Origin: Deltaproteobacteria bacterium
Lineage (GTDB): Bacteria; Desulfobacterota; Deferrimicrobia; Deferrimicrobiales; Deferrimicrobiaceae
DNA: 42,686 nt
Direction: 5' to 3'
NCBI GenBank assembly: GCA_025356865.1
Contig: JANXQJ010000093.1
Coordinates: forward strand, 1 to 42,686
Shown piece by piece: positions 1-42,686 of this stretch. Position 1 is the first letter of the stretch; each line of letters starts with the position of its first letter. The notes below the pieces were generated by a model that saw nothing but the letters and a program-made list of their open reading frames with translations, had not been told where the DNA came from and ran no database searches. Made by a program: the position numbers and the translations under genes.

Positions 1-1
1 C

Positions 2-190
2 ATCCTGATGGGTGACCGCGTCGTAAGTGATCCCGATTTGAAAGTGCCGCACCCATCGATGTCGGAGCGGCGTTTCTGCCTGTTGCCCGTATCGGAAATC
101 GCGGGCGATTATCCGGTTCCACCCGGAGGACACACGGTACAAGAACTGCTCGAACGATGCACAGACTCCCTTGAGGTGTTCCCGACATGA
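2..190 (+). CDS. folK: FolK C-terminal part (HPPK), cut by the left edge
   Basis: This is the last 62 codons of 6-hydroxymethyl-7,8-dihydropterin pyrophosphokinase, the enzyme that pyrophosphorylates the pterin before dihydropteroate synthesis in the folate pathway. The reading frame is open to the window edge, so the start lies outside. The visible residues include the family hallmark near the C-terminus, V(S)DPDLKVPHPSMSERRF followed by LLPVSEIAGDYPVP, which matches the HPPK pattern of a DL-x-xPHPxMxxRxFVLxPLxEIAP stretch. The stop codon overlaps the start of the TPR lipoprotein gene (ATGA), which suggests translational coupling. Identification rests on this tail only. Confidence 0.8.
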   Translation: MLMGDRVVSDPDLKVPHPSMSERRFCLLPVSEIAGDYPVPPGGHTVQELLERCTDSLEVFPT

Positions 191-759
191 ATACGACCCA
201 TTTCAGAAAAGCCTTGATCCTTGCCCTGGTCCTGCCGGTGACCTTCGCGTTGCCTGCCTGCCGGAAAACCGAGCCCCCTCCGCCCATGCAGGGAGGAGAT
301 GCGGTCCGGTTGACCGACCTGTCCGAGATCGAAAGCTACAAGGAAATCCTGAAAAAGGATCCCAACAACCTGCAGGCGCTGATCAATGTCGGCAACCGTT
401 ACTATGATTCCGGTCAGGACCGCCAGGCCGTCGACGCCTACAAACGGGCGCTTGCGATCGATCCCGCCAACATCAACGTCCGGGTCGACATGGCCATCTC
501 CTTTCGACGGTTGGGCGACCCCGATGGCGCCATCGAAGAACTGAAAAAGGCGATTTCCATGAATTCCAGACACGCCCAGGCGCGGTACAACCTCGGCGTC
601 ATCCTGGTCCACGACAAGAAAGACGTTGCCGGCGGGATCAAGGCCTGGGAAGCGCTTCTCGAAAATATACCCGATTTCCAGGACCGGGACCGCCTCAAGG
701 CCGACATTGAACGCCTCAAGGCTTCCGAAGGCCCCGGGAGTGGGATGCCCAATAAATAA
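187..759 (+). CDS. TPR-repeat lipoprotein
   Basis: A 190-residue protein beginning with a short basic segment and hydrophobic stretch ending in the lipobox LPAC, so Cys25 is the likely lipidated residue after signal peptidase II cleavage. About three tetratricopeptide repeats follow (roughly residues 58-165), with typical positions such as LQALINVGNRYYDSG and AVDAYKRALAIDP. TPRs mediate protein-protein contacts, so this is probably an envelope-anchored scaffold. The substrate or partner is not evident. It starts inside the folK stop codon and is the last gene before a 213-base gap, so it likely shares folK transcription. Assignment as a TPR lipoprotein is firm; any specific function is unknown. 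Confidence 0.8.
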   Translation: MNTTHFRKALILALVLPVTFALPACRKTEPPPPMQGGDAVRLTDLSEIESYKEILKKDPNNLQALINVGNRYYDSGQDRQAVDAYKRALAIDPANINVRVDMAISFRRLGDPDGAIEELKKAISMNSRHAQARYNLGVILVHDKKDVAGGIKAWEALLENIPDFQDRDRLKADIERLKASEGPGSGMPNK

Positions 760-773
760 ACCATGTTTAGATT

Positions 774-802
774 TTGCTTTATTCAAATCATATGGTTATA
801 AT
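774..802 (+). promoter_or_regulatory. Putative sigma70-type promoter of the IclR gene
   Basis: A perfect TATAAT at 797-802 is preceded 17 bases upstream by TTGCTT (774-779), which matches the -35 consensus at its first three positions. Transcription would begin near 809, inside the 5' arm of a long inverted repeat, leaving a leader of about 165 bases before the IclR start. The strong -10 and correct spacing support it; the -35 is weak. Confidence 0.45.
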
Positions 803-804
803 AA

Positions 805-844
805 CCGGCGAGGACGAATCCAGTTGTTGATTCGTTTTCGCCGG
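805..844 (+). promoter_or_regulatory. Long inverted repeat in the iclR leader
   Basis: Two 16-base arms (805-820 and 829-844) are complementary except for two positions that would form G-U pairs in RNA, with an 8-base loop. It is not followed by a T run, so a classic rho-independent terminator for the lipoprotein gene is doubtful. It lies directly downstream of a perfect -10 box. An operator for the downstream IclR regulator, or a 5' hairpin on its mRNA, is therefore equally plausible. The structure is seen directly; the role is inferred. Confidence 0.55.
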
Positions 845-972
845 TCCTGATTAAAAATCCCCATGCTTATCAGTGGATTTCCAATAATCAGGCGATGAGG
901 TCGAACGGAGGGTCTCTGTAACGCTGTTTTGTTATGAATATTCAGGCCCCATGGCAGGGCGCGGAGGAAACG

Positions 973-1752
973 ATGGTTCGGCGAGACAAATCAAATTACA
1001 TCATCCAGTCGGTGGCCCATGCCTTGGATGTGCTGGAAGAGTTTCACGGCGAGATCGACGAGCTTGGGGTTACCGAACTGAGCAAGAAATTGAAATTGCA
1101 CAAGAATAACGTTTTTCGCGTGTTGGCCACCCTCCAGTCGCGCAACTATATCGAGCAGAACAAGTCCAACGACAGTTATCGCCTCGGCATCAGGTGCCTC
1201 GAACTGGGGCAGACGTTCATCCGCCAGCGCGGTCTTTTGCAGCAGGCCAATCCGGTGCTCCACGAACTCGCCGAGAAGACCGGTGAAACCAGTTACCTTT
1301 CGATGCTTCGGGGAAATGAGGTCGTTTACCTCGATGCGATCGAAACGACCTCTACGGTTCGCGTAATCTCCCGCGTCGGTCTTCACATGCCCCTTCATGC
1401 CACGGCAGCCGGGAAAGCGCTCGTGACGCACGAATCCGAAGAGGAACTGCGCGGGAGATTCGACGGTCCCCTTAAGAAGTTCACCAAGGCGACGCTGGGC
1501 ACCGTTGACGCCTTCATCGCCGAAGTGGCCATCGTGCGTGAAAGAGGGTGGGCCACCGACCTCGAAGAGTTCGAGGAAGGTCTGCGTTGCGTCGCGGCCC
1601 CGATACGCGACTATACCCGCAAGGTCGTCGGGTCGCTCAGCGTCTCCGGTCCTGAAAACAGGTTGTGCGACGAAAAAATCGCCAAGACCATCGGCCCGGC
1701 TGTGGTTGCCGCCGCCCAGGGCCTTTCGAACCGTCTCGGCTTCCACGACTGA
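973..1752 (+). CDS. IclR-family transcriptional regulator
   Basis: A 259-residue IclR-type regulator. The N-terminal winged helix-turn-helix (about residues 10-75, with [21 protein letters not shown]) binds DNA. The C-terminal effector domain carries the familiar [16 protein letters not shown] and [26 protein letters not shown] segments. The ATG at 973 is chosen because GGAGG (963-967) sits five bases upstream; an in-frame ATG at 934 would add 13 residues without a ribosome site. IclR proteins often control catabolism of aromatic acids, glyoxylate or acyl substrates. Here the next gene, 14 bases downstream, is an acyl-CoA dehydrogenase, so a role in controlling acyl-CoA use is likely. The effector is unknown. 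Confidence 0.9.
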
Positions 1753-1766
1753 AAGGATCTTTCAAC

Positions 1767-2909
1767 GTGATCGGGTTTGATCTCACGCCGGAGCAGGTGG
1801 CACTTCAGGATACGGCCCATAAATTCGCAGCCAACGAGATCCGTCCCGTGGCTTCCGAGTGCGATCGCGATGGTCGATTTCCTGAAGAGATATTCCGGAA
1901 AAGTTTCGAAATCGGACTGATGACCGGCTTTATCCCCGAGTCTTTGGGAGGGCTCGGCCTCGGCGCCCTTGAAGGTTGCCTCCTTGAAGAAGAGTTGGGG
2001 TGGGGCTGTTCCGGCATCGCCTCGTCGCTGACCGCCAACGGCCTTGCGCTTGGTCCGATCCTCATTTCCGGGACCGCGGAACAGAAAGAACTGTTCGTCG
2101 CACCCTTCGCTGCCGGATACGGACTCTCTTCGTTTTGCCTGACCGAACCGGGCGCCGGTTCCGACGCCGGCGGCATCAAGACCACCGCCCAACGCGACGG
2201 CGATTCCTATATCCTTTCCGGTCGCAAATGCTTCATCACGAATGGCGGACACGCCTCCCAGTACACCGTTTTCGCTTCCACGGATCGCTCGAAGGGACAC
2301 AAGGGGCTGACCGCCTTCGTGGTTCCGCGGGCGCTTCCAGGCGTTTCCGCGGGGAAGAAGGAAGACAAGATGGGACAGCGCGCGTCCGAAACATCCGACG
2401 TCCTGTTCGAGGATGTTCGGGTTCCCGTTGCAAACCGCCTGGGTGAAGAGGGCGATGGATTCAAGATCGCTATGATGACGCTCGACCGGGCGCGCCCCTC
2501 GATCGCAGCGATGGCCGTCGGCGTTGCCCGTGCGGCGTTCGAGCACGCGGTTAAGTACGCGAAGGAACGGGTCCAGTTCGGGATGCCCATCGCGATGAAC
2601 CAGTCTATCCATTTCATGCTGGCCGATATGGCCATGGATATCGAAGCCGCCCGCCTGCTCACGCTCAAGAGCGCCTGGTTGCTCGATCAGGGCCGCCACG
2701 CGACGAAGGAGTCGTCGTTTGCAAAGGCCTTTGCGTCCGACCTGGCCATGCGCGTTACCACCGACGCGGTCCAGATTTTCGGGGGCTACGGTTACATGAA
2801 GGACTACCCGGTCGAAAAACTGATGCGCGACGCCAAGCTGCTCCAGATTTACGAGGGGACCAGCCAGATTCAGCGGATGATCATCGCCAAGGAAATATTG
2901 ATCAGGTAA
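1767..2909 (+). CDS. Acyl-CoA dehydrogenase
   Basis: A 380-residue FAD enzyme of the acyl-CoA dehydrogenase family, which oxidises an acyl-CoA to the trans-2-enoyl-CoA and passes electrons to electron-transfer flavoprotein. Length is standard. Signature stretches are [14 protein letters not shown] (flavin/substrate region), [17 protein letters not shown] and [10 protein letters not shown]. The Glu of the last (about Glu363) aligns with the catalytic base of short- and medium-chain enzymes. The start is taken as GTG at 1767, giving the normal N-terminus [20 protein letters not shown] with AAAGGA ten bases upstream; longer in-frame starts would run back into iclR. Chain-length preference cannot be read here. 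The stop overlaps the stop of the convergent gene by eight bases. Confidence 0.93.
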
Positions 2910-4521
2910 TCCCTGACGTCGGAGGATTCGCAAATCCGAGAAGGGATGCGGCGGCATCTTCCAGAGACTGTTTTCCGTCGAGCCGTTCCAGCCACCCCAC
3001 CGGAATCGACGATTCCCCCAGCAACGCCCCTGAAAGGGCGCCAGCCATCGCGCCGATCCGGATCGCATCGTTTCCCGAGTTGATCGCCGAGAGTACCGCT
3101 TCCCCGAAATCGGCCGGATTCGACAACACGCAACCGAAGGCAAAAGGAATCCCTTCCGAGGGAGATTCCCCGTTGCCGACCGTTTTTGCGATCTCTTCGA
3201 TGGATGCCCGACGGAGCAGCAGCGCCGGCAGTTCCGTGCCGATCTTTCGCGCGAGGGAAGGAACGGTCCTGCTCCTGCCGCCGCTCCGGTCGGTTTCGAT
3301 CCCGGCGATGAACGGCGCCGAACTGCGGGCGAACTGAATGGGATCGAGATTCCCGGGCAGCGTGTGAAGCAGTCGCGCGATCGAGATCGACAAGAGGGCG
3401 GCTCCGGCAATCGACGCCGGGTGCGGATGCGTGATGGCCGCGCAGATGCAACTTTCCAGTTTCAACCTTCGAAAATCCCCGGCGTGCAACAGGGCGAACG
3501 GAATGCACCGGGCGGCTGCAGCACTTTCAGGGATCGGTTCACCCGCCTCGAACCAGGGGAATTCCCGCTCGCGCAAATTGCTGGAAAAAAGGATTTCGCC
3601 CTCGGTGGCGTCCTGTCGCGCGATTTCGGACGCGATCGACAAGGCAACCGGATCGGGGTCCATGAGCGGGTTCTTCGAGAGAAGCGACGACAACCCGCCG
3701 TTGAAGGGGATGGCCGGGGGGCGCGGACCTCCGGCCGACCGATTATCGGCAGGAGATTCGATCCGCCCGTAAAGCGCCCTGATATCGCCGCCCGAAAGCC
3801 CCTGGGTAACCCGTCCCAGCGCGGCACCGATCGCCTGCCCCAGGAGCGCCCCGCGATATCGGTCCGGGTAGTCGATCTCGCGCTTGAAATCGAGCGGGCA
3901 CTCTTCGCCCTTGGACATGAACGGGACGGCTTTCCCCCTGCGAACCTGAAACTGGTAGATCGCCTCGGGTTCCTTCCCGAAGAGGAAAGGTTGGTCGATT
4001 CGACCGCGCGAACGATTTCGAACCTTTTTTTCAGCAATTTCCGTCAGTCGGTCCGCCATCTCCCATAGATCTTCATTCCCCTTGATGGGAACACGGCAAA
4101 GGGCCGCGGAAAGTTTCCGGGCTATTTCGACGGATGACTGGAGTCCGGGCCCCCAACCGGGCGCAATTTCGTCCGTCGCGGCCGGTCCTTCTTCCCGGAT
4201 TTCGGGGTTTCTGCCGCCCTCTGACGCAATATCTCCCGGTAAACTTCCGTGATCCCTTCGGGAATCGCCGTTCAGGTGAGGGTAGAGGCGTGAAAGGAGG
4301 TTTCGGATAGCCGATGGGGGGACCTGTGCGGCTTGAAGAATCGGAACCAGTGATTCTACTCGCGGTACCCGGCCACTGTTCATCACCTGTCGGAACAGTT
4401 CGTAACTGACCCCGATCGCTTCACGATTGGCCATGTAAAATTTCCGAAGCGAATCGTAACCGAGGTCGTGGATCCTTTTCACCAGGACATTCGCCAGGAT
4501 GGAATCGATATGTTCGGTCAT
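2902..4521 (-). CDS. HTH-like domain fused to a degenerate ADP-ribosylglycohydrolase
   Basis: A 539-residue protein. Residues 1-85 form a small helical domain ([28 protein letters not shown] type) that resembles a phage-repressor-like helix-turn-helix. A linker follows, then from about residue 218 an ADP-ribosylglycohydrolase (DraG/ARH) fold: [15 protein letters not shown], a [15 protein letters not shown] segment, and a C-terminal [13 protein letters not shown][10 protein letters not shown]. In active members the metal centre uses TDDT near the N-terminus and GGDTDT near the C-terminus. Here these read MDPD and GNDAIR, so some Asp ligands are lost. Catalysis is therefore doubtful, and a sensor or regulator role is possible. 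The start is ATG 4521, with GGGAGGGG six bases upstream. Family membership is likely; the function is unknown. Confidence 0.72.
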
Positions 4522-4563
4522 GATTGACCCCTCCCGATAGGTGGAATCCATATTACATCGAGT

Positions 4564-4579
4564 GTTGTATCCAGACAAC
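4564..4579 (-). promoter_or_regulatory. Inverted repeat in the putative promoter of the HTH-ARH gene
   Basis: GTTGT (4564-4568) and ACAAC (4575-4579) form an inverted repeat with a six-base spacer, upstream of the HTH-ARH gene. Read on the minus strand, TTGTCT (4578-4573), a 17-base spacer and TAATAT (4555-4550) could act as a weak promoter. The repeat would overlap its -35 and spacer, a position that would suit autorepression by the HTH domain. Both elements are short and the call is tentative. Confidence 0.3.
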
Positions 4580-4639
4580 TAATATCGCAATAGTGACGAA
4601 TATAATCGTAACATTGCCAGATTGCTTGTTGTTGAGGTG

Positions 4640-6676
4640 TCACTTTTTCGGGGCGTAATCCGGTTCAACGGAATCCGCCATGTATTCGGCGATATCCCGT
4701 GTTTCAAAGGTTTCCCCAAGGTCGTGGAACTTGACCGCGTCGTCGAACATGATCAGGCAATACGGGCATGCTGAAGCGATCGACCGGGCGTCCGTTGCGC
4801 GGAGTTGTTCGAAACGCAGGTGATTGATCCGGCGTCCCGGCACCTCCATCCACATCGCCCCACCACCTGCCCCGCAGCAGAAGGAAAAGTCGCGCCGTTT
4901 CTCCGGTTCTGCGACCGTCAAACCGGGAATGGCGGCCAGGACCCTGCGGGGCTCATCGAACAGGTTGTTGTAGCGACCCAGGTAGCAGCTGTCGTGAAAT
5001 GCGACCTCGGTTGAAAGCTTGCGCGACGGAACCAGTCTGCCCGATCCGAGCAGGTCGGCCAGGAAGGAAGCGTGGTGCACGACTTCCACGGATACGCCGA
5101 GCAAAGGGTATTCGTTGAGAAATGTGTTGAAGCAATGAGGGCAACCGGTGATTACCTTCCGGACGTCGTATTTCTCAAACGCCGCCTTGACCGTCGGGAC
5201 GGTTCCGAGTTGAAACAGCCCTTCTTCGCCCAGGCGGCGCGCCGTTTCCCCGCAGCATGTTTCTTCCGGGCCGAGGACGGCGAAATCGACATCGGCGCGC
5301 TTCAGGAGCGTCGCGATGGCCCGGGCGACTTTCCGGTTTCGCGGATCGTATGATGCGGCGCACCCGACCCAGTAAAGGTACTCGAACGTTTTCACCTCCG
5401 AGGCAATCGGTACATCGAGTCCCTCCGCCCAGTCGAGTCGGTCGGATTGGGGCATTCCCCATGGATTCCCGGTATCGCCCGTCTTTCGAAGGGCAACCCG
5501 TGCGCTTTCTGGAATCTTCCCTTCCGAGACGAATCCGCGCCGGACGTCGACGATCATATCCAGGTGCTCGATCGAAACGGGACACGCCCTGACGCATGCC
5601 CCGCACGTCGTGCAAGACCAGATTGCGCCGGGGGTCAGGATATCGCGGGCAAAGGCGTCGCCTTCGCATGGCTGAAGGGTGCCGGTCGGCAGGGGCGAGG
5701 CATATCCCCCTCCGTGGATTACTGCGGCGCTCTTGAGCACGATGTCGCGGGGCGAAAGCGGCATCCCCGCGGCATATGCCGGACATTCGTCCTGGCAGCG
5801 GCCGCATCGGGTACAGGCATCGGCGGATAGCATTTGCTTCCAGGAAAAATCGTCGACCGCCAGGGCGCCGGGCCGCTCTTCCTCCTCGATTTCGGGGACC
5901 GCCTGCAACGCGCCGTTTGCCCGGGAACTTCGAAGGAATATGGATGCGGGCGCCGACGCGAGGTGAAACATTTTGGAAAAGGGGACAGATCCCAGGAAGG
6001 CGAAAGCGAGGATCAGGTGGAACCACCAGGCGTACGTGTGTGATGCGACGAGTGTTCCGAAAGGCGCGGCTTGAACAAAAGGGACGATGGCGTTGGAGAC
6101 CCACGATGCCGATGCCGCCGCCGGGCGGGTGGCGGCGATCCGCAAGACTTCGACCAGGAATCCGGATGCGCCGACCGAGGCCAGGAGGGCGAGGGGGCCG
6201 ATCTCGCCGACACCGCGCAAATGACCCGGTAGCGGAAAGCAGAATCGCCGAAGCAGGGCGCCGAGGCATCCGGCGACGAGCAGCAGGCCGAAACTGTTGG
6301 CGAAAACCTTGAACCAGAGATAGAACGCGCCGTCGAGAATGAGGATGCCCAGGTCGTTCTGGATCGCCACGAGGGTGGTCGCGGCCGTCAGCACGAGAAA
6401 GCCGCTGAAGATCGCGGCATGGAAGAGTCCCGAGGTGAGACGGTCGGACACACGGGCCTGGAGCAGGGCGTATTTCAGGAGGGCGGTCATCCGGCCGGCC
6501 AGGTCGTCGAAGCGGTTTTCCCGCTCGGCACGTCCGGTACGCCACGCTTTCACGCGTTGCAGGATACCCGTCCCGGACGTGAGCAATACGATGGCAAAAA
6601 GGGCGTAGGTCGCCATCGGAGCCCAGGCGGGCACGCCCCAGAACAGTTCCCGTCCGATACCCGCGGTGTCGCTCAT
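4640..6676 (-). CDS. Membrane HdrD-like Fe-S oxidoreductase (NarI-like plus CCG domains)
   Basis: A 678-residue fusion. The first ~250 residues hold about five or six hydrophobic helices resembling the cytochrome b subunit of nitrate reductase (NarI-like). Two 4Fe-4S motifs follow (CTRCGRCQDECP and CTTCGACVRACP), and then two cysteine-rich CCG domains of the heterodisulfide-reductase HdrD type (CCGETARRLGEEG and FCCGAGGGAMWME). Such proteins move electrons between soluble carriers and menaquinone. Some are proposed ETF:menaquinone oxidoreductases for acyl-CoA oxidation. With an acyl-CoA dehydrogenase nearby this is an attractive role, but no etfAB genes are visible. ATG 6676 is preferred because it leaves 52 bases to the divergent gene; an in-frame ATG at 6712 is possible. 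Confidence 0.88.
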   Translation of the reverse strand: MSDTAGIGRELFWGVPAWAPMATYALFAIVLLTSGTGILQRVKAWRTGRAERENRFDDLAGRMTALLKYALLQARVSDRLTSGLFHAAIFSGFLVLTAATTLVAIQNDLGILILDGAFYLWFKVFANSFGLLLVAGCLGALLRRFCFPLPGHLRGVGEIGPLALLASVGASGFLVEVLRIAATRPAAASASWVSNAIVPFVQAAPFGTLVASHTYAWWFHLILAFAFLGSVPFSKMFHLASAPASIFLRSSRANGALQAVPEIEEEERPGALAVDDFSWKQMLSADACTRCGRCQDECPAYAAGMPLSPRDIVLKSAAVIHGGGYASPLPTGTLQPCEGDAFARDILTPGAIWSCTTCGACVRACPVSIEHLDMIVDVRRGFVSEGKIPESARVALRKTGDTGNPWGMPQSDRLDWAEGLDVPIASEVKTFEYLYWVGCAASYDPRNRKVARAIATLLKRADVDFAVLGPEETCCGETARRLGEEGLFQLGTVPTVKAAFEKYDVRKVITGCPHCFNTFLNEYPLLGVSVEVVHHASFLADLLGSGRLVPSRKLSTEVAFHDSCYLGRYNNLFDEPRRVLAAIPGLTVAEPEKRRDFSFCCGAGGGAMWMEVPGRRINHLRFEQLRATDARSIASACPYCLIMFDDAVKFHDLGETFETRDIAEYMADSVEPDYAPKK

Positions 6677-6728
6677 TGTCCCCCCGCCATGGATTCGTAG
6701 ATGCGCCGACATGTTAAAATCATCTCTT

Positions 6729-8120
6729 ATGGACGATATATCAAGAACCCGGCTGCGGGAAATTTTCGGGGATCGGTTCCGTGACGCTCCCGATGATCGA
6801 CTCTGCTATTCATTCGACGCCACCGGCCGTGAATATCTCCCCGATGCGGTTGTTTTCCCACTCTGCACGGAGGAAGTCCGCCGGACGGTTCTCCTCGCCA
6901 ACGAGTTCGGATTCCCGGTCGTTCCCCGGGGGGCCGGTTCCGGTTTCTCGGGCGGCTGCCTCCCCGTTCGGGGTGGCGTCGTCCTTTCCACGGAGCGGAT
7001 GGACCGGATCATCACGATCGATTCCGGGAACCTGCTCGCAGTCGTCGAACCGGGCGTCGTGACCGAAACGCTGAAGGAAGCGGCACGCCGGCTTTCCCTG
7101 TTCTATCCACCCGACCCGGCCTCGATGAAGTTCGGGACGATCGGCGGCAATATCGCCGAGTGCGCGGGCGGGATGTCCGCCGTCAAGTATGGTGTGACGC
7201 GCGACTATGTCCTCGGCCTCGAGGCGGTGCTGGGCACCGGTGAACTGATCCGGACCGGCGTTTCCACCGCCAAGGGTGTCGTGGGGTACGACCTGACTCG
7301 CCTGCTGGTCGGATCCGAAGGGACGCTGGGAATCATCACGCGCGCCACGCTCAAGCTGTTGCCGCTCCCCGGATCGACCGGGACGCTGCTCGCGCTGTTC
7401 CGGGACAACGGCGCGGCGGCGCGTGCCGTTGCGGGGATCGTGGCGGCGCGGATCACGCCCAGCGCGATGGAATTGATGGACCGTTCCGCGATCGATTGCG
7501 TCCGCCGCGTCGTAGAGATCGAGATGCCCGAAAATACCGGATGCGCACTCCTCGTCGAGGTCGACGGGGCGCTCGCGGCCGTGATGGCCGAGGCCGACGG
7601 GGTCGAGGCGGCGCTTCGCACCCACGGCGCCATCGAGGTCCGGCGTGCGACCGACGAAGCCGGTCGTGAGCAGCTGTGGAAACTCCGCCGCTCCATATCT
7701 CCCGCGCTTCGGAAGATCGGGGCGGTCAAGCTGAACGAGGATATCGTTGTTCCGCGCAGCGCCCTGCCCGTGATGATGGCCTTCCTGTCCGATCTTGCCG
7801 ATCGGGAGCGTCTCACGATCGTCAACTTCGGTCACGCCGGCGACGGAAACATCCACGTCAACGTGATGATATCGGGTACCGACGCCGACGAGCGCCGGCG
7901 CGCGGATGCGGCGGTCGAGGCGATCTTCCGCAAGACGATCGATCTCGGCGGAACGATCTCCGGAGAGCATGGCGTCGGCATTTCCAAGGCGCCGTTTTTC
8001 GAGATGGAGGTCGGGCCGCTGGGTGTATCCGTCATGAAGCGCCTGAAGGCCGCGTTCGACCCGAAAGGAATTCTCAACCCCGGGAAGATCTGGCTGGACG
8101 AGGGGATGGCCCGTTCTTGA
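6729..8120 (+). CDS. glcD: FAD-linked oxidase, glycolate/D-lactate dehydrogenase GlcD type
   Basis: A 463-residue flavoprotein of the FAD-binding-4 / GlcD family, which oxidises 2-hydroxy acids such as glycolate or D-lactate. Visible motifs are the FAD-binding VVPRGAGSGFSGGC, the MKFGTIGGNIAECAGG loop and the C-terminal GEHGVGISKAPF followed by FDPKGILNPGKIW. ATG 6729 gives the standard N-terminus. Upstream in-frame starts at 6711 and 6666 are less likely because the last would overlap the divergent gene. It overlaps the following Fe-S subunit gene by four bases, the usual GlcDF pairing. The exact hydroxy acid cannot be read from sequence; this family also oxidises 2-hydroxyglutarate and other acids. 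Confidence 0.88.
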   Translation: MDDISRTRLREIFGDRFRDAPDDRLCYSFDATGREYLPDAVVFPLCTEEVRRTVLLANEFGFPVVPRGAGSGFSGGCLPVRGGVVLSTERMDRIITIDSGNLLAVVEPGVVTETLKEAARRLSLFYPPDPASMKFGTIGGNIAECAGGMSAVKYGVTRDYVLGLEAVLGTGELIRTGVSTAKGVVGYDLTRLLVGSEGTLGIITRATLKLLPLPGSTGTLLALFRDNGAAARAVAGIVAARITPSAMELMDRSAIDCVRRVVEIEMPENTGCALLVEVDGALAAVMAEADGVEAALRTHGAIEVRRATDEAGREQLWKLRRSISPALRKIGAVKLNEDIVVPRSALPVMMAFLSDLADRERLTIVNFGHAGDGNIHVNVMISGTDADERRRADAAVEAIFRKTIDLGGTISGEHGVGISKAPFFEMEVGPLGVSVMKRLKAAFDPKGILNPGKIWLDEGMARS

Positions 8121-9412
8121 CGGACGAAGAACTCAAACTGAAAATCGCCGCCTGCGCCAAGTGCGGCAGCTGTCGATCCGTCTGCACCCTTTATCCGGAG
8201 CGCAGGGATGAGCAGAGCGTCGCCCGGGGAAAGATCGCACTGATCGAATCGTCCCTTGCGGCACCGGTCCCCCTTTGCCCAGGCGACACGATTCCGCTGG
8301 GTGAAGAGAGCGATGCGGCCATCCGGGATGCCTTGGCCGACTGCCTCCTTTGCGGGCGTTGCGAAAGGAACTGCCCGAACCAGGTCGCCGTCGAGGAAAT
8401 CCTGGTCGGTGGACGCACCCGTCTCGCCGGGAAACTTGGGCTCTCCGCCTGGAAGCGTTGGTTGTTCGGCGAGATGCTGCCCAGTGCCGGCGCGCGCGGC
8501 GCGATTCGCGCGGCCGGCGGTTTCGCCCAGAAACTGTTCCTGCGCAAAGTGCCCACCGAAAGCGGGCTCCATTACCGGTTCCCGGATCTGGCCGGTCTTC
8601 ACGGCCGTACGGTGCCGGCGCTGCCACCGTCCGGTTTCGTCGCGTCGCTTCCGGAAGGCGAAGGGCTGATCGGCGAGGTCCTGCTTTTCGTCGGTTGTGT
8701 CTTCGATATCGTCATGCCCGGGATCGGACGCGCTGCCTACGAAACGATGAAGGCTTCCGGCGCTTCCGTCGCGGTCCTCCGCGAATCCGCCTGCTGCGGG
8801 TTGCCGGCACTGGCATCGGGAGACCGCGAAGGCGCCTTGAAATCCGTTACGAAAAACATCGCGTCGATTCGGGCGCGATCGCCGAAGTCCGTCGTTTTTC
8901 CTTGCGGGTCCTGCCTGACGATGTTCCGTCGGGAGGTGCTCTCCCTGATTCCCGAGGGAGATCCGCTCCGCGCCGACGCCGACTGGGTTTCCGGGCGGTG
9001 TGTCGACTACGCCACCTTCATCCTGGAGACCGGGCTTGCCGGACGACTGAATCCGATGCCTGTCGTCGAAAAAGGATCTGTCGGCTGGCACGACCCGTGT
9101 CACCTCTCGGGCACCCTCGGTCGGGGCGGCGTGGCAAGGGATCTGTTGACCCGCGTCGCGGGGGACGCGTTCCGGGAGATGGCCGGTGCATCGCTCTGCT
9201 GCGGATATGGCGGCACGTTCAACGTCCGGGACTACCCGACCTCCGGCAGGCTGGGAGCAAACAAGGTTTCCCTTGCGGTGCGGGGGGGGACCTCGACCAT
9301 CGTGACCGCCTGTTCCGGCTGCATCCTCCAACTGCGCGACATGGCAGCCCGATTTTCCACGAAGACGCGGGTCCGGCACCTGGCGGAGATCGTCAGGGAG
9401 CTGTTGCCGTAA
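8117..9412 (+). CDS. glcF: Fe-S subunit of glycolate/lactate oxidase, GlcF type
   Basis: A 431-residue protein with two N-terminal 4Fe-4S motifs (CAKCGSCRSVCTLYPE and CLLCGRCERNCPNQVAVEE) and two C-terminal CCG-type cysteine domains (CCGLPALASGDREGALK with PCGSCLTMF, then HDPCHLSG with CCGYGGTFNV). It would accept electrons from the FAD subunit encoded just upstream and hand them on toward the quinone pool. The start is TTG at 8117, overlapping the upstream stop codon (TTGA), with GAGGGG about 11 bases upstream. No other start fits in this frame near the 4Fe-4S motif. A short GC-rich hairpin follows the stop. Confidence 0.88.
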   Translation: MTDEELKLKIAACAKCGSCRSVCTLYPERRDEQSVARGKIALIESSLAAPVPLCPGDTIPLGEESDAAIRDALADCLLCGRCERNCPNQVAVEEILVGGRTRLAGKLGLSAWKRWLFGEMLPSAGARGAIRAAGGFAQKLFLRKVPTESGLHYRFPDLAGLHGRTVPALPPSGFVASLPEGEGLIGEVLLFVGCVFDIVMPGIGRAAYETMKASGASVAVLRESACCGLPALASGDREGALKSVTKNIASIRARSPKSVVFPCGSCLTMFRREVLSLIPEGDPLRADADWVSGRCVDYATFILETGLAGRLNPMPVVEKGSVGWHDPCHLSGTLGRGGVARDLLTRVAGDAFREMAGASLCCGYGGTFNVRDYPTSGRLGANKVSLAVRGGTSTIVTACSGCILQLRDMAARFSTKTRVRHLAEIVRELLP

Positions 9413-9421
9413 CCGTTTTGT

Positions 9422-9437
9422 CCCCCCTTTCGGGGGG
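9422..9437 (+). terminator. Candidate terminator hairpin after glcF
   Basis: Six C, a TTTC loop and six G form a strong short hairpin ten bases after the glcF stop. No T run follows on the plus strand, so it may only stall polymerase or protect the 3' end. Tentative. Confidence 0.4.
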
Positions 9438-9505
9438 TGCCCGGAATCCCCGCTTTCCCTATATTGCCGATTGACCCGCGCACGTGTGTTCCCGCAGGTA
9501 AAAAA

Positions 9506-9520
9506 CTGTGTTATACACAG
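9506..9520 (+). promoter_or_regulatory. 15-bp palindrome over a -10-like box before the carboxylase operon
   Basis: CTGTGTTATACACAG has perfect 6-base arms around a central TAT. It contains a -10-like TATACA (9512-9517) and lies 36 bases before the carboxyltransferase start. A regulator bound here would block transcription of the two carboxylase genes. Which regulator binds is not shown. No good -35 hexamer is seen at 16-18 bases upstream, which would fit an activator-dependent promoter. Confidence 0.45.
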
Positions 9521-9555
9521 ATGTTCCATATATCCCGAACCCTACGGAGTCCTTC

Positions 9556-11274
9556 ATGAGAGCCACCAAGCCCTTGCTGAAAAATCCGTTCGACCCGCCC
9601 GAGAAAGTCGAATTCACCATTCCCGGTGAAATCTCCCGTACGACCGGTGGTTACGAAGAAGCCATGCGGGAAGGGCACGATCTGGTGCAGCGCCCGATCA
9701 CGTCGGTCAGCATCGACCAGGTCGAGAAGCAGCATTTCAAGAAGCGAATGACGGTCTGGGAGCGCATCCGCGTTCTCACCAAGAAAGATCCCAACGTCCT
9801 TTTCCAGAACTGGGGCAAGAACCTCGACGGCGCCTCGCTCGTCACCGCGATCGTCGACATCGGCGGCCGCGACGTCGCCGTTTATGGTCACGATTTCACC
9901 GTTCGCGCCGGTTCCATCGATGCGACCAACGGGACCAAGCTGGCCAACATCTTCAAACTGGCGGGCGAGAAGGGGATCCCCCTCATCGGGATGAACGACA
10001 GCGCGGGGGCCTTCGTCCCCGCGGGCGTCGGCGGTCTCGACGGCTATGCCGAGGCCTTCACTGCGCTGCGCAAGATCAGCGGGGTCGTCCCCACGATCAT
10101 GTGCATGTTCGGCTTCAATGCGGGCGGCGGCAGCTACCTGCCGCGCCAGGGCAGTTTCGTCATCCAGCCCAGCGACACCTTCTTCGGTCTCACGGGGCCC
10201 GGCGTCGTCAAGTCGGTGCTTGGCGAAGACGTAACTCCCGAAGAACTGGGCGGTCCCAAGGTCCACGGGAAATCCGGCGTGGCCGACCTGACCGTGGGCG
10301 ACGAAGTTTCCGCGCTCCGGACAGCCCAACGGCTGTTGAGTTATGTCCCCGACAACAACGGCGTCATGGCGCCTTTCCAGCCGACCACCGACCCGCTCGA
10401 TCGCAAGACCTGGGAAATCAACACGCTCCTCAAGAAGGCCTTCAACTCCCCGACCGGATTCAATACGCCGTTCGACGTGTCGATCGTCATCCAGCAGGTG
10501 TGCGACCACGGCGACTATTTCGAGATCCAGCCGGATCGCGCCAGGGAGGTCATTACCGCCTTCGGACGCCTGGGCGGAAACGTCGTCGGTTTCGTCGCCA
10601 ACAACAGCGCCGTATCGTCCGGGCAGATCGACTGCGATTCCGCGGTCAAGATCGCCCGCTTCGTCCGCTTCTGCAACATCTACAACATCCCGATCATCTT
10701 CATGGAAGACACCACCGGCTTCCTGCCCGGCCGCGAGCAGGAAGCGCGGGGAATCGTGCAGGCGGGCCGCTCCATGCTCGACTCGATCGTCGACGTACGC
10801 ACTCCCCGCATCCTGCTGATCCTCCGCAACGCCTACGGCGGCGCGTACGCGTCCTACAACAATTATCCGACCGGCGCCGATCTCGTTCTTGCGCTCCCCA
10901 CCACCCGTCTTGCAGTCATGGGGCCCGCAGGCAAGGAATTCGTCTACAAGGATGAACTCCGGAAGATGCGCGGCGCGATTCCCGATCTGATCAAGCAGGG
11001 CATCAAAAGCAAGACCGAAGCCGGGATCAATGCCGGCGACGCCAAGGTCGACGCCGAACGGGAAGCAGCCGAGTGGCTCAAGGCCCAGGAAGGCGCGCTC
11101 AACCTGCGCTACGAAAAGGAACTGATGAATCCCAAGGAAGGACTGGCGCTCGGATCCATCTCCTCGATCGTCATGCCGACCGACCTTCGCAAGGTGCTCG
11201 GAGAGAACATGGCGTTCCTGCTCCGGCACTACAAGGCCTCCCCGATGGGCGGCGTGCAGCGCGAATTCCACTGA
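9556..11274 (+). CDS. Acyl-CoA carboxylase carboxyltransferase subunit
   Basis: A 572-residue carboxyltransferase of the PccB/MmdA family, which moves CO2 from carboxybiotin to an acyl-CoA, probably propionyl-CoA. Family segments include [29 protein letters not shown], the acyl-CoA region [15 protein letters not shown], and [13 protein letters not shown]. It is somewhat longer than typical PccB (about 510-530) because of an N-terminal extension of about 40 residues. ATG 9556 is chosen, with CGGAG upstream; an ATG-proximal longer frame from 9508 lacks such a site. The biotin carboxylase-BCCP gene follows 46 bases later and a methylmalonyl-CoA mutase lies beyond, so propionyl-CoA carboxylation to methylmalonyl-CoA is the favoured reaction. 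Confidence 0.9.
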
Positions 11275-11320
11275 GTTTGCGGACCGAGAAACCCAAGTGC
11301 GAGATTGGAGAAGATAACCG

Positions 11321-14209
11321 ATGACCCAGACCGTCGACCTATATAGAAACAACCCCCTTGTCACCCGGGACAGGCGCCTGGCCCTCTCCTCATCCGAGTG
11401 GGTCCGCTCGTTCGCCGCCGAGGATCTCAAGCCGCTGATCGTCTGCCGCGGCCCGATCCGGAAAGAGGCGATGGATGTTTTCGAGGAGATGGGAATCACC
11501 CATTTCGGGATCCTCCTCTCCGAAAAGGATTCGATCGTCTACGCCAACGCGCTGGCGCCCGAACTCCGCCAGTTGACCGATTCGCGCCGCGTCCACCGGG
11601 TCCCCGACTACTCGGGCGCCTCCAAGGAAGAGCGGGTCGAGCGGATGCACCAGATCGTCCGGATCGCCCGGGAAAACGGATACGACTCCGTTTTCGCGGG
11701 CTACGGGTTCATGGCCGAGGACGAGGAGTTCGTCGCTACGATCGAGGCGGCGGGCTTGCGGTTCATCGGCCCGTGCGCTTCGACCCAGGGGCGGGCCGGA
11801 AAGAAGGACGAGGCCAAGCGCACCGCGCTGGCGGTCAACGTCAGCGTCACGCCCGGCATCGACAACGTCACCGCGCGCACCCTGGTAAAAAAACATCCCG
11901 TCCGCAAGAAGATGCTGATGCTGGTCGAGGCCGAGGGTCTCAAGATCGACCTCAAGCTGCTCGAGGATCCGGCGATTCCGCTCGAGACGTTGGCCGACCA
12001 CATCCTCATGGCGTCCTATGCCAAGGGGATCGACCTGTTCTCGATCGAGGAACTTTGCGCGCAGGTGCAGGTCGAAGCCGCCGAACTGTTCCGGAAATAC
12101 CCGCAAAGCCGGTTCCGTCTCAAGGCGATCGGCGGCGGCGGCGGGAAGGGCCAGCGGATCCTGGGCGGATCGCTTCTCGACGTCAAGAAGCCGACCGAGA
12201 AGGATATCGCCGAAGCGGCTTCCGAGGCGCCCGCGATGGTCCGTGAAGTGCTCAACGAGGTCAAGGCCAACGGCGTCGGCGACAACAAGAACCTCCTGAT
12301 CGAACTCAATATCGAACAGACCCGCCACAACGAGATCCAGCTCGTCGGCAACGGCGAGTGGTGCATCGCCCTGGGCGGCCGCGATTGCTCCCTGCAGATG
12401 CACGAGCAGAAACTGCTCGAGGTTTCCGTTTCCCAGGAAGGGTTGAGCGCGGCCATCGAAAGCGCCAAGGCCGCCGGCCGCAAGGCCGAGGCGAAGGCGC
12501 TCGAGTCCGACATCAAGATCCTCAAGCGGATGGAGGAGGAGGCGGAGCGGTTCGGCCAGGCGGTCGGCCTCGACTCGGCGTCGACCTTCGAGTGCATCGT
12601 TGACCGCGACAAGTATTACTTCATGGAAGTAAACACCCGGATCCAGGTCGAGCACCGCGTGACCGAGCTGTGCTACTCGCTCAAGTTCACCAACCCGAAA
12701 GACGCCGATGACTTCTTTGTCGTCGAGTCGCTGGTCGAGGCCATGGCGCTGCTCGCCCGGCACAAGGGGCGGATGCCGCGTCCCACCCGCATCCCCCGGT
12801 TCAACGCGGCCGTCGAGGCGCGTCTCAACGCGACCGACAGCTCGCTCTCCCCGCACGCCGGCGGCATGATCCGGTTCTGGTCGGCGCCGATCGAGGGGGA
12901 AATCCGCGACGACCAGGGGATCTGCAACCCGAACCCCGATTCGGGGATGTTCATGCGCTACAAGGTGGCGGGCGCCTACGACTCGAATATCGCGCTCCTG
13001 CTCACCAAGGGCGTCGACCGGCTCGACTGCTATCGGCACATGAGCCGGGTGCTGGGTTCGACCAGTCTCCGCGGCACCGATCTGGCGACCAATCTCGAGT
13101 TCCACTACGGACTGGTCAACTGGTTCATCGGCCAGAACGTCATGGCCAAGCCGACCACCCGCTTCGTCGTGCCGTACCTCACGCTCGTCGGCATTCTCAA
13201 GGAGGAATCAAACAAGATCGATGCCGTGTACGCATTCCTCCAGATGAAGAAGCATTACGCCAAGCGGATGGCCGAGCATTTCCCCGATGATCCGTCGGCT
13301 GCCAAAGCGATGTCCCAGGCGCTCGACCGGAAGGGCACGCTCGTGACCCGTCCGATCGAGAAACTGCTCGAGGAGGCGCACCTGCTCTCCGGGTGGCTTA
13401 GCGAAAACCGGAACAATTTCCGGATCGACAACGGCAAGGTTGTCTGGCTTCGAAACCCCTTGATCGTGCTTGATGAAACCTACAGTTATCTCAACATGTC
13501 CTGGCAACCCGCCGTTCCGGCCGCCGACATCATCTGGGGGCACGACAACAAGCTCCTCCAGGAGGCGCTCCGGTTCTACAACGACCTGACAGGGAAACTC
13601 GGGCTCGGAACCGAAGAGTACTTCAGGCTTAACGAGTTGCTGCAGATCGACGAACCGCAGGGCGGTCTCGACGCAGCGATGTGGGAGCAGGTTCGTTCCG
13701 CCCACTTCGGCTTCGAAGCCGGTGTCGAACTTCTCGGCATGCTGTTCCTCATCGCCAACAAGACCAACTTCTGGGATTTCCGCGTCGAGGAGAACCTCGA
13801 GGTCACGATCCCCAACTACCTCTCCGACCCCGAGCTGCAGGTTCGGATGAAGAAAGTGCTGGTTCCGCCGCCCCAGACGAAGGCCGATGAGATCGTCTCG
13901 GTGTGCGGCGGCATGTACTACGGTCAGGAAGCGCCGGGGATGGCGCCTTTCGTATGCGAGAACATGCACTTCGAGAAGGGGCAGCCGCTCTACATCGTCG
14001 AAGTGATGAAGATGTTCAACACGATCCGGGCGCAGTTCTCGGGGACGATCGACAAGATCCTGATGCTGGGGGCCGACGGGACGATCGTGCAGAAGGGGCA
14101 ACCGCTCTTCAAGATCACACCCGACGAGATTTTCGTCGAAGTCGACCCCGAAGTGGTCCAGCGTGAAAAACGACAGCGGACCGCCGAGTATCTGAAGGCA
14201 GTCCTCTAA
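11321..14209 (+). CDS. Atypical biotin carboxylase fused to biotin carrier domain
   Basis: A 962-residue protein that would carboxylate its own biotin with ATP and bicarbonate for the carboxyltransferase encoded upstream. ATP-grasp motifs are KAIGGGGGKGQR (268-279), TRHNEIQLV (334-342), GRDCSLQ (353-359) and MEVNTRIQVEH (435-445). The C-terminal biotinyl domain carries EVMKM with the biotin lysine at about Lys897. It departs from standard biotin carboxylases in an extra segment of roughly 80 residues before the glycine loop, about 20 more residues before MEVNTR, and a long region between the carboxylase and the biotinyl domain. The start is ATG 11321 with a TTGGAG site. Catalytic residues appear kept, so activity is expected; acetyl-CoA or propionyl-CoA specificity lies with the partner. 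Confidence 0.87.
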   Translation: MTQTVDLYRNNPLVTRDRRLALSSSEWVRSFAAEDLKPLIVCRGPIRKEAMDVFEEMGITHFGILLSEKDSIVYANALAPELRQLTDSRRVHRVPDYSGASKEERVERMHQIVRIARENGYDSVFAGYGFMAEDEEFVATIEAAGLRFIGPCASTQGRAGKKDEAKRTALAVNVSVTPGIDNVTARTLVKKHPVRKKMLMLVEAEGLKIDLKLLEDPAIPLETLADHILMASYAKGIDLFSIEELCAQVQVEAAELFRKYPQSRFRLKAIGGGGGKGQRILGGSLLDVKKPTEKDIAEAASEAPAMVREVLNEVKANGVGDNKNLLIELNIEQTRHNEIQLVGNGEWCIALGGRDCSLQMHEQKLLEVSVSQEGLSAAIESAKAAGRKAEAKALESDIKILKRMEEEAERFGQAVGLDSASTFECIVDRDKYYFMEVNTRIQVEHRVTELCYSLKFTNPKDADDFFVVESLVEAMALLARHKGRMPRPTRIPRFNAAVEARLNATDSSLSPHAGGMIRFWSAPIEGEIRDDQGICNPNPDSGMFMRYKVAGAYDSNIALLLTKGVDRLDCYRHMSRVLGSTSLRGTDLATNLEFHYGLVNWFIGQNVMAKPTTRFVVPYLTLVGILKEESNKIDAVYAFLQMKKHYAKRMAEHFPDDPSAAKAMSQALDRKGTLVTRPIEKLLEEAHLLSGWLSENRNNFRIDNGKVVWLRNPLIVLDETYSYLNMSWQPAVPAADIIWGHDNKLLQEALRFYNDLTGKLGLGTEEYFRLNELLQIDEPQGGLDAAMWEQVRSAHFGFEAGVELLGMLFLIANKTNFWDFRVEENLEVTIPNYLSDPELQVRMKKVLVPPPQTKADEIVSVCGGMYYGQEAPGMAPFVCENMHFEKGQPLYIVEVMKMFNTIRAQFSGTIDKILMLGADGTIVQKGQPLFKITPDEIFVEVDPEVVQREKRQRTAEYLKAVL

Positions 14210-14232
14210 AGAGGATCGTGGAAAGTGAAGGT

Positions 14233-14269
14233 CCGGGGGCTCCACCCGTCATCGGGTTGGGGCCCTCGG
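14233..14269. terminator. Strong hairpin between convergent genes
   Basis: Arms at 14233-14248 and 14253-14269 pair over about 16 base pairs, with one bulge, a few G-U pairs and a TCAT loop. It lies between the biotin carboxylase stop and the zinc-ribbon stop on the opposite strand, so it could end transcripts from both sides. Flanking T tracts are weak in both directions. Confidence 0.5.
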
Positions 14270-14281
14270 GCTATGAGGTCT

Positions 14282-14497
14282 TTACTTGCTCCTGAAGTTG
14301 CAGTCGTCGTTTTCGACGCAATCCGACTGCGCTTCGAGAAAAGACTTTTCCTGGCCGTCCTTCACGATTTCGGTCAGGCCGTGGTTGATCGACCAGATCG
14401 TATTGCACCCCTTGCACCGGATGATCTCTTCGTTGAATCCTTCAACGTGCAGGCCGATGTCGATCGAATCGTGGCTCGAGCAGACTGGGCATTTCAT
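14282..14497 (-). CDS. Small zinc-ribbon protein
   Basis: A 71-residue protein starting MKCPVCSSHDS, with a second pair CKGC about 27 residues later; the four cysteines look like a treble-clef or zinc-ribbon site. The second half is acidic and Lys/Glu-rich, ending in a Cys-containing tail (SDCVENDDCNFRSK). ATG 14497 has a good AAGGAG eight bases upstream, which supports a real gene. It stands alone on the minus strand between the biotin carboxylase and the methylmalonyl-CoA mutase. I do not recognise a named family, and no function can be assigned. Confidence 0.65.
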   Translation of the reverse strand: MKCPVCSSHDSIDIGLHVEGFNEEIIRCKGCNTIWSINHGLTEIVKDGQEKSFLEAQSDCVENDDCNFRSK

Positions 14498-14612
14498 GAA
14501 AGCGCTCCTTGACTCAAAGATGATGGGTGGAACGTCTCGTCCCGCCAGTTTATGGGATGGGTCGTGGCTTTCGCAACCTGAATCGTGACTTAAGTCCGGG
14601 TATGCCAATCGC

Positions 14613-14621
14613 TGATACAAT
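14613..14621 (+). promoter_or_regulatory. Extended -10 promoter candidate for the mutase gene
   Basis: TGATACAAT is an extended -10 (TGN plus TACAAT) 43 bases before the mutase start codon. A -35 box is not clear, which extended -10 promoters can tolerate. It would let the mutase be transcribed separately from the carboxylase genes, which end upstream at a strong hairpin. Confidence 0.35.
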
Positions 14622-14664
14622 GGCGAACAGTTTTTCCGAAATCATTGTGGAGGAATCGACCAGG

Positions 14665-16365
<1,701 letters not shown>

Positions 16366-16542
16366 CTTTCATTTCGGGTGGGCAAATATTTACCATATAT
16401 GCAACATGGATTGGCTGAGCAAGGAATTAACACAATCCGTTCCCGAACCTGGAATAATGATGCTCCTCGGCCGCAACTGATTAAATAATTAGAGAAATCC
16501 GGACAAAACGGTTCTGGTCGCATCTTATGCAGCGGGAGCGGA
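16366..16542. other. Intergenic gap before birA
   Basis: This 177-base AT-richer gap holds no convincing gene, terminator or paired -35/-10 boxes. I saw no dyad resembling the known BirA operator pattern. The promoter for birA presumably lies here but was not identified. Confidence 0.4.
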
Positions 16543-17520
16543 ATGACCTCAAGGCTCAGTCAGATATTCGAGGAGCATCCCGGGCAATGCATTTCGGGTG
16601 AAGCGATCAGTCAACAGCTGGGCCTGACGCGTGCTGCCGTCTGGAAACAGGTTCGAACGCTCCGTTCGCAAGGGTACGAGATCGAAGGGGCGCGCGGGGA
16701 GGGTTACCGGTTGCTCGGACGCCCCGACCAGATATTGAAGGACGATCTGTTCTCCCGACTCTCCGGGAACGGTCTTTTTGGCTCGTTTGAATACTTTCCG
16801 GTCACAGACAGCACCAATGCACGCGCGATGGAACTCGCCGAACGGGGTTCCCTGCACGGCACCCTCGTGTGTGCCGACGCCCAGACCGCCGGGCGAGGTC
16901 GGCTGGGTCGGAAATGGGTCTCTCCTCCCGCGATCAATCTCTACCTGACGATGATCCTCCGTCCCCCGATCGAACCGTTTCTCGCCCCGCAACTGACCCT
17001 GGTGGCCGCAATCGCGCTCGCCCAGGGTGTCGAGGACGTAACCGGTCTTTCATGCAAACTCAAGTGGCCCAACGACCTTTACATAGGCGGACGGAAGGCC
17101 GCCGGAATCCTGGCCGAGATGGCGGCCGATCCCGATTGCGTCAGGCACGTGGCGATCGGCATCGGACTCAATGTCAACGGCCTGGATTCCGACTTTCCCG
17201 ACGATCTTCGCGGCAAGGCGACTTCACTGCGCATCGAGTCCGGGAAACGGCATTTCCGGGTCGACGTGCTGGTTGCCTTCCTCAACCGGTTCTCCGTCGC
17301 CTATCGCGAGTTCCTGTCGGGGGGATTCCTTGCGCTCCAACCCGAGTGGAACCGCCGGTCGCTCCTCGAAGGCAAGCGGGTGCTGCTTCGGCAGCGAACC
17401 GAGGCCGAGTGGGGAGCGGCGCTCGGTGTCGACGATGAAGGGGTGCTCATCTTCCGTAAAGACGGGGTGACCCGGTCCGAAAAAGTTCACAGCGGCGAAA
17501 TCATCGAATTCGAGAGGTAG
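16543..17520 (+). CDS. birA: Bifunctional biotin-protein ligase / biotin repressor
   Basis: A 325-residue BirA. The N-terminal winged helix (about residues 1-60, SGEAISQQLGLTRAAVWKQV) is the DNA-binding half found in biotin repressors. The ligase domain carries the biotinyl-AMP loop GRGRLGRKWVSPP and the KWPNDLYIGGRKAAGILAE segment, with a C-terminal SH3-like cap. It activates biotin with ATP and attaches it to carrier proteins, here most obviously the biotin carboxylase-BCCP fusion encoded upstream. The HTH suggests it also represses biotin synthesis or uptake genes, none of which are in the window. It is followed after 11 bases by coaX, a common pairing. Confidence 0.95.
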   Translation: MTSRLSQIFEEHPGQCISGEAISQQLGLTRAAVWKQVRTLRSQGYEIEGARGEGYRLLGRPDQILKDDLFSRLSGNGLFGSFEYFPVTDSTNARAMELAERGSLHGTLVCADAQTAGRGRLGRKWVSPPAINLYLTMILRPPIEPFLAPQLTLVAAIALAQGVEDVTGLSCKLKWPNDLYIGGRKAAGILAEMAADPDCVRHVAIGIGLNVNGLDSDFPDDLRGKATSLRIESGKRHFRVDVLVAFLNRFSVAYREFLSGGFLALQPEWNRRSLLEGKRVLLRQRTEAEWGAALGVDDEGVLIFRKDGVTRSEKVHSGEIIEFER

Positions 17521-17531
17521 GGTCACCGCGC

Positions 17532-18299
17532 ATGCTGCTCGTCATCGACATCGGCAACACCAACACGGTCCTGGGCGTTTTCGACGGCGAAACGCTGATC
17601 CACCACTGGCGGATCTACACCCACCGCGAAAAGACCAGCGACGAATACGGAATCCTCATCCGGAACCTTTACGCCGCGAGTCACTTCTCTTCCAGGGAAA
17701 TTACCGCGATCATCATCTCTTCGGTCGTTCCGCCAATCACGCCGATCTTCGTTGACCTGTGCGCGAGCTATTTCGGGATCACCCCGCTGGTTGTCGGCCC
17801 CGGGATAAAGACCGGCATATCGATCAAGATGGACAATCCCAAAGAGGTCGGCGCCGACCGGATCGTCAACGCGGTCGCAGCGCACGTCAAATACAAGACC
17901 CATTGCATCGTCGTCGATTTCGGCACCGCGACCACGTTCGACTATGTCTCTGCGGATGGAGACTACATGGGCGGGGTGATCGCCCCGGGCGTGAACATCT
18001 CGGCCGAAGCGCTCTTCAGGCAGGCGTCGAAACTACCGCGCATCGAGGTGGCCAAGCCTGCGGCTGTAGTCGGCAAGAACACCGTGGCCGCGATGCAATC
18101 CGGACTATTTTTCGGATACGCGTCTCTGGTCGACGGAATCGTCGACCGGATGAAAAAAGAGTTGCGTGTCGATCCGGTCGTCGTCGCCACCGGCGGTCTC
18201 TCCCGTGTCTTCTCGGGCGAAACGTCGCAAATCCAATTCATCGATGAAAATTTGACTCTCGAAGGACTCCGTATAATATACGAAAAGAACGCAGGCTGA
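17532..18299 (+). CDS. coaX: Type III pantothenate kinase
   Basis: A 255-residue CoaX, which phosphorylates pantothenate in the first committed step of coenzyme A synthesis. It belongs to the ASKHA kinase fold. Visible motifs are DIGNTNTVLGVF (phosphate loop), GADRIVNAVAA, the VVDFGTATTFDYV strand, GGVIAPGVNISAEALF and a C-terminal VVATGGLSRVF. Length is normal. It directly follows birA and precedes the EF-G paralogue by 54 bases. Type III kinases are not feedback-inhibited by CoA. Confidence 0.95.
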   Translation: MLLVIDIGNTNTVLGVFDGETLIHHWRIYTHREKTSDEYGILIRNLYAASHFSSREITAIIISSVVPPITPIFVDLCASYFGITPLVVGPGIKTGISIKMDNPKEVGADRIVNAVAAHVKYKTHCIVVDFGTATTFDYVSADGDYMGGVIAPGVNISAEALFRQASKLPRIEVAKPAAVVGKNTVAAMQSGLFFGYASLVDGIVDRMKKELRVDPVVVATGGLSRVFSGETSQIQFIDENLTLEGLRIIYEKNAG

Positions 18300-18353
18300 A
18301 GCCGACCTGCCGCCCGTGCAATTGATCCCCAATTCCAGGAGGGAGAAATAGAC

Positions 18354-20438
18354 GTGGACATCCAGCATCTCAGAAATGTCGGCATCATCGCTCACGGCGG
18401 CGCGGGCAAGACTACGCTGGCCGAAGCACTTCTCTTTGGCGCGAAGGCGACGGATCGGTTGGGCAAGGTCGACGACGGCAGTTCCAATTTCGACTACGAC
18501 GCCGAGGAAATCCGGCGGAAGATAACGATCAGCACGACGTTCCATCACTACAACTGGAACAAGGTTGAAGTCGTCATCGCCGACACGCCCGGCTACATCA
18601 ATTTCGAGGCCGACACGCGCGCCTGCCTTTCCATGCTCGACGGCGCCGTCCTGGTCGTCAATGCGGTCTCCGGCGTCGAAGTCCAGACCGAAAAGATGTG
18701 GACCTTCGCTCGCGCTTCCGACGTTCCCGTCCTGGCCTATATCTCCAAAATGGATCGCGAACGCGCCGATTTCGAAAAGGCGGTCGAGGAGATCGGCAAC
18801 ATCCTCAAGATCAACGCCGTACCCGTGACGTTGCCCATCGGGAAAGAGGCCGGCTTCACCGGCATCGTCGACCTGCTTCGGATGAAGGCCTTGGTCTACA
18901 AGGGCGATAACGGCGAGTTCACCGTGGGCGAGATTCCGGCCGAAATGGCGGGAGATGCAGCCAGGGCGCACGAGAAACTGGTCGAGGCGTCCGCCGAATC
19001 GGACGATGAACTGATCGAGAAATATCTCGAAGGGAACGACCTGAGCGAAGAGGAGATCCGGAAAGGGTTCCAGGCCGGTGTTCGCGCAATGAAGTTCTTA
19101 CCGGTCCTGTGCGGCGCCTCCCCCCGCGGCATCGGCATCCAGATGGTGCTCGACATGATCAATTTCGCGCTCCCGGACCCGTCCTACCGCGGTGAAATGA
19201 TCGGCAGGAATCCCAAGACCGGCGCAGACGAGATCCGCGCCATCTCCGCGAGTGCTCCTTTTTCCGCGCAGGTGTTCAAGACGCTGGCCGATCCCTATGC
19301 AGGGAAGTTGTCCATCTTCAAGATTTTCTCGGGGACGCTCTCGCCCGAAATGTCGCCGCTCAACTCCGGCAAGGACGCCCAGGAACGGATCGGCCAGATC
19401 CTGCGACTCGAAGGAAAGAAGCAGAAACCGCTCGGTTCCGCTTCAGCCGGTGAAATCGTGGCCGTCGCAAAGTTCAAGGAGACCGCGAGCGGCGATACGC
19501 TGTGCGATCCCAAGCACCCGATCCTGTTCGAACCGCCGGTGCGGATCGAACCCGTCATTTCCTTTGCGGTTCGCCCGAAGACGCGCAACGACGAAGACAA
19601 GCTCGGCAGTTCGCTGACGCGCATGATCGAGGAAGACCCCACCCTCAACTTCCGGAAAGACGCACAGACCAACGAATTCATCCTGGCCGGCATGGGCGAG
19701 ACCCACCTCGAGGTCGCGGTCGAAAAACTCAAGCGGCAATACGGCGTCGAGGTCGAGTTGCGCACACCCAAGATCCCCTACTTCGAAACGATCAAGGGGA
19801 AGGCCGAGTCCCAGGGCAAGCACAAGAAGCAGTCCGGGGGACGCGGGCAGTACGGCGACTGCTGGATCCGGATCGAACCGAACCCGCGCGGCAAGGGATT
19901 CGAATACGTCGATGCCATCGTCGGCGGTTCCATCCCGAGAAACTTCATCCCGGCGGTCGAGAAGGGGATCGTCGAAAGGATGAGCCGGGGCGTCCTCGCC
20001 GGTTTCCCGATGATCGATGTCAAGGCCACCGTGTTCGACGGGTCGTACCACAACGTCGACTCTTCCGAAATGGCGTTCAAGATCGCCGGTTCGCTTGCAT
20101 TCAAGAAGGCGGCAATCGACGCAAAGCCGGTGCTGCTCGAACCGATCGTCGAGATGGAGGTCGTCGTTCCCGAGGAAAATATCGGCGACATCATCGGCGA
20201 CCTCAACGGGCGTCGGGGGCGCGTGCTGGGTGTCGATGCACTGGGCAAGAGCCAGATTCTCAAGTGCCAGGTTCCGCTTGCCGAAGTGCTCCGCTATTCA
20301 TCCGACCTGCGTTCGATCACCTCTGGCCGTGGGCAGTTCACGATGCGGGTCACCCATTACGAAGAAGTGCCGGGGGTCATCGCCGAAAAAGTGATCGCCG
20401 AGGCACGCAAGGATATCGGCGAAGAAACCGAAGAATAG
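18354..20438 (+). CDS. fusA: Elongation factor G paralogue (EF-G2 type)
   Basis: A 694-residue five-domain translational GTPase. It begins with GTG at 18354 behind a strong AGGAGGGAG site. The P-loop is AHGGAGKT (13-20) rather than AHIDAGKT. The switch II motif is DTPGY (77-81) rather than DTPGH, so the catalytic histidine of ordinary EF-G is tyrosine here. The base-recognition motif is SKMD rather than NKMD. These changes mark the EF-G2-like paralogue group, such as the Thermus EF-G-2, and not the main housekeeping EF-G. Such paralogues may act in special ribosome events or stress. The next genes are a repeat protein and an MglA GTPase. Confidence 0.9.
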   Translation: MDIQHLRNVGIIAHGGAGKTTLAEALLFGAKATDRLGKVDDGSSNFDYDAEEIRRKITISTTFHHYNWNKVEVVIADTPGYINFEADTRACLSMLDGAVLVVNAVSGVEVQTEKMWTFARASDVPVLAYISKMDRERADFEKAVEEIGNILKINAVPVTLPIGKEAGFTGIVDLLRMKALVYKGDNGEFTVGEIPAEMAGDAARAHEKLVEASAESDDELIEKYLEGNDLSEEEIRKGFQAGVRAMKFLPVLCGASPRGIGIQMVLDMINFALPDPSYRGEMIGRNPKTGADEIRAISASAPFSAQVFKTLADPYAGKLSIFKIFSGTLSPEMSPLNSGKDAQERIGQILRLEGKKQKPLGSASAGEIVAVAKFKETASGDTLCDPKHPILFEPPVRIEPVISFAVRPKTRNDEDKLGSSLTRMIEEDPTLNFRKDAQTNEFILAGMGETHLEVAVEKLKRQYGVEVELRTPKIPYFETIKGKAESQGKHKKQSGGRGQYGDCWIRIEPNPRGKGFEYVDAIVGGSIPRNFIPAVEKGIVERMSRGVLAGFPMIDVKATVFDGSYHNVDSSEMAFKIAGSLAFKKAAIDAKPVLLEPIVEMEVVVPEENIGDIIGDLNGRRGRVLGVDALGKSQILKCQVPLAEVLRYSSDLRSITSGRGQFTMRVTHYEEVPGVIAEKVIAEARKDIGEETEE

Positions 20439-20446
20439 GGGCACGA

Positions 20447-20899
20447 TTGAAGATCAGCCTTGTCGAAGACCAGCCGATATCGGAAGAGGTCAAGGGGTCG
20501 CTCCAAAGCTACGTGTCGGGGCTCATCGTTCCCCAGAAGGTCGAACTGGCCGGCAAGGGCAACAAGGAGGTCCGGACGATTCTCTCTCGCGACCCAAACC
20601 GGATGGTCGCGCGGGCGGTGATCAACAGCCCCAAGCTTTCCGAGGCCGACGTGATGGCCTACGCCGCTTCTACGCAGACCCACGACGACGTGCTGCGGGC
20701 GATCGCCGACAATCGAATATGGATGTCGAACAAGAAACTGGTCAATATCATCGTATCCAATCCGCGGACGCCCCCCCAGGTGGCGGTCAAATTCCTGGGG
20801 TCGTTCGCAACCAGCGAACTGGCCATCCTTTGCCGGAACCGGAACGTTTCGGTGCTGGTGCGCAGGGAAGCCAAACGGATCATGAGCGTCCGCGGATAA
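20447..20899 (+). CDS. Small helical-repeat protein (LRV/HEAT-like)
   Basis: A 150-residue protein with tandem units of roughly 35 residues. Each has a pattern such as SRDPNRMVARAVINSPKLSEADV, then IVSNPRTPPQVAVKFLGSF and RNRNVSVLVRREAKRIM. This resembles leucine-rich-variant or HEAT-like helical repeats seen in other deltaproteobacterial proteins. There is no signal peptide and no cysteine cluster typical of full LRV proteins. The start is TTG 20447, with AGGGG five bases upstream, because no ATG fits and the N-terminus MKISLVEDQP is sensible. It sits between the EF-G paralogue (gap 8 bases) and mglA (gap 23 bases), so it is probably co-transcribed. Function is unknown; a binding scaffold is likely. 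Confidence 0.7.
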   Translation: MKISLVEDQPISEEVKGSLQSYVSGLIVPQKVELAGKGNKEVRTILSRDPNRMVARAVINSPKLSEADVMAYAASTQTHDDVLRAIADNRIWMSNKKLVNIIVSNPRTPPQVAVKFLGSFATSELAILCRNRNVSVLVRREAKRIMSVRG

Positions 20900-20922
20900 A
20901 CGGCAACAAACACGGAGACCGA

Positions 20923-22035
20923 ATGGCCTTATTCAACTACGCGACCCGGGAACTGAGCGCCAAGATCGTCTATTACGGCCCGGGTCTGTCCGGCAAGACC
21001 ACGAACATCGAGATGGTCCACAAGCTGCTCCGTCCCGACCAGAAGGGGAAATTGATCTCCCTCCCGACCGAGACGGATCGCACGTTGTTTTTCGATTTCC
21101 TGCCGATCGAGTTGGGACAGATCAAGGGCTTCAAGGTCCGGTTCCATCTTTATACCGTCCCGGGGCAGGTTTTCTACAACGCCACACGCAGGCTGGTGCT
21201 CCAAGGGGTCGACGGGGTTGTTTTCGTAGCCGACTCGCAGCGCGGCATGGAAAACAGCAACGAGGAGAGCCTCCGCAACCTGGTCGAAAACCTGGCGACC
21301 TACGGCAAGAACATCGAAGAACTGCCCTTCGTGATCCAGTACAACAAGCGCGACCTGAAGAATGTGGCGACAATCCCCGAGATGAACGCCTACCTCAACC
21401 CCCGGGGCGTTCCGGTCATGGAGGCGGTCGCCGTCAGCGGGCCCGGCGTAACCGAGACGCTCGTGGCTGTGTCTCGTCTCGTCTTCAGCCATCTTCGCAA
21501 GACGTTGCTCATGCCGGGGGACGATCAGGGGCACGAAGAACTGGGGCAGGCCGGGAACGACAAGATCGACCAGGAATTCGGAGCCATGAAGGCGGGGCAG
21601 CAACCCGCTAAAAAGGCACCCGAGCCCGAATCGATGGAGGAAATCACCGACCTCGAGGAAATCTCCGAAGAATCGAAAGAGGAGGAGGGGCTCCCGTTTC
21701 CTGGCCCCGATGCGGCTCCCGACGAATTCGAACTTGAGCAAACCGCCTACTCCCCGATTCGGCAGGCCGAAACGCCTCCCCCCCCCGTCATGTTCGACGA
21801 ACTCGAGGAGATCGAAATCGAGTTGTCCGAACCGACGGTCGCCCCCAGGCCGTATCAACCGCTCACCGGCGCCACCGTTTCCGTCGAGACCGAAGGGGGC
21901 GGGCTGACTTTCCTGAAGTTCGAGGCACCGGTCGTCAACGGAGACGGCAACGCCGTGCTTCCCGCGTTATTTCTCGACGGGGCTGGCAACCCGGTCCGGA
22001 TTCGAATCAAGATCCAGATCGAAGAAGGTACCTGA
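20923..22035 (+). CDS. mglA: MglA-family Ras-like GTPase with long C-terminal extension
   Basis: A 370-residue protein. Residues 1-195 match MglA closely: P-loop GPGLSGKT (19-26), the TETDRTLFFDFLP switch region with Arg53, TVPGQ with Gln82, and NKRD (141-144). Arg53 and Gln82 are the residues known to matter for GTP hydrolysis in MglA. MglA sets cell polarity in Myxococcus and relatives with its activator MglB; no MglB (Roadblock) gene is visible here. After residue 195 come about 115 acidic, proline-rich residues and then a compact, possibly beta-rich ending (about 310-370). That tail is absent from standard MglA (about 195 residues). It starts at ATG 20923 with GGAG upstream. Confidence 0.9.
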   Translation: MALFNYATRELSAKIVYYGPGLSGKTTNIEMVHKLLRPDQKGKLISLPTETDRTLFFDFLPIELGQIKGFKVRFHLYTVPGQVFYNATRRLVLQGVDGVVFVADSQRGMENSNEESLRNLVENLATYGKNIEELPFVIQYNKRDLKNVATIPEMNAYLNPRGVPVMEAVAVSGPGVTETLVAVSRLVFSHLRKTLLMPGDDQGHEELGQAGNDKIDQEFGAMKAGQQPAKKAPEPESMEEITDLEEISEESKEEEGLPFPGPDAAPDEFELEQTAYSPIRQAETPPPPVMFDELEEIEIELSEPTVAPRPYQPLTGATVSVETEGGGLTFLKFEAPVVNGDGNAVLPALFLDGAGNPVRIRIKIQIEEGT

Positions 22036-22040
22036 TCCGC

Positions 22041-23480
22041 ATGCCGGCCGCCTTCATCAAGAAATGCGCCGAGTTGCTCAGGGTCGGGCGTCCGATCGAG
22101 GAACGGCTCCGCGACTTCACGAACCTGGTCGGCCTGTTCGCACCGGGGGCGCGTGCAAGCGTGTTGCTTTTCGATCGGGAATCTGACGATTTCTTCCTGC
22201 GGGCCACCAATCTCCGTCTTCCCCCGAACCACCCCGAACTCCAGTTCGGGGCACGCGGCACCGTCGCGGCGCTGGCCCTGCAGGAAGGTCGCCCGCTGAC
22301 ACTTTCCGAGGTCAACCGCACCGGTGGCGCGCAGGGACGCGCTGAAATGATGTTCCTGCCCCTTAAGTTCGGCGGCGATCCGATCGGTGTGCTGGCCGTC
22401 GAGTCCGCATCCCCCAACGGACTCCTGAAGGATCGGTCCGACGCGCTGGTCGAGGCTGCATCGCTGGTTTCCGACATGGTCGGGTCATCGCTTCGCGAGG
22501 AATCGACCACCTTGCGCATGACCAAGATCGCGGCGATCAACGAAGCGGGCGTCAACATCATCTCGACGCTCGACCTTGGGCGGTTGCTCAAGCTCGTCGC
22601 AACCACAGCCGGTCTCATCATGGAAGCCGAGTCGTGCGTAATCCGCCTGTTCGACGCGCAAACCGGCAAGTTCGCCATTCGCGAATTCCAGGGTATGAAG
22701 GCCGAGAACGAACAGAAAGAACTGTTCCGGATGGATACGAAGGCGGTGACGTTATTGCTCAAGGGCGCGCCCTCGGTGCTGGTGCGGGATGTCGGCGAAG
22801 ATACCGGCTGGAAGGAATTCGCGGGGCTTGCCCGCACGATGATCAGTCTTCCGCTGAAGAACGGCGACGACGTGATCGGGACGCTCTCGGTCTTCGACAA
22901 GTTTCCACTGAAAACGTTCTACCCGGCTTCTTTCGGGATTGAAGACCTGTCGACGTTCGAAAAGTTCGCTCGGTATTGCGAGAAGGCGGTGGCCAACGCC
23001 ATGACCTTCGAACGCAACGAGAAACTCAAGAGTCTCGACGAATTGACGGGCCTCCCGACCCTCCGGTATTTCCAGGACCGCCTGCTTCACGAGATCAGCC
23101 GGGCCAAACGGTTCAGGCGACGCCTGGTGCTCATGATCTGCGAAGTCTCCCCGCGTCTGGAAGGGGGCGATCCGGTGTCGCCTTCAAAGGGAGATGCGAT
23201 CGTCAAGCGGATGTCCAACGTGATCAGGTTGGCGCTTCGTGAATACGACATCCTGGCCCGCATCAGCGACCGGAAATTCGCGATGCTCCTCCCCGAGGCC
23301 GAAGACGGCAAGACCAGCGCAATACCCCGCATCAAGAAGGCGATTCTCACCGACGTCGAAGAAATGCGCAAGAAGACCCGGGGAATATCGGTCGATGTCC
23401 GCTTCGGTCACGCCTCGTTCCCCGAGGACGGCGACGACCACGAGAAACTGATATTCAAGTCCAACCTGCTCAAGATGTAA
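22041..23480 (+). CDS. GAF-GAF-degenerate GGDEF signalling protein
   Basis: A 479-residue cytoplasmic protein. Two GAF-like sensory domains (about residues 20-150 and 165-320; MMFLPLKFGGDPIGVLAVES and MISLPLKNGDDVIGTLSVFD are typical strands) precede a GGDEF-fold domain that starts with DELTGLPTLRYFQDRLLHEISRAKR. The catalytic GG(D/E)EF is replaced by SDRKF, so cyclic di-GMP synthesis is not expected. The domain may bind nucleotide or act as a scaffold. It starts five bases after mglA ends, so the two are likely co-expressed and may work together. The ligands of the GAF domains are unknown. Its stop overlaps the next start. Confidence 0.82.
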   Translation: MPAAFIKKCAELLRVGRPIEERLRDFTNLVGLFAPGARASVLLFDRESDDFFLRATNLRLPPNHPELQFGARGTVAALALQEGRPLTLSEVNRTGGAQGRAEMMFLPLKFGGDPIGVLAVESASPNGLLKDRSDALVEAASLVSDMVGSSLREESTTLRMTKIAAINEAGVNIISTLDLGRLLKLVATTAGLIMEAESCVIRLFDAQTGKFAIREFQGMKAENEQKELFRMDTKAVTLLLKGAPSVLVRDVGEDTGWKEFAGLARTMISLPLKNGDDVIGTLSVFDKFPLKTFYPASFGIEDLSTFEKFARYCEKAVANAMTFERNEKLKSLDELTGLPTLRYFQDRLLHEISRAKRFRRRLVLMICEVSPRLEGGDPVSPSKGDAIVKRMSNVIRLALREYDILARISDRKFAMLLPEAEDGKTSAIPRIKKAILTDVEEMRKKTRGISVDVRFGHASFPEDGDDHEKLIFKSNLLKM

Positions 23481-23938
23481 TGGACACGAACCCCGGAAAA
23501 GTGGTGGCGGTATCTGTCTCGGACCGCAAGGGGCAGAAGAAGCGCCCCGTGCCGTTTGCCCTGTTGCTGGTCGAGCACGGGATCGAGGGCGATGCGCACG
23601 CTGGCACCTCCGGGCATCGGCAGGTGAGCCTGCTGGCGGTCGAGAGCGCCGACAAGATGCGCGCGAAGGGCGTTCCGGTCGGCCACGGCGACTTCGCCGA
23701 AAACCTGACGGTCGAAGGGATCAACCTGCTGTCGCTGCGGATCGGCGACCGGTTGCGCGTTGGCGAGGCGCTGCTCGAGATATCCCAGATCGGCAAGGAG
23801 TGCCACGACCGGTGCGCGATCTACCAGCAGATCGGCGACTGCGTCATGCCGCGCGAAGGGCTCTTCGGGCGGGTCATCCGGGGCGGCAGGGTGGCCCCCG
23901 GCGACGTCGTGGTATTCGAACCCGGCGAGCGGTCGTGA
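23480..23938 (+). CDS. MOSC-domain protein
   Basis: A 152-residue stand-alone MOSC domain (molybdenum cofactor sulfurase C-terminal). It shows HGIEGDAHAG, RQVSLLAVES, GDFAENLTVEGINL, GDRLRVGEALLEISQIGKECHDRC and REGLFGRVIRGG, including the conserved Cys residues. MOSC proteins are thought to bind a sulfur or cofactor intermediate in molybdenum-cofactor delivery and detoxification. The start overlaps the previous stop (TAATG) and its own stop overlaps the GTG of the MoaB/Mog gene, so the two Moco genes are coupled. Confidence 0.9.
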   Translation: MDTNPGKVVAVSVSDRKGQKKRPVPFALLLVEHGIEGDAHAGTSGHRQVSLLAVESADKMRAKGVPVGHGDFAENLTVEGINLLSLRIGDRLRVGEALLEISQIGKECHDRCAIYQQIGDCVMPREGLFGRVIRGGRVAPGDVVVFEPGERS

Positions 23939-24426
23939 TCCGGGCCGCCGTCGTCACGGTTTCCGACCGATCATTCCGGAAGGTGCGGGCCGACCTGTCG
24001 GGCCCGGCCGTCGCAGAAACGCTCCGCGCACGCCTCCCCGATATCGAGATCGTCCAGCGGGTGGTCATCCCCGACGACAAACGCTTTATCCGCCGCGCGA
24101 TCCGCTACTTTTCCGACGCGCTTGCCCTCGATCTGGTCCTCACGACCGGCGGCACCGGAGTCGATCCGCGCGACGTGACGCCCGACGCCACCCTCGAAAT
24201 GATCGACCGCGAAGTTCCCGGGATGGCCGAGGCGATGCGTGCGGCCAGTTTGCAAACGATTCCGACCGCCACCTTTTCACGCGCCGTCGCCGGCATCCGC
24301 CGCGAGACCCTCGTCGTCAATCTCCCCGGCAGCCCCTCCGGTGCCCGCGAGAACCTGCTCTCAATCCTCGATACGATCACCCATGCCATCGACAAAATCC
24401 GCGGGACGGGCGGAGACTGCGCCTAA
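23935..24426 (+). CDS. moaB: Molybdenum cofactor adenylyltransferase, MoaB/Mog family
   Basis: A 163-residue MoaB/MogA-type protein, which adenylates molybdopterin before molybdate insertion. The hallmark LTTGGTGVDPRDVTPDAT is present, followed by PGMAEAMRAASL and a C-terminal LVVNLPGSPSGARENL, both usual for the family. The start is GTG 23935, overlapping the MOSC stop, because it gives the proper N-terminus IRAAVVTVSDRSF. The MOSC-Mog pair is a common arrangement. It converges on the minus-strand sulfur-transfer operon with a gap of 25 bases. MoaB versus Mog cannot be separated from sequence alone. Confidence 0.9.
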   Translation: MIRAAVVTVSDRSFRKVRADLSGPAVAETLRARLPDIEIVQRVVIPDDKRFIRRAIRYFSDALALDLVLTTGGTGVDPRDVTPDATLEMIDREVPGMAEAMRAASLQTIPTATFSRAVAGIRRETLVVNLPGSPSGARENLLSILDTITHAIDKIRGTGGDCA

Positions 24427-24451
24427 GAAATCTTGTCGCCCGGGGCCGGGA

Positions 24452-24763
24452 TCAGTCGGCCAGGTCCTCCGGCGCTCCCCCGACCAGGCCCCCGTCGTCC
24501 GGTGCGCCGATCCCGCCTTCACCCAGATCGATCGAAACGTAGAGGAAGCCGAGGCGCCGGAACCCTTCGTGGACGGCGTCTGCGACTTCCGGATCGGACA
24601 GTCTGGAAAGTTGGTCGGCCGCGACTTCGATCCGCGCCGCGGGGCCGTCGGCGAGGACACGGCAACCGGCGAACCCCAAATCGCGGAGGATCGCCTCGCA
24701 CTCGGCCGACGGTTTCATCCCGCCGGGTTCGTTGCTCCCGTCGTCACTTGCACAACATGCCAT
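24452..24763 (-). CDS. Stand-alone LarE C-terminal-like protein
   Basis: A 103-residue protein. Residues about 20-80 resemble the C-terminal part of LarE, the sacrificial sulfur transferase for the nickel-pincer cofactor: ILRDLGFAGCRVL, ARIEVAADQLSRL and RRLGFLYVSIDLG follow the LarE tail pattern of LGF-x-VRVR, ARIE and LGFxYVxxDL. The catalytic PP-loop half of LarE is absent. The protein starts with MACC at ATG 24763, inside the end of the PP-loop gene upstream (20-base overlap), so the two are made together. The Gly/Asp-rich C-terminus replaces the usual GYRxGSMN ending. The similarity is by eye; function is unknown. Confidence 0.55.
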   Translation of the reverse strand: MACCASDDGSNEPGGMKPSAECEAILRDLGFAGCRVLADGPAARIEVAADQLSRLSDPEVADAVHEGFRRLGFLYVSIDLGEGGIGAPDDGGLVGGAPEDLAD

Positions 24764-25808
24764 CCTGCACCTCGGTGAAGTCGTCGTCGCGCGGGACCTG
24801 GATGTCATGCGGTTCCCCGGGGGAGAGGATCCGGACGAGGAACGGAGCCGCTGTCTCGGGCTTGGTGTATCGGCTGTAGATCTTCGAGAGGATCGACATC
24901 GGCAACGGTTCGTCTGCGGTTCCGAAAATGGCGACCGAAGGCCCCGGACAACCCTGGGAGTAATAGACGGTCGGGAAGGGCGACCGGTCCTGCATCGCGG
25001 CGCAGAGCGTTTCGAGTCGGCGGTTGCTCTCCTGGTTCTGGGAAACGACGACCTTCCGACCGTCCGATAACCTGAAGTGACGTCCCACCTTCAGCAGGTT
25101 GAGGTCGGCCATCGTCACATCGCCCGAATGGTCGAACAGGTCGCGGACCTTGATCGCAAAGGTCTTGTCGGCCAGCAGGCAGCCCCCGGCGGGACACGGG
25201 TAGTCGATGACCCCGAGTTCTTCCGCCAGTGCGATCTGCTCCTTGCGCGACCGGCCGGTGATCCCGAGCAGTTTCTCGCGATCGACCCACCCCTCGCGCT
25301 CGGGGAGGGTGGGCTCGAAGTGGTGCGCCGAGAGCGGCCTGAGGACGATGTCGTTGCAGCCGGAATTCTTCTCGATGAAGTGGATCGCGTCGGCCCGCTG
25401 CGACATGGGGCGCTGCCCGATGACTTCTCCGGTCACGAGGAAAGAGGCGCCGATCGAGGTCATGAACTCCCTGGCCTTGCGAAACGTGAATATCCGGCAA
25501 TCGATGCAGGGGTTCATTCCCGTGCCGCGGCCGTGGGATGGCTTGCGGATGACGTCGACGTAGTCCTGTCCCTTGACGATCGTCTTGATCGGGATCCCCA
25601 TCTCGACCGCGACGATCTGCGCCTGGGAATGGCACCCGGCGCTGCTTGCGTCCCCCCCGCGGGAGCAGGTGCAAAAGGGGGAGGTGAAATGGAGCGCGTG
25701 CAATTCCACGCCCTGATCGACGAGCATACGGGCGGCCAGGGTGCTGTCGAGTCCGCCGGACAAGAGGATGACGGCGCGGCGGGGGAGCGATTCGGTCTTC
25801 GGGATCAT
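24744..25808 (-). CDS. PP-loop ATPase, MnmA/ThiI-like putative sulfurtransferase
   Basis: A 354-residue alpha-hydrolase (PP-loop) enzyme. The ATP pyrophosphatase loop is LLSGGLDSTLAARML, near residue 16. Several cysteine motifs follow: CTCSRGGDASSAGC, NPCIDCRIF, YPCPAGGCLLAD and SQGCPGP. The C-terminal third (VGRHFRLSDGRKVVVSQNQESNR) resembles the NFACT-R/DUF814-like module seen in related enzymes of anaerobes. Such proteins are usually annotated as tRNA thiolases or sulfur-insertion enzymes, but the substrate here is unproven. It overlaps the MoeB/ThiF gene by four bases (ATGA) and the LarE-like gene by 20, forming one minus-strand operon devoted to sulfur chemistry. Confidence 0.8.
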   Translation of the reverse strand: MIPKTESLPRRAVILLSGGLDSTLAARMLVDQGVELHALHFTSPFCTCSRGGDASSAGCHSQAQIVAVEMGIPIKTIVKGQDYVDVIRKPSHGRGTGMNPCIDCRIFTFRKAREFMTSIGASFLVTGEVIGQRPMSQRADAIHFIEKNSGCNDIVLRPLSAHHFEPTLPEREGWVDREKLLGITGRSRKEQIALAEELGVIDYPCPAGGCLLADKTFAIKVRDLFDHSGDVTMADLNLLKVGRHFRLSDGRKVVVSQNQESNRRLETLCAAMQDRSPFPTVYYSQGCPGPSVAIFGTADEPLPMSILSKIYSRYTKPETAAPFLVRILSPGEPHDIQVPRDDDFTEVQDGMLCK

Positions 25809-26614
25809 TCTGAGCAGATTCCTTCCTGGATGTAATCGGATGATGAGAGGACGCGAATCCGGCGAACGTCTCCGCATGCCGGGCACGTCGTATTGCGCGG
25901 AACCGGGGTCACGTTGACGGTCCCGTTGATTGTGTCGATGGTCAGCAATCGACCGCAGAGGGGGTCCCCGGCGCCCGTGAGCAGTTTCACGACTTCCATG
26001 GCCTGCCACGAGCCCAAGATTCCCGCTGCCGCCCCGACGATCCCGACGCGAGCGGAACCGGGGGAATCTTCGACGGAAGGGAGATCGGGGAGCAGGCAGC
26101 GGAGGCACGGTCCTTTTCCGGGGATGATCGTGAGCAGTTGCCCGCCGAATCGCAGGACGCCCGCATGGACGAGCGGGGTCCCGGTCAGGACGGCGGCGTC
26201 GCTGCAAAGATATTTGGCCGGGAAGTTGTCGGTTCCATCTATGACGGCATCGTACCGATCGAACAGGCGGCAAGCGTTATCGGCCGTCAGCCGTTCGGGG
26301 TACGCGTCGATTGCCAGGTCGGGCCGAAACGCGGCAAGCGTTCCGGCGGCGGACGCTGTTTTCCGGCTTCCGACGTTGCCGGCCGGGTGGAGGATCTGCC
26401 GGTTGAGGTTGCTTGCGTCGACCCGGTCGCCGTCGATGATCCCGAGCCGACCGACGCCTGCTGCAGCCAGGTAGTAAAGCGCAGGGGAGCCGAGGCCTCC
26501 GGCGCCGACGACGAGGACGGAGGACGTGGACAGTTTTTCCTGCCCGGCGGCGCCGATCTCTTCAACGAGGATGTTTCGGCTGTAACGAATCTGGTTGTCT
26601 TGAGGCAAAGTCAC
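25805..26614 (-). CDS. moeB: MoeB/ThiF/HesA-type E1-like adenylyltransferase
   Basis: A 269-residue enzyme that would adenylate the C-terminal Gly-Gly of a small sulfur carrier such as MoaD or ThiS. Visible are the nucleotide-binding VLVVGAGGLGSPALYYLAAAGVG, DGDRVDASNLNRQ, DGTDNFPAKYL and the zinc pair CLRC/CPAC. The cysteine that usually precedes the GVLG stretch is serine here (GSARVGIVG). MoeB does not strictly need it, but ThiF-type acyl-disulfide chemistry does, which tips the call to MoeB or HesA. The start is GTG 26614. A TTG at 26608 with GAAGG at a better distance is an alternative. First gene of the operon, divergent from the aminotransferase gene. Confidence 0.85.
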   Translation of the reverse strand: MTLPQDNQIRYSRNILVEEIGAAGQEKLSTSSVLVVGAGGLGSPALYYLAAAGVGRLGIIDGDRVDASNLNRQILHPAGNVGSRKTASAAGTLAAFRPDLAIDAYPERLTADNACRLFDRYDAVIDGTDNFPAKYLCSDAAVLTGTPLVHAGVLRFGGQLLTIIPGKGPCLRCLLPDLPSVEDSPGSARVGIVGAAAGILGSWQAMEVVKLLTGAGDPLCGRLLTIDTINGTVNVTPVPRNTTCPACGDVRRIRVLSSSDYIQEGICSE

Positions 26615-26620
26615 CCTTCG

Positions 26621-26626
26621 ATTATA
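26621..26626 (-). promoter_or_regulatory. Perfect -10 box before moeB
   Basis: Read on the minus strand this is TATAAT, with the GTG start only six bases further on. A good -35 is not visible at 16-18 bases. If used, the transcript would be nearly leaderless, which favours the TTG at 26608 as the real start. Tentative. Confidence 0.3.
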
Positions 26627-26690
26627 CCGTAGAAATTCCGCCCGCTCCTGTTAGCATAGGCTTAGGAACGGATTCCGCTGGACAGGGGGG

Positions 26691-27854
26691 GTGGGCTTGC
26701 CGATCGACGTCGGTCCGTACCGGGAAAAAGAGTTCCCGGTCACGGCAAAATACGTTTACCTGAACCACGCCGGAGTCTCCCCGATTCCGGCCTCCTCGGC
26801 CGAGGCAGGCATCCAGGTGCTGAACCGTTCGCGCGACGAGGGCGCCGTCCGGCTTCGCAAGTGGGCCGAAACCGGCAACGAGGCGAGACGGCGATTTTCC
26901 CGGCTGGTTGGCGCCTCTTCCGAAGAGGTCGCATTCATCAAGAACACCTCCGAGGGCCTCTCGATCATCGCGGCCGGCTTTCCGTGGAAGGAAGGCGACA
27001 ACCTCGTTACCTCCAATGTCGAATTCCCCGCCAACATATATCCGTGGATGCGCCTTCAGTCCCGGAACGTCGAGGTGCGCATGGTCCCGGCGCGGGACGG
27101 TCGCGTGCGCAAGGAAGACCTGTTCAAGGCGTGCGACGGCAAGACCAGGTTGATCGCGCTCTCGTCGGTCGAGTTTTCCAACGGATACCGGAACGACCTA
27201 TCGGGGATCGGGGAATATTGCCAGCATCACGGCATCTTCTTCTGCGTCGACGCGATACAGAGTCTTGGTGTCCTGCCGATGGACGTCAAGGCCTACGGAA
27301 TCGATGCCCTGGCGGCTGACGGGCACAAGTGGATGATGGCGCCCGAAGGGATCGGAGGGCTCTACGTCTCGAAAGACGTGATGGAGATGATCGAGCCGGT
27401 GATCCTGGGTTGGCATTCCGTCACCAACCGCTTCGACTTCGAGACTTACGATTTTCGTTTGTCTCCGGACGCCCGCCGCTACGAACCGGGCAGTTTCAAC
27501 ACGGTCGGACTGGCGTCATTCAACGCCTCGCTCGATCTGCTGCTCACCATCGGCGTCGACCGGATCCGCGAACGGGTTCGACGGCTGACGGAAGCGGTCA
27601 TCGAATCGGCGCTGAAGGCAGGTTACGAGGTCGTTTCGCCGCGAAACCCCGACGAGCGGTCGGGCATCGTAACATTCAGGGTGCCGGGTTCCGATTGCAA
27701 CGCGCTCAGCAACGCCTTGCTCGGGCGAAATATAGTCTGTGCTCCCCGTGGCGGAGGGCTCAGGATTTCGCCCCATTTCTACAACACGGACGAAGAGATC
27801 GACCGGCTCTTCAAGGCCATAAGCGAGGAACTTTCAGTCCTGGTAGCGATGTAA
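26691..27854 (+). CDS. Class V aminotransferase-fold PLP enzyme
   Basis: A 387-residue fold-type I PLP enzyme of the aminotransferase class V group (cysteine desulfurase / isopenicillin N epimerase-like). The PLP lysine is Lys213 in ADGHKWMMAPEG. Family stretches include YLNHAGVSPIP, FIKNTSEGLSIIA and RRYEPGSFNTVGLASFNASL. The mobile catalytic-cysteine loop of SufS/IscS is not present (IVCAPRGGGLRISPHFYN occupies that region), so a true cysteine desulfurase is doubtful. The substrate is unknown. GTG 26691 is used, with TTG 26697 possible. It is divergent from the sulfur operon and 15 bases ahead of the HD-GYP regulator. Confidence 0.83.
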   Translation: MGLPIDVGPYREKEFPVTAKYVYLNHAGVSPIPASSAEAGIQVLNRSRDEGAVRLRKWAETGNEARRRFSRLVGASSEEVAFIKNTSEGLSIIAAGFPWKEGDNLVTSNVEFPANIYPWMRLQSRNVEVRMVPARDGRVRKEDLFKACDGKTRLIALSSVEFSNGYRNDLSGIGEYCQHHGIFFCVDAIQSLGVLPMDVKAYGIDALAADGHKWMMAPEGIGGLYVSKDVMEMIEPVILGWHSVTNRFDFETYDFRLSPDARRYEPGSFNTVGLASFNASLDLLLTIGVDRIRERVRRLTEAVIESALKAGYEVVSPRNPDERSGIVTFRVPGSDCNALSNALLGRNIVCAPRGGGLRISPHFYNTDEEIDRLFKAISEELSVLVAM

Positions 27855-27869
27855 GGAGAGGACGGGGCG

Positions 27870-28934
27870 ATGGACGAGTGCAATCCGGTCGGCAGCATCC
27901 TGTTGATTGACGACGACGATCTGATCCAGGCCGTCTTCGGTGAATTTCTCAAATCACGGGGGCACGATTTCCTCTCCGCCGGCGACGGCGAAAACGGGAT
28001 CCGGATGGCCCACCGGTTTCTCCCCGACCTGATCTTCCTCGACATTTCGATGCCGGTGATGGACGGTCTCGAAGCGTGCCGGCGGCTCAAGGCCGATCCC
28101 GTCACCAAGCGGATTCCCGTAGTCATGTTCACCTCGATGACCGATCGCGAATCACGTCTCAAGGCGCTCAAGGCAGGCGCAGACGACTTCCTGAACAAGC
28201 CGATCGACGGAACCGAACTGCTCGTCCGGGTCGGCAACCTGCTCAAGGTCAAGCGGTACCAGGACTTTCTCGAGGAACACAGCCGTATCCTGGAAGCGAC
28301 CGTGGCCGACCGCACGCGCAGGTTGCGCGAGGCACTGCTCGACACGGTTCAGCGGTTGACGCTGGCGGCCGAATTCCGCGACGTGGATACCTACGTGCAC
28401 GTCAAGCGGATCAGTTATTTCACCGAGATCCTGGTCAAGGCTTTCGGGATGTCGGACGAAGAAGCCGACGTCATGTTCTACGCCAGCCCGATGCACGATA
28501 TCGGGAAGGTGGGGATTCCCGACGCGATCCTGCTCAAGCCGGGAGAACTGACGGGGGGCGAAAGGAACCTGATCAAGGCGCACACCACGATCGGTGCCCG
28601 CATCCTCAGCGGATCTGAAAGTCCCTACCTCAAGTCAGCCGAAAAGTTCGCACTTTACCACCACGAGCGGTGGGACGGCACCGGCTATCCCAACGGGCTG
28701 AAAGGCGACCAGATACCCATCGAGGGGCGCATACTCAACATCATCGACCAGTACGACGCATTGCGCAGCAGGCGGCCTTACAAGCCGGCGTTCGACCACG
28801 CATGCACGATGCGGATCATCGAACTTGGGGATGGGCGAACGCGGCCCGAGCATTTCGACCCCAGGGTCCTCGGCACCTTCATGGCAAACGAAGACACCAT
28901 TCACGGGATCTACGAAGAACACCTCGAAATGTAG
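27870..28934 (+). CDS. Response regulator with HD-GYP phosphodiesterase domain
   Basis: A 354-residue two-domain regulator. The receiver domain (about 1-125) has the acidic cluster DDDD, the phosphoacceptor at about Asp58 in [12 protein letters not shown] and the lysine in NKPIDG. The C-terminal HD-GYP domain (about 165-354) shows [11 protein letters not shown] and [20 protein letters not shown], so the metal and GYP residues are present. It should degrade cyclic di-GMP, controlled by phosphorylation from a histidine kinase that is not in the window. An AAGGAG lies upstream of the start and it is probably in an operon with the aminotransferase gene. It converges on the activase gene 27 bases away. 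Confidence 0.92.
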
Positions 28935-28961
28935 CAAGTCCCCTCGCGATATCGTCGGGAG

Positions 28962-29762
28962 TCAATGTGGGGCGCGGTGCTTTTCCAGGGCGAACAGGGC
29001 GGCGCCCAGCGCACCCGCGACCTGCGGTTCATCGGGAACCAGCAACCGGATGCGAAGTCGCTCCTCGATCGCTTTCCGCGCGGCCCGGTTTTTGGCGACG
29101 CCCCCCGTCATGACGACCGGCTGGACGACGCCGACCCGGTCGGCCAGGGCGGCGATCCGTTCCGCGATCGCGATGTGGATTCCCCACGCGATATCTCCCG
29201 CTTCCGCCCCGGATGCAATCAGCGACACGACTTCGGATTCGGCGAATACGGTACACATCGAACTGACCGAAAGAGGGCGGTTCGACGTGAGCGCCCGCTC
29301 TCCCATCTGCTCGAGGTCCAGTTCGAGCGTCCTTGCCATCACCTCGAGGAAGCGCCCGGTCCCGGCGGCGCATTTATCGTTCATCGCGAAATCGCTGACC
29401 CGGCCGTTGGCCCCGATCCGGATGACCTTGCTGTCCTGGCCGCCGATGTCGAGGACGGTGACCGCATCGGGAAACAGGTGTCGCGCCCCCCGGGCGTGAC
29501 ACCCGATCTCGGTCAGGGAGAGGTCGCTTGCCGGAACACGTTCGCGTCCGTACCCGGTCGAGACGGTGAAGGCGATTTCGGATGCGATCGCACCCGCCGA
29601 GGCGAGCGCCGATTTCATCGCTTCGCCGTAGGCGCGGGCGATGGAGGCGCCGGTGGCGACGACCGCCTGACCTGCGATATTACCCTGCTCGTCGATCAGG
29701 ACGACGTCGGTGGACAACGAGCCGACGTCGACGCCGGCGAAAAGCAGGGCGGCAGCCTGCAC
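28962..29762 (-). CDS. BadF/BcrA/HgdC-type ATP-dependent activase
   Basis: A 266-residue ASKHA ATPase of the 2-hydroxyacyl-CoA dehydratase activator family, which uses ATP to inject a high-energy electron into a partner reductase or dehydratase. It shows AGVDVGSLSTDVVLID, VLDIGGQDSKVI, the cluster cysteines in NDKCAAGTGRFLE and SSMCTVFAESEVVSL, and the C-terminal VMTGGVAKN. The cysteines fit a 4Fe-4S cluster shared between two subunits. No HgdAB-like dehydratase or benzoyl-CoA reductase subunits are in the window, so its partner is unknown. The start is GTG, overlapping the DUF362 stop (TAGTG), so the two genes are co-translated. Confidence 0.9.
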   Translation of the reverse strand: MQAAALLFAGVDVGSLSTDVVLIDEQGNIAGQAVVATGASIARAYGEAMKSALASAGAIASEIAFTVSTGYGRERVPASDLSLTEIGCHARGARHLFPDAVTVLDIGGQDSKVIRIGANGRVSDFAMNDKCAAGTGRFLEVMARTLELDLEQMGERALTSNRPLSVSSMCTVFAESEVVSLIASGAEAGDIAWGIHIAIAERIAALADRVGVVQPVVMTGGVAKNRAARKAIEERLRIRLLVPDEPQVAGALGAALFALEKHRAPH

Positions 29763-30829
29763 TAGAGCGTCTCAAGGGTGTAGACGCGCGTCCCCAGTCC
29801 CAGCTCCTCGCCGTATGCGAGCTGGATCTCCCAGTCGATCGACGGGTGTGTTTCCCGGAACGGATCACGGCCGGCAGCCTGGATCACCAGGTCGGCGCAC
29901 GCCTGGTCCAGGGCGACGGGATCGGCCGACGCGAGAATGCCGACATCGGGAGCCATCGGACGGTCGTTGTGGCCATAGCAGTCGCAATAGGGGGAAAGCT
30001 GGTTGACGAAGGCCACGTAGAGGATCCGGTCCTTCTTCCCTTTTATTGCGCCCAGCGCGTGCTCGACCATCTTTTTCTGGACGGTCGAGGAGGCCTCGTT
30101 CCAGTTGACGTTGATCGTTTTCTCGGGGCAGAGGACGATGCAGTCGGCGCAGCCGATGCACTTGTCCGGATCGATGAAGGCGGCATCCGAAACGATCCCG
30201 ATGGCGCCGGCGGGGCAATGGGCGATGCACGTTCCGCAGGAGGTGCAGTTCTTGGAGTTGACGATCGGGGCGACCGTCGAGTGCTGGGCAAGTTTTCCCT
30301 GCCGGGCCGAGCAACCCATCCCCAGGTTCTTGATCGTTCCGCCGAAGCCCGACAGTTCGTGCCCCTTGAAGTGGGTGACGACGACCATGGACTCGGCGTG
30401 GACGATCTCGCCGCCGATGGCGACCTCCCGGTAGATCCTGCCGTCGATTGGCACCTTGACGGCGTACTCGCCCCGCAACCCGTCCGCGATGACGATGGGC
30501 GCGTCGACGACCGAAAAGGCGAATCCGTTGGTGATGGCGCACCGGAGGTGATCGACGCTGTTGGCGCGGCTTCCGACGTAAAGCGTGTTCGTGTCGGTCA
30601 GGAACGGCTTGCCGCCGAGCGACGCGATCTTTTCCACGATCGTGCGGAGGAAAATCGGGCGCACGAAGGACGTGTTCCCCTTCTCACCGAAATGCAACTT
30701 GACGGCGGTCAGCGATTTCTTGCCGATCTTCCCGGCGATTCCCGCCTTGTCGAGCAGGGCGGCGGTTTTGTCGAGCAGACCATTGCCGTGACGGGCTGAA
30801 AAGTCTGTAAACCATACAGTCGATCCCAT
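29762..30829 (-). CDS. DUF362 protein with two 4Fe-4S ferredoxin motifs
   Basis: A 355-residue DUF362-family protein. The N-terminal part (TAVKLHFGEKGNTSFVRP, FLTDTNTLYVGSRANSVDH, THFKGHELSGFGGTIKNLGMGC) is the DUF362 core. It is followed by two ferredoxin motifs, CTSCGTCIAHCPAGAI and CIGCADCIVLCPEKTI, and a C-terminal core segment (ASADPVALDQACADLV). DUF362 proteins are common in anaerobes and their biochemical role is poorly established. Here the protein could pass electrons to the downstream activase, a proposal based only on gene overlap. The start ATG 30829 has GGAGGGG eight bases upstream and is divergent from carD. Confidence 0.87.
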   Translation of the reverse strand: MGSTVWFTDFSARHGNGLLDKTAALLDKAGIAGKIGKKSLTAVKLHFGEKGNTSFVRPIFLRTIVEKIASLGGKPFLTDTNTLYVGSRANSVDHLRCAITNGFAFSVVDAPIVIADGLRGEYAVKVPIDGRIYREVAIGGEIVHAESMVVVTHFKGHELSGFGGTIKNLGMGCSARQGKLAQHSTVAPIVNSKNCTSCGTCIAHCPAGAIGIVSDAAFIDPDKCIGCADCIVLCPEKTINVNWNEASSTVQKKMVEHALGAIKGKKDRILYVAFVNQLSPYCDCYGHNDRPMAPDVGILASADPVALDQACADLVIQAAGRDPFRETHPSIDWEIQLAYGEELGLGTRVYTLETL

Positions 30830-30847
30830 GCAGTATACCCCTCCGCA

Positions 30848-30876
30848 TTGACAGATTCCAAGGTGTCGATTATACT
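30848..30876 (+). promoter_or_regulatory. Consensus sigma70 promoter of carD
   Basis: TTGACA (30848-30853), a 17-base spacer and TATACT (30871-30876) make a near-consensus housekeeping promoter, with a start expected near 30883 and about 52 bases of leader. On the minus strand a TATAAT (30874-30869) overlaps this -10, so the same DNA may also serve the DUF362 gene in the other direction. It is the clearest promoter in the window. Confidence 0.85.
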
Positions 30877-30934
30877 ACCACTTCATTGAGCCGTTGCTTG
30901 GCGCTTCCCTACCATCCTCTGGAGGTTATGACCC

Positions 30935-31423
30935 ATGAGCTTCAAAGTAGGGGATATGGCAGTCTATCCCGCACAGGGTGTCGGAATCATCCAGGCTATC
31001 GAAACAAAAACGTTTTCCGAAGGGATGAAAGCGTCTTTCTACGTGTTGCGCATCCTCGACACGGGCGTCACCATCCGCATTCCGCGCGACAATGCCACTC
31101 AGGTCGGCCTTCGCTGCATCATGGATACAGGTGCCGTCACCTCCGTCTACAAGATTCTCAAAAAGCGGGAGATCGACGACGAGCCCAAGCCCTGGAACCG
31201 CCGTTACCGTCAATACATGGACAAGCTCAAATCCGGGTCCCCTTTCGAGATCGCCGAGGTGCTTCGGAACCTGCTGCTGCTGAAAGGCGAAAAGGTGTTG
31301 TCGTTCGGCGAGCGAAAGATGCTCGACACCGCCCGCACCCTCCTGGTCAAGGAAATCTCCATTGCAAAAGAAGTCTCCGAAGAGGCGGTCGAAGCCGACC
31401 TTCGCCGCTTCCTGAACCTGTAA
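30935..31423 (+). CDS. carD: CarD/CdnL-family transcription regulator
   Basis: A 162-residue CarD-type protein. The N-terminal Tudor-like domain that contacts RNA polymerase beta (FKVGDMAVYPAQGVGIIQAIE) is followed by the helical C-terminal domain with EVLRNLLLLKGEKVLSFGERKMLDTARTLL, which approaches promoter DNA. CarD/CdnL proteins stabilise the open complex, notably at rRNA promoters, and are often essential. GGAGG lies upstream of ATG 30935. The gene has its own near-consensus promoter and a terminator behind it, so it is probably a single-gene unit. In relatives carD is often next to ispD, as here. Confidence 0.93.
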   Translation: MSFKVGDMAVYPAQGVGIIQAIETKTFSEGMKASFYVLRILDTGVTIRIPRDNATQVGLRCIMDTGAVTSVYKILKKREIDDEPKPWNRRYRQYMDKLKSGSPFEIAEVLRNLLLLKGEKVLSFGERKMLDTARTLLVKEISIAKEVSEEAVEADLRRFLNL

Positions 31424-31468
31424 GCGAGATATCCGGCGGGGGCGACCCCGGTCGAACCGATCCAGGAC

Positions 31469-31506
31469 AGGCGCCGGCGGGTTTCCCCCCGGCGCCTTCA
31501 TTTTAT
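31469..31506 (+). terminator. Rho-independent terminator after carD
   Basis: AGGCGCCGG (31469-31477) pairs with CCGGCGCCT (31489-31497). The stem can extend by three more pairs around one mismatch, and a T-rich stretch (TTCATTTTAT) follows. It lies 45 bases after carD and 15-25 bases before ispDF, so transcription of ispDF probably needs either readthrough or its own promoter. Confidence 0.8.
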
Positions 31507-31521
31507 AATAAAAGGTGAAAC

Positions 31522-32712
31522 ATGGGCACGACGTGCGCCATCGTGGTTGCAGGGGGGGCCGGCCTCCGGATGGGGGCGTCGCTTCCCAAGCAGTTTCTTC
31601 CGCTGGGGGGGCGCCCCATACTCGACCGCACGCTTGCTGCGCTCGCAGTTTCCCCGTGCATCGATTCGATCATCGTGGCGCTTCCCGCAAACGTTCCAGA
31701 GCCCTGGCGCGACGCGATCGGCCAATATCCCAAGGTGATCATGACAGTCGACGGCGGCGTCGAACGGCAAGACTCGGTTCGCAACGCCCTCCTGGCTGTT
31801 CCGCCCGATGCCGACCTGATTCTCGTGCACGATGGCGTCCGTCCGTTCGTATCCCCCGATCTGGTCCAGAGGGTTCACGGCACGGCCCGAGACCACGGCG
31901 CCGCAGTCCCGGTCGTTTCGGTCAGCGAAACGGTCAAGGTCTGGAATGCCGGAGGGACTTCGCTTTCGACGGTCGATCGCAAGACTTTCATGCGCGCCCA
32001 GACGCCCCAGGGGTTTCGGGCTGCCATCCTGCGCGAGGCCTATGGCAAGGCGGCCGATTCGGGCCTGGTCGGTACCGATGATGCGTCGCTCGTCGAGGCC
32101 GCGGGATATCCGGTTCTTGCAGTCCCGGGTGACGACCGCAACATCAAGATCACCACCCCCGACGAACTGGGCATGGCCGAGGGACTGCTCCGTGAAGTCC
32201 CCGACCTGCGCATCGGGTTGGGCGGTGACGCACACCGCCTCGCAGAAGGCCGCCTTCTTTGGCTGGGAGGCGTCCAGGTGCCCTACGATCGAGGACTTCT
32301 CGGACATTCCGACGGGGACGTTCTTCTGCACGCCGTCGCAGACGCGATATACGGCGCGATCGGGGACCGCGACATCGGGTATCATTTCCCTCCGGGGATC
32401 CCGGAAACGAAAGACATCTCGAGCCGGAAGATTCTTTCCCACGCGAGGACCCGCATGGCCGAACTGGGTTTCGGCCTGCTCGGTCTCGATGCCGTCGTCG
32501 TGTGCGAGGAACCCCGCATCCTTCCCATTGCCGAAATGCTGCGTACATCGATCGCCGAACTTCTCGCGGTCCCGGTCGAGCGAGTGAGCATCAAGGGGAA
32601 AACGACCGAAGGGATGGGATTCGAAGGCCGAAAAGAAGGCATTTCCGCTTGGGCCGTCGCGCTGTTGCGCGGAGACGCCGGGCAATCGAAACAGGAGACT
32701 CCATGGCGCTGA
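31522..32712 (+). CDS. ispDF: Bifunctional IspD/IspF isoprenoid enzyme
   Basis: A 396-residue fusion of two steps of the methylerythritol phosphate pathway. The N-terminal half (about 1-230) is IspD, MEP cytidylyltransferase, with AIVVAGGAGLRMGASLPKQFLPL and the DGVRPFVSPDLV segment. The C-terminal half (about 233-390) is IspF, MEcPP synthase, with GLGGDAHRLAEGR (the Asp-x-His zinc site), GHSDGDVLLHAVADA, GDRDIGYHFP and KGKTTEGMGFEGRKEGI. The intervening IspE step is encoded elsewhere. AAAGGTGA precedes ATG 31522. Its stop overlaps the cysS start, so it heads a dense operon. Confidence 0.95.
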   Translation: MGTTCAIVVAGGAGLRMGASLPKQFLPLGGRPILDRTLAALAVSPCIDSIIVALPANVPEPWRDAIGQYPKVIMTVDGGVERQDSVRNALLAVPPDADLILVHDGVRPFVSPDLVQRVHGTARDHGAAVPVVSVSETVKVWNAGGTSLSTVDRKTFMRAQTPQGFRAAILREAYGKAADSGLVGTDDASLVEAAGYPVLAVPGDDRNIKITTPDELGMAEGLLREVPDLRIGLGGDAHRLAEGRLLWLGGVQVPYDRGLLGHSDGDVLLHAVADAIYGAIGDRDIGYHFPPGIPETKDISSRKILSHARTRMAELGFGLLGLDAVVVCEEPRILPIAEMLRTSIAELLAVPVERVSIKGKTTEGMGFEGRKEGISAWAVALLRGDAGQSKQETPWR

Positions 32713-34160
32713 CCATCTTCAACTCGCTCGGCAACCGCAAGGAACCGTTCGTTCCGCTCGAGCCCGGAAAGGTAAAACTTTACCTGTGCGGCGTGACGGT
32801 CTACGATTTCTGCCACATCGGACACGCCCGCGCCAACGTCGCCTTCGACATCATCGTCCGGTACCTGCGCTTCAGCGGGAACCAGGTCACCTTCGTCCGG
32901 AACTTCACCGACATCGACGACAAGATCATCAACCGGGCCAATGAGCAGGGAACCGATTACCTGTCGCTATCGACCCGGTACATCGAGGCGTTCTACGAAG
33001 ATTTCGACCGGATGGGACTGCTGCGGCCCGACGTCGAACCGAAGGCCACCGAGCACATCCCAGAGATCATCACGCTGTGCGAACGGTTGATCGCAGGCGG
33101 CAAGGCCTACCCGGTCGCCGGAGACGTCTACTATTCGGTCAAGGGGTTCAAGGAATACGGCAAACTTTCCGGCAAGAACATCGACGACCTCCTTTCCGGC
33201 GCCCGCGTCGACGTCGACGAACGGAAGAAAGACCCGCTCGATTTCGCCCTCTGGAAGAGTTCGAAACCGGGCGAGCCGTTCTGGGAAAGCCCGTGGGGTC
33301 CGGGCCGCCCCGGGTGGCATATCGAGTGTTCCGCGATGGTGATGAAACACCTGGGTGAGACGATCGACATCCACGGGGGCGGTAAAGACCTCGTATTTCC
33401 CCACCACGAAAACGAGATCGCCCAATCCGAGGCGGCTACGGGGAAACCGTTTGCCCGCTATTGGGTCCACAACGGTTTCGTCAACGTCGACGACGAAAAG
33501 ATGAGCAAGTCGCTTGGCAATTTCTTCACGCTTCGTGAAGTGCTCAAGGTCGTCAAGCCCGAGGTGCTCCGCTTCTTCTTCGCGTCGAGCCACTACCGCA
33601 GCCCGATCGACTATTGCGACACCAATCTTTCCGAAGCCAAGGCCGGCCTCGACCGGCTCTACCGGGTCAAGGAGAAGGCCGAGGGGTATCTCGCCTCGGG
33701 GGCTTTCCCCTGCGCCATCCCTCCGGGAGACGATTTCGCGCCGGTACGCGACGCGCAAACCCGCTTTCGCGAGGCGATGGACGACGATTTCAACACCGCC
33801 GCCGCCATGGGGCACCTCTTCGACGCCGTTCGCGCCATCAACAAGCTCGCGACCGACGACCCCAAGGCCGAACCCTGGAAAGCAGGCGCCTTCCTCTCCG
33901 GCTTCATGCAGCTCAACCCGTTGTTCGACGTTCTCGGACTGCTCCGGCTCCCCTCGGCCGACTACTTCCGGAACGAAACATCCGAGGGCGCCGAAGGGCG
34001 GATGCCCGAATCCGAAATCCTGGGAGCGATCGAGGCGCGTCGGGAAGCACGCGGCCGCAAGGATTACCCCGAAGGCGACCGGATCAGGAAAGAACTCGAG
34101 GATTCCGGAGTCCTGCTCGAAGACGGCAAGGCCGGAACCACCTGGAAATACAAGGACTGA
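32703..34160 (+). CDS. cysS: Cysteinyl-tRNA synthetase
   Basis: A 485-residue class I synthetase that charges tRNA-Cys. Motifs are the zinc-binding [10 protein letters not shown] start, HIGHARANV (the HIGH signature), GWHIECSAM with [11 protein letters not shown] (zinc ligands), and [11 protein letters not shown] (KMSKS). The C-terminal helical part is DALR-like and of normal length. ATG 32703 overlaps the ispDF stop by ten bases. An ispDF-cysS order is frequent in this bacterial group. Confidence 0.97.
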
Positions 34161-34161
34161 T

Positions 34162-36153
34162 TTGAATAACGTCTTTCGGCTTGAAGTCCCGTTCACCCCA
34201 TCGGGCGACCAGCCCGCAGCAATCCGGGAACTCGCGGCCGGGCTGGACCAGGGATTGCCCAGGCAGGTGCTGCTCGGAGTGACCGGCTCCGGCAAGACCT
34301 ACACGATGGCCAACGTCATCGCATCCACGAACCGCCCCGCGCTCATCCTGGCGCCCAACAAGACCCTGGCCGCCCAACTCTACGCCGAATTCAAGGAGTT
34401 GTTTCCCGACAACGCCGTCGAATATTTCGTCTCGTACTACGACTACTACCAGCCCGAAGCGTACGTCCCCACGACCGATACATTCATCGAGAAAGACTCC
34501 GCGATAAACGAGCAGATCGAGCGGATGCGGCACAGCGCCACCCGCTCCGTGCTGACGCGCAACGACGTCGTCATCGTGGCTTCCGTTTCCTGCATCTACG
34601 GTCTGGGATCCCCTGAGTTCTACCGCACGATGACCGCGCGCATCGCCGTCGGCGAAAGGATCCCGCGCAACGACCTGCTGCGCCGGTTGATCGAGTTGCA
34701 ATACGAGCGGAACGACGTCGACTTCCACCGGGGCACCTTCCGGGTGCGGGGCGAGGCGGTCGAGCTTTATCCCGCCTACGAGGATGACCAGGTGCTTCGA
34801 ATCGAGTTCGACGAGGATACCGTGGCGCGATTGCGTTATGTCGACCCCCTGCGCGGGATCAAGTTGCGCGACGTGTCCGATACGATCATCTTTCCCGCCA
34901 GCCATTACGTCACACCTCCCGAACATCTCGAGCGTGCGATGGTCGCCATCGAATCCGAGTTGGCCGAACGCCTCGCCGTTTTCGCAAACGAGGGCCGGTT
35001 GCTCGAAGCCGAGCGTTTGAAGCAACGCACCCTGTACGACCTCGAAATGATCGCGCAGACCGGCTTCTGCAGCGGGATCGAAAACTATTCACGGCATCTT
35101 GACGGGCGTGCCCCGGGCGAACCGCCCCACTCCCTGCTCGATTACTTTCCGAAAGACTTCATCGCTTTCCTCGACGAGTCGCACATCACGGTTCCGCAGC
35201 TCAACGGAATGTACAACGGGGACCGGGCGCGAAAGCAGACGCTGGTCGACTTCGGTTTCCGGCTCCCTTCCGCCCTCGACAACCGGCCGTTGCGGTTCGA
35301 GGAGTTCAACGCGCGGGTCGGTCAGGTGGTCTATGTCTCCGCGACGCCCGCCGATTACGAACTGGTGCAATCCGGCGGCGCCGTGGTCGAGCAGATCATC
35401 CGGCCCACGGGGCTGATCGATCCGAAGGTCGAGGTGCGGCCCGCCCGTACCCAGGTCGATGACCTGCTCACGGAAATTCGCGAGGTCGTCGCGTCCGAAG
35501 GTCGCGTCCTGGTCACGACGCTGACCAAGCGGATGGCGGAAGACCTGACCGAATACTACGAGGGGCAGGGGATTCGGGTTCAATACCTCCATTCCGACAT
35601 CGACACGATGGCGCGCCTGGACATCATCCGGAATCTGCGACTGGGCCAGTTCGACGTGCTGGTGGGGATCAACCTGCTCCGCGAAGGGCTCGACATCCCT
35701 GAAGTGGCACTCGTCGCAATCCTTGACGGCGACAAGGAAGGTTTTCTCCGTTCCAGTCGCTCATTGATCCAGACGTTCGGCCGGGCCGCGCGAAACATCG
35801 GTGGGCGGGTGCTTCTGTACGGCGACCAGATGACAAGGTCGATGCGCGAAGCGATCGACGAGACCGACCGGCGCCGGGAGAAACAGTCCGCATACAACGA
35901 GGTCAACGGGATTACGCCCGAATCGATCCGGAAGAACATCGCGGAACCGATGGGAAAGATCGCGGAATCCGACTACGTGACCGTTCCGGCCGACGAACAG
36001 TGGGAATTCGCATCCCCGAAGGAACTCACGAAACTGATGAAGAAACTGCGCAAGGAGATGGAGCAGGCGGCGAAGAAACTCGACTTCGAACGGGCCGCGG
36101 AGATTCGCGACCGGTTGCTTGCGTTCGAAAAGATCGAACTTTCCTCCCGCTGA
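34162..36153 (+). CDS. uvrB: Excinuclease ABC subunit B
   Basis: A 663-residue UvrB, the DNA-damage verification helicase-like subunit of nucleotide excision repair. It has the Walker A loop [12 protein letters not shown], the damage-probing beta-hairpin [42 protein letters not shown], helicase motifs such as [16 protein letters not shown] and QTFGRAARN, and the C-terminal UVR domain ([29 protein letters not shown]) that binds UvrC. The start is TTG 34162, one base after the cysS stop, with AAGGA upstream; it gives the normal N-terminus [17 protein letters not shown]. uvrC follows directly. Confidence 0.96.
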
Positions 36154-36166
36154 CGTGGCCGTTCAA

Positions 36167-37828
36167 ATGACGATGGACGCGTTCGCCGACTGGAAATTGT
36201 TTCCCCGTGATCCGGGCGTCTACCTGATGCACGACACCCGGGGCAAAGTACTTTACGTCGGCAAGGCCAAGGATCTCCGCGCACGCCTTTACAGTTACAC
36301 GTTGCCCGGAGGCGACGGCCGGCCGCAGATCCCGCTCCTGCTTCGGCGCGTGTCGTCCGTCCGCTGCATCGTCACCTCGACCGAAAAAGAAGCCCTCCTT
36401 CTTGAAAACACCCTCATCAAGCAGCACCGGCCTCCGTTCAACGTCGAACTGCGCGACGACAAGGAATACCTGCTTTTGCGAATCGACCCGGCCGAAACGT
36501 ACCCGCGTTTCGAACTGGTCAGGCGTGTCGTCAAAGCCGACGGCGCAATCTACTTCGGGCCTTTTTCGTCCGCGCGCGGAATCCGGGAGACGTTGCGGTC
36601 GATCCACCGACTGTTCCCGCTCTGCTCCTGTTCCCGGAAGAAATTCGGTTCCCGGACCCGCCCGTGCCTCAATTATCAGATGGGACGTTGCCTGGGCGGT
36701 TGTGCCGGGATGGTGACCCGGGACGGGTACATGCCGGTGGTTCAAAATGCGATCCGGTTCATGCGCGGCGATTACAGGGAACTGCTCAAGGACTGGAAAA
36801 TCCAGATGGCGGCGCTAGCGTCCGAATTGTGTTTCGAGGAAGCGGCGGCGCTCCGCGACCGGATCGACCTGATCGCCATTACGATGGTTCGGCAGCGGGT
36901 GGTCCGGGCGGTCCCGGGCGATGTGGATGCGCTGGGATGGCATCGGGCCGGCGACGAGGTGACCGTTGCGATCCTGCACATACGCGATGGGCGACTTTCC
37001 GATGCGCATTCGTTTCATTTCGACAGTGTCGTGGAAGACACGGAATCCCTGGCCTCGTTTCTGCCGATGCATTACTCGGAAGAAGCCTTCTTTCCGGGAG
37101 AACTGCTTCTCCCGATGGTGATCCAGGGAGCCGAGGCACTCGAATCAGTGCTTTCAGACCGGGCGGGCCACACGGTTTCGGTGCGCATTCCACAAAAAGG
37201 AGAGCGGGTCCGGCTGATCGAACTGGCTGGCCGTAATGCCGCCGAGGCGCACCGGATGCGAAAGGAAAAGGCGGCGTCCTACGAACGGATCTCCGCGAAA
37301 CTTTCCGAAATGTGCGATCTGCCCCGACTTCCGATCCGGATCGAAGGGTTCGATATATCCAACATATCCGGCACCGAAGCGGTCGGATCGATGGTGACGT
37401 TCATCGGGGGGAAAGCGGTCAAGAAATATTACCGCAAATTCACTATCCGCGGCATCGAGGGGCAAAACGATTTCGCCATGATGGAGCAGGTCGTGCGCCG
37501 ACGGTTCGGACACGACGAGGATTTCGGCGGGATGCCCGATTTGCTCCTGATCGACGGTGGGAAAGGGCAGCTGGGCGCGGCGCTGGCTGCGATGGAGGAC
37601 GCCGGTTGCGGTTCCGTCCCCGCGATCTCGCTGGCCAAGGAACGAAACCGGGAAGGTGAGACCATCTTTGTCGAGCGGGTATTCCTTCCCGGCCGTAAGA
37701 ATCCCGTCATCCTTCCGAAAAATGACCCGCTTCTCCTGTTGCTGATGCGCATTCGCGACGAGGCGCACCGCTTTGCCGTGTCGTTTCATCGGGCCAGTCG
37801 CACAAAAAAGGCGTTCGCTCCGAAATAG
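36167..37828 (+). CDS. uvrC: Excinuclease ABC subunit C lacking the usual C-terminal HhH domain
   Basis: A 553-residue UvrC, the dual-incision nuclease of excision repair. It contains the GIY-YIG nuclease (GVYLMHD, VLYVGKAKDLRARL), the cysteine cluster region CSRKKFGSRTRPCLNYQMGRCLGGC, a UVR domain (ASELCFEEAAALRDRIDLI) and the RNase H-like nuclease (IEGFDISNISG, LLLIDGGKGQLGAAL). It ends at DEAHRFAVSFHRASRTKKAFAPK, where other UvrC proteins continue with a tandem helix-hairpin-helix domain of about 55-65 residues. Other frames past the stop do not encode such a domain. The start is uncertain: ATG 36167 is used, with GTG 36155 or ATG 36173 possible. Confidence 0.9.
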   Translation: MTMDAFADWKLFPRDPGVYLMHDTRGKVLYVGKAKDLRARLYSYTLPGGDGRPQIPLLLRRVSSVRCIVTSTEKEALLLENTLIKQHRPPFNVELRDDKEYLLLRIDPAETYPRFELVRRVVKADGAIYFGPFSSARGIRETLRSIHRLFPLCSCSRKKFGSRTRPCLNYQMGRCLGGCAGMVTRDGYMPVVQNAIRFMRGDYRELLKDWKIQMAALASELCFEEAAALRDRIDLIAITMVRQRVVRAVPGDVDALGWHRAGDEVTVAILHIRDGRLSDAHSFHFDSVVEDTESLASFLPMHYSEEAFFPGELLLPMVIQGAEALESVLSDRAGHTVSVRIPQKGERVRLIELAGRNAAEAHRMRKEKAASYERISAKLSEMCDLPRLPIRIEGFDISNISGTEAVGSMVTFIGGKAVKKYYRKFTIRGIEGQNDFAMMEQVVRRRFGHDEDFGGMPDLLLIDGGKGQLGAALAAMEDAGCGSVPAISLAKERNREGETIFVERVFLPGRKNPVILPKNDPLLLLLMRIRDEAHRFAVSFHRASRTKKAFAPK

Positions 37829-37864
37829 GCCCCCACCGGAACGGCTGTTGCACATTTGCAGGGC

Positions 37865-40249
37865 ATGCCGATGCCGACACACCCTTTTCGGGGCACCGCC
37901 CCCTTCTTCCTCCTTTCCGCCATTTATATCGCCGGGCGTATCGTGGGCCTTGCCGCCTGGGACGGCTGGTGGGCCGTTTCGGTCCTGACGGGCCTGTTGG
38001 CGCTCGTGTCGGCCGCTTCCAGATTGCCGGTGCTGGCGACCGGATTGGCGGTTACCCTGTTTTGCGGGGTATTGTCGGCCGGCCGAACCGGATACGTGGA
38101 TCCCGAGGTGGCCCGTCCTTTTCTCGATAACGAAATGGTTTTTCGCGGAACGGTTGAATCGGTCAAGGTCACCGATGCAGGGTGGAGCGGCACGGCCGAT
38201 AACGTAACCGTCTCCACGCTGGACAACCGCGCTTCGCTCCGGTTGGCCCGGTCGGCTTTTTATATCCGGAATCCGGACACCCAAACGCCTTTCCCGGCCG
38301 AATTGCGGGCGACCGGCCGTCTCCACCCGATTCGCAGCATGGGAAATCCTGATGGAATTCCACGTGAGTGGGAGGCATTGGCATCGGGGACCCAGTTCGC
38401 TTTTACAGCCGATTCCAGCAAGACGATCCTGTTCCCTTGTCCGGATAGCAGCGCACGCTTCGCCGCGGCCCGTGAACGAACGGGAAGGTGGATCGTTCGA
38501 GTAACCGGGAAGTCCGAAGGAGGACTGTATCTCCTGTCGCTGGCTACCGGCATGGTACCTTCCGCGAGCCACCCGCTGGTCGTCCTGTTCCGGGCAACCG
38601 GCCTTGCGCACCTGTTTGCAATCTCCGGAATCAATGTCGTCATCTTTTTCGCAATGCACGCCGCCTTGTTGCGTGGTTTCCTTTGGGTACTGCGAATGCG
38701 AAAAGGGAGTCCGGACCTCAACCGAATTGCGTCGTTCGGCTCGCTACCGGTCTGCTGGGCCTATGTCTTGATGGCGGGCGCCCCGATACCGGCCGTTCGT
38801 TCCGCGGGAATGGTCACCGCCGCGGTCCTGCTATGGAATCTGGTCGGTGTACGTGGAGCCGGGTTCGGATTGTCGCTCCTTTTTTCAATGGTGGTCGCCG
38901 TCACGCCGTTTTCCATATTGACGCCTTCGTTCCTGCTTTCATACGGCGCGGTATTTTTCCTGATTTGCGCTACCCGCACAGAGGAAAATCATGCCGAGGA
39001 GATTATCCAGGAGAGGAAAGCCGGACTGAAGATCGGTCGATGGTTCGTCGTTGCAATCGAGAGTTCTGCCGTGGTTTTTTGCGGCACCCTCCCGGTTTCC
39101 GCTGCTTTTTTCCAGGGATTGCCCATCGGATCGATCCTGTGGAACGTACTCTTCTGCCCCCTGCTCGGTTCGGGCGGGGTAGCGGGGTCCTTCCTGGCCG
39201 TGCTGGGCGGCATGTTCCAGATCGAGTTTCTGGAGGTGCCGGTCCGCTTCATCGCCGATCTGCTCGGGTGGGAGATCATGTGGCTTCGGACAATTTCCGG
39301 AAACGGATCCGGTTATTTCGCACTCCCGCCGTCAGGCGTAGGGCCGATGGCCTTTTCGTCGGGTCTTGCCGTAGCCGCATCCCTTTGGCTGCGTTCGAAT
39401 GACAGGCGGGTCTGGCCGGCTCCCGTCACCGCGGCACTTCTTTTCCTGTTCTGGATACACCTCCCCTATGTCGGAATGCCCGATGCACGGATGTCGGTCA
39501 CGGCTCTAAACGTCGGAAACGGCGCAAGCCACGTCATCGGTTTCCCCGGCGGCGGAACGATGGTGCTCGATTGCGGAAGCGCGCTTCGAGGTGATTCAGG
39601 CAAACGGATACTGGTCCCATATCTCAGGTCCATCGGTGTGAACCGGATCGATCTGCTCGTATTGTCTCACCCGCACGAAGACCATTTCGGCGGTGTCGCG
39701 GCGTTGCTGGAAGCCATGCCGGTTGAAGAAATCTGGATACCGGAAGGTATCCCGGTACGTTTGTTCGGAAATGCCGTTTCAACTTATACCGGATATTTGC
39801 GCTCGGTCGGCAAGGGATTTTCCACGGAAAGGGGAGGGGCGGTCGTCAAGGTTCGATCAGTCGGAGACGGTTCCGGAACAGGAGCCAATTCGTCAAGCCT
39901 GTTGATAGAGGCAGGATATGGCCGGTTCAGCGCATGGTTTCCGGGCGACGTTGAGGGAGGACCGTCTTCCTGGGGGGCAATCGATGAAAAAAAGGACGAT
40001 TGCAGGGTATTGTTCCTGCCCCATCACGGATCGAAGGGAGCAGATCCCGAAGGTTGGGTCGTCGCCGCCTCGCCGGATATCGCCGTGATCCAGAATAGAA
40101 ATTGTTTGGCCGGGAAAAATCTGGTACCTTCAAATAAGATTTTTGCCTTGGATAATGGCGCATTGACCATCCGGACCGACGGTTGTTCCGTCATCGTCAG
40201 GCAGGAAGACGACTGTCGCCTCTGGAGGTTTCTTTGCCGTTTTTCCTGA
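37865..40249 (+). CDS. comEC: ComEC/Rec2-family DNA-uptake channel protein
   Basis: A roughly 794-residue ComEC/Rec2. It has an N-terminal membrane segment with a DUF4131-like exposed domain, then the competence transmembrane domain (LAHLFAISGINVVIFF and several helices through about residue 540). A C-terminal metallo-beta-lactamase-like domain carries LVLSHPHEDHFGG (HxHxDH near residue 602) and FLPHHGSKGAD. ComEC carries single-stranded DNA across the inner membrane during natural transformation; the lactamase-like domain is proposed to degrade the non-transported strand. It starts right after uvrC. Other competence genes are outside the window. The first codon is uncertain (ATG 37865, ATG 37871 or TTG 37856). 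Confidence 0.92.
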   Translation: MPMPTHPFRGTAPFFLLSAIYIAGRIVGLAAWDGWWAVSVLTGLLALVSAASRLPVLATGLAVTLFCGVLSAGRTGYVDPEVARPFLDNEMVFRGTVESVKVTDAGWSGTADNVTVSTLDNRASLRLARSAFYIRNPDTQTPFPAELRATGRLHPIRSMGNPDGIPREWEALASGTQFAFTADSSKTILFPCPDSSARFAAARERTGRWIVRVTGKSEGGLYLLSLATGMVPSASHPLVVLFRATGLAHLFAISGINVVIFFAMHAALLRGFLWVLRMRKGSPDLNRIASFGSLPVCWAYVLMAGAPIPAVRSAGMVTAAVLLWNLVGVRGAGFGLSLLFSMVVAVTPFSILTPSFLLSYGAVFFLICATRTEENHAEEIIQERKAGLKIGRWFVVAIESSAVVFCGTLPVSAAFFQGLPIGSILWNVLFCPLLGSGGVAGSFLAVLGGMFQIEFLEVPVRFIADLLGWEIMWLRTISGNGSGYFALPPSGVGPMAFSSGLAVAASLWLRSNDRRVWPAPVTAALLFLFWIHLPYVGMPDARMSVTALNVGNGASHVIGFPGGGTMVLDCGSALRGDSGKRILVPYLRSIGVNRIDLLVLSHPHEDHFGGVAALLEAMPVEEIWIPEGIPVRLFGNAVSTYTGYLRSVGKGFSTERGGAVVKVRSVGDGSGTGANSSSLLIEAGYGRFSAWFPGDVEGGPSSWGAIDEKKDDCRVLFLPHHGSKGADPEGWVVAASPDIAVIQNRNCLAGKNLVPSNKIFALDNGALTIRTDGCSVIVRQEDDCRLWRFLCRFS

Positions 40250-40295
40250 ATGCCGCAAACAGGGGGATCCCCGCCATTTCAGGCCGGAAGTTCTA

Positions 40296-41690
40296 ATGTC
40301 GAAAAATCGCATCCTGATCCTCGCCCCAGATGCTGAGGCGCTTGCGTCTTTTGCTCGGAGCGAGTCACTAAAAGACGTCCATTTCTTTGTCATGTCCGAA
40401 TGGGAAAAGGGTGTCTCGGCCCTCACGCAGGAATATTTTTCCATCATCATCGCCCGTCATTTCCCGGGCGACGGAGACGTGTCCTCTTTCACTTCCGAGT
40501 TGGCACGGCTTGCCCCCAAGACGCCCATCATCCTGATCACCTCCGCGACCGAGGGGCAGGTCGTCCGGGATGCGTTGCGCGGCGGCATCTGCGATGTTGT
40601 TTTCGAAGAAGCGATTTCCCTTGAACTGATCCCCCTCATCGAAAAATACATGTTCTCGGGCTATGCGGCGGTTCGCCGGTTATCGCTCGAGGAACTGTTC
40701 GAGTATTCCATACCGGTTCTGACTGCGACCGATATGAATCTGCTGGCGCTGACCGTTCTCGAAAAACTGGGAGAACTGGCCGGCTCGACCTACGGCATCC
40801 TTTTTCGCGAACACGAAGAATCCGGGACCGGCGGTTTCGCGGTCGTCGCCTCCAATGGCTTTTCCGAAGAATCGCTCGTCGCCGAATTCCTGCTCCGTTT
40901 CGGGGGGGGGGTGCTCCACGCCTCTTCGCCTGTCCCTACGGTCGTACCGGCCGAATCCATTTCTACCCTTCACCCCGAAGATGATCATCTCCTGGGCGAC
41001 AGCCGAAACTTTTTGCTTCTCCGGTTCGACCTCATGCCCGGAGTATCGATTCATGCCGTGCTTGGCGTGCGCAAGCCGCTGGGCCCCGAAGTGCTCGGCA
41101 GCGTTCTCCTCGATTTCCTGCTCCGGCAGTCGCGCTTCGCGTTCCTCAATTCGGAACGCTCCGTCCAGACGCAGAATCTCATCTACATCGATGATTTGAC
41201 CAAGCTTTACAACAGCCGCTATCTCAATGTCGTACTCGATCGCGAACTCAAGCGATCCGAGCGGTACCGGAATTTCTTCTCCGTCATGTTCATGGATCTC
41301 GATTTCTTCAAGCGGATCAACGATACGCACGGCCACCTGGTCGGAAGTCGCGTGCTCATCGAAGTCGGAACCGTGTTGCGCTCCTGCGTCCGTGAAACCG
41401 ACACGGTCGTCCGGTACGGTGGCGACGAGTTTGTCGTGGTCCTGGTCGAGTCCAACGCCGACGAGGCGTTTCTGGTGGCCGAACGGATGCGAAAACTGAT
41501 CGAGGCCAGATGGTTCGGACAGGAGAACGGGCTCAACCTTCACCTCACCATCTCCATCGGAATCGCCGCTTTTCCCGAGCATGCCTCTACCAAGCAGCAT
41601 CTGCTCAACATGGCCGACCAGGCCATGTATCGCGGCAAAGAATCCACGAGAAACGTGGTCTATCTCGCGGACATACAAAACGTCCCATGA
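40296..41690 (+). CDS. Diguanylate cyclase with pseudo-receiver domain
   Basis: A 464-residue protein. Residues 1-125 have a receiver-like fold (ILILAPDAEALASFA, PIILITSAT), but the expected phosphoacceptor Asp is not clear (IIIARHFPGDGD), so it may not be phosphorylated. A central region of about 150 residues, perhaps GAF-like, follows. The C-terminal GGDEF domain begins DDLTKLYNSRYLN and has FMDLDFFKRINDTHGH and an intact GGDEF at residues 375-379. An inhibitory-site motif RETD (366-369) lies five residues before it. It should make cyclic di-GMP with product inhibition. It lies between comEC and hisS; its stop overlaps the hisS start (ATGA). Confidence 0.9.
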   Translation: MSKNRILILAPDAEALASFARSESLKDVHFFVMSEWEKGVSALTQEYFSIIIARHFPGDGDVSSFTSELARLAPKTPIILITSATEGQVVRDALRGGICDVVFEEAISLELIPLIEKYMFSGYAAVRRLSLEELFEYSIPVLTATDMNLLALTVLEKLGELAGSTYGILFREHEESGTGGFAVVASNGFSEESLVAEFLLRFGGGVLHASSPVPTVVPAESISTLHPEDDHLLGDSRNFLLLRFDLMPGVSIHAVLGVRKPLGPEVLGSVLLDFLLRQSRFAFLNSERSVQTQNLIYIDDLTKLYNSRYLNVVLDRELKRSERYRNFFSVMFMDLDFFKRINDTHGHLVGSRVLIEVGTVLRSCVRETDTVVRYGGDEFVVVLVESNADEAFLVAERMRKLIEARWFGQENGLNLHLTISIGIAAFPEHASTKQHLLNMADQAMYRGKESTRNVVYLADIQNVP

Positions 41691-42686
41691 CGCTGCAACC
41701 CGTTCGGGGGATGAAAGACATCCTGCCCCCCGAATCCCTTCGCTGGGCCGCTCTCGAAGCCGTTTTTCGATCCTGCGCAACCGCCCACGGCTTTTCCGAA
41801 ATCCGGACGCCGATTCTCGAGAAAACAGAGTTGTTTTCACGAGGTGTCGGCGAAGCCACGGATATCGTCGAAAAAGAGATGTACACGTTCACCGATCGCT
41901 CCGGGGACAGTCTGACCCTGCGTCCCGAGGGCACGGCAGCCGTCGTTCGTGCGGTTCTTTCAGGACGCTCCGAGATCGGCGAATGGCCTGCCCGACTCTA
42001 TTACATCGGGCAGATGTTCCGGCACGAGCGGCCCCAAAAAGGGCGACTTCGCCAGTTTCATCAACTCGGAGCCGAGTTGTTCGGGACCGATTCCCCTCAT
42101 GCGGACGCCGAGGTCATTGCTTTTCTCTATCGCTTCCTGTCCAAGGTGGGGCTTCTCGGGGTTTCCCTCCAGATCAACACGCTGGGCGATCCCGAATGCC
42201 GTCCCGGGTACAACCGGGCTTTGGCCGATTTCCTCGCCGAGCGCGACGAAGCGCTTTGCGACGATTGTAGGCGCCGTCGGCTCACGAATCCGCTTCGCGT
42301 CCTTGATTGCAAGTCCGAAAAATGCACCACGGCGACCGTAGACGCTCCTTCGATTCTCGACATGCTGTGCGACGGGTGTCGCGGACATTTCGAAACGGTC
42401 GAGTCGGCGTTGCGCGATTTGGCCGTCCCGTTCGAACGCAATGCCCGGATGGTCCGGGGGCTCGATTATTACCGGCGAACCACGTTCGAATTCGTGATCC
42501 CCGGGATGGGTGCGCAGAACACAGTGGCCGCCGGCGGGCGTTACGACGGGCTAGCCGAGATGCTCGGATCAAAAGATCGGATCCCGGCCATCGGTTTCGC
42601 CATCGGAATAGAGCGCCTGCTGATGCTGACCGAGGCCGATTCAAAAAAGCGGGCGGACGCCGAGGTCATTGCTTTTCTCTATCGCT
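41687..42686 (+). CDS. hisS: Histidyl-tRNA synthetase, cut by the right edge
   Basis: The first 333 codons of HisRS, a class II synthetase. Motifs include QPVRGMKDILPPES, the motif-1 region GFSEIRTPILEKTELFSRGVG, LRPEGTAAVVRAV with the motif-2 FRHERPQKGRLRQFHQLGAE, the His-specific RGLDYYRRTTFEF, AAGGRYDGLAEML and motif-3 IGFAIGIERLLML. The anticodon-binding domain is beyond the edge. From 42653 the coding sequence abruptly repeats 34 bases from within the same gene, in frame. At this place other HisRS proteins enter the anticodon-binding domain, so the last 11 codons should be treated with suspicion. ATG 41687 overlaps the previous stop. Confidence 0.95.
   Translation, partial: MTLQPVRGMKDILPPESLRWAALEAVFRSCATAHGFSEIRTPILEKTELFSRGVGEATDIVEKEMYTFTDRSGDSLTLRPEGTAAVVRAVLSGRSEIGEWPARLYYIGQMFRHERPQKGRLRQFHQLGAELFGTDSPHADAEVIAFLYRFLSKVGLLGVSLQINTLGDPECRPGYNRALADFLAERDEALCDDCRRRRLTNPLRVLDCKSEKCTTATVDAPSILDMLCDGCRGHFETVESALRDLAVPFERNARMVRGLDYYRRTTFEFVIPGMGAQNTVAAGGRYDGLAEMLGSKDRIPAIGFAIGIERLLMLTEADSKKRADAEVIAFLYR
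42101..42134 (+). repeat. First copy of a 34-bp exact direct repeat in hisS
   Basis: Encodes ADAEVIAFLYR, a normal conserved HisRS segment at this position. The identical 34 bases recur at 42653-42686, 552 bases on, in the same frame. This copy is the expected one. Confidence 0.9.
42653..42686 (+). repeat. Second copy of the 34-bp repeat at the window end
   Basis: Exact copy of 42101-42134 reaching the last base of the window. In HisRS the sequence after the ERLLML region should not return to this segment. A terminal self-match of this kind is common where an assembler stops in a repeat loop; a real internal duplication is less likely. Confidence 0.9.

Follow-up and report, generated by a model that had tools for sequence, protein, structure and literature searches.

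The analysed window, the whole stretch of 42,686 nucleotides, carries three overlapping genes on its minus strand, as a preliminary description of this DNA had claimed. The first is an E1-like gene of the MoeB/ThiF adenylyltransferase type (P0003, 25805..26614, 269 aa), which shares 4 bases (25805-25808) with a cysteine-rich, thiouridine-synthase-like gene of the PP-loop and NFACT-R_2 type (P0001, 24744..25808, 354 aa). The third gene encodes a stand-alone LarE C-terminal domain (P0002, 24452..24763, 103 aa), which is read as a remnant of the full LarE2 of relatives from its TIGR00268 match, gene maps, tree, selection and fold. It overlaps P0001 by 20 bases (24744..24763), so that the old LarE2 start codon is kept inside the end of the PP-loop gene. 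On the plus strand, a class-V aminotransferase or cysteine-desulfurase-like gene (26691..27854; Pfam Aminotran_5, E 6.7e-57) is the divergent neighbour, which gene order shows to be conserved across the family. It holds the same place in the loci of 22 relatives, and the context of its cysteine, IVCAPRGGG, is presumably unlike the usual SufS motif. The molybdenum cofactor genes described nearby were also found, as a convergent MogA/MoaB-like gene (23962..24426, 5' end not fixed; Pfam MoCF_biosynth, E 5.2e-25) and a gene for a MOSC-domain protein (23480..23938; Pfam MOSC, E 6.6e-12) adjoin the operon on the plus strand. In a scan for terminators and promoters the counts were near the shuffled mean.

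The ThiF-family adenylyltransferase domain of P0003 (PF00899, E 9.3e-73, residues 11-246 on model positions 1-238 in Pfam) bears out its description as a MoeB/ThiF enzyme, and its best NCBIfam model is MoeB PRK08762 (E 2e-88). P0003 matches the MoeB/ThiF/UbaA E1-like enzymes over nearly its full length, whereas it does not reach the curated cut-off of any NCBIfam model listed, contains no rhodanese domain and has no carrier protein in the operon. Elsewhere in the genome, on contig C70, a ThiS/MoaD-like carrier gene adjoins a TtuA-like gene (P0007/P0008), and this TtuA-like gene with its carrier is one possible client of the E1. The operon is of the sulfur-transfer type.

P0001 was found to match the Pfam models ThiI (E 9.4e-11), MnmA HUP (tRNA_Me_trans, E 1.6e-8) and NFACT-R_2 (E 5e-7), and in NCBIfam no match to the LarE model (TIGR00268) was obtained at E<=1. 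Its AlphaFold2 model (pLDDT 83.4) gave MnmA, ThiI and LarE as the best Foldseek matches; PP-loop proteins generally match the structures of these three alike. P0001 is a complete member of the PP-loop/NFACT-R_2 thiouridine-synthase-like family, to which ThiI and MnmA are related, and it is conserved across the phylum (present in 55/59 related genomes). Its cysteines may serve a [4Fe-4S] thiolation role.

The small protein and the PP-loop protein had been proposed to form a split LarE, with the tail as the C-terminal half of the sulfur insertase and P0001 as the ATPase half. The shared operon, the overlapping genes and the resemblance of the predicted P0001 structure to LarE structures are consistent with this proposal, and the part of it that stood is the homology of the tail to the LarE C-terminal domain. 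P0001, on the other hand, is not a LarE half: it is a complete protein of a different family and carries a second, C-terminal domain of its own. Homology of the LarE tail to this NFACT-R_2 domain was rejected by profile comparison (hhalign probability 0.2%, E 0.35). Moreover, nearly all of the relatives with P0001 are without a tail-only gene, and in 21 of the 26 class genomes, a count which includes G020 (frame break) and G023 (assembly gap), both LarE domains come after P0001 in addition. The tail is also without Arg214 and a conserved loop. A complete larE elsewhere had been named beforehand as an argument against the split, and one (LarE1) is present on contig C158 of the window genome (TIGR00268, 324.8 bits), which makes a split unlikely. 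The family of P0001, the intact LarE2 of relatives and LarE1 are grounds for rejecting the split enzyme, to which we would assign only a very small probability.

P0002 matches the LarE model in the tail only (TIGR00268, E 5.2e-7, 29.2 bits, residues 21-80 on model positions 193-250 of 259 in NCBIfam), falling short of the 150 bits that the curated cut-off demands over the whole length of the model, and no Pfam match was found below E 0.29. In its AlphaFold2 model, based on 31 related rows, the core residues 21-80 were confident (block pLDDT 77-86) and the ends loose. The best 50 rows listed by Foldseek against the PDB were all LarE, with 5udw_F as the best structure match (E 6.6e-4, 60 columns, rmsd 1.5 A, 37% identity). 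Both the sequence and the predicted fold therefore agree with the LarE-like C-terminal part first noticed in this protein. With VIA-align, LarE chains reached Z up to 10.2 and were followed by KH-containing and other chains, most of them at about 5.5-7. The type II KH domain has the order alpha-beta-beta-alpha-alpha-beta with a GxxG loop. The predicted element order of P0002 (H-E-E-H-H-E) fits this order, and the KH-containing chains come after LarE with Z about 5.5-6.7, so that P0002 could bind RNA or nucleotides as an adaptor of the PP-loop/NFACT-R thiolase. However, Z values under 8 may reflect only a common arrangement, and no GxxG loop was seen between the two helices of P0002; such an adaptor is considered highly improbable.

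In comparison to LarE, which inserts sulfur in nickel-pincer nucleotide synthesis as a sacrificial or [4Fe-4S] enzyme (L. plantarum 5UDQ series, T. maritima and M. maripaludis), P0002 shares the sequence and fold of the C-terminal domain and keeps the Arg212 equivalent (R35) and the ARIE motif. Whereas, the PP-loop and its SGGxDS motif are absent from its 103 residues, and the region of Cys176 or the CxxC-C triad is deleted. This cysteine or triad is an active-site feature of LarE, and Ser180, Arg212 and Arg214 are proposed to hold the substrate phosphate (PMC9283937). Ser180 falls in the deleted part of P0002, and the Arg214 position is occupied by L37 in the tail of the window genome (G000) and by V in that of a second genome of the same genus (G001); both tails are also without the YRxGSMNE loop. 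The threefold axis of the LarE hexamer passes by the C-terminal domain, at Asp231, Arg228 and Gly207 (PMC7118094).

The gene order in the relatives has the aminotransferase gene divergent from thiF, the PP-loop/NFACT-R gene and full LarE2, with convergent mogA and MOSC after them; not all contigs extend over the whole set, mogA/MOSC were not seen in every relative, and in G018 the 2.4 kb preceding P0001 showed no thiF. Beside the 21 class genomes with both domains, 3 of the 26 hold only the start codon and tail of LarE2 in this slot, namely G000, G001 and G016, the last from another genus; of the other two, G008 lies at a contig edge and G019 gave no match. G002, also of the window's genus, has full LarE2 in the slot. 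The G001 tail occupies the same place as P0002 with 68% identity, which makes the tail more than a chance occurrence. The short gene of G016, which rests on one 3607-base contig, likewise starts inside the PP-loop gene. Assembly error was rejected as the cause, since the short form is shared by two separate genomes, G000 and G001, and no N occurs in the window or in the loci L075 and L058.

Beyond the class, 80 P0001 loci were listed, several of them with short flanks. At least 14 have LarE on the same strand, no more than about 350 bases away from the P0001 match (one of these, L112, belongs to the window's family), and 4 more have it within the locus. The LarE matches there cover nearly the whole of LarE, and no tail-only gene was present among the 80 loci. 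Among the matches listed in a phylum survey of 296 genomes at least 90% complete, a set without G016, the open frames under 250 aa were those of G000, G001 and G082. The G082 case was rejected as tail-only, being a full LarE with one in-frame TAG (L199, G082:C336, 1452-2252), which may be damage, assembly error or readthrough. LarE-tail matches with one TAG inside were also observed in other genomes of the phylum (G088:C1:906935, G274:C1:1684441 and G198:C7:17667). No report of a truncated or stand-alone LarE was found in the literature searched, in which few subscription papers were covered.

Besides LarE1, the window genome has LarB and LarC together on contig C22 and a LarA-type gene on C53. 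Since all four are present outside the operon, the nickel-pincer pathway appears, from gene content, to be complete without the tail. The LarE1 clade (support 100/99) was found in exactly four class genomes, G000, G001, G002 and G016. The tail-only form thus occurs in 3/4 of the LarE1-bearing genomes and in 0/20 of the other class genomes scored, a pattern with an arithmetical chance of 0.002 when shared ancestry is ignored.

In the LarE tree, the G000 and G001 tails pair with each other (100/100), with the full LarE2 of G002 next to them (99/94), and the G016 tail falls in another part of the family (98/94). The first two share a long stem (0.94, versus terminal branches of 0.36 and 0.29) and derived residues in both catalytic loops, such as R32A, Q33G, Y83G, R84G and M88P, from which the deletion is taken to predate the G000-G001 split. 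With only the LarE data, a tree that forces the three tails together was not rejected (p-AU 0.213). The grouping of G016 with G000/G001 was strongly rejected on P0001 plus ThiF (p-AU 2.4e-52), and the nearest relative of G016, G011, has a full gene. As the neighbour genes separate G016 widely from G000/G001, a single origin would need the transfer of the tail alone; two deletions are a more economical explanation, though short of proof. The operon LarE2 probably became redundant and then had its ATPase domain deleted, probably twice.

The main rival to retention of the tail by selection is decay, in which redundant larE2 was stripped of its ATPase domain and the tail that is left is a functionless pseudogene on its way out. 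The loss of Arg214 and the YRxGSMNE loop fits this explanation, as do the fast change of the tail and the lack of any tail-only form among the 80 P0001 loci and the other listed matches of the 296-genome survey. Measured on the single pair G000-G001 over 99 codons, the tail has dS 0.75, dN 0.21, omega 0.28 and pN/pS 0.39 (bootstrap 0.23-0.60), whereas five neighbour genes of the same pair gave omega 0.05-0.13. These values apply to the tail in its detached form only if the deletion came before the two genomes diverged. For the G016 tail, omega against full relatives was 0.22-0.32, with part of the path predating its deletion, compared with 0.03-0.13 for intact pairs. Neutral simulation (six settings of 500 runs, with stops rejected and with base composition assumed in half of the settings) gave a mean pN/pS of 0.87-1.07, and 0/3000 runs were as low as the observed value. 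Against decay, pN/pS is far below all of these runs, the codon-position differences are 25/13/39 of 99 codons, and the frame is open in both G000 and G001 though a stop arose in 41-82% of neutral runs. An antisense gene was rejected as the source of constraint, as the G001 antisense frame holds two stops. By these codon comparisons the constraint on the tail is relaxed but not absent, and decay is regarded as rather unlikely, with a real share of probability left to it.

Residue conservation was scored on 41 LarE columns with an identity of 85% or more across 28 full-length rows; of these columns G000 keeps 20, G001 19 and G016 26. The equivalents of E200, G207 and Arg212, the ARIE stretch and several hydrophobic positions are kept in all three tails; G000 and G001 have lost Arg214, the histidine that follows two positions later, and the YRxGSMNE loop. 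Retention of the predicted fold with loss of the substrate site suggests an assembly or binding role.

We are inclined, with some reserve, to the explanation that P0002 is a beheaded redundant LarE2 which has been retained as a translated, non-catalytic interaction domain. The ancestral operon would have been thiF - PP-loop/NFACT-R - larE2, with a full LarE2 carrying the PP-loop ATPase, the CxxC...C cysteines and the C-terminal domain. As the window's lineage has a second full LarE, LarE2 would have become redundant for nickel-pincer nucleotide synthesis. Comparison with the relatives shows that an internal deletion removed the catalytic domain and kept the start codon and the C-terminal reading frame. 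The tail has since lost substrate-binding residues and kept its predicted fold, and the G000-G001 pair shows that purifying selection on this now separate protein has become weaker. It may now be a candidate accessory subunit of LarE1 or of the presumably co-expressed PP-loop/E1 proteins. The much faster change of the tail than of the neighbour genes speaks against this explanation, as does the loss of conserved LarE columns in all three tails. A broader and more tentative idea is that on more than one occasion a LarE C-terminal domain became detached from its ATPase and was preserved by selection as a small stand-alone protein, that this protein associates with the remaining LarE or the PP-loop thiolase of the operon and modulates it, and that ordinary LarE has the same function concealed in its tail.

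If the tail is functional, the job of the LarE C-terminal domain, such as assembly or partner binding, would be separable from sulfur insertion and could be tested with one small protein. If it is decaying, the locus would clearly capture a gene in the course of being displaced within a conserved sulfur operon. Annotation of the part-match as 'LarE' would mislead here.

LarE1 of the window genome comes after genes which we take to be O-acetylhomoserine sulfhydrylase and CysK. Near LarE1 of G002 (L097, G002:C14, 3209-6708) there is a second ThiF/MoeB, 48% to P0003, and the same run presumably also includes O-acetylhomoserine sulfhydrylase and a JAMM-type peptidase, an arrangement like that of sulfur-carrier cysteine routes. 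Two MoeB/ThiF genes are likewise present in each of the loci L156 and L157, one of them directly before the PP-loop/NFACT-R gene.
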